This document shows positions 1 to 55,507 of a stretch of 55,507 bases of DNA, in pieces; position 1 is the stretch's first letter; each line of letters begins with the position of its first letter. Under the pieces are notes generated by a model. That model ran no database searches. It was not told where the DNA came from and worked only from the letters and a program-made list of their open reading frames with translations. Origin of the DNA: Chrysochromulina parva (Eukaryota > Haptophyta > Prymnesiales > Chrysochromulinaceae); NCBI GenBank assembly GCA_002887195.1, contig PJAB01000035.1, forward strand, positions 1 through 55,507, read 5' to 3'. Made by a program: the position numbers and the translations under genes.

Positions 1-528
1 CGGCTCGGCCGCAAGCGCCGCTGCATCCCACTCACACATCCAGCCGTTGGCGGCGGCACCATCGTCGGTGTCCATCGCGTCACCGCCCTGGATGGAGCTG
101 AATGGAATTGGCACTACCATCGACGACGCACGCTTCTTCTTCTCGGCGGCCGCGAAGAGTTGGTCCACCGAGGGCAGCTCGTCGTCCTCACCATCATCGT
201 CGGCCCACAGATCGTTCGACGCGCCAGCGAGCACCGACACGGGCGACGAGGCCTGCGGCGAGGGTGGCGGCGGCGCGGCCATCGCGCGCATCTCCTCCGG
301 GAGCGCCTTGAGCGCCTCGTCCACCGTTGCCTTGAGCGTCACATGCTCTCTAAGGCAATCCAGGATGTTCTGCGTTGGCATCTCGATGAGCATGCCAGTC
401 ACCTTGCCAGCGAGCGGCTCGCCAAGCATCTGGAAGATGGGTGCGTAGAGCGCACTTCCTAGGTACTGCATGCGCGCCGCGGGCTCGAGTGCATCCACGG
501 TCGAGGCATCGGTGGGCGCCTGGTACAT
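1..528 (-). CDS. MLLE (PABC) domain protein, 3' end outside window
   Basis: An open frame runs from an ATG at 528 (minus) to the window edge, giving 176 residues without a stop. An in-frame TGA lies 45 nt upstream of the ATG, so this start is plausible. Residues about 18-75 read as a PABP C-terminal MLLE domain: YLGSALYAPIFQMLGEPLAG, then KVTGMLIEM, then a VDEALKALPE ending. The KxTGMLxE core is the signature of the peptide-binding groove that recognises PAM2 motifs. No RRM domain precedes it, so this is not a normal poly(A)-binding protein unless upstream exons were missed. After the MLLE domain come a proline-rich acidic stretch (DLWADDDGEDDELPSVDQ) and a lysine patch (KKKR). The rest lies beyond position 1. 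The likely role is a PAM2-binding scaffold in RNA metabolism; this is inference from the domain. Confidence 0.6.
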   Translation of the reverse strand, partial: MYQAPTDASTVDALEPAARMQYLGSALYAPIFQMLGEPLAGKVTGMLIEMPTQNILDCLREHVTLKATVDEALKALPEEMRAMAAPPPPSPQASSPVSVLAGASNDLWADDDGEDDELPSVDQLFAAAEKKKRASSMVVPIPFSSIQGGDAMDTDDGAAANGWMCEWDAAALAAEP

Positions 529-1566
529 GGTGCTGGTGTCGGTCACAATGGCGGGAGTGTGGAGCGAAAGTCAAATCAAAGAAGTTGACTTTCAGAACCT
601 TCCCTGCGTGCTCCGGAAACGCCGAGCATTGGCGCTCTCGGCTTTGGTGTTGGCGCGTGTTCTTCCTTCAACTTCAATTCCGCAAGAAACCGAAACGGTT
701 TTTTCAATGGTCCATGTCTCCTTCGAGTTGCCGGCTGATGCGCGAGCTACGTACGAACGAGGCGTCCGATGGCTGGACGAGGGTCGGTTGCACAGGAAAG
801 GTGGGAAGCTCGGCGTTTCGAATGGAACGATGTACATGAACTGGAGCCCAGCGACTCGACTGACCGTCTTTTCTGACTCCTGTGCGCAGCTCGGGCGCAG
901 TTATCACTCGGTTTGCAGAACACGACATCGTTGCCGGCCATTGGACCATCTGCCGCCGCCACCGCTGCACACAGCTCCAAACTGGCCGTTCCAAACTGGG
1001 CGTTGCCTGCGTTCCCGCCCGGCAGCAGGCCGTTGGGAAATGAAAGTCTATCACCATCTGCAGCATCTGAGGGTGCCGACGACAGTCGGCATGCCCCGCC
1101 CGAGTACCCAGGCGCGTTTTGGAACAAGAGGAACACGATGACGCCGTCGCTCGCTGTCGCTGGCGACGACCCGCTCCGTCTCTTCATTCTTCGGAAGAAT
1201 CGCAAGCCGACAGCCCCGAGCAAGCTGCCCCCGTTGCAGTCGTACTCGATTCGATACAAAACTTCGCAAGCGAAGCCCCCCACATGATGGCGGTTTCGCA
1301 CGCATGGTCAAGCGGCTGCAGCGGCATCAACGCGAGAGAGCGGCAGGCCTTGTGAACAACATGCGCGAGAGACGTCTTGCATCTTGCGTGGCCGTGCGCG
1401 CACTTCCGGTGGCGGTGCGCGACCGCCGAGCGTGTGGCGCTGTGTTGCTGCACGCTGGCGCACCTCGGACGCACTCCCCCGGTGCTACAATTCCCATCCT
1501 GGTACCAGTATGAACAACACACGTGAGCTCATGAGGGTGTCAAGCTTGTCGTTTGAACCGTGGCGT
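529..1566. other. Intergenic stretch, no supported gene
   Basis: This is about 1 kb between two minus-strand genes. Short open frames exist on both strands but none shows a recognisable domain, and the longest lack ATG starts. A plus-strand frame near 913-1287 has a disordered, protein-like composition and could be an exon of an unseen gene; support is weak. Near 568-596, upstream of the MLLE gene, there is an AAGTCAAATCAAAGAAGTTGACTT-like palindromic stretch related to the AAGTC arrays seen at other promoters. Confidence 0.4.
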
Positions 1567-2412
1567 TTAAATGCTCTCGCGCGCGGATCTCAACAGGAGA
1601 TCCGCTTGCAACTCGTCGCGGAGCCGTCTCATCTCGGTGACTCCCGCGAGTACGAGCGCATCCGTATTGCCACGGCCCTCCTCCTGCTTGAGCCGGCGTA
1701 GCTCAGCCGCGGCTGCGGAGGCCGCCGCCTCGAGGATCGCCTTGGCGTCGGCTGTCAGAGGCGGGCGTAATTTCAGGCCAGCCGGCCCGCAGAGCGTTCC
1801 GTCCGCGAGCTCCCAATGTGTGAATGCATACGCCGTACGCAAATTCGCCTTGTCCGTCGAGCCGCCCATCTGCCATCGTGTTGCGGCTCGCAAGGTCAGC
1901 TGGTGCGACCCATGGCACAGCTTTTTGGTGTATCGCGACTCAAACATCGTACTCGAGCTTAAGGAGCTTAGGGAGCTTGGCAGCATGCTCGTTGAGCCGA
2001 TGAGTTCGGTGAAGTTGTCGGCGCCAAACGCCTCGCACGCAAGTAAGTTGGCATATATACACTCGGAGCTGCCAACAAGCTCCGTTAAAGGCTCCATAAC
2101 AGGCTCTTTGCTTCGGGCGCGCACGACCATGCAAGCGATTGGCGCCTCCCACAGCGACCGCGGAATGTCTTTGGAGAGACGAAGCCCTGCAAAGAGCGGC
2201 GTTCCTGAGCACTCATGGAACGAGATGACGAGCTGCTGGGCAATGTGGCAGGTCTCCTCAAACTGGAATGGCAGCAACTTCCCCGCGCAAAAAGCATTTT
2301 GCTCCTCGGCACGCGAAGCTCGCGACAGTTCCAGGTTCTTGCTCACCTTCTTCTCAGCCTTGCGCTGTGCCTTGGACGCCAGTGTCCTTGCGGCGCCAGC
2401 AGCGCGTTTCAT
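1567..2412 (-). CDS. Unrecognised protein with C-terminal helical/coiled segment
   Basis: A 281-residue frame starts at an ATG at 2412 (MKRAAGAARTLASKAQRKAE). I do not recognise the family. The N-terminus is basic and could be a targeting peptide or a nuclear or ribosomal-type tail. The middle is mixed, with several Cys and Trp. The C-terminus (from about residue 215, DAKAILEAAASAAAAELRRL) is predicted helical, with a heptad-like Leu pattern to the end. A nearly equally long antisense frame exists (1571-2497), but it lacks such structure. The gene is divergent from the NTF2-like/glutaredoxin gene 209 bp away, which fits the local pattern of head-to-head pairs. Confidence is moderate that it is coding and nil as to function. 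Confidence 0.5.
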   Translation of the reverse strand: MKRAAGAARTLASKAQRKAEKKVSKNLELSRASRAEEQNAFCAGKLLPFQFEETCHIAQQLVISFHECSGTPLFAGLRLSKDIPRSLWEAPIACMVVRARSKEPVMEPLTELVGSSECIYANLLACEAFGADNFTELIGSTSMLPSSLSSLSSSTMFESRYTKKLCHGSHQLTLRAATRWQMGGSTDKANLRTAYAFTHWELADGTLCGPAGLKLRPPLTADAKAILEAAASAAAAELRRLKQEEGRGNTDALVLAGVTEMRRLRDELQADLLLRSARESI

Positions 2413-2621
2413 CGGCCGCGCGAAGCCGCGTGTGCGACTGCAAACTGTTTTCGTCCACACAAACCCTGGTTGTCGCGTCCTGTCGTGTTCACGTTAACAC
2501 ACAAACGACGGAAAACTGTGAACACACATTGTTTACAATTCAAACAAAACTTGCTGTAAGCGGTTCTTTCAGTCCGGCTGTGAATTCTCAGCCGGAATCT
2601 TTTGATTCCAGACACAAGGCG

Positions 2622-4037
2622 ATGCTGCACTCAGCTCCGCTGTTCGCCCTGGCGTTGATTCACTCGGTACCTTCACGCGCGACGCTGGTCATGGCCGCTG
2701 GCTCGACGGCCGCCGCTCCAGCTTGTGATTTGCTGCTGCGTGGGCTCTTCACCGGCGTGATCGACCCTGATGCCGTTGCTGGTGCGTGCAGCGCTGACAT
2801 TGTGTGGGACGACCTCACGGCACCGGCGCCCGTCGAGGGTCGGGCGGCAGTACGAGCGCTCGTCCAGAATAAGTTTCCGCAAGATGCCCGCCTCGTCATC
2901 GAACGCCTTTCGGACGGTCGGCGGTCGGGTGGGTTCACATGGCACCGTGAGGCAGTCGCAGCCGATGATGGCAGTGCCTCGCCGATGGGGCTGCGAGGAA
3001 CGCTGTACGCGGAGCTGAACGATGCGGGCCAGCTGCGCTACGTACGTGAGGCCTCCGAACCCATCCTGAAGCCCGGCCAGGCGACTGAGGTGCTCCTCAA
3101 GGCGGCCACGGCCAACATGGAGAAGCCGGTCAAGACGCCCACATTCAAGCAAGCCACGCCGAAAAGCGCCTCGGGCGTCGCCCGGTACCTTTGGGAAGTT
3201 GCATACCCCGGCGGCGCCTCGCCCTCCGAGGCGCTCCGTCTCTTCTCCAAGGACATCGTGTATGAGGATTTCAACTATGAGGCCCCCTTCGTGGGCATTC
3301 CCGCGGTGACGGAATTCGTCAACGCCTTCGACATCCCGGGCATCGACTTCGTGCCTCTCAAGATCTCCGAGGGCGATCGCGCGTGCGCGTTCACGTGGAA
3401 GGTGCTCATCAACGGCCAAGACGGGCCGCAGGGTCTCTCCTTCTACGAGGTCGATGCGGACGGCAAGGTGTGCTTCATCCGCGACATCCCCGCCCCGTCG
3501 CCCCGTGGCTTCCGCCCACTGGGTGCGCTGGCCGCCTCGGTGGATCCGGTGCTGCATGTGTTCACACCGGCGACACTCACACGCGCGGCGCTTGGCATCG
3601 CCTCGGCGGCCATGGGGCTCCTCAAGCCGGCATTCGCAGCGGAGGCCAAGTGGCAGGCGCAAACACTCGGCGGCAAGGAAGCGCAGGCAGAAGCGCTCAA
3701 GCAGCTCGACGAGTCCATCGCGAGCGCCCCCGTGGTAGTCTACACGTATACACTCTCGCCGTTTTCGACGGAAGCCCTGGCGCTGCTGGACGCGACGGGG
3801 TGCGAGTACAAGACGGTGGAGCTTGGGCTCGAGTGGTTCCTTCTCGACGGCGTCGGCTCATCCATTCGAGCCCTCCTCCTCGAGCGCTACGGCATGTCCT
3901 CGCTGCCGCACATCTTCATCGGCGGCGAGAGTGTGGGTGGCCTCTACTCGGGCAACGCGGCGGGCGCTCCGGGACTCGTCGAGCTCAAGCGGCGAGGGGA
4001 GCTCACGGGCATGCTCCAGGCGGCGGGGGCGCTTTGA
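2622..4037 (+). CDS. Tandem NTF2-like (SnoaL-type) protein with C-terminal glutaredoxin-like domain
   Basis: 471 residues from the ATG at 2622. The frame is open further upstream, but the sequence before this ATG is not protein-like. The N-terminus (MLHSAPLFALALIHSVPSRA) resembles a signal or bipartite plastid leader. Two NTF2-like cone domains follow, at about residues 35-165 and 195-300. Each starts with an 'LLRGLF...' or 'ALRLFSKDIVYED' helix and strand and contains an 'EGRAAVRALVQ' or 'GIPAVTEFVNAF' segment. Residues about 371-471 are a glutaredoxin fold: VVVYTYTLSPFSTEALALLD, then SSLPHIFIGGESVGG with the cis-Pro and glutathione-binding Gly-Gly. The usual CPxC site reads SPFS, so both catalytic cysteines are absent. 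The protein is probably not an oxidoreductase in the normal sense; plastid localisation is inference. Confidence 0.75.
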   Translation: MLHSAPLFALALIHSVPSRATLVMAAGSTAAAPACDLLLRGLFTGVIDPDAVAGACSADIVWDDLTAPAPVEGRAAVRALVQNKFPQDARLVIERLSDGRRSGGFTWHREAVAADDGSASPMGLRGTLYAELNDAGQLRYVREASEPILKPGQATEVLLKAATANMEKPVKTPTFKQATPKSASGVARYLWEVAYPGGASPSEALRLFSKDIVYEDFNYEAPFVGIPAVTEFVNAFDIPGIDFVPLKISEGDRACAFTWKVLINGQDGPQGLSFYEVDADGKVCFIRDIPAPSPRGFRPLGALAASVDPVLHVFTPATLTRAALGIASAAMGLLKPAFAAEAKWQAQTLGGKEAQAEALKQLDESIASAPVVVYTYTLSPFSTEALALLDATGCEYKTVELGLEWFLLDGVGSSIRALLLERYGMSSLPHIFIGGESVGGLYSGNAAGAPGLVELKRRGELTGMLQAAGAL

Positions 4038-4145
4038 GCCAGGCTTTGAGGCATTCCTTTGAGGACCACACAAGCGAGAGCGATCAATGAGAGCGATCTG
4101 ACGAAATCTATTAACACCGCCTGGGCCGCTCGTATTTTTCAAGCC

Positions 4146-4160
4146 AAGTCAAGTCAAGTT
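4146..4160 (+). promoter_or_regulatory. AAGTC pentamer array upstream of OPA3
   Basis: Three tandem AAGTC/AAGTT pentamers end 109 bp before the OPA3 ATG. Similar arrays sit upstream of other genes in this window (6387-6409, 30144-30160, 34435-34452, 38814-38860). A regulatory role is inferred only from this recurrence. Confidence 0.35.
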
Positions 4161-4268
4161 ACAGCCAGACCCAAAAGCGAGCACGAGACCTCCCGAGACC
4201 TCTTCTCTCAACGTCCTGGCCCGCGGCCTTCGCCTACGCGGCGTCAGGCATCGACGCGTGGTCGGTTG

Positions 4269-4772
4269 ATGGTGCTTCCAATCCTCAAGCTGGCATTCCT
4301 TGCTGCCAAGCAGGTTGCGAAACCGATTGCGAATCAAATAAAGCATTATGCCATCAATCATCCAACTCTGAGGGAAAGCATGATCAGTGTGGGCCGCAGG
4401 CTAAACTACAATTTAGTCCAGCTGAACCGCATTGCTGAAGGGCACACATTCTTGAAGAGAGAACGTGTGCCTGTTATCAACGAGAAGGATGCGCTTGTTA
4501 AGGGCGCCGACTTCCTCGCTGAAGTGGTGGTGTACAGCATCTCGGCGAGTGCTCTACTGGCCGAGTATTTCATATCGAAAAAGAATAGCAGGAAAGCGGA
4601 GGCTAAGGCGAAGGACGAGGCGGCCAAGAATGAGGCGCGGCAGTGGGAGGAGTTCCGTCAGCTCAATCTCAGGCTTGCGGAAGTGCAGGACCGATTGAGG
4701 GCGGTGGAGGAAGCTGAGGAGGCACGCCGGCTTCAGCAGCAAAGGTGGTTCGGCCGATACAGGTTTCAATAA
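4269..4772 (+). CDS. OPA3: OPA3-like mitochondrial protein
   Basis: 167 residues from the ATG at 4269. The start is MVLPILKLAFLAAKQVAKPI, the typical OPA3 N-terminus. It continues with the family core: ANQIKHYAINHPTLRESMIS, then GRRLNYNLVQLNRIAEG, and a hydrophobic helix near KGADFLAEVVVYSISASALL. The C-terminus is a charged coiled coil (EEFRQLNLRLAEVQDRLRAV). Length and order match OPA3 proteins, which associate with mitochondrial membranes and influence mitochondrial morphology. The frame is open for 70 codons upstream, but that part has no OPA3 similarity. The gene lies in tandem, same strand, 230 bp after the glutaredoxin-like gene. Confidence 0.92.
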   Translation: MVLPILKLAFLAAKQVAKPIANQIKHYAINHPTLRESMISVGRRLNYNLVQLNRIAEGHTFLKRERVPVINEKDALVKGADFLAEVVVYSISASALLAEYFISKKNSRKAEAKAKDEAAKNEARQWEEFRQLNLRLAEVQDRLRAVEEAEEARRLQQQRWFGRYRFQ

Positions 4773-5174
4773 GATATTGCCTAGAGTCACGTGCACAGCT
4801 GGCAGGGCCTGAGCGGCGCTTGGAACGCAGGCCATACATGATCGTGCCTGGGGTGTCAGGTCGCGTGCGGTTCCCCTCTAGTCTCATGCGCGCACATTTG
4901 CGCTCTCGCGTCGGTGATTTTCTGTCGGCGTGAATCGAGCTTGTCCTCTAGGTACTCTTCAGTTCTGTTTACGCTTCGGGGACCGCGAAGAAACTGACTG
5001 ACTGACTGACTGTTCACGCTTCACCCGGGCCCCGTGCGCCCTTGGACGGCGCGGCGGCCTCCCGACGCACACGCCAGGGGACGACTAGATAGATAATCTC
5101 GGGGTCGTGCCGCTCTACACTTGTGTGGCGCGTGCGCTCGCTATCGTGTGTGGCTGTACTCCTACACCTGCGGC
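4773..5174. other. Intergenic, holds the upstream region of the EBAG9-like gene
   Basis: About 400 bp with no coding signal. It contains the GGGGACCGCGA...GAAACTGACTGACT box (4978-5012), described separately, and nothing else I recognise. Confidence 0.5.
4978..5012 (+). promoter_or_regulatory. GGGGACCGCGA-AAACTGACT box, copy 1
   Basis: GGGGACCGCGA is followed two bases later by AAACTGACTGACTGACTGACTG, a four-fold GACT repeat. It ends about 160 bp before the ATG at 5175. Related boxes, in the same orientation relative to the gene, lie upstream of the EF-hand gene (49185-49210) and of AP-4 sigma (about 10780-10806, minus). This is probably a core-promoter or transcription-factor element, inferred from recurrence. 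Confidence 0.45.
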
Positions 5175-5774
5175 ATGGGCGGCTGCCTCGCCCGACTCTT
5201 TGGCGGACGGTCGACGCAGTCTTACAAGAAGGTTGAGGATGCTAGGGACGACGATGTTGAATCGGGGCCGAATGGGCAAGGCAGCAACATGGCGGACATG
5301 GCAGACGATGACGATGATGAGGAGTGGGAGGATTTTGGCGACCCTCGCCTTTCGGTTGCATCTGCTGCGACCGCTGCTGCGACCGCTGCTGCGGCTGCTC
5401 AGCCTATGCATCCAGCAGCAGAGGAGCCCGAAGTGGAGGAGGTGGACCCGTTTGCAGGCATGGGCATGGCGCCGACCATCAAGCCGACCAAACGGCACGC
5501 GGCACCGTCGCCATTCGCCAAGCCGGCGCCAGCTCAGAGCAAACGCCTCACATCGATGCTCGCCAGCTTGGACGAGGACAGCACTGCAGTCGCGGGCGGC
5601 TGGGTCGATGAGACCGATGACCTGGACTTTGGCGTGAGCGACCGGCGGAAGGCGAACGAGGAGCGTCGGCAGCAGCGCAGGCGCGAGCGCGATGCAAGCG
5701 CGAGCGCGGCGCCCGCGAAAGGCCCCGCGGGTGGTCGCAGCCGCCTGGGCGCCACCAGAGGAGGCTGGGAGTAA
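5175..5774 (+). CDS. EBAG9/RCAS1-like acidic membrane-anchored protein
   Basis: 199 residues starting MGGCLARLFGG. Gly2 plus Cys4 fits N-myristoylation and palmitoylation. An acidic patch with a Trp motif (DDDDDEEWEDFGD) follows near residues 45-58, then a poly-Ala linker, then 'VDPFAGMGMAPTIKPTKRH' near residues 92-110 and 'LDEDSTAVAGGWVDETDDLD' near 136-155. The end is a basic coil (RRKANEERRQQRRRERDA) and a final GGWE. The order lipid anchor, acidic EEW, (A/T)PTI(K/R)xTK, acidic Trp, basic coil parallels EBAG9 (RCAS1), a Golgi-trafficking protein with an acylated N-terminus. The similarity is in pattern, so the name is tentative. The alternative is an unrelated acylated adaptor. Confidence 0.5.
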   Translation: MGGCLARLFGGRSTQSYKKVEDARDDDVESGPNGQGSNMADMADDDDDEEWEDFGDPRLSVASAATAAATAAAAAQPMHPAAEEPEVEEVDPFAGMGMAPTIKPTKRHAAPSPFAKPAPAQSKRLTSMLASLDEDSTAVAGGWVDETDDLDFGVSDRRKANEERRQQRRRERDASASAAPAKGPAGGRSRLGATRGGWE

Positions 5775-6565
5775 TCTCAAGCTGGAGCCATTTTTCCCTC
5801 GGCCGCCGTGCGGCTGGCGTCTCGCTTCTTGGGTCCCCGGCTTCCATAAGGTGCAAAAAACGGATGTGTTCTTTAGTAAATAGTGCCCACCGGTGGCGAA
5901 ATTTTTTCAGGGTCAAGTCGGCCTGGCCGCCCAACGATCGGAACTGCTGCCGCCCCCCGCCGGCCCCGCGCCGCCCGCCGGCCATGCCGCCGGCCGATGA
6001 ATGCGAGCTACTTTCGGCGGGCGGGTCCGGCGGCGCTGGCGGGATAGCATACCTCCAGTGGCGCCTGCGGCAGGCGGGCTAGCACTTGGCGCGGAGGTCG
6101 GGTGGCGGCTGTGGTGCAATATATTGCTGTGTGGTGGCGGCTGAGTCGGGGTTCGGGCTAGACCTAGTGCGGCGTTGTCAGTACCCTGTCGGAAGACGCG
6201 CCCGTCTTGCAGGTGCCCCCCGGACGGAACGCAAAAGGGAACACAACACGTTTTCCGTCGAGTGACTTTTTTTGCGTCAGCATGGTCCTCTACATTCTAC
6301 AACCCTGCTTTCCATCCCGCACCTAGAGATCCGCTATCCCGCACCTCATCACAAAATTCCCCCCTCAGATCCTCCTTGTGCCCCCCTCAAGTCAAGTCAA
6401 GTCAAGTCTATACATAAACAACAGACAACCATACGGAAGCATAAATCGGTTGACCGACTCCACCCCTTACACGTCGCATGCAATCCAAGACCGCATGATT
6501 GACAATTATAACGGATTGCACACGTGTGCACAGATCCGGTCCGGTGACACCTGTTCTGCATTTAC
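5775..6565. other. Intergenic, upstream of GT32 gene
   Basis: About 790 bp with no convincing coding frame. It includes a short GC-rich, repeat-like GCCGGC/GGCGGG segment (about 5950-6080) and the AAGTC array at 6387-6409. Nothing else is recognised. Confidence 0.45.
6387..6409 (+). promoter_or_regulatory. TCAAG pentamer array upstream of the GT32 gene
   Basis: Between four and five tandem TCAAG units lie 157 bp before the first candidate ATG (6566). This is the longest and cleanest of the pentamer arrays found near gene starts in the window. It is a regulatory candidate by recurrence only. Confidence 0.4.
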
Positions 6566-7909
6566 ATGCAAGCAATGCTACAAGGCACCTCCGCTCCAGC
6601 GCCTTCCGATCCTGCTCCCCATCGCGCGCCGGTTGATCGACTCTATTGGCAAATGCTCGGGCGGGCAGCTCCACGATTCGGTCCCATCTCGTCGAACATG
6701 AGCCTCATCCACCCTCCCGAACCTGACTCAAGCACCCACCTGACATCCTTTTTGGAGCCACGCAAAGTGGAGGTGATGGCGACCGTTGTGAGTGCTCGTC
6801 AGCCCCCCGCGGGACCCTCTTTCGTAAAGCCTCCCAATATCCTCGCGCCTATCAGCCAGCGAGCGCCCGCGCCCATAGCCGAGGCAACGCTCATGGAGCA
6901 GACGCGCTTTGAGCGCGCGTGCGTGCGAGGCGACGAAGACCTCCCGCCCGTGCTCCCATCCAAAGATCACATCGCGGTCGCTCTGGAGACGCCCGAAGAG
7001 GAAGAGGTGCCCGCCTCGGTGCCTCGGTTGCTCCACCAGACTTGGAAGGGGTGTGAACTCCTCGAGCGACAGAGAGGCTGGTGGTCTCGCTGTGCTCGCC
7101 TCTCTCCACAATGGGACCTGCGGCTCTGGACGGACAAGGCGAATCGCGCGTTCCTTGCCCGCCACTACCCTGAGCACCTGCCCATGTACGACGGCTACTC
7201 CCTCAACATCAAGCGCGTCGACGCGATCCGTTACTTCCTTCTCTTCCACTACGGCGGCGTGTACATGGATGCGGACTTTGCGTGCGTGCGTTCCCTCGAC
7301 ACGATGCCCATTCGGAGGCAGCCCGGCGTGGCCACGCTCATTCTGCAGCGCAAGAAGGCCATCGACGAGCAAGCAGTCTCGAATGCGTGGATGTCCGCGC
7401 CTCCTCGCCACCCCTTCTTTGCGTTAGTGATCAGCCAGCTCAATGCTTCCAGGGACCGGACGCACGTTCTCGACGCGACGGGCCCCCGATTCCTCACTCG
7501 AGTTTGGCGAGCTTGGAATCAAAATCTGTTCCGCGCCAACGGCGCCAACAGGAAGGGCATCCCTGTCGCTGCGCGCGGACGCACAGCGTTCGAGTGGACG
7601 GTTTCGATGGATCTGCCGCCATGGGCGCTCCTCCATCGCGTGCACTCATGCCGTCCCTCGACCATGCGAGGACCGCCGTGCAACGGGCCATACAATTACG
7701 CACCGTGCAAGAACGGAAAGGAGGCGGAGCTCGACCGGTGCGCAGTGACGATGCCCAATGTCTCCGTCACTACCTTTTGGACGGGTACCTGGGTGCAAGA
7801 CTTTTACCTGCACCGAGGCGACCTGGTCAATGTCAGCGGCAAAGTGATGCGAAAGAATAAGGCAAGAGCTCCATCTCGACCAAACACCACCGTGCAAGCA
7901 GAGACCTGA
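6566..7909 (+). CDS. GT32-type glycosyltransferase (Och1/DXD sugar-binding family)
   Basis: 447 residues from the ATG at 6566; an alternative ATG at 6698 would remove 44 poorly conserved residues. Residues 152-162 (VPRLLHQTWKG) match the IP-x-x-IHQxWKG opening of the GT32 fold. The segment YSLNIKRVDAIRYFLLFHYG followed by GVYMDADFACVRSLD (about 211-245) carries the DXD metal and nucleotide-sugar motif at residues 235-237. Later, a Cys-rich region (CNGPYNYAPCKNGKEAELDRC) and FWTGTWVQDF follow. Family members transfer hexoses to glycans or glycolipids in the Golgi (Och1, inositol-phosphoceramide mannosyltransferases). The acceptor here is unknown. No clear N-terminal transmembrane anchor is visible, so the true 5' end may be incomplete. 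Confidence 0.8.
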   Translation: MQAMLQGTSAPAPSDPAPHRAPVDRLYWQMLGRAAPRFGPISSNMSLIHPPEPDSSTHLTSFLEPRKVEVMATVVSARQPPAGPSFVKPPNILAPISQRAPAPIAEATLMEQTRFERACVRGDEDLPPVLPSKDHIAVALETPEEEEVPASVPRLLHQTWKGCELLERQRGWWSRCARLSPQWDLRLWTDKANRAFLARHYPEHLPMYDGYSLNIKRVDAIRYFLLFHYGGVYMDADFACVRSLDTMPIRRQPGVATLILQRKKAIDEQAVSNAWMSAPPRHPFFALVISQLNASRDRTHVLDATGPRFLTRVWRAWNQNLFRANGANRKGIPVAARGRTAFEWTVSMDLPPWALLHRVHSCRPSTMRGPPCNGPYNYAPCKNGKEAELDRCAVTMPNVSVTTFWTGTWVQDFYLHRGDLVNVSGKVMRKNKARAPSRPNTTVQAET

Positions 7910-8094
7910 CGGTCCGCGACGCGGTACTCTCGCCAGTTTGTGTCAAGTGTCGTTTTCAAATGCCCTCCGCGCATTAGGGATACACGCAGTTCTCATTTTC
8001 TACATGAAGGACGAGGCACTTTACGCGAAAAGCACCGGTGCCGATTCGCGTTCACACTCTTCTGGGCGTTTCACTCGGAATGCGGCCACCAGGA

Positions 8095-9135
8095 ATGGCG
8101 TCTGCGAGCAATCGCCGCTCTGGCCGTTCTGCTGCGGCGACTCTCGATTCGAGTGGCTCGCCATCTGCACACTCCCCCGCCGCTCTGTGGCTCACGCTGT
8201 CCGAGTTTGATTCCGAGCAACGCGCATCCGTGTGGCTCAAGACTCTGTCCACTGCGGAACTCGCGTCCCTCTGCCTAGCTGTGAACGGGTTTGCATCGTC
8301 GTCGCGGCCAAAGCTCGTCACCCACGTGCTATCGACACACGCATGGATGCACAAGTACCGTGTGCTCTGCTCGCTCGAGAAGCTCGGCGTCTGCCAGCGA
8401 TCCTTTGAAAAGAAGGCAGTCGCATGGATGCCGAAGGGCTCTGCAGTCAATATAGCGTGGGATTCCGCGGCTACAATCGTGCAAGAAGAAAGCGGCTCCG
8501 CTGTGCGCGTAGCTCCATGCCTGTACCTCACGTGCGCTCACTGCGTCTGCCACATCGATGACCCGGAGGAGGACGACGAGGCACCGGCTGCCGATGTGGT
8601 GCCGCGTGTGGGGCGGCTGAAGCTGCTCGTGACCTCCCACGGCGAGTGGACGGTCACCGAGTGCATCCGCGCCGATGCGGCGTCTGACCTAGCGCTGCTG
8701 AGGACAGTCGTATCGACGCTGCCGCCCGGAGCAGGCGCGTCCAGCGGACGCTTTGTGCACCCTCCAGCTGTGGTAAGGGGAGGCGCCGTGCTCGCCACGG
8801 ACGATCGCTCCAGGGTCGTCTGCGTGGGCAACCCGTCCGCCTTTGACCTCGAGTCGGAGGAGGCGGGCGCGACGATCGAGTTTCAGCCGCCGGTCTTCCA
8901 CACGTCGACTGGCCGCCTCGCTGGAGAGACGCGCGCGGACAGGCGGGCGCGTTTCGGGCTCGGGCCGCTGCAGCACACGGCATGGACATACTGGGGCCAC
9001 AGCGGCGCCCCGCTCATAGACGCGCAAGGCGCCCTCGTGGGGCTTCACAACTCGTGGGACGCAGGAAAGGGCACGCGGCACGGCGTCGACGCAGCGGCCA
9101 TCCGGGCATTCCTCATCGCTGCGGGGTTGCTGTGA
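8095..9135 (+). CDS. Trypsin-like serine protease with N-terminal SAP-like helix pair
   Basis: 346 residues from the ATG at 8095. The catalytic triad is visible: His149 in LTCAHCV, Asp198 in AASDLALLR and Ser303 in GHSGAPLID, the GxSGxP nucleophile loop of S1/HtrA-type peptidases. Residues about 30-80 (ALWLTLSEFDSEQRASVWLK, TLSTAELASLCLAVNGFASS, KLVTHVLSTH) resemble a SAP-type helix-loop-helix followed by a linker. No PDZ domain follows the protease, so it is not a canonical DegP. No signal peptide is seen, suggesting a cytosolic or nuclear location. It lies in tandem 185 bp after the GT32 gene. Confidence 0.8.
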   Translation: MASASNRRSGRSAAATLDSSGSPSAHSPAALWLTLSEFDSEQRASVWLKTLSTAELASLCLAVNGFASSSRPKLVTHVLSTHAWMHKYRVLCSLEKLGVCQRSFEKKAVAWMPKGSAVNIAWDSAATIVQEESGSAVRVAPCLYLTCAHCVCHIDDPEEDDEAPAADVVPRVGRLKLLVTSHGEWTVTECIRADAASDLALLRTVVSTLPPGAGASSGRFVHPPAVVRGGAVLATDDRSRVVCVGNPSAFDLESEEAGATIEFQPPVFHTSTGRLAGETRADRRARFGLGPLQHTAWTYWGHSGAPLIDAQGALVGLHNSWDAGKGTRHGVDAAAIRAFLIAAGLL

Positions 9136-10089
9136 AGGCAGGGGATGGCCGGACGATCGATAGCGATTGAACTATCCGGTGGAGATTCATGGGAACTTAA
9201 AGGGAAGTGCTACTACATGGACTACTACTAGTGTGTTCTGCAAGTTGCTCAAGTTTTATGTGAGAGACGAAGTCGGAGAGGGGGAAGGGGGAGACGAGAC
9301 GGAGATCAGTTGTGTCGCGCGCGGTCCGCGCGTGGCGGTTTGGACGTCCGGTTCTCCGGTCTGGGTTAGGTCTGCCTGGGTGCTGGGTGGCACACGGCGG
9401 GGTGGGTGGGTGCTGGGTCGTTTCTCGCTTGCAAGTGAACGCGCTCTGCTGTGCGGCTTGTCGCACAGGCAGAGCCAGCAGAGCCACAATTGCAGAGCCA
9501 GAGGTGCAAAGCACTTTTTTCTTGGCCTACCCCCTTAAATTGAAATAAGAGAGACTACAACCGGAGGGAACAAGATTAATTGATTATAGTAACGATACCG
9601 AAGGTCCGAACAAGCGACATGAAATTGTGCCCTTGTTCGCGCTTCGCGGGCGAGGGGCGTGTGATTAACCATTAACGTGTGATTTCGTCTCGGGGGGGTC
9701 GCCGTCCGGACCGGCGCGGACGTGTTTTCCTTTGTATGCTCTCCGGTCCGGACACGGTCCCGAGCGGCGGCAAAGGCCTGAAAGTGCAGAGAAATAGAGA
9801 AAACTCTTGCGAATCATCCGAATTCGAGTCCGTTAAAGCGGTGGCCGAGCAGGTGGCGAGGTGCGCATGCACTAGAATCGATGGATCGTCAGTATTAAGC
9901 CGTGGGTAAGACAGAGAAGTAGGATAACCGGGGAAAAGTGATCTCGGCCGTGTCAAGAAGCTTCATAGTACCCTTGGGAGAGTCGGCACCCAGGACACAA
10001 TAACTCAGTCACATTTCACAAACACGTCGAAACAATCACTTATCGACACAGCGCCACACGCGCACAGAGCGCACACGGACGCGCCATTG
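9136..10089. other. Intergenic between convergent protease and AP-4 sigma genes
   Basis: About 950 bp at the 3' ends of two converging genes. I see a G-rich segment (9270-9430) and an AT-richer part (9530-9620), but no coding domain, tRNA-like fold or clear repeat. Confidence 0.45.
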
Positions 10090-10643
10090 TTAGCCGCCAG
10101 CCTTATCCAGGAGTTGAATGGGCGCGAGGACGTTCGTCTTGTTCGTCTCGATGATGCACCCGTTCATGACCATCTCGTCGAGGATGAAGTGCGCCTTCTC
10201 GAGGTTGAACATGATGTCGAGCTCGCACACGTTCTCAAAATAGCGGTCGAGCGTCTCGACGAGCGAATGGATGAACTCGAGGATCGCGAGCTCGTTCTCA
10301 TCGTCGCCCTCGACGCCCACAATGAAGAAGAGCGACGCGTACCTTCGGTACACGATCTTGTAGCCACGAAATTCGTAAAAGGAGCACTGGGAGAGTGCAA
10401 GGGGATGAGCGAGCATGGACAAATGTTTGGTTAGTAGGTGGCGGACATGATCCAGGGTTGCTTGCATGCGGTCTTAATCCTGCCCGCTGGCTCGGCGCGC
10501 ACCTGCGTGTCCGTGCGCGTCAAGCATTTGCGGATGACTTCCGACTCAAGCGCGCAGCGCTCGTCCATCTTGTGCGTCTCGTAGTATTGCGCGAGCCGCG
10601 TCTGGCCCTGCTTGTTGACCATGAGGACGAAGCGGATGGTCAT
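10090..10643 (-). CDS. AP4S1: AP-4 complex sigma subunit
   Basis: Two exons on the minus strand, 10503-10643 and 10090-10386, joined by a 116-nt GT-AG intron (10387-10502, phase 0), give about 145 residues. Exon 1 encodes [20 protein letters not shown] and ends TRTDTQ. Exon 2 starts [20 protein letters not shown], followed by [40 protein letters not shown] and [20 protein letters not shown]. This is an adaptor sigma small chain. The MVNKQGQTR start and the EMVMNGC(I/V)xETNK motif are diagnostic of AP-4 rather than AP-1, -2 or -3. AP-4 acts in clathrin-independent sorting at the trans-Golgi. The upstream region carries the GGGG-TAC-GCGAAACTGACTGACT box. Confidence 0.95.
10387..10502 (-). other. 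Intron of AP-4 sigma
   Basis: GT donor at 10502 (CAG|GTGCGC) and AG acceptor at 10387 (CTCTCCCAG|TGC), 116 nt, phase 0. The joined protein matches the family across the junction (TDTQ|CSFYE). It has no CTGATGACC repeat and no flanking exon duplication, so it is an ordinary intron for comparison. Confidence 0.9.
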
Positions 10644-11369
10644 GGTTGCGTGAGGGCTCGGTCACAGCGGCTGGCAGCCACCGACGAGCAGAGCTGGAAG
10701 AACACGCGGACACGCGCGGCGCGGTTAGGGGGTCGAGAGAAAGTTGAGGGCGTGGCCGTGAAGAGTTGCCCACTTCAGAAAGTCAGTCAGTTTCGCGTAC
10801 CCCCCTTAATCTGCGAAACCAGGAATCGAGGTATTTGCTCAATACGGACTGCCTATCGCTTTTTCAGCCTGTATTCACCGCCCAGCGCCCACCCAACCAA
10901 CGCGCACGCATGCCAGGTCCTTCTACACACGGTAGACACATGGGTAGACAGTACTTTGCTCATTGACTTTGCTCTATTACGGACCCCAGAGAAGTGTTCT
11001 CGATTATATTTTAAATACGATAACGACCGGACCGGAAGTCTACCGGAAGTCGGAACAGTCGGAACGCACGGAATACGCTACAAATCCAATCATGCTAAAG
11101 TCATGCTCATCATGGGCATGGAGGTGTGCATGTGATGGCTGACAAAGTTCCAATATCCAAGGATACCGGGTGCATGTGATGCCGTGCACATGTCACATGG
11201 CAGACGATGAGATGACGTCTCGCTACGTCCGGTGAGTGAGAATCGAGTTCTTGACGGGACGCAGATCGATCCCAAGCCGAGCTGCCGAGTCATCAATTCC
11301 ATCCGATCGAGTCGCGCACGCCATCATGCCCAACTAACATCACTTGCCACGCCTCTCGCTCTCGTGCAG
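10644..11369. other. Intergenic between AP-4 sigma and SWEET
   Basis: About 730 bp with no supported gene. It holds the AP-4 sigma promoter box (about 10780-10806, minus orientation). Near 11100-11180 there are three loosely repeated GCATGTGATG-like words. Nothing else is recognised. Confidence 0.45.
10780..10806 (-). promoter_or_regulatory. GGGG-AC-GCGA-AACTGACT box, copy 3
   Basis: On the minus strand this reads GGGGGGTACGCGAAACTGACTGACT, about 135 bp upstream of the AP-4 sigma ATG (10643). It matches the boxes at 4978 and 49185 apart from a 3-nt deletion between GCGA and AAACTGACT. Orientation relative to the gene is the same in all three. Edge coordinates are approximate by a base or two. 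Confidence 0.4.
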
Positions 11370-12092
11370 TCATACAGGGCCGGGGGGCTCGTACTCGCTA
11401 TCGGTGGCACCGTCCTTACACAAGGCATGCTCGCGGGCGGCTTCGGTGGGGATGGATGGGTACGAGACTTTGAGCACGAGCTGCAAGAGGCCGAGCGCCA
11501 GCCCGATGCCGTTGGGACCGTACACCCAAACGTCGCCGATCGCAAGCCCATAGCAGGTCCACATCAAGCAGTTGGTACACTGCGTCGCGGTGAGAGGCGC
11601 GTAGATGGAGGCGGCGTTGCCTGTGCGTATCACTTCGCCCATCGTGCTGAGCGGCGAGGCAAAGAGGATGACGCAAATCAAGCTACCGTACGCGCCGAGG
11701 TAGAAGCAGCGCTCACCATGCGTCACATTGCTGAAGATGAGAGCGCTCCACAGGCACAGCTGGAGCGCAGCCCCGACGACGAGCGTCACCTGCACGGTCC
11801 GTGTAGTCCTGTCATGGCTTGGAATCAGTGGCAGCGTGATTGATATGAATGCGACGGCGGCGATCACGCCTGGCAGATTAGAGAGCGTGATGTACATGTT
11901 TGGTAACGCGAGTGCATAGCTCATCCACGCAATCGTTGCGAGAACCATCAGGGCCTGTGGCAGCACATTGAGTGCACCAAGATGGCCGAGCTGCTGCGCC
12001 GTGACTACCGCTGGAAACGACGAGAAGTAGAGGGCGTTCGAAAGTACCACGCCCACGATCGGGAAGAAGGGGCTGTCAAGCAGATGGACCAT
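11370..12092 (-). CDS. SWEET/MtN3-family sugar transporter
   Basis: 240 residues from the ATG at 12092. Two MtN3/saliva triple-helix repeats are visible. The first includes SSFPAVVTAQQLGHLGALNV and an ALALPNMYITLSNLPG segment. The second includes ILFASPLSTMGEVIRTGNAA, PLTATQCTNCLMWTCYGLAI and VYGPNGIGLALGLLQLVLKV. The SPL...V(I/V)RT and PNxxG...LxLLQL signatures are family-diagnostic. Seven transmembrane helices are expected. SWEETs are bidirectional uniporters for mono- or disaccharides in plasma or internal membranes. Substrate cannot be told from the sequence. The C-terminal tail is short and acidic (DSEYEPPGPV). The gene is divergent from SMG8 with 369 bp between the starts. Confidence 0.9.
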   Translation of the reverse strand: MVHLLDSPFFPIVGVVLSNALYFSSFPAVVTAQQLGHLGALNVLPQALMVLATIAWMSYALALPNMYITLSNLPGVIAAVAFISITLPLIPSHDRTTRTVQVTLVVGAALQLCLWSALIFSNVTHGERCFYLGAYGSLICVILFASPLSTMGEVIRTGNAASIYAPLTATQCTNCLMWTCYGLAIGDVWVYGPNGIGLALGLLQLVLKVSYPSIPTEAAREHALCKDGATDSEYEPPGPV

Positions 12093-12461
12093 GTTAAGGG
12101 GTTGAGAGAGTAACCATGTCCATTGAGGATGACCCGCGCACCGGTTCGGTTCGAGTCGATAATCGCGAAATAATCTGGAGGCGAGATTTCACACTACAAC
12201 AAGTACTTGCGTGCCGAATCAGGCGCAGCATGAGAGGGGATGGGTCTTACTTCCGTGCATTCACAGTGAGAAAGGTGGGTCTCGTCCGCGTAAACGAGTT
12301 GAGCCACGCACGCTGCGGCTGCGAGCCTAGGCGCGAGCGCCGCCACGGCGAGCCCGCCCTCTTCCTTTCTTTGTCGGCAGGCCGACGGCCTGCAACACAG
12401 GTGACACGCCGAGAAATCGGCTTGAGGGAATGAAGCCGGAGAGCAAAGCGTCAACGAAGCG
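12093..12461. promoter_or_regulatory. Shared divergent upstream region SWEET/SMG8
   Basis: 369 bp between two ATGs facing away from each other, presumably containing both promoters. I see no AAGTC array or GACT box. Short CGATAATCGCGAAATAA-like and palindromic CGAATCAGG words are present but not informative. Confidence 0.4.
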
Positions 12462-15400
12462 ATGAACTTCGACAACAGGGCCTCGGGCCGCGTCGCTGTG
12501 GCAGCCACGGCGACGCGCCTCTGGCCGCCGGCGCCGTCAGACCGCAAGCTCGCGTGGCTTCCTTCAGGCCAAGAGGCCCTCCTCGTCGTGGGTCTGTTCG
12601 GTGGTGAGGCCACTGGCCCATGTGCCATCGCCAACCGGCTCGTCGACCTCCCAGTCTTCCCACTGCATACGGCGGGCCAAGCGACTGAAGATGAGGCCGA
12701 AGCAGAGCTGCTGATGCACGTCGATCACGAACATGGTGTCGGCTATATCGTGCTGTCCGCGCCGTCGATCGGCGCTGGCCTGCTCGAGCGCGCGTCGTCC
12801 CTGACTGAGAAGACTTCCGTGGCCGAGGTGCATGCATGGCTGTCGGATCGCTCGTCGGCGGAGCGCGCGCTGCTCGTGCTCTTCCACCTGTGCCACGTCG
12901 TGCTGCACGTGAGCAACGCGCGCTGCGCCGACGTGCGCCTGCTCCGTACGCTGCGCCTGCTCGCCACCGTCAAGCAGAATTTGCATGCAGCATGCACGGC
13001 GGCACTGAAGCCTCTGGCGAGTCAACTGCCCCGAGCGGGCCAGCCGCCGCTGCTGCCGTCCACGCCCTCGTTCGGCTTCGTGTTCGCGCCGCGCGCTGGC
13101 TCGCTCTCCAAGGCCTCCGCCGCGCAGCTCCAGACCGCCCTCGAGTTACAGGTTCGACGCCTACTCGCCTCGTCCAAGCTGCCTTGCATGCAAGTGCTCA
13201 CCGCAGCGCTCCCACCTGCCGCCTTTGAGTTACAGGTGCGACGCCTACTCGCCTCGTCCAAGCTGCTCTCGCGCAGCGCCTCCGGCGGGCCGGGTGCGCT
13301 GTACACCCTCGCGCGTGAGCCGACGCCCTGTGTGCATGTCGACGTGGCTCCCGCCGAGCCACTCAGCCACGCGCCCGCCTCTGTCGACGAGTGCGCCGAC
13401 GAGCTGTTCGTGCGCTTCCTTATGATGGCGGGTGCGGCGGCAACGCCCGCCGCTTCCGGCCTACCGGCGTACCTGAGTGCCCTTCGGCTCACCCGACCGG
13501 ACGACCTCGCAGCCGGCGCGGCCGGCGCGGCCAACGGCGTGGCCTCCAATGCCAGCGGCGCCAGCCGCCGCGGCAGTGTGACCGTCGAGGGCCATGCGGC
13601 GGCGGCGGCGGCGGCGGCATCGGCGGCGGCGGCGGCGGCGCTGCGCCGCTTCGTGCAACGCCTCGTCGAGCCCGCTGGCTGCGTTCATCAGGCAAGCAAC
13701 ACGGGGCTGCTCTGCGCCAGCCTGCACGCGCCCGATGTGCGCGTCAAGGCTGACGGGCGCATGGCAGACGGCCGGCCCGCCCCCGCGCTGCCCACTGCCT
13801 CGCAATGGGCCCAAGCGGTCCGTCTCCTCTTTGACAAGGTGCTGAGCGCAAGTGATGTGCCCGAGGCCGACGGGCGCCACTCGGCACACGCGGAGGCACG
13901 CCTGCCGCCCGCGCTGACGCTCGCCAGGCTCACGGACGCTGAGAGTGCCTTTTCGCTCGCGCGTGGGCAGGCCGCCCTGCCCATTGCCCTCGAGATATAT
14001 TCTCGTGCGCTCCCGCCGCAGTATACTCGGGCAGTTCACGAGGCGCGTCTCGCGGCCGCCGAGTCGCATGTACGTGCCTTCGTCGTCGGCCCATCGCGTG
14101 AGGCGACGCTCGCGCGACTTGGGCGCGAGTGCCTCGGCGTGTGGCAGGCGGGCCGTCAGCTGTGCGACGCCATCAGCCTCACCGGCCGGCCCTGCGCCTT
14201 TCGAGTGCACCTGCTCCCTCACGAAGATGCCGAGCCTCTTGAAGGGCTCGCGGCCGCCTCGGGCTTGCTGCGCGTGGGTGACAAGCTGCTTGCGATCAAC
14301 GGCGTGGCCGTGCTGGGGCACGCATGTGCGACGATTGCGCTCAAGAGCGCCGTCGGCGAGCTGCGGCTGCGCGTCCTACGCACGAGCAGCAGTGGCGCGG
14401 CCAGCGGCGCCGGCGGCGGCAGCGGCGGCAGCGGCGTCGGCGGCGTCAGCGGCGCCGGCGCCCTCAACACTCGCCACGGCGGCGGCGGCGGCGATGCTGG
14501 TTCGAGCAAGACGGAAGAGCTCGATGTGGTCATCCATAAGCCACGGCTCACATCCAAATTAGGCATCGTCCTCTCGTCCACAAATGCGGACTCGGGCGTG
14601 CCCGCCATCACGGCGCTTGGCAGCTCGTCAACGACCGTCTCCGCGGCGAGCGACGCGCGCTCAGCACGCCCTCACTGCTCCTCGTACAATTCACTGCATG
14701 CATGCAATTGCGGCAAGACGCAGCGCCAGCGCACCGACCCGTTCGACGCCAAGGAGGCGCTCGCTTTCTTCGAGGCGTCGTGCTGTGCGCAGCTGCCGCA
14801 CACGAAGCTGGCGCTGTGCTGCCAGACGATTGGCGAGATTGGCGAGATCAATCCCTCGCCCCCGCCTCCTCCACCTCCTCCTCTGCCGCCGCCTCATGTG
14901 AGCACGGCCAGCCCGAGCGCCGCCCCGAGCGCCGAGGCGGCAGGTGTGAGCATCGCGCGTCTCACCCTTCTCGGCGCCGCGTCCACGTATCGGCCGGTGC
15001 GTGGGATGGTGCAGGATGGCTTCTTACCGCGGCTCGCCTCCCTCACCGCTGCAACGGTCACCGCCGCCAATCTACCCGTAGAACGAGTGGGTAGCACGCC
15101 CGCGTCCAGGCCGCCGGGTGGCAACGCCGCCGCCGCCGCCGATGCGAAGCTCTCCAAGGCGCCCAGCACGGCGCCCTTGCTCGGGGTGAGCGAGTGGCTG
15201 CGAGGGGCGGTGCACGCCCGCACGCCGCTCGCCATCCCATTAGGGTCGGCGAGTTCACAGCCGCCCTCGTCTTCACAGCCGCCCCTCTCAGGCGTGTGGG
15301 CCACCTTGAATGGAAAAGGCTCCGCCGGCGCGGGCGCCGCTGCTGCCGGTGCTCGACACGGCGCCAGCGGCGGCGCCGGTTTGAGTGTCGGCCTGAGGGT

Positions 15401-16061
15401 GAGCATGGTTGAGATCATGGTCGGGCACGAGTACGAGTGCTCCCACGGCCATCGCTTCCTTGCCTCTCCGGCAGGCCTCGCCAAGAGCGGCTGCCACGCG
15501 GCCAACGGCAGCGCCCCCCTTCTCGACGATTTGGTCTCGGAGCCGATGCCCTTGTGCCGCCCGTGCGTGGCGGATGGCTGTACCGACTACGCGCAGCTGC
15601 AGCGGCTCTATGTGCGCTCAGCGGACACGGCGACGCTCCTCGCGCTGCAGCCTGCCATTCGCTTTGCGAGCTACGCCCAGCCCGACGCTGCCGAGCCGCG
15701 CGCGGCAGGCGCTGTCGCGACGGCGGCGGCGCGCGGTGGCGCCGGAGCGGCCGCCGAGACGGCGCTGAGCGGCGGCGCCGTCTTCGTGGCCAGTGGGCCG
15801 CTCCTCGTGCCACGCGACTCCCTCGTGTGCCTGCGCCTGCCCTACTTCTACAACGCGGGCGGTGGACGATTGCTCCTCACCAAAGCGGCCGCAGGCGAGC
15901 TCGCCACGTCACGTGACGCCGTGCTGCTCCCCGGCTGGCTGCGAGGCGCGTCGAGCCTCGAGAGCGTCGTCCTGGGCGCAATCAGCCAGAGCGGCGGCGC
16001 GGGCGCGTCGGCGGTCGCGTCGTCGTGGGCCGTCCAAAAGGGCGATGGGGATCTGGGATGA
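12462..16061 (+). CDS. SMG8: SMG8-like nonsense-mediated decay factor with PDZ-like insertions
   Basis: 1199 residues in one frame; 1171 if the 84-nt duplication at 13152-13235 is spliced. The N-terminus has the degenerate G-domain start of SMG8/9 (LLVVGLFGGEATGPCAIANR). The C-terminal half has SMG8 landmarks: HACNCGKTQRQRTDPFDAKE near residue 745, an EASCCAQLPH helix, and VGHEYECSHGHRFLASP near residue 985 followed by PLCRPC. SMG8 with SMG9 restrains SMG1 kinase during nonsense-mediated mRNA decay. Inserted just before the CNCG motif is a PDZ-like segment (about residues 578-640, GLLRVGDKLLAINGVAVLGH), then a second, partial one (ELDVVIHKPRLTSKLGIVLS, about 686-725). Ala- and Gly-rich tracts separate the blocks. 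The PDZ pieces are unusual for SMG8. Confidence 0.85.
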   Translation: MNFDNRASGRVAVAATATRLWPPAPSDRKLAWLPSGQEALLVVGLFGGEATGPCAIANRLVDLPVFPLHTAGQATEDEAEAELLMHVDHEHGVGYIVLSAPSIGAGLLERASSLTEKTSVAEVHAWLSDRSSAERALLVLFHLCHVVLHVSNARCADVRLLRTLRLLATVKQNLHAACTAALKPLASQLPRAGQPPLLPSTPSFGFVFAPRAGSLSKASAAQLQTALELQVRRLLASSKLPCMQVLTAALPPAAFELQVRRLLASSKLLSRSASGGPGALYTLAREPTPCVHVDVAPAEPLSHAPASVDECADELFVRFLMMAGAAATPAASGLPAYLSALRLTRPDDLAAGAAGAANGVASNASGASRRGSVTVEGHAAAAAAAASAAAAAALRRFVQRLVEPAGCVHQASNTGLLCASLHAPDVRVKADGRMADGRPAPALPTASQWAQAVRLLFDKVLSASDVPEADGRHSAHAEARLPPALTLARLTDAESAFSLARGQAALPIALEIYSRALPPQYTRAVHEARLAAAESHVRAFVVGPSREATLARLGRECLGVWQAGRQLCDAISLTGRPCAFRVHLLPHEDAEPLEGLAAASGLLRVGDKLLAINGVAVLGHACATIALKSAVGELRLRVLRTSSSGAASGAGGGSGGSGVGGVSGAGALNTRHGGGGGDAGSSKTEELDVVIHKPRLTSKLGIVLSSTNADSGVPAITALGSSSTTVSAASDARSARPHCSSYNSLHACNCGKTQRQRTDPFDAKEALAFFEASCCAQLPHTKLALCCQTIGEIGEINPSPPPPPPPPLPPPHVSTASPSAAPSAEAAGVSIARLTLLGAASTYRPVRGMVQDGFLPRLASLTAATVTAANLPVERVGSTPASRPPGGNAAAAADAKLSKAPSTAPLLGVSEWLRGAVHARTPLAIPLGSASSQPPSSSQPPLSGVWATLNGKGSAGAGAAAAGARHGASGGAGLSVGLRVSMVEIMVGHEYECSHGHRFLASPAGLAKSGCHAANGSAPLLDDLVSEPMPLCRPCVADGCTDYAQLQRLYVRSADTATLLALQPAIRFASYAQPDAAEPRAAGAVATAAARGGAGAAAETALSGGAVFVASGPLLVPRDSLVCLRLPYFYNAGGGRLLLTKAAAGELATSRDAVLLPGWLRGASSLESVVLGAISQSGGAGASAVASSWAVQKGDGDLG
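13143..13266 (+). repeat. Tandem 84-bp exon duplication with AG|GT at both ends in SMG8
   Basis: A 40-nt segment at 13143-13182 recurs at 13227-13266 with one mismatch, offset by 84 bp. Both copies contain TTACAG|GT. Cutting at both gives an 84-nt GT...AG unit (13152-13235) that is in frame and stop-free. It may be a nascent intron or simply a 28-residue repeat (ELQVRRLLASSKL twice). Confidence 0.8.
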
Positions 16062-16322
16062 GCGCGACGCTACGGGCGACGCACGCACGACGGGCGCGGT
16101 GGCACACACGACGCGCAGCGGGCTGGGCACGTAGTAAGTACGGGCTGGGAAGGCAACGGCCACACGGCACACGGCGCGGCCGCGGGGGGCGGGCCGCACG
16201 CTCGGTCGCGCGTTTCCGAGTTTACAGTTTTTCCGTTTTGTGTATGATAGGGTCCGTTCCTCTATGATCTAATAATTAGACAAAACGACGTCAGGCGCCG
16301 CACGATGCCGAGCGCGCGCCTT

Positions 16323-17075
16323 TTAAGCTGCAGCCGCGTCCTCATACACGGGCTGCTTGGGCCGCAGGAGCTTCTGCAGCGCAGGCACCTCGGTGCACAG
16401 GTGGTTGCCGTCGCAGATGAGATCCATGGGCGTGCGGCCGCTCGCGTCGAGCGCGTCTCGCGACGCGCCCGCGTCGAGGAGGACGCGCACGGCCTCCGTA
16501 TGGCCCCAGAAGGCGGCGCGGTGCAGCGGCGTGTGCCCTGACGGCCCACGCGCATTGGCTCCGGATCCTGTGGGCAGCGCGTGCAGCAGCACGGCGAGCA
16601 CTTCGGCGGAGCCGCTCCGTGCGGCGGCGTGCAAGCTGGTCCACCCCGCCTTGCACGTCGCGAGCGGGTCCGCGCCGCGCTGGATCAGCGCCTCGGCGAC
16701 ACGCGCGTGGTCCTTGCTCGCCGCAAAGTGAAGCGCTGTCAGGCCGTTCCGCGTGTCGCCAAAATTCACGTTGGCGCCCACCTCATCAATGAGCCACTCG
16801 ATGACGTCGCCATGGCCCTCGACCGCGAGCCAGTGCAACGGCGTCATGCCGTCGATGCCGGTGACGTCCACCGGGCAGCCGAGAGGCGGGTGCTCCTCGT
16901 CGCCGACGATCAGGGCCTCGATCGAGGCACGGTCGCCCTCGTGCACGGCGTCCCAGAGCTGCTGGAGCGCCTCGTAGTCGATCTCTTCCTCCACCGGCTT
17001 GGTCATCTCGAGTGTCATCGACTCGGCTGCCGCCGGTGCCGCCACCGGCGCCGCCGCCGGTGCCAAAGCGGACAT
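16323..17075 (-). CDS. Ankyrin-repeat protein
   Basis: 250 residues from the ATG at 17075; a longer frame upstream begins with GTG and was not used. After an Ala/Pro N-terminus and an acidic stretch (TKPVEEEIDYEALQQLWDAV), four to five ankyrin repeats are visible: GMTPLHWLAVEGHGDVIEWL, GLTALHFAASKDHARVAEAL, GWTSLHAAARSGSAEVLAVL and GHTPLHRAAFWGHTEAVRVL. A last partial one reads SGRTPMDLICDGNHL. It resembles small soluble protein-interaction modules; no partner or enzymatic domain is visible. It converges with SMG8 and is divergent (169 bp) from the CCDC81-like gene. Confidence 0.85.
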   Translation of the reverse strand: MSALAPAAAPVAAPAAAESMTLEMTKPVEEEIDYEALQQLWDAVHEGDRASIEALIVGDEEHPPLGCPVDVTGIDGMTPLHWLAVEGHGDVIEWLIDEVGANVNFGDTRNGLTALHFAASKDHARVAEALIQRGADPLATCKAGWTSLHAAARSGSAEVLAVLLHALPTGSGANARGPSGHTPLHRAAFWGHTEAVRVLLDAGASRDALDASGRTPMDLICDGNHLCTEVPALQKLLRPKQPVYEDAAAA

Positions 17076-17244
17076 CGAAACAGCCAGCCGACGGTCTCGA
17101 AGAGGAGAACAATCAGAAAACACTCAGTCCTAGGACTTGAATGTCCGTCCACGGGAGACTCGGAAGTAGCTCCCGTCTGATTTTGGGTCATTTTCTCTTT
17201 CGACTCTTTCGGTTCCTCAACAATTGCCGTTCCTGAGAGGCGGC

Positions 17245-19187
17245 ATGCTCAACCTCAAGCAGGTGCGAGGCGTGCGCGCGCGCGCGTGCGACTGGGCGCG
17301 CTGGCGTGCCTGTGGCCGTCCGTGGCCAGCTCTGTATGCACCTGCGGCTGCGCCATCGCCATCCGTTCTGCCGCTCTGGTGCTCACGCCATCACGGCCGC
17401 CGCTTCTGTGCGCGCAGCTGCTCCAGCTGGTCGTGGACCAGCCCAATCTGTCGGCATGCGACATGCGGCTGATCTCTCACATCTGGGAGGCCTTCCTGCG
17501 CTGGACCGCCAAGCAGTTCGAGAATGAGGTTGGCGTCCGCGTGCTGGGCATGGGTGAGTTCTGCTACCGCAAGGACACGATCGGCGACATGGAGTTCCTC
17601 AACCCTATGTTCATCCTCAACGAGACGTTCGCACGCTCGTTCAAGCTGCACGACCGGCGGCCGAAGGTGCACGTTGCCGACAAGGAGGCGGTCGACCTCG
17701 ACATACAGCAGATCGCGGGCATCACGACCGATCTGCTTGGCGAGGTGATCGGCAAGGAGGTGGTCGAGAATGGTCTGCGCGACCTCATCGAGTGGATCGG
17801 GAAGGCGTGCTCGGACCCGGATCAGTATGGGATCGTGCTCATCGACTTTGGCTTCGCGCGCCTCTTTTGCGAGAACCGCTCGCTCGAGTTCCAATTTGGT
17901 GCCACCGACGGCGCGCCGCCGGCGACAGCGGGCGGCAAGTCCGTCAAGTCCATGGGCGGCAGCGCCAAGCTAGGGAGCTCGCTGCCGCCGATTGGCAAGG
18001 ACGCGGACGCGATGAGCGTCGGCGGCAGCAGCATGCTCGGACGATCGCGCGTCAAGCCAGACGCGCCGCTGCAGCGGCCACACCGGCCACACAATCGCCC
18101 GAAGCACTCGATCCACCTGGTCTCCAAGAACGAGATGCTGGAGATGCATGCGCAGCAGCTGCAGATGCGCGAGGAGGTGAAGCAGCGCATGCGCGAGGAG
18201 GAGGCGTCGCAGCACCTCGAGGTGCTCCAGCGCCTGCGCTCCGAGATGGTCCTCGACTACTCGCAGCGCGAGAACCGGCGCGACCTGATGAAGGTGCTCG
18301 CGGTGCAGCAAAAGGTTCAGGAGGATGAGAAGCGTCAGCGTGACCTCGTCGACCGGGGCGTGGTTGGGCAGGAGTTTTGGCCGTTCCGCACCGAGGAGCA
18401 GGTGCAGGACGCCATAGCGGCGACCAATAAGGCGCAGAAGGCCTTCCTCGACCAGCAGCTCCACGAGAAGCACGAGAAGCTCGCCTACATGCAGCGCGAG
18501 GCTGAGAAGCGGCGCGAGCTCGAGCAGAAGCAAGCGCTGGCGGAGCTCAAGGCTCTCGAGGGTGAGAAGACCGGGCGGCGGCCGGCACCCAAGGGGGGCA
18601 AGGCCTCGGTCAAGGGGCCCACGCACGGCGTCGAGATCGCCCTCGACGACGCCTTCTCCCGATACGAGGAGTATTTGCACAAGCGCAAGGAGGGCATCGA
18701 GTCGAGCTCGTCCTTTGTGCGCGAGCAGCGCTATCTGTCCGAGCAGGCGGAGGTCCTGAAGAGCGAGGAGCAGCGCCGTCGCATGGCCGAGATGAAGGCG
18801 TACCTCGACCGGCAGGTGCGCGACAAGGCGGCGGCAAAGGCCGTTCAAAAGGATCTGCAGTTGAAAGAGCCTGCAAACCGGTACATCTCGGCGCTGCCGA
18901 TGGGCGCGGAGATCGATGAGGAGGAAGAGACGTACGTCAAGATGGCGATCAGGCACGCGCTCGACGGGCAGGTCGAGCGCAAGCATATGTCCATGGAGGA
19001 GGAGAAGGTGGCCTCGCTGCGCGCGGAGCAGCAGGTGCTCGGCTACGTGGCGCAGGAGATGCAGGAGGCACGCTATAGGGCCTTCAGCGAAAAGAAGGAG
19101 CAGGCGGCGGCACTCCGCTCGACCTGGGCGAAGCAGCAGCAGCTCAAGCTCATGGAGGCGACGCTCGACAGGGCCGAGGCCGCCTGA
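17245..19187 (+). CDS. CCDC81-like protein (HU-like domain plus coiled coils)
   Basis: Two exons, 17245-17262 (MLNLKQ) and 17418-19187, with a 155-nt GT-AG phase-0 intron (CAG|GTGCGA ... GCGCAG|CTG), give about 595 residues. The first 90 residues (LVVDQPNLSACDMRLISHIW, EAFLRWTAKQFENEVGVRVL, GMGEFCYRKDTIGD, FLNPMFILNETFARSF) match the N-terminal domain of CCDC81, a eukaryotic HU-like domain. A second block follows at about residues 95-150 (IAGITTDLLGEVIGKEVVEN, GIVLIDFGFARLF), likely the paired HU-like domain. From about residue 230 to the end it is almost entirely charged coiled coil. CCDC81 family members are centrosome and basal-body associated, so a cytoskeletal or flagellar role is inferred. 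Confidence 0.8.
17263..17417 (+). other. Intron of the CCDC81-like gene
   Basis: 155 nt, GT-AG, phase 0, between LNLKQ and LLQLVV. The donor side has a GCGCGCG tract. There is no exon duplication or TGATGACC repeat. Confidence 0.75.
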
Positions 19188-19485
19188 GCGTGCGCCGCCC
19201 CCCAGGAACCGCACGCGCGGCGGGCCACATCGCCGGGGAGAGCGGACGCACGTTGTGCCAAACACATGGATGAGTGAGTACCGTAGTGCCCGAAACGCGA
19301 ACAACTTCTGCATGCCCCTCCCCCCGTCTCGTTTGAATGTCAACAACAAGCTGATGAGCGATGTGAACTTTGTACTAGCCTACTTGCGTTGTTTTGGGCG
19401 CCCGAGCCCGGGCGGCTTCCTACCGGCTCTCCCCACCGACCACGAGAAGCCGGACGGTGTTTGAGCGTGTTGCTCTGCGGCTCTC

Positions 19486-20250
19486 ATGATGCCGAACAGC
19501 ATCTTCGCACCCTGCATGGCTCTCATGCCCCCGGAGGTGCTACGCTCGACAGAGTGGCAAGACCGAATGAAGGGCAGAGGCCCGATTGGGACGGCATTGC
19601 TCGTGAAGACACCACTTCCCACGTTTGAGACTCCTCGCAAAGCGGTCGCCGTCGTAGACGTTGCGCGCGCGTGGGCTGGCAAGCCGATGAAGATCACCAG
19701 TGTGACCAGACAGAAGGTCCGGTCCGAGTTTACGCTCGGCAGCCGGACCGAGGGCAATGTGATGTGCTATGAGAGCGTCGAGGCAGCCTGCTTTGCACCG
19801 CAGCACTACGAGTTGCCGCGCGGCAAGTTGCCGCGCGGCACAATGAGGATGCTGCTGCTGCTCGAGATCGGAACTCCGAGCAGCGGCATGGCAGGCATCA
19901 AACGCGGTCCGAATGGCCTGCTGATCTGTGACACCGTGCGTGCTGTCAGCCTCGCGCCCCTTCCGGACAGCGCTGTCGGCGCCAAGGCCATGCCACTCCC
20001 AGCCTTTTGGCTCCCAGCGGGAGGCACAGAGGATCCGCGCCTGACCTCCGTGTCTGGTTTCGTCCCTGCTGGCCCGCTGACCGCGATGCTGGATTCGGTT
20101 GCCGCTGAGCCCCCTGTAATGGCTGCGGCCGCACCCGCTGTCGCCGCCGAGGTCGTCGACTTACCGGTCGGCGCAGCGGTCGCTGCAGAGCCCGAGGTTG
20201 CCGCCGAGGTAACGCCAGACGACGAGCCAGTGTACGTGGTCGAGCCATAG
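19486..20250 (+). CDS. Unrecognised Pro/Val/Ala-rich protein
   Basis: 254 residues from the ATG at 19486 (MMPNSIFAPCMALMPPEVLR). I recognise no domain. The first 170 residues look globular. They include GPIGTALLVKTPLPTFETPR and a duplicated pentapeptide-like LPRGKLPRG, encoded by a 15-nt tandem repeat near 19813-19842. The last 60 residues are a low-complexity, acidic Ala/Val/Pro/Glu tail ending DDEPVYVVEP. It converges with the BSD/acyl-CoA-binding gene. Codon usage looks like that of its neighbours. Confidence 0.5.
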   Translation: MMPNSIFAPCMALMPPEVLRSTEWQDRMKGRGPIGTALLVKTPLPTFETPRKAVAVVDVARAWAGKPMKITSVTRQKVRSEFTLGSRTEGNVMCYESVEAACFAPQHYELPRGKLPRGTMRMLLLLEIGTPSSGMAGIKRGPNGLLICDTVRAVSLAPLPDSAVGAKAMPLPAFWLPAGGTEDPRLTSVSGFVPAGPLTAMLDSVAAEPPVMAAAAPAVAAEVVDLPVGAAVAAEPEVAAEVTPDDEPVYVVEP

Positions 20251-20984
20251 CGCGAGTGCCGAGCCCGCACTGGCAGGGATTGCCACAGGAGCGCAACCGT
20301 GGCGACGTGTGCACACGGACCTCGCGCCGGTCGCGGCGCCCACCTTGTGTGCGGTGATTCTCGCGGCCCGTCGCAGCTGCATGTGTCGAGGACTCGTGTA
20401 TTGAGCGCGCGGGCCACTGGCGCATGAGATATCAGGGGAAATGTCATCGAGTATGGTTGGTCATGTTTTCAAGCCTCACTAGTCACTGTGGTTAACACTT
20501 GTGGTCTGATGACGCACAGTCGGACAACAGCGGAACCCGCCCGGCGGACCGGCGCGTGCTGGCGTGGCCGTTCCGACTTCCGTCGAACCGTCAAAGCCCG
20601 TACAGCGTGTTGGCACACTGGCCGACTGCCCCTGGGTTTCCTAATTTTCGAATTTCCGCACGTGTCGCGCAAGACGCGACTCTGGCAGATGCGAGTCTCG
20701 AAGGCGAGTCGCAGCCAACTCAGTCTGCCAGTCAAAGCTCTGTGAATCAGCGGCCTGTTCGCTCTGAAGCGATCACCCGTACACCGCCGTGCCCGTGCGC
20801 CTTTGCGCTCGTTTTGCGCTGTCCTCGGTCCCGGGGTCTGGTCCAGATGCCTGCGCCTGCAGCATTAGCACAGCAAACGGGCCACCGCGAGCGTTTGTAC
20901 AGGCCAGTAACGGGCCAGAGAGCTCATCCAGAGGGCCGAGTCGGGAGCTGCGGCGGCTGTTGCTGCCCGCGCTGCTACCGGTCG
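20251..20984. other. Intergenic between converging genes
   Basis: About 730 bp. A long plus-strand frame runs through here and across the antisense of the next gene, but it has no domain and is taken as spurious. No repeats or RNA-like signals were noticed. Confidence 0.45.
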
Positions 20985-21983
20985 CTACCTCGTCGCTGGC
21001 ACCCTATTGAGCCGCTGGATGGCGATCGCCATCAGGTCGCATTCGTCCCGCAGTATATGGAGCTGCGCGTCCGGAAGCCGCTCGAGCGCCGTCCTGAGCG
21101 TGCGCATGCCGCCGACAGTGGCCGCGACGTCGAGCTTCCCACCGCCGTTTGTCGACCGTGCGCCGTTGGGGATCGGTGTGACCATCGGTGTTGGGATGGC
21201 TGGCATGGCTGGCTGCAGCCCCGGCCACTCCAGCCAACGGTCGTCAAAGACCTCAATAGCCTGCACGTACAGGTGCATCGCCTCCGCCTTGCTCATCGAG
21301 CCGAGCTTACTCCAGGCCTCGTACCTGGCTTTGTCCTCTGTCGTGTCCCACATGCCAGGCCGCGGCTTGTTGCACTCGCCGATCTTCGCCTGCTGCTCGA
21401 GCGCCTCAAGGAGGATGCGGTCCGCGTCGGAGAGATTGGGAAGCGGCGGGCCCTCGGAGTAATACTTGAGCGCCATGTGGAACTTCTCCGGGTAGCTCAC
21501 CGTCTTCGTCATCGGCCACGGGCTCGCGGGCACCGCCGGCACGATCTCATCCTCCGGCTCGGCGACGCCGTTAGCCGTGGCGGGCCCGCTCGCCGCCGAG
21601 CCAGCGGACACACCCGCACTGCCGCCACTATCGCTGGCGCCTCGGTCGTCGTCGCCGCCGCCGAGCTCGTATCGCCGCTTGACGGCGAAGACGTGCGAAA
21701 AGTAGTTGTACCAGAACTCCTCCTCGGAGATGCGTTTTGGTACGAGCTTAGGGAGCAGGACGAAGAGCCGCCGATCGCCCGAGTAGGCCGCCTCAGCGAA
21801 CGGACGATGTTCGACCCAGTCGAAGGAAAACTCAGGGTCCTGGTGCAGCGGGTGCGGCGAGATCAGGTTGGCGGCGGCGGTGCTGAGCTTGAGGATCGCC
21901 TCGCGGAACTCGACCTCGTTGGCCTTCTCCACTTCAGTGGACGGCACCCATGGAGGCAGGTGGATAGTCTGTGTCTGACCCAT
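20985..21983 (-). CDS. BSD-domain / acyl-CoA-binding-domain fusion protein
   Basis: 332 residues from the ATG at 21983. It begins MGQTQTIHLPPW; Gly2 fits N-myristoylation. Residues about 25-104 contain a BSD-type region ending in its signature LVPKRISEEEFWYNYFSHVF with the Phe-Trp pair. After a Gly/Ser/Ala linker, residues about 165-252 form an acyl-CoA-binding domain: KFHMALKYYSEGPPLPNLSD, LLEALEQQAKIGECNKPRPG, MWDTTEDKARYEAWSKLG and SMSKAEAMHLYVQAIEVFDD. The canonical (Y/F)KQAT-G-C(N)xPRP and KWxAWxxLxGMSxxEAM patterns are largely kept. ACB domains bind long-chain acyl-CoA. A C-terminal helix (about 295-328) is conserved-looking. The linkage BSD plus ACB is unusual. The gene is divergent from kinesin (194 bp). 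Confidence 0.85.
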   Translation of the reverse strand: MGQTQTIHLPPWVPSTEVEKANEVEFREAILKLSTAAANLISPHPLHQDPEFSFDWVEHRPFAEAAYSGDRRLFVLLPKLVPKRISEEEFWYNYFSHVFAVKRRYELGGGDDDRGASDSGGSAGVSAGSAASGPATANGVAEPEDEIVPAVPASPWPMTKTVSYPEKFHMALKYYSEGPPLPNLSDADRILLEALEQQAKIGECNKPRPGMWDTTEDKARYEAWSKLGSMSKAEAMHLYVQAIEVFDDRWLEWPGLQPAMPAIPTPMVTPIPNGARSTNGGGKLDVAATVGGMRTLRTALERLPDAQLHILRDECDLMAIAIQRLNRVPATR

Positions 21984-22177
21984 GGCGTCTCGGGCTCTCT
22001 CGTGGCGCGCAGACAGTTCTGCGTTGCGGCCTTTGTCGTCTTCTTCGCGTCGGCAATCTGTCAATCAAGTGCGTGTAGACGCCGTGATGGGCGCAGCTTC
22101 ATTGCAGGGTTGCGACTCGACGAAACGAGTTGGTGGCACTTGCGTGTGAATTTGCCGCCGGAGACGACGAAATCGGC

Positions 22178-23807
22178 ATGGCGGCAAACGATACTAGTAA
22201 ACCAACATCGGCCATTCGGTGCTGTGTGCGCCTGCGCCCGGACGCGGACTCCTCAGCCTTTGACGTCGATGGCTGTCGGCTCACAGTGCAGCGCGAGGTG
22301 CTCGCGCGCGCGGGCCGCGCCGACTGGCTCGCTGATTTGCAATTCACCTTCGCAGATGTCTTTGGCGCAGAAACGAGCACTGCGGAGGTGTACGAGCGCG
22401 CGGTAGCGGACGTGCTTCCGGGCGTCTTGCTGAGCGGTACGCACTGTACGCTCATGGCATATGGCCAGACCTCGAGTGGCAAGACGCACACAATGCTCGG
22501 CGATGCCGCGGCGACCACTGGGCCGACTTCGGAGCCGGGCTTGATCACGCTCGCCATTCAGGACGTGCTGCGCCAGGTGGGCGGCGATGCGCGCGGCGCG
22601 CGGCGCTACCGGCTGCGGCTCAGCTGCCTCGAGGTGTACAACGAGCAGTGCAACGACCTGCTCGCGCCCGAACGATCCAACCTCAAGTTGTTTGAGAAGG
22701 CGGGCGGCGTGCTCGTACAAGGTCTCTCCGAGTACGAGTTCGGGATGGGCGCCCTTGAGGAGGACTTGGACGCGCTCGCCGTACTGCTGCGCGCCGCCGA
22801 GCGCCAACGCCACGTGGGCGCCACCAGCGCCAACGATCGCAGCTCGCGCTCGCACCTCGTCTGTTGCCTCACGGTGGACAGCTGGGAGGGCGGCGGCGGC
22901 GATGAGAGCGCGGCGTGCGCGCGCCAGAGCACCCTGCAGCTTGTGGACCTGGCCGGCTCGGAACGGCGCCAGACTAGTTCGGGGGGTGATGCCAGCCAGG
23001 TCGTCGAGGGAGCGACGATCAACAAGAGCCTGCTCGCCCTCTCGACGATCATCCATCGGCTCTCGGATCTGGCGAGATCTGAGCTCGGGGTGGCGAGATC
23101 TGAGCTCGGGATGGCGGGCTCCTTGCTGCCGCTCGCGCACCTGCCCTTTCGTGACTCCAAACTGACGCGGCTGCTCCAGCCATGCTTGGGAGGTCCGGCG
23201 CAGGCGCTCATTGTGGCCACGGTGCGGCCGGCAGCCGCGTGCCTCGATGAGTCACTCGCGACCCTCCGGTTCGGTGTGCGTGCACAGCGTGTGCAGAATG
23301 CGCCGTCGAACAGCCCCGAGGCGCCGCAGGTGAGCGTGCAGCTCCTCAACCGGCTCTCAGCTGAGATTACCTCCCTGCGTCAGCAGCTCATGTTGGCCGA
23401 ACGGAATGGCGGCGGTGGGAGCGTTCCGCCTTCGCCCGCCCGCTCGCACAGTCGTTCTATCCCGCCTTCGCCGCGCTCCGGACGTAACGACACCGGACGC
23501 TCCGGACGCACCTCGCCGGCGGTCACGTCGGTCGCGGCCGGCAGCGGCAGCGGCGCTCAACTCGGCGCTCAACTTCCGCCGCCGCCGCCTCACGCGCGCC
23601 CGTCGCCGGCGACGTTTGCCGCACACGAAGCGCCTTCCCCCGCCGGGCGGCATCCGTTCGGCCGATCCGGCCTCAGCGCCGCCTCGAGCTCCCTCCTTGC
23701 CTCCCTCGGCGTGCCAGGCGCCGTCGTGGGCATGATCGGAGACCCCACCGAGTTCCACAGCGGCGTCCTCCCGAATGCTGGCGGCTTTGAGAACGGCCGT
23801 AGCGGCT

Positions 23808-23841
<34 letters not shown>

Positions 23842-24649
23842 CAATGCTCGCGGCAGCGCTGCCGACACAGCGCTCGAAGCGGCCGCCCGTGATGAAGAGG
23901 GCTGGCGCGTTGCCCTGGCAGCTGTGGGAGTGGAGCCACAGCTCGCCCGGGGCGGCGCCGCGCTCATGTATCTGCACGCGCTCGAGAGGGCAGCCTCGCT
24001 CAGGTGTGCAGCCCAGTCACAGGCACACGAGCTGCGCCGGGCCGTGCGCATTCATAACGGCGCTCAGAACGGCGCCCAGAACGGCGCTCATAACGGCGCC
24101 CAGAACGGCGCTCAGAACGGCGCTCAGAACGGCGCGTCGAAGAGCGCCAAGGTGGGCACCGGCTCGCCCTCGCGCCGGCGCGCTGGCGATGGCGCCGCTC
24201 CTAACAACGGCCTTGCACGGCTGCCACTCGCGCCGCAGGGCTCGTCAACGCCCAACACGGCGCGATCGCCGGCGGCCGCCGAGGAGGCGGCCGAGGCGGC
24301 CGACGCGGCGCTCATTGCGGCGCTTGAGGAGCAACTCGTCAGTCTCCTCGAAGGCACTGGTGACTGCGTGCGCGAGCTCATCGGCGTGCTCGGGAGGGCG
24401 CACAGGGCGTCGCGCCCGGGCGCTCAGGACGGCGCCACGCAGGCGGCGGTCGTGGCAATGCGTGCGCGCGCGGCGGCGCTCGATGGCGAGATGCTGCCCC
24501 GCCCGCGCTCTGGCGTGGCCGAGGCCCCCATGCTTCTCGATGAGCGCGTGCGAATGCTCCGACGCTCGCGCGAGGAGCTCTGTGGCCAACACGACATGCT
24601 CTGCCATCTGCTGCAAGCACGCAGCCGGCGTGTCAGGGAGTGGGAGTGA
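22178..24649 (+). CDS. Kinesin, N-terminal motor (kinesin-7/CENP-E-like)
   Basis: 823 residues from the ATG at 22178. The motor begins at about residue 10 (AIRCCVRLRPD). P-loop GQTSSGKTHTM is at residues 96-106, switch I NDRSSRSHL near 225, switch II LVDLAGSERR near 265, and the HLPFRDSKLTRLLQPCLGG helix follows. AYGQTSSGKT is typical of kinesin-7. Between switch II and the RDSKLT helix there is an insert with a 21-nt duplication (ARSELGV / ARSELGM). The neck leads to VSVQLLNRLSAEITSLRQQL. The tail is low complexity, with poly-Gly and an AQNG repeat (24058-24132), then a C-terminal helix. Microtubule plus-end motor activity is expected; cargo or kinetochore role is not evident. Confidence 0.9.
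24058..24132 (+). repeat. 12-bp tandem repeat in kinesin tail (AQNG)n
   Basis: Six or so near-identical 12-nt units of the type GGCGCTCAGAAC encode Asn-Gly-Ala-Gln repeats. Third-position differences (GCT/GCC) show some divergence between units. It is a coding minisatellite and likely length-polymorphic. Confidence 0.85.
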
Positions 24650-24736
24650 AAGTTCTGCCATAAGTGTGTGTTTCCGAGATCCCATTGGGAGCGGCCGCGT
24701 ATTCACAGCCCGTTCGACCGTGAATCTGAGGATTCC

Positions 24737-26005
24737 ATGCCAGCACTTAGGCCACTGGCCCGCATCCTCGTCCTGCTGGCGCCGGCTCATTTACCGGCCC
24801 GCAAGGACTCGAAACCTGCGCCCGCCGATGCCGATGTCGGCACTTTACTTTCTTCGGCCCACCACGCGCTCAAAAAGGGCTTCCACCAGAAGGCGTTCGA
24901 TCACTACAGGACCGTGCACCGCTCGCTCAGCTCAGAGGCTTACGAGCATGCGGAGCTGCAGGAGGGCCTTTGCGTCTGCGCTGCCCGTCTGCGCAAGGAA
25001 AAGGTGGCCATCTCGGCGTGTGGCAACGCATCCGCGCTTCGCGAACGCTCGTCCTCGCCGTCGCCGCCGCCGCTGCCGCTCCTGATGGCGAAGGGCGAGG
25101 CGCAGCTGTTTGCCAGCGAGCCGCTGGCCGCACGCTCCACGTTTCGAGCAGCCCTGCGCGCGGCGGAGGCCGGCGAGGCGTTTCGCCTCGAGAAGGAGGC
25201 CCGCGACGCTGTTCGGCGAGCCGAGGGCCGGCTCTTCGTCTCGTTCAGTCGGCAGCGCGGCGCGATCGTGCACGGTACTGCACTACGGACCTCGAGCTTC
25301 TCATCGCTGACGGACGCGCTGCAGGCGTGCGCCGCGGAGCGATGGTGCAAGGCGCTCAGCGTCAACCTGCTCACCGCGAGCAAGGCCAACGCCAAGGTGG
25401 TACGCGCCACGCTCTACAACTCCACGATCGTCAGCTCGGATGCTCAGCAGCCTCCGTCGGCGCGCACGATGTCGTACGTGCGCGACGTGCCCGAGCACGG
25501 GTACGCGAGCTTCCCCGCGAGCACGCTGGACCTCAAACTCTACCCGCGCGCCACGCCCGTCGGCGCCACCTCCGGCGAGCTTCTTACAGTCGCGCGTGCG
25601 ATGCTGCTCTGCGATGCCAATGCGGACAAGGGTGGCGCCAACGCGTGTGCCGGCTTCGTCGTGCAAGACGAGGCGGAGGAAGTCGAGCCAGGCGTGGCAT
25701 ACCGCATCGAGTTCCGAATGCGCAAGGGCGCGGCCAGCCTCGGCACGTCAACCGAGCCTCCCTCGGCGGCCGTGCGCGCAGCGACCGGTAAGGTCGCCTT
25801 TGCGCGAGAGAAGCCCGCGGAGCTCAAGCAACCCGAGCCGCCCCAGCATACACACATACCCAGGCAGCCGCCGCCCGGAGGGCGCGGCGGCGGCGGCGGC
25901 GGCGGCGGCAACCCGTTCGGTGGCGGCGGCGGCCCGTTTGGCGGCGGCCCGTTTGGCGGCGGTGGCTTTGGCGGCTTTGGCGGCGGTGGTTTCAACTTCG
26001 GCGGC

Positions 26006-26047
<42 letters not shown>

Positions 26048-26335
26048 CGCGGGCCACCCGCGAAGCCGTCTCGAGACTACTATGCGATCCTCAAGGTGCC
26101 CAAGGACGCCTCTGCCCGCGCGATTAAGAAGGCATATCACTCTCGGGCCAGGGAGTGGCACCCTGACAAGAACCCGGTCGAGGCGGGTGCAGAGCGCGCC
26201 AAGAAGGCAGATCGCAACTTCAAGCTCATCGCCCGGGCTTACGAGGTGCTCTCTGATCGGGCGACGCGCGAGGCGTACGATCGAGGCGAGAATGTAGACG
26301 ATCCGAAATGGCGTGCATCGGGGCCCTTCGCATAA
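24737..26335 (+). CDS. Secretory-pathway J-domain (Hsp40) protein with TPR-like N-terminus and Gly-rich linker
   Basis: 532 residues from the ATG at 24737; the longer frame begins with GTG. The N-terminus MPALRPLARILVLLAPAHLP is a signal peptide. Residues about 30-110 are TPR-like helices (LLSSAHHALKKGFHQKAFDH, ELQEGLCVCAARLRKEKVAI). A middle domain contains paired Cys (ACAAERWCKAL, LLCDANADKGGANACAGF). It is followed by a very Gly-rich linker (FGGGGG-type, about 370-445) and a C-terminal J-domain: DYYAILKVPKDASARAIKKA, YHSRAREWHPDKNP with the HPD motif intact, and AYEVLSDRATREAYDRGE. TPR, G/F-rich linker and J resemble ER co-chaperones such as DNAJC3, though the linker precedes the J-domain. 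An ER lumenal Hsp70 co-chaperone is inferred; no KDEL is seen. Confidence 0.8.
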
Positions 26336-26909
26336 GCGAGCTATGCCCGAGATATGCCCGAGACCCTTAGCACAAGCCGGGTGACGACCGACCGAGAATA
26401 TGCCCGAGATGCGCCCGAGATGCGCCCCGAGAACGGCCCGAGACTGCTCCGTACGGCGATCCCAGCACAGGCCACGGAGATACGCCCGAGGTACGCCCGA
26501 GATACGCCCCGAGAGCGGCCCGAGACTGCTCCGTACCGGCTACCCGCGGCGGCGCGGCGGGACCGCGCCGCGCCGAGACGCGGGGGGGGGGCGGCGCGCC
26601 GGCGGCGGACCCCGGGCGCGGACCCGACGCCGCCGTGCGCCGGCGGCGGGGCGCGGCGGCCCCGCCGGTTCGTCGATAAAACGCAAAAAGCAAAAGGCCG
26701 CATTTTCTCACCACAAAACACGTCACACGGCAACGTGAAGGTTCACACGCCTGAGTCTGTTCCTAGTGACACCTTCAGTGACACCTTCTCCCGCGCCTGG
26801 ATGCTGGGGCCGAAAACTCAAAACACTACTATTCGACGAAACAGCGAACGTGGCTTGCCAACGTCCCTCACGTCGATTTGAGGCCATGCAGACACGGTAT
26901 TAGCGCCAT
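26336..26909. other. Intergenic with degenerate tandem repeats, between converging genes
   Basis: About 570 bp. The first half is a duplicated array of CCCGAGATRCGCC-like words: about 26399-26458 and 26477-26541 share a core that includes CGGCCCGAGACTGCTCCGTA. Then comes a G-run with GCGGGGGGGGGCGG near 26581 and a GC-rich stretch. The plus-strand frame across it is repeat-derived and not considered a gene. Confidence 0.6.
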
Positions 26910-27356
26910 TCAATTCTTGCTCGGCACGCACTTGAAGAGCCCTTCGCGCACGCAGCCCGGCTGGCAGTCTTTCAAGAAGCCCGGATTGCAAGCAACCCCC
27001 TTGATGCTGACGGCTGGCGGCGGCACCCCTTTGTGATACTCGGCGATGGTCCGCGCAATGCTACCGAATGAGCAAATGAAGAAGAAGATATACGCGAGGA
27101 TGAGGAATGTGCTCTTGAACAAGCGATTGACGGACCCCTTGGGCGTCTTGTTCCACTCCTTGTCGTGCTCCGTCCGGCCAAAGACGTAGGCCATTGCGTG
27201 CGGGCTCGAGTCGCGGACGATGGGCGGGCCATACAGCCAGTAGTCGAGCCACTTAGGAATGCCCTTGTTCTTGGGGGCGTAGCCGCGCAACGAACTCGGT
27301 GAATACACCGCCTGAAGGTATCCGGGCTGCCGCTGCGCAAACGGGACGTCGGCCAT
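26910..27356 (-). CDS. Small single-pass membrane protein, unrecognised
   Basis: 148 residues from the ATG at 27356 (MADVPFAQRQPGYLQAVYSP). The N-terminal 80 residues are soluble, with aromatic motifs (GIPKWLDYWLYGPPIVRD). A single hydrophobic helix lies at about residues 86-107 (STFLILAYIFFFICSFGSIA). The C-terminal segment has four regularly spaced cysteines (GVACNPGFLKDCQPGCVREG and FKCVPSKN), suggesting a disulfide-bonded lumenal or extracellular end. It looks like a genuine conserved small protein, but I do not know the family. It is divergent from the TPR/EF-hand gene (267 bp). Confidence 0.7.
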   Translation of the reverse strand: MADVPFAQRQPGYLQAVYSPSSLRGYAPKNKGIPKWLDYWLYGPPIVRDSSPHAMAYVFGRTEHDKEWNKTPKGSVNRLFKSTFLILAYIFFFICSFGSIARTIAEYHKGVPPPAVSIKGVACNPGFLKDCQPGCVREGLFKCVPSKN

Positions 27357-27623
27357 CTGCAAAAAGCAATCTCGCCGAAGGTCGACCCCGGGATTCCTCT
27401 CAGGGGGGGGTCAAAAGCAAGCTCGTTCCCGCCGAGTGTGAAGAAAAGCTCTCAATCAGTTTCGTCGCTCGCTTTTTTTGCGTACGGCCGCGGCCCTCCG
27501 TGTGCGACGAGTGCCCGCTCCGCGAAACGCTGTTGCGGGCGCCGCGTGGGAGTTCTGAGCGTTCACCCAGCAGAATCCAGTCCAAATCTGCGACGAGTGC
27601 CATTCCAACCGTGCTTTTCACGA

Positions 27624-29729
27624 ATGCCTCGCCCGATTTGTACTCCCGAGTACAAATGGGATGCCCGGCGTCTGTCCGCACCCGTAGTGATGCCCGACGT
27701 TCACGTTCAATCTTCGCCGCCGCCGCAATCCAAACTCACGCCGGCACAAGCACGCTCAAAGCGCATCCTCGAGTCCTCGAGGCGACGCATGCCTGACAGT
27801 TCACTTGCCCCTCCCGAAGTCATGCCCGACGCGAATGTAGCCCAAGGCGTGTCGGCGAGACGGCTTCAGATGCAGAATGCCAGGGCAGCCCTCAAGGCAG
27901 TCGCGCAGCAAGACAAGGCCAAGGCCGAGAGTGAGGGTGCTACCGCGGGTTTTGCGGTAAGAAGTGACGCTGCTGCAAAGGAGGAGGAGATGCGGAAGGC
28001 CAAACAGGCCAAGGAGGAGCAAGCGAAGCGTGGGCGTGAGGAGGCTGCCGCCGCGCAAGCTGCGGGCAGGGTTGGCGCGGCCCAAAAGGCCGAGGAGGCG
28101 GCGCGAGCAAAGGAGGCTGCACGAGCAGGCGGCGCGGAGCAGGCGGCGCTCGAGCAGGAGCGGGCGCAGAAGCTCAAATCGGCCAACGCGAGCTTCGAGG
28201 CCGGGAGGCTTATGGTTAAGAAGGTAAAGTATCGGGAGGCGGAGGCGGCGTTCCGGACTGCGCTGCAGATCAGGTCAGAGGTGCTCGGTAAGCGCCACGA
28301 GGAGGTGCTCAAGGTTCAAACGGAGCTCGGCGAGGTGTGCATACGCCAAGACAACCACGTCGAGGCAGCGCGCCTCCTCCACGAGGTCTATGAGAGCTAT
28401 CTAGCGGCCAAGGGGCAGGCGGATGTGATGACCCTCAAAGTGGTCCATTTGCTGGGCAACGCGCTCTCCGCCAGTGCGCGCTACGAGGAAGCCGAGACGC
28501 TCTTGAAGCTCACCATCGACGCGTGCTCCTTGCAGTACGGCCCGAGTGCCAAGAATACGCTCGTTTTCAAGACGGGGCTCGGCTTGCTCTTTGACAAGCA
28601 GGATCGCCTCGAGGACGCAGAGCCCTTGTTGCGTGAGGCTCTGGCGGCGCGCCGGAGGGCAGCCTTGGTGGCCGTTGTGAGCGGCACGCATGATGTGAAC
28701 GACCTGTGCGCCTCGATGGGCAGCCTCGCCGTGGTGCTCCAGAAAAGGAAGCAGCCTGTACCGCTCGCTGAGGCGGAGGCGCTCTATCGAGAGGCGCTCG
28801 AGCTCACGCGCAAGCACGACGAGGGAAAGGAGAGTCGCACGTCCATTGGATTGATGAATAATTTGGCAGCGCTCCTCAAGCCCGAAGCGAGCCGCTCGGA
28901 CGAGGTTGAGCAGCTCTTGCGGCAATGCATCAAGGCCGAGAAAGAGCTCTATGGACCGTCGAACGGCGCGACTCTGAACACCACCGAGCAGCTCGCTTCG
29001 CTCCTGCATCACACCCGAGGCTTACACGCCCAGGCCGAGGAGCTGCTGCGCGACGTTCTTCAGGAACGTCGAGCCGCGCTCGGCCTGATGACCTCTGATG
29101 ACCTCTGATGACCTCTGATGACGTCTGATTGCCTCCCTCATCAGGAACGTCGAGCCGCGCTCGGCCTGGGTCATGAGAGCACGATCACGACGATGGTGAA
29201 CCTGGCGTCTGTCTTCCGTGCCATGGGCCAAACTCCGCAATCGGAAGCGCTGCTCAAGGAGGCGCACGAGGCAAGCCTAAAGGCGCTCGGCGCGGGGCAT
29301 TACAAGACCAAGCTGATCGAAAGGGACTTGACGGGCTTAGGCGCTGGTCCAAAAGGTACAGGAGGCTCCTTCGTGGCCAAAGGGTTCGACATGACGATTA
29401 AGACGCTCGGCGTGGCCTCGGGCTGGCAGGAACTCTTCGATAACTTCGACAATTCGGACGCGGGCCTGGAGGAGGCGTTTGCCAAGGTGGACACAGACAC
29501 GAGCGGCAAGATCGACGCCAAAGAGTTGAAGGCGTACATCCAGAGCAAGTACAAGTCAAACGGCCTTGACGACAAGACCATCGAAATAATGATGGCGGCG
29601 GCGGACACGAACAAAGACGGCGAGATTGACCTCGATGAGTTCAAGATGATCATGCGCGCTGGGGCTGGACCAGGGGCTGGGCCAAGCGTGGAGACAGAAG
29701 AGGAGAGCTTCCGAGCCGGCGGTTTGTAG
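27624..29729 (+). CDS. Kinesin-light-chain-like TPR protein with C-terminal EF-hand pair
   Basis: Two exons, 27624-29063 and 29145-29729, give about 674 residues from the ATG at 27624. Residues about 60-185 are an Ala/Lys/Glu-rich coiled coil. About 190-480 form tetratricopeptide repeats of the kinesin-light-chain type (YREAEAAFRTALQIRSEVLG, YEEAETLLKLTIDACSLQYG, LAEAEALYREALELTRKHDE, HAQAEELLRDVLQERRAALG, QSEALLKEAHEASLKALG). The C-terminus holds two canonical EF-hands (DTDTSGKIDAKEL and DTNKDGEIDLDEF). A stop would interrupt the frame at 29106-29108 unless 81 nt are removed. Removal restores a continuous TPR (VLQ|ERRAALGLGHES). The two domain types in one chain suggest a calcium-responsive adaptor; cargo is unknown. 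Confidence 0.85.
29064..29144 (+). other. Introner-like intron with 28-nt exon duplication (TPR/EF-hand gene)
   Basis: An 81-nt unit. It opens with a copy of the downstream exon and continues with about four TGATGACCTC-type repeats. It closes with TGATTGCCTCCCTCATCAG. The 28 nt at 29060-29087 are repeated exactly at 29141-29168. Splicing anywhere inside the repeat gives the same mRNA. With the CATCAG acceptor, the donor dinucleotide is GA rather than GT or GC. Intron status is inferred from the restored TPR frame and the family resemblance to kinase introns at 42331-42519 and 45265-45469. Confidence 0.75.
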
Positions 29730-30200
29730 GCGCGAGCGGCGAGGCGCCGGCCATGGTTGGTACCCAGCGTACGCACCAGCGCCCTGCCCGGGTCAGTGTG
29801 TGTCCACACCGCACTCCGCACACGACTAACGCACAACCTTATTGCTATAGGATTTTTATCGGCCGGGGATCGTGCTATGCTCAATGCTGTATGCTCGACT
29901 ATCGTTAGAAAAAATGTCGTTTCTCTGGGATGCATCTTTGTACACTTCTGATTCTTAAGAATCGGGTTGTTGAACCGGACGGGACTCGGGAGCGCGACCG
30001 AGCTCCTCCAGCGGTAGACAGCGGGTGTTCCCGCACCCTTTTCGGAAATAAGGCTGAAAATGAGACCGGGCTTCAAGATTTCTAAAGAAGACGTTTCGTG
30101 GCGGCATCGCGTCGTCAAGAGCTCCAAGTCAGGTCAAGGTTTGGCTTGACTTGACTTGACGACTCCTCGCCTGTACATCACAAAAAGGTCCGCGCTGACA
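29730..30200. other. Intergenic, upstream of BCD1
   Basis: About 470 bp. It includes an AT-richer part (29840-29960) that may be the 3' end region of the TPR/EF-hand gene, and the pentamer array directly before BCD1. No gene is seen. Confidence 0.45.
30144..30160 (-). promoter_or_regulatory. TCAAG/CTTGA pentamer array before BCD1
   Basis: Three tandem CTTGA units (TCAAG on the other strand) end 40 bp before the BCD1 ATG, partly palindromic with AAGTCAGGTCAAG just upstream. This is the same pentamer as at 4146, 6387 and 34435. Confidence 0.35.
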
Positions 30201-31187
30201 ATGGACGGCGACGACGTCGCCTCGAGGGCGGCGGACGAGGAGCCTCCTCCGCCGGTCCGACCCCCGGTCGCTCGCTGCGCGTGCGGCGAGCCCGCCAAAT
30301 ACCGCTGCCCCGCATGCGACACGCGTTCGTGCTCCGCCGCGTGCGTCGACTTGCATAAGCAAAACCGGCCTTGCACGGGCAAGCGCAATGTGGCTGAGTA
30401 CCACGCGATTGGCGAGTTTGACGATCTCGTGGTGCATCGCGATTACCAGTTCTTGGAAGACGTGGGGCGTGCCGTCGACAGCAGCAAGCGCGTGCGCCGC
30501 GATGTGGAGCCGGCCGAGGGCCGGCGTGGATATTCTCTGCCACCCGCCCGGCACCAGCTGCTGCAGCGCGCGCTCGAGCGGGGCGTCCATTTGGAGCTGC
30601 TGCCGCACGGTATGCAGCGGCAGCGTGAGAACACGTCGCGCTATGATGCCCGCCGGCGGCACATCTGCTGGCGCGTCGAGCTCGACTTTGGCGTCGCGGG
30701 TGTGCGGCACATCTTGCCAAGCGTGGTGGACAGCACGACGCTGCGCGAGCTGCTGCGAGACCTTATCGGGCTGAGTGGGGAGCCGAGCGGCAGCACGGGC
30801 GCGGAGCATGCGGGCAACAGCGCCAGCGCCAGCAATGGTGGTGGCGGCGGCGGTGTTGCCGCCGCCGGCGATGCGAGTACGAACCCTCCTAGCGCAGCTA
30901 CAGCACCTGCGGCAGCGCCAGCGGCGCCGTCGCACCGACGCGACGGTGGGCAGCGTGCGGTGCTGCGCCACAAGCTGCGAGCGTACGCGGCGGCGGGCGA
31001 GAAGCAGCTGGTGGTCTTCATGGCCGTGCCCCACCGGCGCGGCGCAGCCGACGAGCGCTTCTACAGCCTGCCGCTCGTCGCCACGCTGCTCGACGCGCTG
31101 CACGGCAAGACGCTGATCGAGTTCCCGACGTTGCACGTGGCGATTCGCGATGGGTCGGAGAAGCAGCGCTTCCCGACGATGGGCTGA
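30201..31187 (+). CDS. BCD1: Box C/D snoRNA protein 1 (HIT zinc-finger)
   Basis: 328 residues from the ATG at 30201. Residues about 27-63 are a zf-HIT finger: CACGEPAKYRCPACDTRSCS followed by AACVDLHKQNRPC, with the C2-C2-C2-HC pattern complete. The region after it is typical of BCD1/ZNHIT6: EFDDLVVHRDYQFLEDVGRA, then LPPARHQLLQRALERGVHLE, LLPHGMQRQRENTSRY and ICWRVELDFG. The C-terminus (LPLVATLLDALHGKTLIEFP) also fits. BCD1 is needed for assembly of box C/D snoRNPs in the nucleus. A low-complexity Ala/Gly insert at about 205-250 separates the two conserved blocks. Confidence 0.92.
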   Translation: MDGDDVASRAADEEPPPPVRPPVARCACGEPAKYRCPACDTRSCSAACVDLHKQNRPCTGKRNVAEYHAIGEFDDLVVHRDYQFLEDVGRAVDSSKRVRRDVEPAEGRRGYSLPPARHQLLQRALERGVHLELLPHGMQRQRENTSRYDARRRHICWRVELDFGVAGVRHILPSVVDSTTLRELLRDLIGLSGEPSGSTGAEHAGNSASASNGGGGGGVAAAGDASTNPPSAATAPAAAPAAPSHRRDGGQRAVLRHKLRAYAAAGEKQLVVFMAVPHRRGAADERFYSLPLVATLLDALHGKTLIEFPTLHVAIRDGSEKQRFPTMG

Positions 31188-31305
31188 TCCCGCGGTCTGC
31201 ATGGGGCTGCAGATCGTGGTGTGCCCTTTTTTTCTTTTTGCGCGCTTGACTTCTTCACAATCACAGCTTTTAGAATCTCCTTTTTTGGGCCTTCTTGAAC
31301 TCCGA

Positions 31306-32244
31306 ATGGGCCGAGTGTTGTTGCTCCTTGCGGCAAGGACCTTGGCAGCGGCGTTTACAAGCTTTCACACTACGGCGTTTGTAGCGGCGCCGGAGTGGCA
31401 CGGCGTAGGGCTGCATGGCCTGCTGAGCGCGAAGGAGGCCGCTCCAGATGCACCGTTGATGCTCTTTGACCGGCATCTCGAGAAGAATGGGGGCTTCTCG
31501 ATGCACACGGCCATGCAGAATTCTGTGGCTGCAGCCGGCTCCAAGCTCAACTGCACCAAACTCTTTGGCTACCAGATCAATAACAAGGACTGGGTCGAGA
31601 TGGCGTCGTTGCTCACGCAGAAGCAGAGCATCTGCGTGGACGGGCACTCGCCAGTCCCGTCGGACTGGCTGCAGCGCGCGCGCGCTGTCGCGTCCGAGGT
31701 GGCGGCAACGGGCACGACACCGCGCGTGCTGACGACGCTGCGCATCCGCAAACCGACAGATCATTACCGCTCCTTTTATGAGTGGGATCAGGTGCCGCGC
31801 ATGAACCAGAAGTGGGCGACGAACGTGAGCCTGATCGAATTCATCATGATGACGCCCGACCTGCAGGCCTCGACGTTGCTCGAAAGCAACCGGGCGGTGC
31901 TCGCGCAGCACCGCAAGGGCGCGACCGAGCCGCTCAGCGCGAGCGAGTGCGCGGCGGCGCTCGAGACCGCGGCAGACGTCGACCTGCTCACAACGACGGA
32001 GGCCATGACGGAGTTCTGGCCTGTGCTGCGCCGGCTGACGGAGTTCGCGCTACCCGAGGAGCACATCCACGAGGGGCCGAAGCGCTTTGGCTGCTGCGGC
32101 CCGGCCGTCTCGCTCCTCGTCGATAAGGTCGAGCAGGCGACGCGCACGATGGCGCCCTGCGACTGGATGCTGTATGAGATGGCGCAACATGCCACCAGCA
32201 AGCTGCTCGACGAGTGGAGGACACTCTCTGATGCTAAAGAGTAG
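31306..32244 (+). CDS. Secretory-pathway sulfotransferase-like protein
   Basis: 312 residues from the ATG at 31306. The start MGRVLLLLAARTLAAAFTSF is a signal peptide or anchor. The sequence LMLFDRHLEKNGGFSMHTAM resembles the 5'-phosphosulfate loop of carbohydrate sulfotransferases (family consensus HxxKTGGTT/S). TTLRIRKPTDHYRSFYEWDQ resembles the 3'-phosphate site (RDPxxRxxSxYxW). Both are weakened at key positions (KNGG for KTGG; RKP for RDP), so activity is uncertain. Three cysteines near GCCGPAV and CDWML may form disulfides. Location is probably Golgi or secreted. It runs in tandem 118 bp after BCD1, an unrelated function. Confidence 0.6.
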   Translation: MGRVLLLLAARTLAAAFTSFHTTAFVAAPEWHGVGLHGLLSAKEAAPDAPLMLFDRHLEKNGGFSMHTAMQNSVAAAGSKLNCTKLFGYQINNKDWVEMASLLTQKQSICVDGHSPVPSDWLQRARAVASEVAATGTTPRVLTTLRIRKPTDHYRSFYEWDQVPRMNQKWATNVSLIEFIMMTPDLQASTLLESNRAVLAQHRKGATEPLSASECAAALETAADVDLLTTTEAMTEFWPVLRRLTEFALPEEHIHEGPKRFGCCGPAVSLLVDKVEQATRTMAPCDWMLYEMAQHATSKLLDEWRTLSDAKE

Positions 32245-32675
32245 TGAGCGGCAGAGCCGTGTACATGTAGAGAGTAGAGTTTAGAGAGTGGCAACCGTGC
32301 AACTAATTGTCTTCCAAGCGCTATAGGCGCGGCGGCTACACCGCAACCGCATCGTACTCCATCGTACCGCTAGTCGCTCCTGGCAACCATCCGTGTCGCG
32401 CCAATCGGACGTGTGAAATCGCACAGAAATAAGCCCTCCGCCCACGTGCTGGCCTCTTTCGGGCGGACGGGGTCAGCAGTGGCTTGCGCAGCTGGAACGC
32501 GGCCGGAGAGCATACGCTGCACACGTGCACAGAGCCACAGACAGTCAGAAAAAGCCCGCCACACGCATGCGCGTAGGAGCCCCGAACCACGCAGATTGCG
32601 TCACCGGGCGCGCAGTGGACCGCCCGGCTGCCGGCGGTGAGCGACCGCGCATCATTGAGCACGTCCACGGAAGAC
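32245..32675. other. Intergenic between converging genes
   Basis: About 430 bp separating the 3' ends of the sulfotransferase-like gene and FNTB. No coding or structural signal is recognised. Confidence 0.45.
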
Positions 32676-34418
32676 TCACGCGAGGGTTGTCGCCGGCTGT
32701 GGCCGCATCAGCGACGATGGCAGCGGCGGCAGTGGCAGCTCTCGCGACCACTCGAGGGCAGCCTCGACCTTGGGCGCACTCACGTTATAAACCGGGTTGA
32801 CGAATCCCAAAGCCGTCTTCCAGTGGGCTGGGCTGGTCGCGGGGCGTGTGCCCGCGGTGGCAGGATCGGGCTCTGGCTCTGCCGCCGCCACGGCGAGCCC
32901 CGAGAGGCAGTAGCACGTGTGATAGTAGTCGCGGCTGCGAGGCACAGTGGTCGATCAGAGGAGCATGGGGTGAGAGCGGCAGGCTGTGGGGAGCATCGGG
33001 TGGGAGCGGGCAGGCAGTGGGCGGCAGGCAGTGGGCAAAGGGGCAGCTTTGGGATTCGTCAACGGCAGGCTGTGGGCGGCAGGCAGTGGGCAAAGGGGCA
33101 GCCGAGTTGCAGCCGGGGCCAGAGGGCAACCGAGCTCCAAGGCCAAGAGGTATGAGGGGTCGAGAGAGCGAGCGGCGCACCCACGGCCGGGCTTGTCACG
33201 CAGCCCCCCATTCGACTGCTGGCAGCAGACGAACAGATAGTCGAGCAAGCCATCTGTGGAGAAGAGCGAAGCGATCCCTCCAGAGGGAAGCTCGGCGGTG
33301 CGTGTGAGCGCCGCCTCGAGCAACGGGAATGCACCGCCTTGCCAGAAGGAGTAGCACCCATCGACGAGCTTGTTTGTGCGGCCTTGGAAGCCGCCGTGCA
33401 CGCCCATCTGCCGCTCGACCAGCCAGCGGGTCAGCGGTGGCACCCGAAGGAGCTCGACACGGTCGAGGAGCACCATGGACGCGAGGCCGCAAAAGGTATA
33501 GCCGCCGTGCGCCTCCTCTCCAGGCGTCGCGCCGATCCCGCCCTCATAAGTTTGACATGACGCGATCCACTCCGCGGCACCACGGCGGAGCTCGTCGTCG
33601 AGCAGGTTGGTCAACGATGCCACCGCCAGCGCGGTATAGACGCCGCGCACGTCGCACTCACCGTCGTCGTGCATGCTGAAGCTGCCGTCGGGCCTTTTCA
33701 TGCGCCGCAGGAAGACTCGTAGCGACGCGCGGTCGATGGCGGCAAGTGCGGCGGGCGTGCCAATCGTCACCAGCGTGTTGATCGCAGCGTACGTGGGTGC
33801 CAGGTGCGCAATCTGGCCCGGATGCGCCCCCCCGGCGAAGCCACCAGTGCCTGGCACCTGGCAGCGCCTGAGGAAGCCGACGACATTGTCGGCCTCGTCG
33901 CCTCGCAGCGCGTGGCTCGGCCCAAGGAGCTCGAGCGAATGGGAGATCCAGTAGGTGAGCCACGGACGCGATGCGTCGAGGCTCACGTAGCCGGCCGCAA
34001 GCGAGCCGAGCCCGGCTTTTAGGTATGCGGCGTGTTCAGTTCGGCAGAAGGATACGCTGCGATCGCGTGCGCACGTAAGGCAGGTCGTCAGAAGCGGGAT
34101 GGGACGGCATGCGCATGGCTCGTTATCGTTCACTCTCTGCCGGGAGGCGCACGATTCACGGCTGAGGCTGCCGTCCGGATTGATCCATTCTTCAAAGACC
34201 GCGCGGCATGCATCCTCGGTCTTGAGCTGCTCATTCGTCGAGTGCGTGGGCAGGCCGTCGTCGTACGTCGACTCCCAGAAGGTCGCCATCGGCAACGCAG
34301 TCGCGTGAACCAATTTGAGAACCGTGAACGTTTTGATGTCAGGGTGGAGGTTTGCATCGACGACAAGCGGAAGCCAACCATTTGAATCCTGAAGAGGTCC
34401 CACCGATGGCTTCACCAT
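32676..34418 (-). CDS. FNTB: Protein farnesyltransferase subunit beta
   Basis: Two exons on the minus strand, 33181-34418 and 32676-32934, give about 498 residues from the ATG at 34418. The alpha-alpha barrel repeats are clear: GGFAGGAHPGQIAHLAPTYA, DGSFSMHDDGECDVRGVYTA, CQTYEGGIGATPGEEAHGGY and RQMGVHGGFQGRTNKLVDGC. The zinc ligands are Asp and Cys in DGCYSFWQGG and His in exon 2 (YYHTCYCLSGL). The diphosphate-binding residues in QGRTNK are kept. The last exon is essential because it carries the zinc His and the NPVYNV end. Reading through instead gives a Cys/Pro-rich tail with no family similarity. The enzyme attaches farnesyl to CaaX proteins with an alpha subunit not in this window. It is divergent from CDK11, 116 bp away. 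Confidence 0.95.
32935..33180 (-). other. Repeat-filled intron of FNTB
   Basis: 246 nt, donor GTGG|GTGCGC, acceptor CCTCGCAG|CCGCGAC, phase 2. The joined protein reads KPGRGRDYYHT, matching the family spacing. The intron consists largely of a tandemly repeated block of about 50 nt (GGCAGGCTGTGGG, then GGCAGGCAGTGGGCAAAGG). It contains an 18-nt inverted copy of FNTB exon 2 sequence (33046-33063 against 32796-32813). Confidence 0.85.
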
Positions 34419-34434
34419 TGACCTGTATCGTCGA

Positions 34435-34452
34435 GACTTGACTTGTCTTGAC
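34435..34452. promoter_or_regulatory. Pentamer array in the FNTB/CDK11 divergent promoter
   Basis: GACTTGACTTGTCTTGAC, i.e. three to four TCAAG/CTTGA pentamers, lies in the 116-bp gap between the two ATGs. The gap is so short that promoters and 5' leaders of both genes must overlap. Confidence 0.4.
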
Positions 34453-34534
34453 TCACGAGGCACAGCGGACGTGTCGCACGCCCGGCGGTCCACGGTCGTG
34501 GCCCTGCCCTTCTGTGCGCCTCCCTGGTCGCGCA

Positions 34535-36010
34535 ATGTCGTCTCCTAATTCCAAGCGCCGCCGCACAGATGGCCGTGGAGATGACTTCCACGATGGGCCC
34601 CTTCCACGACACCCACTCGGCACCTCCCGATGGAACGGCCCTGATTCGGATTCAGATGAGGATGCCGCACCGCCCGCTGCCAAAACGGCGGCCGCAGGCA
34701 GTTCGAGCCTTGATCACATGCGCAAGAATCTTGAGGACTTCAAACGCCTTGGTGGTGGCTCTGCGGAGACCACGGAGGCTGTTGTGGACGGTGGGGGGGT
34801 GCTTGGGAGTGCATCGAGCCCTGCACTTAGCACGACGCCGACTGGGGTGGAAGCTGAGGTCAGATGCTGCATCGATGCTGCTGGGTGCGCCGCCACGATA
34901 GGATCCTCGGATACTGGGCCGTCGACGCTGAGCCTGGGCGAATCTGCACGTGATCCAGCTGCACCGCTGCAGAGCGGCCGCATATCCTGTCTACCTCCGA
35001 TGTACCGCGGTCGCTGCCGTGGTGTTGACAAGTTCGAAAAGATTGCGAAGCTCGACGAGGGAACCTACGGCGTGGTATACAAAGCCCGCGAGCGCGACAC
35101 CGGGGATATTGTGGCGCTCAAGCAGATCAAGATGAACCACGCAGGTTCCGAGGGCTTTCCGCCGACGGCGCTGCGAGAGCTCAACATCCTACTTTCCCTC
35201 AAGCACCCACACGTGATCAACACACGCGAGATGGTCGTGGGCGACACGCTGGATAAGATCTTCATGGTGATGGACTTCATGGAGCATGACGTGAAGCAGC
35301 TCATGGCGGCGATGCGCTCGCCTTTCACCGAGGCCGAGGTGAAGCGCCTGATGCTCGACTTGACCTCTGCCCTCGCCTACTGCCACGATCGTTGGGTGTT
35401 CCATCGCGATCTAAAGACGTCGAACCTGCTGATGAACAACCGCGGCGAGGTGGCCATCTGCGACTTTGGGCTTGCTCGCTATTACCACGAGCCGCTGAAG
35501 ACCTACTCGCCGACGGTGGTCACGCTGTGGTATCGGGCTCCCGAGGTGCTCTTGGCGGACGGCGGGAGAGGTGAGAAGACGACGTACGGCCCCGCTGTCG
35601 ATGTGTGGTCACTCGGCTGCATTTTCGCGGAGCTTGTGCTCCGCGCGCCGCTACTCAACGGCCAGGGCGAGATCGATCAGGTCAAGCGCATCTTCGAGCT
35701 CCTGGGCACGCCCGATGAAGAAACGTGGCCGGGCTGCACCGCGCTGCACTTTCTGCGCAAGTACCCGCAGCGGCGCCAGCCGTTCAATCGGTTACGCGAC
35801 AAGTTCAAGCGTGCGACCTTCACCTCGGCCACCGCTCTCTCCGAGGCAGGGCTCGACTTGATGCTGAAGATGCTCACGCTCGACCCGAACCAGCGCCTCT
35901 CGGCGCGCGAGGCGCTCAATCACCCGTACTTCCGTGAGGAGCCTCCCCCTAAGCCACACCACCTTATGCCCACCTTTCCGTCGACGCATCGGTCAGATGC
36001 GCGTCGTTGA
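34535..36010 (+). CDS. CDK11: CDK11 (PITSLRE-type) cyclin-dependent kinase
   Basis: 491 residues from the ATG at 34535. A disordered, basic/acidic N-terminus of about 165 residues starts MSSPNSKRRRTDGRGDD. The kinase domain follows: EKIAKLDEGTYGVVYKARER (Gly loop), VALKQIKM (catalytic Lys), PPTALRE in place of PITSLRE, HRDLKTSNLLM, CDFGLARYY, and an activation loop TYSPTVVTLWYRAPEVLL with the activating Thr region conserved. The tail LNHPYFREEPPPKPHHLMPT is the characteristic CDK11 ending (FRExPxP...FPT). CDK11 with cyclin L acts in transcription and pre-mRNA splicing in the nucleus. All catalytic residues are present. Confidence 0.93.
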   Translation: MSSPNSKRRRTDGRGDDFHDGPLPRHPLGTSRWNGPDSDSDEDAAPPAAKTAAAGSSSLDHMRKNLEDFKRLGGGSAETTEAVVDGGGVLGSASSPALSTTPTGVEAEVRCCIDAAGCAATIGSSDTGPSTLSLGESARDPAAPLQSGRISCLPPMYRGRCRGVDKFEKIAKLDEGTYGVVYKARERDTGDIVALKQIKMNHAGSEGFPPTALRELNILLSLKHPHVINTREMVVGDTLDKIFMVMDFMEHDVKQLMAAMRSPFTEAEVKRLMLDLTSALAYCHDRWVFHRDLKTSNLLMNNRGEVAICDFGLARYYHEPLKTYSPTVVTLWYRAPEVLLADGGRGEKTTYGPAVDVWSLGCIFAELVLRAPLLNGQGEIDQVKRIFELLGTPDEETWPGCTALHFLRKYPQRRQPFNRLRDKFKRATFTSATALSEAGLDLMLKMLTLDPNQRLSAREALNHPYFREEPPPKPHHLMPTFPSTHRSDARR

Positions 36011-37420
36011 TGACGACCGCGGCGCCCTTGAGCCTTGGCTTTGTCTGGCGCGTGGGGCGTGAAGCTACACGGCACGGAGGAGTCGTGGAACCCTCCATGT
36101 GGAACCCTCCCTGTGGAACCCTCCGTCTTTGCCATCTGGTCGATTCGGGCGTCACACACATAAGGTTTGTCTAACGTACTTATCTATTTAATGTTGACTC
36201 CTAGACGTTGGCTTAGTGTTTCGTTTCAAGTCCCAATGTTGTTTAATGTTCAGGCAGCGCGCGGACAGTTAGTTTTGTTCGGTCGATACTTTGTCTTTGA
36301 TCTTTTGTTTGTATATATAAAACGGTAATCGACTAATGTCAATGAAGAATGATCAAACATCAATGTTCACGATCTCGATCGACGTCGACGCGTCCGGGTC
36401 CGCGCGCGCTAGACCGCCGCAATATATGTTCGAAAGTTCACTAGCAAGAGCATCTCGGCCTCCCTGATACTGCTCGCTACTAACTCGCTGAAGATCGTGC
36501 GCGTTTCTGGCGGGGGCCGGGGCCGTCCTGGATGGCCCCCGCGCCCCCTTGCCTTTCTTGCCCGTTTGCCCAACGCGTGACCCTGAGCGTGAGGATGCAG
36601 GATTTAACGGAGATCTCAACGTTCGCGCCAAGTGCACATCTTCGGGGAATTTCCTCTCGTTCTGCTGTTAAAGATAAAGTTAAGAAAGCTTTCGTTCTGA
36701 GGTTCACATAAGTTCACATTCTGTTGTTCGAGTCATAGTTCGCCAATCACGACATCGTGAGTGTTGCCGGTTCTCGTCGTGAAGGTTGACGTGTTCCGCC
36801 GCGCGTATCGTATGGACTATGGTTGTCCGTTGCGCCCTTGTCCGGTCGCGGTCCGTCGCGAAGCTCGATACAACGCTCATGATCGGACATGCGCGCCGGA
36901 CGCGGCGGAGCGCGGGGACGCGCCGGCGCGCTGTTCGAGTGTTTTCCTCCTCTTAACGATTAGACAACTCTACACCCACACCCACACATGTACGAGATAC
37001 CGAATACGTGTTGCCGAGTTGTGTTTCGAGCTGCTTGCTCTCTCTGGTGCTGGCTACATGCCCGATTTCCGCTCCCCCGTCCCCGCCGCGGTCTCCCCCG
37101 GAGCGGCACGCACTTCCACTCGGGACGACGCGGAGCCACCGAACACACGCTGCACCGCACGACACGACACCCCCGCCGACATGGACACGAGACATATCAT
37201 TCGGATCCGCGCATTATCTTTGAGGGAGAGGGGTCAGGGGTATGTGCGCAGGGTGTCGCCGTCGCACCGTCCGGTGCTGCTGGAGCTGAACATCTCGCCC
37301 CAGCCGGCATTCACGCCTCGTCACGCCCGCCTGCTGCCATCAAGCCCCCTCGATGCCGCGTATTGAGGAGGCTTAACATCTGCCGACGTACCGGAGATGC
37401 GTAGGAGATGCGAGCCATGC
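36011..37420. other. Largest intergenic gap, AT-rich core
   Basis: About 1.4 kb between converging genes. Near its left end is a 14-nt tandem triplet (36085-36126). An AT-rich segment (about 36160-36360) contains TATATATAAAAC and runs of TTT. The rest is ordinary. No coding domain is recognised on either strand; short frames here look random. Confidence 0.5.
36085..36126 (+). repeat. 14-bp x3 tandem repeat
   Basis: Three head-to-tail units GTGGAACCCTCCNT, differing only at position 13, lie 75 bp after the CDK11 stop. It is probably a non-coding microsatellite in the 3' UTR region. Confidence 0.85.
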
Positions 37421-38702
37421 TCACACGTTCTGCGCACCCGCCTCCGCGGCCGCCTCCGGCTTCTTCGTCCTCCGCGTGAACGAGAGCGAGCGCGCCATCT
37501 TGCCGAGAGTGCCCTCAGCGGCAGGCTCACTCGCGGCCGGCGGGGCGGCGTCGGACGCCCGCGGCGTGCTGCTCTCCTTCTTCTGGTTGCGCTTCGTGAA
37601 TGAGAGCGAGCGCGCCATCTTGCCCATTTGGCCCATAATCGAGTTCTCCTTCTGCCTCTTACGCTCTTCTGCCTTACTCTTCTTCTTGCGGTAGATCATG
37701 TGCCTGGCACCGCTCTGGATCTTAGTGGCAGCCCACTGTCTCAGGTTATCCTTCTTCAGCTTGAGCTCCGCCTGCGCCTGGCGGCGTCGAACCGCCGCCT
37801 GCAGCATGAGGGATGCGCCGCGCTCCTCATGGAACTGGCCACGTGCCTTGTACGCACGGAAACACTTTTGGATCCTGGTGGCCGCACGATTCTTCGCGCG
37901 CAACTCCTTCTTGAGTCTGTTCTCCTCGGTGGGGATCGCCTCAGCGACGCTCTCGAAAACGCTCTTCGCGCGCGCCGAGAGCTGGCCGAAGTTCTGCTCC
38001 GCCCCTTGCATGAAGTTCGCAAAGCCCGCGGCAATGTTGAGACCGCCTGGAGGAGGCGTGGGTGCGGGTGCGCTGCTGCTAGGGGCTCCGGGCCCGTTGA
38101 TGACCTTCAGGCCCGTCAGCAGTGGCCCGGGTGCGCCTGCACCTGGGCCGCGCGGCGTCGCCGCGTCCGTGCGCGGCGTCGCCTGCGGCGCCTGCCCCGG
38201 CTGAGCAGCCTCGATGGCCTTGCGCGCGTTCTCGGCCTCGATCTGCGCGTACTCCTCGTACTTCGCATCGAAGTCAGCGCGCTTCGGTAGCTTCTTAATT
38301 TTCAAGTAGCCCTCCGATTCGCGCAGCAGCCGCGCAGCATGCAGCGGGCCCTGGACGTCTTGGCCCTGCACTGACATGATGCGCTCGCCGACAAACAGCT
38401 TGCCGACGGCCGGGCCCGTGGCGCCGAGCCGGCTGATGATGGCCGCTTCCGGCACGCCGCCCTCCTGCGGATCGCGTCGGTAGAATGTCACGCCCAGCTT
38501 ACTGTCCTTGGATTCCTTGTACAGGATGACCTCCTGGGCCTGCGGAGGACGCGGCGGCGGGCGAGAGCGGTGAGGAGCACGGAGACCAAGAGCGCGCCGC
38601 GTCGCAGGGGCCAAGGATGCAACATCCGATCGGCGTGGCAGATGCGAAGAGGCGTGGCTCGCGGCATCGCACCTGCGCCAGCTGCGCGCCAATGCCAAAC
38701 AT
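37421..38702 (-). CDS. PDZ-domain protein with IQ motifs and MARSLSF tail
   Basis: Two exons on the minus strand, 38673-38702 (MFGIGAQLAQ) and 37421-38539, joined by a 133-nt GT-AG phase-0 intron, give about 382 residues. Residues about 12-95 are a PDZ domain (VILYKESKDSKLGVTFYRRD, VGKLFVGERIMSVQGQDVQG, HAARLLRESEGYLKIKKL). After a Pro/Ala linker come IQ-type calmodulin-binding helices: RAKNRAATRIQKCFRAYKAR, LMLQAAVRRRQAQAELKL and RQWAATKIQSGARHMIYRKK. The C-terminus has two copies of GKMARSLSFTKR/TRR, basophilic-kinase-type sites. It is likely a calmodulin-regulated scaffold. The IQ and MARSLSF part is shared with the divergent neighbour at 39005. Confidence 0.82.
38540..38672 (-). other. 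Intron of the PDZ-IQ gene
   Basis: GT-AG, 133 nt, phase 0 (CTGGCGCAG|GTGCGA ... CCTCCGCAG|GCCCAG). The joined N-terminus is MFGIGAQLAQ|AQEVILYK, running directly into the PDZ domain. Confidence 0.75.
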
Positions 38703-39004
38703 CCTTGGCCGACTCAAGGACGAGTTGGAGGCCAACCTGAGGACGTCGATTTGGGCAGCTAAAAAGGGCTCTGATTAGGCTCGTAATCACTTTGCCCTCG
38801 ATAAAACCCCCGTGATCAAGTCATCAAGACACGTCACGTCTCGTCATGTCACGTCAAGCCTTACGCAAGTTCACCTTGAGATCTTGATTGTGGTGCGGGC
38901 GCTCGCCAAAAAGAGATTTTCTCCGACGGCGGTGCCGCCGCGCGGACCCGGACGAAAAAGCGGCACGAGCCCGAGTTCCCCTCAAGACCATCAAGGTGTC
39001 CACG
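38703..39004. promoter_or_regulatory. Divergent upstream region of the IQ paralogue pair, with degenerate pentamers
   Basis: 302 bp between two related genes. At 38814-38860 there is a degenerate run of CAAGTCATCAAG, CACGTCACGTC and CATGTCACGTCAAG words, related to the AAGTC arrays at other promoters. Confidence 0.4.
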
Positions 39005-39430
39005 ATGAGTTTTTTCGCCGAATTCATCGAGGGTCTTGATCCAGTGAAGAGGGAGCTACGCACGAAGAACCGTGCGGCACGCAAGATCCAAAGGTCGTTC
39101 AAGAACCACTCGTCCAAAGGCGAGTTCGAGGAGAAGCGCGGCGCGGCAATCTTCCTGCAGGCTGCTGCACGGCGCAAGAGGGCGCAGTCGTTGCTCGAGG
39201 CGAAGAAGAATGACCTCAGGATCTGGGCCGCGATGGAGATCCAGGACGCCGGTAGGCGCATGATCCTCCGCAAGGCGGCGAAGAAGGCGGCCGAAGACAG
39301 GCGGCGGGCAAAAGCCGGTTTACTGGGTATCGGCGTTGGTACGTACCGCAGTATGGCGCGCTCACTCTCCTTCACGAAGAAGAAGAGCCCCGAGAAGAAG
39401 CCCAAAGTCGCATCGGTGCAGGAGCTTTGA
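39005..39430 (+). CDS. IQ-motif protein, paralogue of the PDZ-IQ neighbour
   Basis: 141 residues from the ATG at 39005 (MSFFAEFIEGLDPVKR). It aligns through its length with the second half of the divergent PDZ-IQ protein. KRELRTKNRAARKIQRSFKN matches KKELRAKNRAATRIQKCFRA. EEKRGAAIFLQAAARRKRAQ matches EERGASLMLQAAVRRRQAQ. IWAAMEIQDAGRRMILRKAA matches QWAATKIQSGARHMIYRKK. SMARSLSFTKKK matches KMARSLSFTKR. The PDZ domain is absent. It is a probable calmodulin-binding protein that could compete with or modulate its larger relative. Confidence 0.8.
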   Translation: MSFFAEFIEGLDPVKRELRTKNRAARKIQRSFKNHSSKGEFEEKRGAAIFLQAAARRKRAQSLLEAKKNDLRIWAAMEIQDAGRRMILRKAAKKAAEDRRRAKAGLLGIGVGTYRSMARSLSFTKKKSPEKKPKVASVQEL

Positions 39431-40231
39431 GCGCAGGCAGGAGACAGTAATGAGTGAGGCCGCGGTGGCGCACTATTCCTGCGTTGAGGCCGCTTGCCCC
39501 GGCGACGACTCTCCGGGCAGCCCCAGAGATGCGCCGCGACGCGGAAGAAGTGACATGAGAAGGGCGAGGCGTGCGAGCGGCCCTGAAGAGGCCCGGCCGA
39601 CAGGGTCATAGGCTCTCAGCGTGTCGCTTCTGCTCGCACGTGGACACTTGATCTACAGCGCCACCGGTGTAAAGCATTCTGTATGCGGGGGAGTGAGTGG
39701 TCACTGTGCGCATGTGTTTCCCTGGTGGTCTGTAGGCCAGGGAATACGCGACGCTCGCCCCGGAATACGGTAGAATTCGTTGTCGAAGCTGACGAGAGAA
39801 GTGTATACGGGACAATTTATAGATTTAAGATTATACGCCGGGTGGCGGGACGTGTCCGCAGTTCCCACGTCCGGGGACGCCCCCAGGCTGCGGACGGCGG
39901 AGCAAGTACCCCCGCGGGTTGTTGCGCGTTCCTCCGGCTCCGCTCCCGGAGAGATATGAGATAACAAGACGAGTTGGTCACTACGGAGATGCCGGACGTG
40001 AGCGGTGCGGTGCCGGCCCTGTGGCCTGTGGGCCTGGCTGCGTGGCTGGTGCCTACATGTAAGGCTCTCGCGAGGGAGCTCGACGAGCGCGATGGTTGTT
40101 GGTGCGCTTGAGGAGGATTCTGGTTCAAATTCAAGAGAATGTGCCGTTCGCCGTCTTCATGTTTTCGTCCTGAAGCGACCTGCGTCGTCGCGGGCCCGAC
40201 GGATCGCACATTCGCACACCGGCCTGGGAGC
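39431..40231. other. Intergenic
   Basis: About 800 bp between two plus-strand genes. No domain, RNA fold or tandem repeat was noticed; composition is close to the genome average. Confidence 0.45.
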
Positions 40232-41236
40232 ATGGACGTACCGTCGACGACCACGACCGCGGTCCAGACCTCTCTCCGGGCGGCTGCCCACGCCTTCGGT
40301 GACATGCCCAACGCGCGCACGCCGCCGCACTCGGTGTCACAGCTTTTGCACTACCTCCAATCCGCCGAGCTCCAGGCGTCCGAGAAACCCCTCCCTCCGA
40401 TGCGAATCATGCTCGCGCTTGCGGAGCAGACGACGAGCGAGCTCGAGGCGCGGTCGCGTAAGGCAGTGATGCAGCAGCGATGCTGGCTGCAGGAGCGGCT
40501 TCAGCATGGACTCGTCGTAGCCGATGCGCCCGGCTGGATGCGGCTTCCCAAGGGCCTGCGTACGATCCTTTGTGCACGGTATTCTGGTCACACAGAGGAG
40601 CGATACTTCGACAACCAGCCGCCGGCGCGCGCCGCGGCCGGACCAGACGCACTCGCAGCCGTGGGCGCGGCTCATGCACAGCTCAAGAGTCGCTACGCCC
40701 TGTGGCGGCGCGTGCTCGACTCGTCGTTCGGCTCGCGCTGCTCGCCGCGGGAGATCCAGAGCGCCCCGCGAGCGCAGGACAGCCACACGCCGTCGACCCG
40801 CGACGTCGACACCGGTGGCAGCCGCGACATTGTCGAGGAGAGCGATGACGGCATGGTCTTGCCTGTGACCTCTTCGGTGAGCATCGAGCTGCGCGGCGGT
40901 CCGAGCGGCATCATCTCGCCGCTCGTCGACGCGCGCACGCACTGGCAGGTGAAAGTGCGCCTCGACTGCGGGAGCGTACCCTGCCGCGTGAGTCGGCTGA
41001 TACTCTCCGAGGACGTCCGCGACGCCTGGGCTGTCGACTTGGCCGCCGAGGCCTTCGGCCCCGCCGAGCTCGCGGCCCTCGAGCGCCTTGCGACGGTCGA
41101 GCATTCCTTCTCACCGCCCGCCGAGCTGCTCGGCAGCTGCTCCTCGGTGCACGTGCGCCTCAAGATGCCGCGCGTACGCGCAAGCGGCTCACTCGAGAAA
41201 GAGCCACCAAAGCTGCGCGTGGAGCGCGTGCTGTGA
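40232..41236 (+). CDS. Unrecognised protein, possibly mixed helical/beta
   Basis: 334 residues from the ATG at 40232 (MDVPSTTTTAVQTSLRAAAH). I do not recognise a family. The N-terminal half is helical (PHSVSQLLHYLQSAELQASE, MRIMLALAEQTTSELEARSR, VMQQRCWLQERLQHGLVVAD). The middle is variable. The C-terminal 100 residues look like a beta-rich domain (SSVSIELRGGPSGIISPLVD, THWQVKVRLDCGSVPCRVSR, SCSSVHVRLKMPRVRA). Good codon bias and a single long frame support coding. It converges with the S6K-like kinase. Confidence 0.6.
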   Translation: MDVPSTTTTAVQTSLRAAAHAFGDMPNARTPPHSVSQLLHYLQSAELQASEKPLPPMRIMLALAEQTTSELEARSRKAVMQQRCWLQERLQHGLVVADAPGWMRLPKGLRTILCARYSGHTEERYFDNQPPARAAAGPDALAAVGAAHAQLKSRYALWRRVLDSSFGSRCSPREIQSAPRAQDSHTPSTRDVDTGGSRDIVEESDDGMVLPVTSSVSIELRGGPSGIISPLVDARTHWQVKVRLDCGSVPCRVSRLILSEDVRDAWAVDLAAEAFGPAELAALERLATVEHSFSPPAELLGSCSSVHVRLKMPRVRASGSLEKEPPKLRVERVL

Positions 41237-41731
41237 GAGGTCGTGTGCGCGAGAGCTGTTTGAGGCAGTGGGCACAGGAAGTGGACGAGGCTCGAGGGGG
41301 TCCCTGCCGGTCCGCGGTCGGGGTGCGACGTTTGTCGGATCGCGTGACCGCCGGGCGACACGGATCCGGGCGCGGCCGCGGGTCGACGGTCGTGAACGGA
41401 AGATCTGAAAAGTACCGTACCGTACGGTGCCGTCCGGCCAGGCGTGACCGCCCCGCGCGGCCTTGTGAGAGACGCGTTGTTGACCGACTGACCGTCCACC
41501 GCCCGGTCGCGCCCGCGGTTCCCGCGGGCCGCCGCCGCACACGACAAACCCCGTGTAGCACGCGGCCACGACTGCACGTCAGTCAACACCGCGCTTACAC
41601 CGCGCGACGGAACATCAGTCATCAGCACGCACATATCGTGACACAACCTCGGCATGCCTCTGTTCTTAGTTCTGTTCTTAGTTCTGTTCGAGCCCCCCCC
41701 CCCCGCAGAAAGGGGAGAAAGGGGGGAGATC
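41237..41731. other. Intergenic between converging genes
   Basis: About 500 bp. It contains a duplicated TCTTAGTTCTGTTC word (41668-41690) and a run of about 13 C (41692-41705) followed by AGAAAGGGGAGAAAGGGGG. Otherwise featureless. Confidence 0.5.
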
Positions 41732-44700
41732 TCACCTCATCCGCACCGCGGGGAAGCGCAGCAGGGACTCGGAGGCAGCTGAGTCGCGATCCGAGCCGCG
41801 GCTCGAGTCCGAATCACAAGATAGGCGCGACGAGCGCAGAGAGTGCAGCGAGTCGCGGATCGAGTGACGAAGCGAGGTGCGGATCTCCGGCGACGAGTAC
41901 TCGAGCGTAAGCGCCTCGAACTGCTCGTTCATCTCGACCGAGAGCGGCTTGCGCAGCGGTGAGAGCACGGGTGCCTCGAGGGTGTACTTGGTGTCGAAGT
42001 TGGACACGTCGCTCGTCGGGTCGGCGGCATTCAGCGTGGGCACAAACGGCGCCTCAAGCTTCCCGAGCATCAGCAGCTTCCAGTTCAGGTTGCGGAAAAA
42101 CGGGTGTGTCTTGAGGGAGGCAAAGTCGGACTGACACGTGGGCGACTCTTCTCGGACACCGAGCCGCTGGGCGGGGTCCTTGGTGAGAAGCCCTTTGATG
42201 AGCCCCTTGGCCTCATTCGTGAACCATGAGGGCAGCCGCAGCTTCGTGTGCACGATCTTGCGCTGCAGCTCCTTCTGCTCCTTGTGCCACCACGGCGCCT
42301 CGCCCGTCATCATCTCGTAGAGCAGCACACCTGATGAGGGAGGCAATCAGAGGTCATCAGAGGTCATCACACCTGATGAGGCGTCATCAGATCGTAGAGC
42401 AGCACACACCGAGCGACCACACGTCTCATCAGAGGTCATCAGAGGTCATCAGAGGTCATCAGAGGTCATCAGAGGTCATCAGAGGTCATCAGAGGTCATC
42501 AGAGGTCATCAGCACACACCGAGCGACCACACGTCCACCGCCTGGCCACACAGCATGCGCCGCAGCACCTCGGGCGCCATGTACTCGGTCGTGCCAACCA
42601 GCACAGGCCGGCCTGAGGCGGACGTGTGCGTGGCGGAAGCGGTCAGCCCAACAGCTGCGAGCCCGAAGTCACAGAGCTTCGCGTTCCCGTCGGCGCAGAT
42701 GAGCACATTCTCCGGCTTGAGGTCGCGGTAGATGATGCTCTGCGCATGCAAGTGCTCGAGCGCGAGCATCACCTGCCAAATAAGGGAGGTCATTAGGGAG
42801 GTCAATAGGGAGGTCAATAGGGAGGTCATTAGGGGGGGTCATTAGGGTAGCCATGAGGGTGCTCGAGCGTCGTGACGATCACCTCGGCGGCATAGAAGCG
42901 CGCCATCTTCTCCGAGAACATCTCATGCGCCCTCAGGTGCGCGAAGAGCATGCCGCCCGGCACGTACTCCATCACGAAGTGCAGCTTGGACGCGCTCTGG
43001 AAGGCACATTCGAGCCCGAGGATGAACGGGTGGCGCGCCTCGGCATGCTGGCGCAGGATGCTCAGCTCGATCGCAATATTCTCCATCGAACGATAGCGTT
43101 CAATGGACGCCTTATCGACCACCTTCATCGCATAGATCTGGTGGTTGAGGTGGCAGCGTACTTGAAAGACCTTGCCGTAGCCTCCTTTGCCCACGAGCCG
43201 CAGTAGCACAAAGTCATCCATGGAGAGCGTGCGCATGCTTGCCGTCTCCGCCAGCTCGAGTTCCTCCACGAGCGCCTCCACCGCCTCCGCCGCCGCCGCC
43301 GCCGCCACACGTGCCACAAAGTCCCCATCGAGCGGCGACGCGAGGTGCTCACCATGGCGCTCGTTGGCGTCGCTCCTTACGCTGCCCGCCGCCGCCTCCT
43401 CCGCCGCCTCCGCCGCCTCCGCCTCCTCCGCCTCCTCCGGCGCCGAGGTCGACCGCAGCAGCGCGGCGAGGGCCGCCGTGAGCTCTGCCGCTGCCGCTGC
43501 GGCATGCGCCCCATCGTACCGCGGCAACTCGCCGGTGATCAGCGAGCGACTCGACGGTGGCACGATGATCTTAAGCACTACGGGGGGGCTCGGCGGCGTC
43601 GTTGCGGGCGGCATCGTCGGCGCGCCCGCGCCGGCGTCGTTCTCGTCAGGCATCATCGAAGTGTCTGGATCGGCCAGATTGAGCGTCGTCGCGGGCGTCG
43701 TCGTCGTGGGCGGCGCAGTGCCCGTCGGCACCGCAAGCTCGTCTGTGACCGTGGCGCTGAGTGGTGGGCGCTGGCCGGCGGCAGCAGCGGCGGACGTTGA
43801 GGCGCCGACGGCGGGCGCGCTGCGCTGGGCACCTGGTGGCGGAGCGCCGTGCTGGGCGGCGGGAGGCAGCTTCATCGAGTGTGGGAAATTGTGCGGCGGA
43901 GAGTGCCGAGGGTGAGGGGTGTCAGGACCGTGCAACGGCTCCCTGATCTCGTCTTCGATCTCATCGTGCAAGGGCTCCCTGATCTCATCGTCGTGCGCCG
44001 CCTCGATCGACATATGCACCGGATCCGATGCTGCCCACGACGGCGCGGCCGCGCTGCCGGCCGCGGCCCACGACGGCGCCATGGGAGCCGCGACGGCGCC
44101 AGTGCCGGTGGGTGCGGCAGCAGGGGTGGGTGGTGTGACCGAGGAGGAGGTCGAAGAGGCGGGCGTGGGTGTGGCCGAGGAGGCGAGGAAGGAGGAGGCC
44201 GATGAGGACGTGGAGGTGGCTGTAGTGCTCGACGCGGCGCTCATGCGCAGCATCGAGGAGACGGAAGCTGCCTCTAGCCCCCCGCTACCCGCCTTGGCCC
44301 CCGGCGAGAGGGGGCCGCTGCTCGCTGTGGGCGGCGGCCGGCTATGTAGAAGCGATCCATGGCTTAGGGTGGCGGGGAGGGCATCGAGGTGACGCAGCTC
44401 TCCCAATGCGGTGGCAGACGCGCTGCTCTGCTGCTTGATCTTCTGTGCCGAGGACTTGAACTGATACAGCCGATCCAGCATTGCCTGGCCCTCATCCGCT
44501 GATGCGCCCGCGACGGCGCCGGCGCCGCGTCCGCCGCCGCCGCCGCTGGCGCCCACGCCGGCGCCGGCGCGTCCCCCCCAGGCCCCCGCAGGGGGCTGCT
44601 TGCGCCACGTGGCGTCGGGCGACGCGCCGGCGGCACTGGCGCCGAGGCTGCTCCCCCACGCGCTCGGCTTGGGCGTGGACGTGCTGAGTGGGCGGGCCTC

Positions 44701-46720
44701 CTCCTCCTCGCGCGACTCGCGCGGCGCCACGTGTACGGTCTCGACCGTTGGTGCCCGCCACGGCGCGTGCATGGCCGCGGCGGCCGAGGAGGCCGAGGAG
44801 GCCGAGGCGGCCGCGGAGGCCTGCGGTGCGCCCGGCTCGGCGGGCATCGTCAAATCCGCCTCCTCCCACGAGGCCACGGAGACGGTCGACATGCGGTTGC
44901 TCGGTCGGCCTGATGGGCGGGCCGAGGGCTGCAGCGAGCGAGCGTCCGGCGCCGTCGTGGGCACCGGCGCGGCGGACGGAGCGGCTGAAAGAGGCGGCGC
45001 GGGGGGCGCAGGTGGAGCTGGTGGCGCAGATGGAGCTGGTGGCGCAGGCGGCGGTGGAGCTGGCGGCGGTGGAGGCGGAGGAGCGGCGGAGGGCGGGCCG
45101 TCGGCGCCAGCTGCGGCTGCGGAGGCGTCTGCGGGGGCAGCTGCGGGGGCGGCTGCGGGGGCAGCTGCGGAGGCGTCTGCGGAGGGCCATCGCCCCTCGT
45201 CATCACGAGCCATCTGGCGCTGCAGCGTGGCCAGCTCGTACTCGAGCTGTGGAATCGAGAGCACCTGATGAGGGAAGCCATCGGAGGTCATCAATGAGGC
45301 AATCAGAGGCAATCAGCTCATACTCGAGCTGTGGAATCGAGAGCACCTTGGCCTGTAGGGCCTCGGTCAATCAGAGGCAATCACAGGCAATCATAGGCAA
45401 TCAGCGGTCATCAGTGAGGTAATCAGAGACCATCAGAGGCCATCAGAGGCCATGAGAGGCCATCAGTACCTTGGCCTGTTGGGCTTCGTTGAGAGGTTTG
45501 CCATCAGCGTGCTCCTGCTGCACCGCGAGGGCCTGCCGGAGCTTCTTGAGGATCGCGCGCTCGCGCTTCTCCGCCTCGCTCTTGGCACTGCTCGTGGCCT
45601 CGGCGGTCGGGGTGCCCGCCAGGTCGTACGAAACTGCCGCCTCGGCCATCGGCTGAGTCTCGGCAGACAGCGCGCCCTGCGCCTCTGCGGCCGCCTCTGC
45701 GGCCGCCCCTGCGGCCGCCTCGGCTGCCTCGGCCGCCTCCGCCGCCTCGGCCGCCTCCATCCTGGCTCGTAGCGCCGCCTTCTTCCTCTCCCGCGCGGCC
45801 GCCTTCGCAGCGGCCGCCTCATCGGCGCTCGCCACGGCGCTCGCCACGGCGCTCGCATCGGCGTTCAGCACGGCGCTCGCATCGGCGCTCAACACGGCGC
45901 TCGCCTCGGCGCTCAGCACGGCGCTCGCCTCGGCGCTCAGCAGGGGTTTCGTCACGGCGCTCGCCTCGCTGGCCGTGGCACGGCCCTCAGCTGATGGCGT
46001 GACAGCCCCCCCAGCTGCCCCGACGGGCAGTGCCGTGTCAGTGGCCTCGGCCGATGGTGGCGCCGCGGCCGCGGGCGGTGGCGTGGCCGCGGCCTTGGCG
46101 GCGGCCACGTCCTCAGCGGCCGTCTGCGCGGCCTCCAACTGCGCCTCCGCCGCCGCACGCTCCTCCTTGAGCTCTGCCTCGCTCGCAAGCTTCTGCAGCT
46201 GCTCCGCGGTGAGGGTCTTGGCCTCGAGGCTGCGTAGCGAGAGGCACATCGACCCGGAGGGCGTGAGGCACATCGACCCGGAGGGCGTGAGTGGCATCCC
46301 GATGGGCAGCTCCAGGCGGCAGCATGTGCGTTGCGGCGGCAGTGCTGACCTTCGGATTTCCTCAATCTGACGCAGCTTCTTCGTGAGCGCACGGATGCGC
46401 TTGTTCAGGGCTGTTACGGGATCGTCGATGGACTGCGCGAGACACAGCCGCGCTCTCGGGTCAGCAGCGGGAAGAGCGGACACGGTGCTGAGCATGATGG
46501 GCACGTCGCGCGGGTCTGTGCAGCTCGTTTCACGCACCACCACAGCCGTGGATGGCCCCTCGGTTGCCATCGCCGTGGTAGGCGCACAGCCAGTATTCGC
46601 AATGCCGACGGCCACAACGAATACTGAAGGCAGCACACAGCGTGTGATGATTTTGCTTCTCGCGCCTCCGTCGGCTGCGACCTCAAACGAGGTCGCTAAA
46701 AAATGAACTTTGTCATTCAT
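41732..46720 (-). CDS. S6K-like AGC protein kinase with very long N-terminal extension
   Basis: Four exons on the minus strand: 45470-46720, 42883-45264, 42520-42772 and 41732-42330, about 1494 residues; lengths and phases (0, 0, 1) close exactly. The C-terminal kinase runs [82 protein letters not shown] and [20 protein letters not shown]. The AGC tail [16 protein letters not shown] matches the S6K/SGK type, with a weak hydrophobic motif ([11 protein letters not shown]). The first 420 residues hold two helical modules ([38 protein letters not shown]) like the C-terminal helices of eIF2A and PYM, separated by SAEASAVL repeats. About 650 residues of disordered Ala/Pro/Ser sequence follow. It is possibly a translation-linked kinase; that link is inference. 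Confidence 0.85.
42331..42519 (-). other. Introner-like intron 3 of the S6K-like kinase
   Basis: 189 nt, donor CTCG|GTGTGTG, acceptor CCCTCATCAG|GTGTGC, phase 1, giving LGVLLYEM. It holds eight perfect AGAGGTCATC units (42431-42510). It also holds an internal fossil copy of the exon junction: 25 nt at 42400-42424 equal 42510-42534, and 16 nt at 42392-42407 equal 42315-42330. Confidence 0.85.
42431..42510 (-). repeat. Perfect 10-bp x8 tandem array inside the intron
   Basis: Eight identical AGAGGTCATC units (GATGACCTCT on the coding strand). It is the same unit as in introns at 29088-29130 and, degenerate, at 45266-45465. The complete uniformity suggests recent expansion. Confidence 0.95.
42773..42882 (-). 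other. Introner-like intron 2 of the S6K-like kinase, diverged
   Basis: 110 nt, donor GCCGAG|GTGATCG, acceptor TTTGGCAG|GTGATGC, phase 0, giving [12 protein letters not shown]. Its 5' end resembles the start of the downstream exon (GTGAT, then CGCTCGAGCAC in both). The rest is CCTAATGACCTC-type repeats. It looks like an older member of the same family. Confidence 0.85.
45265..45469 (-). other. Introner-like intron 1 of the S6K-like kinase, two-step structure
   Basis: 205 nt, donor GCCAAG|GTACTG, acceptor CCCTCATCAG|GTGCTC, phase 0, giving [15 protein letters not shown]. An internal CTACAGGCCAAG|GTGCTC (45346/45347) duplicates the upstream junction and splits it into 123-nt and 82-nt units, each starting GT and ending AG. 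The 82-nt unit starts with a 33-nt copy (one mismatch) of the downstream exon. Confidence 0.85.
45836..45960 (-). repeat. Coding minisatellite in the kinase N-terminal region
   Basis: Five to six 24-nt units of the type GGCGCTC(G/A)(C/G)... encode [16 protein letters not shown] repeats. A second, shorter tandem repeat (24 nt x2, near 46240-46290) encodes TPSGSMCL twice. Both are in frame and should be length-variable. Confidence 0.75.
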
Positions 46721-46845
46721 CTACGAATCTGACTCGCTCGAAAAGTGAAATGGTGTGCATACACAAAGATTGGTCAACGAATCGCGCCAAATTTTTGCCT
46801 TGAGAAAGAAATGAAGCGAGCAGGGTCAGCAGGTCTCGCCCGAAC
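46721..46845. promoter_or_regulatory. 125-bp divergent promoter, kinase / UFD1-UBX
   Basis: The ATGs of two long genes face away from each other with 125 bp between them. The gap is AT-richer than its flanks. No TCAAG array or GACT box is present; a GAAAAGTGAAATGG word and AAATTTTTG are notable but unassigned. Confidence 0.4.
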
Positions 46846-49107
46846 ATGAGCGCCTCCAAGTGTTCGACCTGTTGCGTGCGCTGGGCCGACCCCTCAGCGG
46901 CGGATGGCCGCTGCCGCTCGTGCGCACGAAATTTGGGGAGCGCCGCAGCCGATGGTGCTCCCGCGGCGGCCCCCTCACTCCGTGTGGCGGCAAATGCCGT
47001 GAGGGTCGCCGCTCCGCGTCCTGGCGCAGCCGCCAACCCTGTTGCCCGGACCGCCGCGCCACCGATTCCCACCAAAGCCGCCGCGCCCGCGGGCCGAGCC
47101 CCCGCCAGCGGAACTCGCCCAGCGACCCTTCCCGGATCACGTCCGTCGTCAACCCGTCCCGGTACACTCAGCACTGCAGCCGCTCCCGCCGCCCAAGGGC
47201 CACCTCGGCCGTCGCCAGCGTCGCGCGCGGCGGAAGCTCGTGCTGATGCCGCGGCGGAGCTTCGTGCTGCTGCCACGGCGGCGCGCGCCGCGTCGTCGCG
47301 CGCGGCGGAAGCTCGTGCTGATGCCGTCGTGGATGCTCATGCAGCCGCCGAGGCGCAAGCTCGTGCTACTGCCGCTTCGGAGGCTCGAAGTGCCGCCGCG
47401 TCGGCGCGCCCATCACCGCGAGAGCCTCGTGCCGGCGGCGGCGACGACGACTACCTCCTGCAGGCAGTGCTAGCAGCATCCCTCGAGGAGATGGCCGGTG
47501 AGGACTTTGTGGGCCGACTTGGCCTCGGTGGCGCGAGCGCGGTGGCGCCGGCGAGCCTCGCGGAGCTGCGCGCGATCGTTGGGGAGGACGCGAGCGACGC
47601 CGGGCTCGAGCGGCTCATCCTGCAGGCCGACGGCGACCTGAGCGTGGCGCTGGAGCTCTATCTTGCTTCGCCTGTAGCGTACGCGAGCGATGCGGCCGCA
47701 CTGGTGGAAGACGACGACGGGAGGGGAGCTGCGAGTTGCATTGAAGGGGTGTGGGCTACAACGCTTGCGCTGCTGCCTCCGGAGGATGCCGAGGAGGCTC
47801 ACCAGGCGTACGTGTGGCGCGGCGATCGGATCGTGTTGCCTCACGCGGCGCTCGGTGCCTTCTTGGACGCTCTCCATGCGCGCACTGGCCGCCGTCAGCC
47901 GCCCAACCCAATATGCATGCGCCTCAGCCTCTCAGGCGCGTCGCGCGTCTGTGGAATCGCCGACTGGAGCGCGCCCGAGGGTACGGTCATCGTGCCGCAG
48001 TGGCTGCTGGACGAGATGACGATGGCGTCGGGGCGCGTGGCGACGCTCGGCGAGCCCGTGGGTGTGGAAAGTGCGGACGTGCCCCGCGCCACCTCCCTCT
48101 CATTGCGTCCTCTCGGCCAGGCCGTGCGCCTCCTTAGCCGCGAGCGGCAGGTCGAGCTGCTCACACGGGGCGTGCAGGATATCTTCACGAACGTGCGAGT
48201 GGGCGATCACCTCGACATCGCCGGTGAAGGGGGCGGCAAGTTCGAGGTGGTTGCATGCCGTGGCAAGTTGGATGAGCAGGTGGGGGGCGCTGGGGCCTCA
48301 CGCGGCGGCGGCGGCGAAGACGCGCGCGGCGGCACCACGCAGGAGGCCGTTTGCGTGGTCGCCGCCGACAACGGTGATCTCGAGTTCGATCTCGATCTCG
48401 AAGAGAGCGTCGAGCGTGAGGGTGCGCGGCTTCGGTTCGAGGCGGCGCGAGAGGCGTACAAGCAGACGCTCGAGGGTGCGGCGATCTCGGGACGATCTCG
48501 GCTGCTGCTCGACGAGCAGATCGCGCGAGATCAGCTGCGCGCGCTCGTGAACGCGGCGGACGAGGCAGTCGAGGCGGGCTGTGAATTCGGCGAGGAGCTC
48601 GATCTCGCGCGATCTGGCCTGCAGGCCGCCGATAGGCTCGTCGAGTTGGAGCGGTTGGCACACGAGGCCCAGGCCCAGGCCGAGGCCGCTCGCGAGGCAG
48701 AGGCAGTCGGTCTCGCCCAGGAGGCGTTCCAAGCGCAGGCGGCGGCCGAGGCGGCGCGGCAAGAGGCCACTGCGCTCGCGGAGCAGCTCCAGGCGCGTCT
48801 GAGCGCTCTGGTTCCCGCTGAGCCGGAGGTTGGAGGCATGCCCATCCGCGTGCAGTGGCCGCACGGCGGCCAGCTGCAACGCCGCTTCGAGGCCTGCGCC
48901 ACGCTCGAGCAGGTGCGCGCGTGGGTGGTGACTGCGTACCCGGCCGACGCGCCCACGCCGCTCACCGAGGCCTTTGTGCTCAAGACGCGCCCTGTGCCCG
49001 GCACGCCCACGATCAAGCTTGACGATTCCAACCGGCTCGTGACCGTCGAGGAGGCGGGATTGCGCGGGCAGACGCTCATGTTTGACTTGTCCGGGGGCTG
49101 TCCATAG
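46846..49107 (+). CDS. UFD1-like / UBX fusion protein with UIM and UBA-like modules (p97/Cdc48 cofactor)
   Basis: 753 residues from the ATG at 46846. An N-terminal Cys cluster (CSTCC at 6-10, CRSC at 23-26) may bind zinc. An Ala-rich repeat region follows (about 125-190), then a UIM-like helix (DDDYLLQAVLAASLEEMAG, 200-218) and a UBA-like bundle (LAELRAIVGEDASDAGLERL, 238-275). Residues about 325-515 match the UFD1 double-psi barrel: GDRIVLPHAALGAFLDAL, WSAPEGTVIVPQWLLDEM, ATSLSLRPLGQ and GVQDIFTNVRVGDHLDIAG. A coiled coil follows (about 520-650). A C-terminal UBX/ubiquitin-like fold spans 665-748 (PIRVQWPHGGQLQRRFEACA, EAFVLKTRPVPG, EEAGLRGQTLMFD). UFD1 and UBX proteins are separate Cdc48/p97 adaptors in most organisms; here they are joined with ubiquitin-binding parts. 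Confidence 0.85.
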   Translation: MSASKCSTCCVRWADPSAADGRCRSCARNLGSAAADGAPAAAPSLRVAANAVRVAAPRPGAAANPVARTAAPPIPTKAAAPAGRAPASGTRPATLPGSRPSSTRPGTLSTAAAPAAQGPPRPSPASRAAEARADAAAELRAAATAARAASSRAAEARADAVVDAHAAAEAQARATAASEARSAAASARPSPREPRAGGGDDDYLLQAVLAASLEEMAGEDFVGRLGLGGASAVAPASLAELRAIVGEDASDAGLERLILQADGDLSVALELYLASPVAYASDAAALVEDDDGRGAASCIEGVWATTLALLPPEDAEEAHQAYVWRGDRIVLPHAALGAFLDALHARTGRRQPPNPICMRLSLSGASRVCGIADWSAPEGTVIVPQWLLDEMTMASGRVATLGEPVGVESADVPRATSLSLRPLGQAVRLLSRERQVELLTRGVQDIFTNVRVGDHLDIAGEGGGKFEVVACRGKLDEQVGGAGASRGGGGEDARGGTTQEAVCVVAADNGDLEFDLDLEESVEREGARLRFEAAREAYKQTLEGAAISGRSRLLLDEQIARDQLRALVNAADEAVEAGCEFGEELDLARSGLQAADRLVELERLAHEAQAQAEAAREAEAVGLAQEAFQAQAAAEAARQEATALAEQLQARLSALVPAEPEVGGMPIRVQWPHGGQLQRRFEACATLEQVRAWVVTAYPADAPTPLTEAFVLKTRPVPGTPTIKLDDSNRLVTVEEAGLRGQTLMFDLSGGCP

Positions 49108-49184
49108 CTTGATCCGCAAAAAAGCTTTTTAAGGGGCTGGAACACCTTCAGTGCTTCGGCTTCAGGGGCTTAAGAACTTTTTGG

Positions 49185-49210
49185 GGGGACCGCGACGAAA
49201 CTGACTAACT
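49185..49210 (+). promoter_or_regulatory. GGGGACCGCGA-AAACTGACT box, copy 2
   Basis: GGGGACCGCGA is followed by CG and AAACTGACTAACT, 93 bp before the EF-hand gene's ATG at 49303. It matches the copy at 4978 in all but two positions over the first 24. Confidence 0.45.
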
Positions 49211-49302
49211 ACCTGTGTTTGCAAACTTTCGAAGTTCTGAAGTCCCGAAGAAACAGAGTAGCCTCTCTGCCTGTTCACCTTCTGTCGGTCTTCCGCACGG
49301 CG

Positions 49303-50616
49303 ATGATTGACGAGGCTGCGAACTACGTCGAGGCTGGCATGGCCGATGACGACAGCCTGGACTTTGACGGTTTCTGCGAGCTGGTGCGCGTCCGCGAGGG
49401 CGGCGAGCACTCAGCCGCAGAATTGCGGGCCCGCTTCCGCATGATGGACACCACAGGGAGCGGTCGCGTTAAGAAGCAGGACTACCCGCTTTTCCTGCTC
49501 CGGGCTGCGCTCGCTCAATCGGTATCGTACGTCCAGGAAATCTTTCAGAGGTGGGACGCGGACGGCAACGGGATGGTTGACGCGAGCGAGTTCCGGAAGG
49601 CAATCATCTCGCTCGGCTTAGCGGACGTGATGCCTGCAACCATCGACCAGGTCTTCCGTGAGCTCGATGATGATGGGTCTGGGTCCGTCTCGTACCGTGA
49701 GCTCGACCGCAAACTCCGTAAGTTCGCCGGCATCAGCGTGACGCAGCGGCACGACCTTCGGAAGGTGTCAGGAGGGCGGCGCGGCGCGGCGCTCGCGACG
49801 ACGGTCAAGCTGGACCGCGCGAGTGGCAAGTCGATCCCCACGCTGCTGAGCGAGGCGCTCGCGTCCCGTGGTGTCCGCGTGATGGACCTCTTCCACGACT
49901 GGGATGAAGATGGCTCAGGGCGGATAGACCAAGAGGAGTTTTTCCGAGGCACCGTCGCTCTGAAACTCGACGTGACACGCGCGGAATCGAATGAGCTCTT
50001 CGACGAGTTTGATACGGACGGCTCGGGCGAGGTCGACTTTCGCGAACTCAACAAGCTGCTTCGCAGGCGCCTCATGGTCGAGCGGACAGCTGGCAGGCCG
50101 AGCCCGTTGGAGATGTCGCGCGCTTCGCTGCTCAGGGTCAGACCCCCTGGGCCAGCGCGCGCGTCGCTGGCGCAAGCGTCAGGTGCAACCGACGCGAGCG
50201 GATCTTCCACAGTCGTCCATCTGCCCTCGCCGCGCCAGGCCCTCCTCTATCAGCATGGGCTGGTCGCGGAGTACCAGACCGATCGTAACGAGCAGTGCGC
50301 GTTCCGACGCGACATCACGCCGGGATTGCGATCCGAGTACACGGGAAGCATGCCGCCAAATCCCTGGGTGAAACCACCCGAGCTGACGAAACTCGCCTCG
50401 CTCTGGCTGCAGCCCGCGCGTGGGCAGGAGTGGCGCAATCGGGGCCAGTCCGGCCTGAGCGGCCTGGCCTCACCTCTGGTCTCACCGCGAGGGGCGCCCG
50501 GTGCGGCGCCCGGTGCGGCACCACCGCACGCACGCCCCTCCGCTCTGCTCTCGCCTCGCGGGCCGCTGCCGTCACGCATGAAGCCGTCGGCCGGCATCAC
50601 CCTTACTGCCTTGTAG
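49303..50616 (+). CDS. EF-hand protein with five calcium-binding loops
   Basis: 437 residues from the ATG at 49303 (MIDEAANYVEAGMADDDSLD). Five EF-hand loops are visible: DTTGSGRVKKQDY (weak), DADGNGMVDASEF, DDDGSGSVSYREL, DEDGSGRIDQEEF and DTDGSGEVDFREL. The last four are near-canonical, arranged in two pairs separated by a linker of about 60 residues (KVSGGRRGAALATTVKLDRA). The C-terminal 150 residues are Pro/Ser/Ala-rich, with the motif SEYTGSMPPNPWVKPPELTK. It is likely a calcium sensor. The pairing resembles calmodulin-like or flagellar EF-hand proteins of algae, but no exact family is assigned. It converges with PKG. Confidence 0.85.
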   Translation: MIDEAANYVEAGMADDDSLDFDGFCELVRVREGGEHSAAELRARFRMMDTTGSGRVKKQDYPLFLLRAALAQSVSYVQEIFQRWDADGNGMVDASEFRKAIISLGLADVMPATIDQVFRELDDDGSGSVSYRELDRKLRKFAGISVTQRHDLRKVSGGRRGAALATTVKLDRASGKSIPTLLSEALASRGVRVMDLFHDWDEDGSGRIDQEEFFRGTVALKLDVTRAESNELFDEFDTDGSGEVDFRELNKLLRRRLMVERTAGRPSPLEMSRASLLRVRPPGPARASLAQASGATDASGSSTVVHLPSPRQALLYQHGLVAEYQTDRNEQCAFRRDITPGLRSEYTGSMPPNPWVKPPELTKLASLWLQPARGQEWRNRGQSGLSGLASPLVSPRGAPGAAPGAAPPHARPSALLSPRGPLPSRMKPSAGITLTAL

Positions 50617-51303
50617 CCGCCGTGCCTGCGAGGCGAGGCCGCACTAGTTGCCGCACTGAGTCCAACTGGCCGCTGCGGCATCTCGCATCTGATCGCAGAC
50701 GGCCCGACAGCGGGCCGGCGACAGGCGTCAGGTTGCGCGTGCCGCGACGTGGATACCGCGACACCACACATGCCACGCACAAACACGCGTGTGAGAAAGA
50801 AAAAGTACCCACACGGCCATCCGCACGTATGTGGATGGCGATGTGTTAGGCGGTGTGGGGAAACTTTGGAGGTTCAATACGGTTCAATATGTGTACAATG
50901 TGACGCGCGAGAAGGTACTCTCCACGATCCAGCGGTGGCCGGTGCCAGCTGCCACGCCACCGACGATCATCGTCACGATCGGATCGGGATAAACGCGATA
51001 ATGGTCGCAATGGCTTCGCTTTTATTGTGCGCTTTCGCTTCGATTATTCGCTTACCGCTTCGCGCTTGCGCTTTTCACGAAGCCATTTGAAAGTCGAGAC
51101 TCGAGTGCGGAGTGGCGTCGCGTCGTCTTCACGAACACGCGGCCACAGGGGACCAAAGGAAAAGCATCGCTCAGGGGTGTGCACATGGAAGGCACACGGC
51201 CTTTACACATGACAATGCGTCACGCAGGTGCACTCAGGCAGCGACGCCACAGCCGTGCATGGCGCTGAGGGTAGACGCGGCTGCCGCCTTCGCCGCCTTC
51301 GCC
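50617..51303. other. Intergenic between converging genes
   Basis: About 690 bp. A GGTTCAATA(C/T) word is repeated twice (50871-50890), and short CGCTTCGATTATTCGCTTACCGCTTCGCGCTTGCGCTT-type CGCTT repeats occur near 51027-51075. No coding or RNA signal is recognised. Confidence 0.45.
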
Positions 51304-54085
51304 TCAGAAGCCAGTGAAGAGCTCCGAGTCGGCGGGCTTGCACGGCTTCGCATCAGTGACGATTCTCTCCGCGGGCAGCCATTCGTACTTGGACGCATCG
51401 AAGAGGGGAGGCTTAAAGGCAGAGCCGCGCTGCGCATAGTCGGTCCAGTCGAAGCCCGATTTGGCATAAAAGGGGTGCTCCTTGATGTCCTTGCAGCCGT
51501 CGCGCAGGTTGCCATACCGCTTCGAGATATCCTTCTGGAGCAGCTTGGAGATCAGATCTGCCGCATCGATGTTCATCTCGGGCGGGTAGTGGACCGTGCC
51601 GTCGAGGATCTTTTGGTACGTCGCTAGGTGGTCCTCGGCCTCAAAGGGCGAGTGGCCGTTGAGCATCTCGTAGAAGAGAACGCCCATCGCCCAGTAGTCG
51701 ACTGCCTTCGAGTGCCCCTTCTCGAGGATGATCTCAGGCGCGAGATACTCTGGTGTTCCACAGAGCGTCCACGAGCGGTACTTGATGACCTTCGCGAAGC
51801 CAAAGTCGGTCAGCTTGAGCGCGCCGTCCTGGGCGACCAGGATGTTCTCGAGCTTGAGGTCGCGGTGTACGATGCCCATACTGTGCATGTACTCGAGAGG
51901 AAGCATCACCTGCCGAGGGCGAGCGACCGCGGGCGGTAAGTGGGGGTTGTGTGTGTCTGTGTAGGGGTGGGGGTGGGGAGGAGGGCAGAGGGCGGAAGGC
52001 GCGTGCCTGCGACACGTAGATGCGCGTGTCGGGGACGGAGAAGCGCTTGTGCTTATACAGCTGGTCGAACAGGTCGCCACCCGGGCAGAACTCCATGATG
52101 AGAATGAGGTTGGACGGGGTGACAAAGCCGGCCCACTTGTTGGTAACGAATGGATGCGCTATCCTGTCGAGGATCTGCGTCTCCTGCATAATGTGCTCCA
52201 CCTGGCCCATCGAGACAATGTCCGCCTTCTGCATCTGCTTGAGTGCAAAGACCTCGCCTGTGCTCCTCACGCGGCATCGGCGCACTGTACCGAACGCGCC
52301 TTCGCCGAGCGTCCCTTTGGTCACTGTGAAGTCACTCAGCGTCATCGGGCGCTGCGCCTTGATGTACTTGTGCTCGTTGGGCATCTCGACGCCTGCGCTC
52401 GCGCCGCCGGTGCTCTCCGCGTCCGCGTCGCTTGCCTGCTGCTGCAACTCGGCGCCGCTCGCAGTGTACTTGCGCATCGCGAGCAGTTCCCCCAGCGGCC
52501 CTAGAAGCCGTTGGAAGGCGCCGCGGTCCATACGCACGACGGTCGTGCCCGCGGCGGCGGCGGTCACTGACGCCATCGTGGGCGCCCCCGTCTTGAGTGA
52601 CAACTCTCCGAAGTAGTCTCCCTCCCTGCGACGTGCGAGCTCGCCCTGGCCCGCCTTGGTGATCACCACCTCGCCTCGCACGATCACATAAAAGTGGGTG
52701 CCTTCCTCGCCCTCGGTGATGATCGCGTCATCCTGGGCGTAGGTGACCTCCTCGAGCGCATCCACCATGCGGTTGCGCTGGTCCTTGTCCAGCGGCGCGA
52801 GCAGTGGCACCTTTTCGAGGAACGATTCATAGCTCGCCGCCTTCTTCGTGTTCGCCTCGAGCACGATCGTGCGGAACGAGACGCGATCGAGCGACCATAG
52901 CACAACGGGAGTCGCCGCCTGGATCGTCGCCGTGCGCGGGCAATTGTACATGAGCGCGAGCTCCCCAAACGACTCGCCCGCCCGGAAGCCCCTGACGCGC
53001 ACCGGGTGGCTGTCGGGATCCTCCCCCTGCACAAACGCATCGAGCTCGCCACTGTCCACGATGAAGAAGTGGTTCCCCTTCTCGCCTTGCGTGATGACAT
53101 TCTGACCGGGGTGTATTGTGTGCTCCATCATGGCCTCCTGCAGCATCGTCAGCTGCATCTCGTTGAGCCGCGAGAAGATGACGTTGCGACTCACCGCCCC
53201 CATGATGCGCGCTACCTGCTCCGTGGTCTTTTTCTTCCCAGATGCGACCTTGCCGGTCAAGACGCCTGTCGTCGCCTCCGCCGCCTCACCAAAGCGGCGG
53301 CCGCGCATCTTGCTGCCGGCCGGGGCGCCCTCAGCCTTGAGCGCGAGCTGCTGCTGACCCGCCTCCCGCACGAACGCATGCAACGGCACCAGCTTCAAGA
53401 AATCCTCCTTTCGGAACGTGGCGCACCACACCGCCGTCTCCGCGCGGCGTGTCTCCTGGTGCTTCGAGTTCTGCAGAAGCTCGACGTGCCCAAAGTAGGC
53501 CTGCCGGCCGTACTTGGTGCTCTCGGCTGGGCCGCCCGCGACCGCGACCACCGTGCCTTCACGCACGACGAAGAACTTATTGTCGCCCGGTGTGCCGACC
53601 TCGTGCATCGTGGCGCCTGCCGCGTAGCGCACCTCGCGGCACGCGTCGGCGAGCAGCCCAAGCTCGTAGTCTTCGGAGAGCTCGGCGAAGATTGGAAGCA
53701 GCCTGAGAAAGGGGACCCACTCGGCGCGCTTCTTGACGATCTTGTCGCCGAGCGCTGCATTGAACGCGCGCCGATTCACCATGAGCAGAGTCACCTCCGG
53801 CGAGGTCGCCATGATGCTCGCGCTGCGCGGCTTGCCGGTCAGCAGCGAAAGCTCACCGCACCACGAGCCGGCGGTGAGGGAGCGGACGTTGCGCCGCTCA
53901 CCCGCGCTGTCCGCCATCCACACGTCGCACGTGCCGCTCTTGATCAGGTAGAAATTGTTGCCCTTGTCCCCTTGCCGCATGATGACCTCCTGTTGCTTCA
54001 CCTGGACCTCTGCCATCGAGTCGACGAAGCCTCTCCGCTCCTCGTCGGTGTCCATGTAATTGTGCAGCAGCGCACAAGGTGGCAT
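51304..54085 (-). CDS. cGMP-dependent-type protein kinase with four cyclic-nucleotide-binding domains
   Basis: Two exons on the minus strand, 52007-54085 and 51304-51909, with a 97-nt GC-AG intron, give about 894 residues. The start at 54085 (MPPCALLHNYMDTDEER) is the first ATG; the frame is open upstream with no ATG, so an upstream exon is possible. Four cNMP-binding domains follow. The first (WCGELSLLTGKPRSASI) and third (FGELALMYNCPRTATI) have intact phosphate-binding cassettes. The second (YFGHVELLQNSKHQETRRAE) and fourth (FGELSLKTGAPTMASV) lack the key Arg or Glu. The kinase follows: TLGEGAFGTVRRCR, ALKQMQKADIV, IVHRDLKLENILV, LTDFGFAKVI, WTLCGTPEYLAPE, and the AGC tail FDWTDYAQRGSAFKPP. 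Four cNBDs plus kinase resembles apicomplexan-type PKG more than animal PKG. Confidence 0.88.
51910..52006 (-). other. GC-AG intron of the PKG-like gene
   Basis: 97 nt, donor GTGTCGCAG|GCACGCGCC, acceptor CCCTCGGCAG|GTGATGC, phase 0; the joined protein reads RIYVSQ|VMLPLEYMHS. The body is pyrimidine-rich with CCCACCCCCACCCCTACAC. GC donors are frequent in haptophytes and some other algae. It sits at the same kinase subdomain position (before V/I-M-L-(A/P)-L-E-(H/Y)-(L/M)-H) as intron 2 of the S6K-like kinase. Confidence 0.85.
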
Positions 54086-54554
54086 GACCTCGAACGAGCC
54101 CGCCGCCGACTTGAGTTGCCTGAGATCCCAGCAGCGCAGGTGCGCGCAGAGGCGTGAGAGCAAAGGAAGAAAGCGCAGACGAAAGGTGAAGCGGCCTCAG
54201 GACGTCAAGGCGCGCCGGGTTCAAGCGGCAGGGGAGGAGCGTACGGTCGCTCATACGTCTTCTGGCCGCTAGCAGGCGCAGCCGTGGGCATCGGCACAGG
54301 CAGTCGCAGGCCGGTCCGCGGCGTGAAGAGAGGAAAGTGCAGTCGCGGTTCGGCAAACTTCGAAAGCGCCAAGCCGAGCGCACCCTGAAAGAAGTCAAAA
54401 TCGGTCTCAGCTATGGCATCGCGTCATCCCGGCACCTCGCGGTGCTTTTCAACGGTGGGGAGTCGGGACATAAAACGGTAAGCGCGCGGCGCGCACGGCC
54501 GCGACATGAAAGCGTCTTCGAGTCTCGGCCGCGTGCCCTTTTTCTCCCGCGAGC
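54086..54554. other. Divergent upstream region of PKG and the FkbM gene
   Basis: About 470 bp, possibly including an unrecognised 5' exon of PKG (its frame stays open to about 54163). A GGCGCGCC-rich area is present. No pentamer array or GACT box was found. Confidence 0.4.
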
Positions 54555-55507
54555 ATGTCCGACGACGTGTGTTCGCAGACCTCCGCCGCCTTCTGGGCGC
54601 AGGGTGGCCCTCGCACGACGCAGTGCATAGGCGCAGCAGCCCTGGAGCAGTTTGCTGCCATCTCCTTGCGGAAAGAGGCTGGTGGTGCAGGCAGACATTG
54701 TCTGCCTGCGGGCAGTGCGGCACTCGTGATCGGTGGCAACAAAGGCGACGACTGTGCGGGATGGGCCCGGCTGCTATCCGGTGACGACACCCTGAATGCA
54801 TCCGCTTGGCGTGCAGAGTTGCTTCGGCATATTACTGGCAAAGTCGACGCGTCGGTGCGCAAAATCGGCACGAGTGCATGCATCGGCGAGTATCCGCTCG
54901 CACGACAAAGTGCGGTGCGAGCCCACGTGTTTTGTGTCGAGGCCCTGCCAGCAAACTCCCGCATCCTTGGAGCAGCTGTCAGAGCCGCGCCGTGGAGCAG
55001 CTACATGACGACGATCGCAGCCGCTGCCGTTTCCCCGACTCAAAAGATGGCAAGTGGCACGGTGCCGTTTCCGAACTGGGAAGTCTTTGGATTCGAGAGC
55101 ATCGGACTCGGCTCGCGACCGGGCATACCTGACGCGCAGGTGGAAGCCGTCACCGCAGATGATCTCGTTCGCTCACACATGAGTGGATTCACACCCGCTG
55201 TGCTCACGGTAGACACGGAGGGCAATGATCCTGAGGTGCTGCTTGGGTCGACGCAGCTGCTCGCGTCGGGGAGTGTGGGGTTTTTGCAGTTTGAGGTTCA
55301 CAGCCAAGGCGCTTGGCGAAGCCATTTGCTCCGCGACACCATTGGCATGCTGGACAACCATAGCTACACGTGCTTCTGGGCTACCCAATCTGGAGCTCTC
55401 TACCGGATCACGGGCTGCTGGGAGCCCCGCTATGACCAACGCAAGATCTGGAGCAATATCGTTTGCGCGAATCGCCGTTCCGCATGCTGGACCGAAGCAC
55501 TTGAGCG
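54555..55507 (+). CDS. FkbM-type methyltransferase domain protein, 3' end outside window
   Basis: The frame is open from the ATG at 54555 (MSDDVCSQTSAAFWAQGG) to the window edge, about 317 residues. A SAM-binding start is visible (AALVIGGNKGDDCAGWARLL, like the V(L)DIGANxG loop), then AVRAHVFCVEALPANSRIL (acidic loop-beta2), and VLTVDTEGNDPEVLLGSTQL, the strong FkbM signature (xDTEGNDxxVLxG). FLQFEVHSQGAWRSHLLRDT, then TCFWATQSGALYRITGCW and IWSNIVCANR follow, typical of the algal branch of this family. Members methylate sugars or other small acceptors; the substrate is not evident. GG replaces GA in the first loop. No signal peptide is seen at this start. Confidence 0.75.
   Translation, partial: MSDDVCSQTSAAFWAQGGPRTTQCIGAAALEQFAAISLRKEAGGAGRHCLPAGSAALVIGGNKGDDCAGWARLLSGDDTLNASAWRAELLRHITGKVDASVRKIGTSACIGEYPLARQSAVRAHVFCVEALPANSRILGAAVRAAPWSSYMTTIAAAAVSPTQKMASGTVPFPNWEVFGFESIGLGSRPGIPDAQVEAVTADDLVRSHMSGFTPAVLTVDTEGNDPEVLLGSTQLLASGSVGFLQFEVHSQGAWRSHLLRDTIGMLDNHSYTCFWATQSGALYRITGCWEPRYDQRKIWSNIVCANRRSACWTEALE

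Follow-up and report, generated by a model that had tools for sequence, protein, structure and literature searches.

A genome-wide family of repeat-built introns, often with duplicated host exon, read as introner-type insertions at widely staggered breaks

The closest described systems are the introners surveyed by Gozashti et al. 2022 (PMC9860276). In the accessible text of that survey, as here, similar introns stand in unrelated genes and their splice sites are split in various ways between the insert and the target duplication, including cases in which the 3' site is carried and the 5' site is recruited. GC and GA donors also have a precedent there, and a Chrysochromulina sp. is among the introner hosts, with 4-bp repeats and a carried 5' site. 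The footprint is different: the repeats flanking the insertion site are given as 3–9 bp, whereas those described here are 13–36 nt long in the clearest class. The survey filtered out low-complexity families, rich in short repeats, and admitted only those whose similarity started close to the two intron boundaries, whereas the introns of the present family open with 13–36 nt of host exon. Under these two rules this family would probably have been missed, and because the main survey set such families aside as low complexity, counts of introns gained in this way may be too low.

Other systems share some of the same traits. The introner elements of Amoebophrya (PMC7789003) likewise have inverted repeats near the intron ends, direct repeats across the exon/intron borders and non-canonical splice sites, but the direct repeats are of 3–5 nt, the inverted repeats are of 8–20 nt and a tandem-repeat body is not described in the accessible part of the paper. 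New introns in Daphnia (PMC4202315) have direct repeats of exon at the intron's far end, which the authors read as staggered breaks; these repeats are shorter, however, at 4–12 bp, and the portion of the paper available does not describe the inserts as one sequence family. In the tandem genomic duplication of potato RdRp (PMC4974935, partial text), as in some copies here, AG|GT in the duplicate gives both splice sites, although the intron body in our case is a common repeat and not exon. Long repeats at intron borders are not unheard of in themselves, since a survey of 213 introns of all classes gives, in its accessible text, direct repeats of 4–30 bp (mean 11.4, mostly imperfect) at or near the borders. 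The present family is not reported in the literature searched, which included the accessible parts of PMC9860276, PMC7789003, PMC11782384, PMC4202315 and PMC12768974, most subscription papers and supplements being outside that coverage. We read the repeat-built introns as a probable variant of introner with a footprint unlike that of the introners in these papers, as insertion at widely staggered breaks would leave.

The window, that is, the whole stretch of 55,507 nucleotides analysed (contig C35, G+C 64%), contains four such introns in two genes, at the coordinates and in the common coding-sense orientation given by the first-pass annotation (Table 1). With its introns removed the AGC kinase gene yields a single Pkinase match of 225 bits, against 69 and 34 bits for the separate open frames, and the kinase domain is continuous once 42331–42519 is taken out; removal of 29064–29144 from the other gene allows a TPR repeat (TPR_12) to span the junction. 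A protein cluster 99% identical to the TPR/EF-hand product (P0121) reads into the 29064–29144 insert, with one residue changed there, and the insert is therefore not an assembly artefact.

Table 1. Positions in the window of the four repeat-built introns, of the exon copies associated with them and of their host genes.
Feature	Position	Strand	Description
TPR/EF-hand gene	27303..29729	+	Stop-to-stop open frame; start codon not fixed
Intron	29064..29144	+	81 nt, TPR/EF-hand gene; begins GA not GT, ends AG
Copy of next exon's first 24 nt (original 29145-29168)	29064..29087	+	24/24 identical; 0/300 controls as good
Repeat body, TGATGACCTC units, end TGATTGCCTCCCTCATCAG	29085..29144	+	
AGC kinase gene	41732..46720	-	Exons 46720-45470, 45264-42883, 42772-42520, 42330-41732; spliced product 1,494 aa, one frame
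Intron	45265..45469	-	205 nt, AGC kinase gene, GT..AG, two insert units
Copy of previous exon's end, intron-internal	45347..45365	-	17/19 identical; 0/300 controls
Copy of next exon's start, intron-internal	45314..45346	-	32/33 identical; 0/300 controls
Intron	42773..42882	-	110 nt, AGC kinase gene, GT..AG, degenerate 12-bp units, acceptor TTTGGCAG
Weak gapped exon copy	42852-42882	-	Reached by 1/300 control windows
Intron	42331..42519	-	189 nt, AGC kinase gene, GT..AG, read as three consecutive insert units
Copy of previous exon's end, intron-internal	42410..42425	-	16/16 identical; 0/300 controls
Copy of next exon's start, intron-internal	42382..42407	-	24/26 identical; 0/300 controls

Three of the four introns share the acceptor CCCTCATCAG, as had been noted, and the same three have the 10-bp unit that had been ascribed, in exact or degenerate form, to all of them (29085–29129, 42426–42512 and 45368–45466 by Tandem Repeats Finder); in the fourth, the unit of the array at 42783–42847 is 12 bp. 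The inverted ends CTGATGA and TCATCAG do pair in the predicted fold of 29064–29144 but show no such pairing in 42773–42882. A copy of the following exon had been placed at the start of every intron. It lies there in 29064–29144 and, weakly, in 42773–42882, which we infer to be an older or divergent member of the family. In the other two introns the placement was wrong: the next exon's copy lies within the intron, behind a stretch that repeats the end of the previous exon, and none of the 300 control windows scores as well as these internal copies. Both introns look like two or three insertions stacked at one place.

To judge from their sequence, the four window introns are real members of a large genome-wide family. 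The search of the whole assembly (45.07 Mb, 2,199 contigs) that the first-pass annotation had suggested returned the exact double unit TGATGACCTCTGATGACCTC at 1,267 places, overlaps within arrays being counted, the acceptor core GCCTCCCTCATCAGG at 1,030 and CCTCTGATTGCCTCCCTCATCAG at 131, and there were no matches to the reversed patterns used as controls. Arrays or repeated acceptors stand at the end of contig C21 and at the starts of C1071, C1158 and C1299, so the assembly may break at large arrays and the copy counts may be underestimates. At the sequence level our reading covered 194,585 bases in 45 merged loci, one of them the window; these loci were selected by repeat and acceptor patterns, so that intergenic and antisense copies are sampled with bias. 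The host genes in these loci are unrelated, with a kinase, an RRM protein, an aldo-keto reductase and a deaminase among the products. The intron body is a 10-bp tandem repeat, that is, low-complexity sequence, and in the class ending in CATCAG the family similarity reaches the 3' boundary of the intron but not the 5' boundary, where the host exon copy lies. Among loci picked by the repeat unit alone, together with the window, 8 of 21 arrays have the CATCAG end and 13 lack it.

The hallmark of the family is that host exon is directly repeated on the two sides of the array. With repeat units and the terminal block masked, such a duplication flanks 53 of 120 arrays (29 of 44 loci) against 0 of 600 mismatched-locus controls at a score of 13, and an earlier masked scan of the same arrays gave 53/120 against 0/120. 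When tandem units were merged, the duplication was present in 26 of 94 array clusters (22 of 45 loci) against 1 of 470 controls at a score of 12; starting instead from acceptors with repeat units, an upstream copy of the next exon was found in 41 of 83 cases, against 1 of 83 when an exon from another locus was substituted. The remaining 68 of the 94 clusters keep no recognisable duplication in the merged, masked scan, where duplications shorter than about 12 nt are missed by construction, and these clusters may be old or may have formed otherwise. The duplicates vary in length, from 13 to 36 nt in the clearest class and from 12 to 36 nt over the 26 clusters, and perfect ones include those of L081 (30/30), L088 (24/24) and L060 (18/18).

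The 26 clusters were divided automatically by the origin of their splice sites. In eight, the insert gives the AG and the donor opens the duplicate (13, 14, 18, 19, 22, 24, 30 and 36 nt); six are similar except that the exon also ends in AG; five were called as having AG|GT inside the duplicate; in two (L025 and L088) the AG ends the duplicate and the GT comes from the insert; and in five the automatic call was unclear. By eye, only L029 and L067 of the AG|GT calls are clear, L051 being a tandem unit and L069 and L076 resting on AGGC, while further clear AG|GT copies occur in L011, L036, L039 and L079. The reverse arrangement, with a duplicate ending in AG and an insert beginning with GT, was noted in L088 (duplicate of 18 nt, ending CAG), L025 and L069. 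The insert of L088 reads GTTCGTCACG...ATCATCACGA and is perhaps a second insert family.

The arrays are also biased in orientation. Codon scores trained on three genes of the window (3,098 codons) were applied to the 44 other loci, and when both flanks of the 81 arrays outside the window were considered, 47 were sense, 30 mixed and 4 antisense. All 15 arrays with two coding flanks were sense, and single coding flanks were sense in 60 cases and antisense in 2. Reverse-oriented arrays before a GT, found in six places, are uninformative, since a forward array with a duplicate ending in AC would match the pattern as well.

Splicing is predicted here, intron removal being judged by frame and homology. 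Among 34 introns with a 5' exon copy, 25 begin with GT, three with GC, one with GA and five otherwise, the last including starts inside tandem units. The spliced frame is open for at least 300 nt on both sides in 13 of the 34; mis-splicing by 1 and 2 nt lowers this to 6 and 4, and the other strand gives 3. At 150 nt the count is 18 against 13 and 9 for the mis-spliced controls and 13 for the other strand, and at 60 nt the spliced frame is no better than its controls (22, 22 and 22 of 34; other strand 25). The frame evidence is thus weak at lax cut-offs and rests on the longer spans and on the domains. A frame that reads through the intron and is open for 60 nt both ways was found in 0 of 34. 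Ten of the 20 spliced products with at least 90 nt on both sides were compared with Pfam: nine had a match and in seven a match spanned the junction, namely RRM, zinc knuckle (residues 291–304, junction at 300), Fn3-like, poly(A) polymerase head, aldo-keto reductase (L048, with only 6 residues beyond the junction on one side), cytidine deaminase and EML propeller (L081, below the curated cut-off). The window adds the junction-spanning kinase and TPR matches.

The RRM gene L008 provides the one comparison with an uninterrupted site. All three near-identical protein clusters (93–98% identity) read into the insert, giving the residues of the duplicate, then TDER and then the end of the protein, as the insert sequence predicts. 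The next 20 of 20 relatives (P0244–P0263; the best 23 of 101 matches were aligned) read through the site, one of them diverging about ten residues past it. One relative, P0251, sits on a 261-kb contig and is probably genomic, whereas others may be transcripts, so the site is open in the protein and not necessarily in each DNA. For this one gene the pattern fits a recent intron gain. From frame, domains and relatives together we infer that splicing would remove exactly one duplicate plus the insert and leave the mRNA unchanged.

We propose, with a probability of roughly 0.82, that the window introns and the family to which they belong are of the introner type, an insert that we call X having entered at widely staggered breaks and the splice sites having been assembled from duplicate and insert. 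X would consist of units of TGATGACCTC, often with the common 3' end CTGATTGCCTCCCTCATCAG, and would insert into exons. The two strands would be cut about 13–36 nt apart, so that the host exon between the cuts came to lie on both sides of X; the duplication itself can be read directly, and its long and variable extent points to cuts set well apart. In one class the GT donor stands at the start of the duplicate and the AG acceptor at the end of X; this class is the commonest among the loci read, whose selection was based in part on this acceptor. In other copies AG|GT within the duplicate gives both sites, or the duplicate ends in AG and X gives the GT. The exon behind the intron still begins with the donor dinucleotide, and [duplicate + X] could therefore multiply in tandem with the mRNA unchanged. 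Such tandem units, mostly GT..AG, are seen in L081, L048, L056 and L044, and stepwise or all-at-once splicing of these could yield an identical mRNA. Mutation of X and of the inner duplicate would then age the intron.

An introner-like origin had been put forward in the first-pass annotation by comparison with Micromonas and Aureococcus. It gains support from the presence of the family in unrelated genes, from the frames and domains restored by removal and from the L008 site, filled in one group and uninterrupted in 20 of 20 relatives; the comparison is apt as regards the outcome but breaks down at the insertion footprint, which is 13–36 nt and variable in the clearest class rather than 3–9 bp. 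The origin of new introns is an old open question, and the present genome contains one acceptor core more than 1,000 times, many of the copies read retaining duplications that would record how insertion took place.

Within the proposed scheme, copying of X via RNA by target-primed reverse transcription and use of a DNA fragment have about equal odds. One possibility, which we hold tentatively, is that X was retroposed: a LINE-type reverse transcriptase would have copied it onto a nicked target from RNA, which may have been an excised intron. Staggered nicking is consistent with long duplications that differ in length, the arrays are in sense orientation, and in 65 terminal acceptors the sequence becomes more conserved closer to the 3' end of X, even outside the CATCAG by which they were selected. 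The genome also contains genes with reverse transcriptase domains, and in one family of these the upstream frame looks endonuclease-like by eye. However, selection for splicing alone can yield a sense bias, the one LINE 3' end read has a TTAC repeat and not X, and the excess of microhomology at the left joint falls short of significance (mean 1.1 against 0.73, P about 0.14). An anchored 3' end also sits poorly with a CATCAG end in only 8 of 21 arrays and with the two units inside window introns that stop in mid-unit. The narrower idea that introners of this family travel as RNA, with intron RNA (excised or nascent) being reverse-copied onto nicked exon DNA and leaving long variable duplications, we consider somewhat unlikely; if true, splicing and reverse transcription would jointly spread introns, which would thus be gained through RNA while leaving a clear footprint in the DNA.

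The LINE-like elements examined, on contigs C1434, C2182, C103, C324 and C34, form two families by eye (L091, L092 and L094; L093 and L095), the second of which has the endonuclease-like upstream frame and includes the C34 copy ending in the TTAC repeat. A LINE with X at its 3' end was sought among five reverse transcriptase matches, of which one 3' end was read and had no X, while the other LINE continued past the end of the stretch covered.

Capture at the DNA level is another possibility, to be held as tentatively as retroposition: fragments of X would be end-joined into staggered double-strand breaks and only splice-competent insertions would survive. The variable ends of X and the three different splice-site arrangements are consistent with this, and the accessible text on new Daphnia introns reports direct repeats of 4–12 bp from staggered breaks (PMC4202315). 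Against it, the inserts belong to a single sequence family whose acceptor core occurs more than 1,000 times, and chance capture would require a source of X fragments to explain this.

Cut-and-paste elements duplicate a fixed short target. The idea that X is a non-autonomous DNA transposon, that is, a MITE-like introner with CTGATGA/TCATCAG as short inverted ends, appears improbable to us, as the duplications are 13–36 nt and variable against the 3–9 bp given in the accessible text of PMC9860276, and 13 of 21 arrays lack the CATCAG end. The inverted ends are nevertheless present in the CATCAG class, and in 10 of 22 copies, those with a clean start of X, the distance from the duplicate's end to the first TGA is −2 to +3 nt, which hints, post hoc, at a defined left end; in these copies the 5' end of X tends to coincide with the start of a unit. 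The putative terminal inverted repeat is 7 nt, with pairing seen in the fold of 29064–29144, and many arrays are without CATCAG. It is very improbable that minisatellites expanded inside ordinary older introns, the exon copies being later rearrangements, for although the body is a tandem repeat whose units multiply locally, the same repeat and acceptor stand at unrelated sites, the repeat is flanked by an exon copy whose start often coincides with the splice site, and the RRM gene's relatives continue across its insertion site.

The CTGATGA and CTGA motifs of X resemble those of a hammerhead ribozyme or a C/D snoRNA, but Rfam had no match in the window at the gathering threshold. For six loci at E values up to 1, the five Rfam matches obtained fell below gathering and were confined to L088, two being to C/D-box families over the insert and three to microRNA rows elsewhere. 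As to viral carriers, two X patterns had 0 exact matches in IMG/VR, and folding of intron RNA gave z scores of −1.34 and 0.92 for two introns. Elsewhere in the window, a 24-bp tandem repeat at 45823–45962 lies in exon 1 of the AGC kinase gene and keeps its reading frame, and an open frame at 46804–49107 (+), divergent from that gene, matches the UFD1 N-terminal domain and, weakly, UBX. A kinase exon at 51734–54196 (−) has four cyclic-nucleotide-binding stretches, and its best named matches are, like Chrysochromulina, haptophytes: Haptolina brevifila at 71% identity and Chrysotila carterae at 70% over a shorter part.
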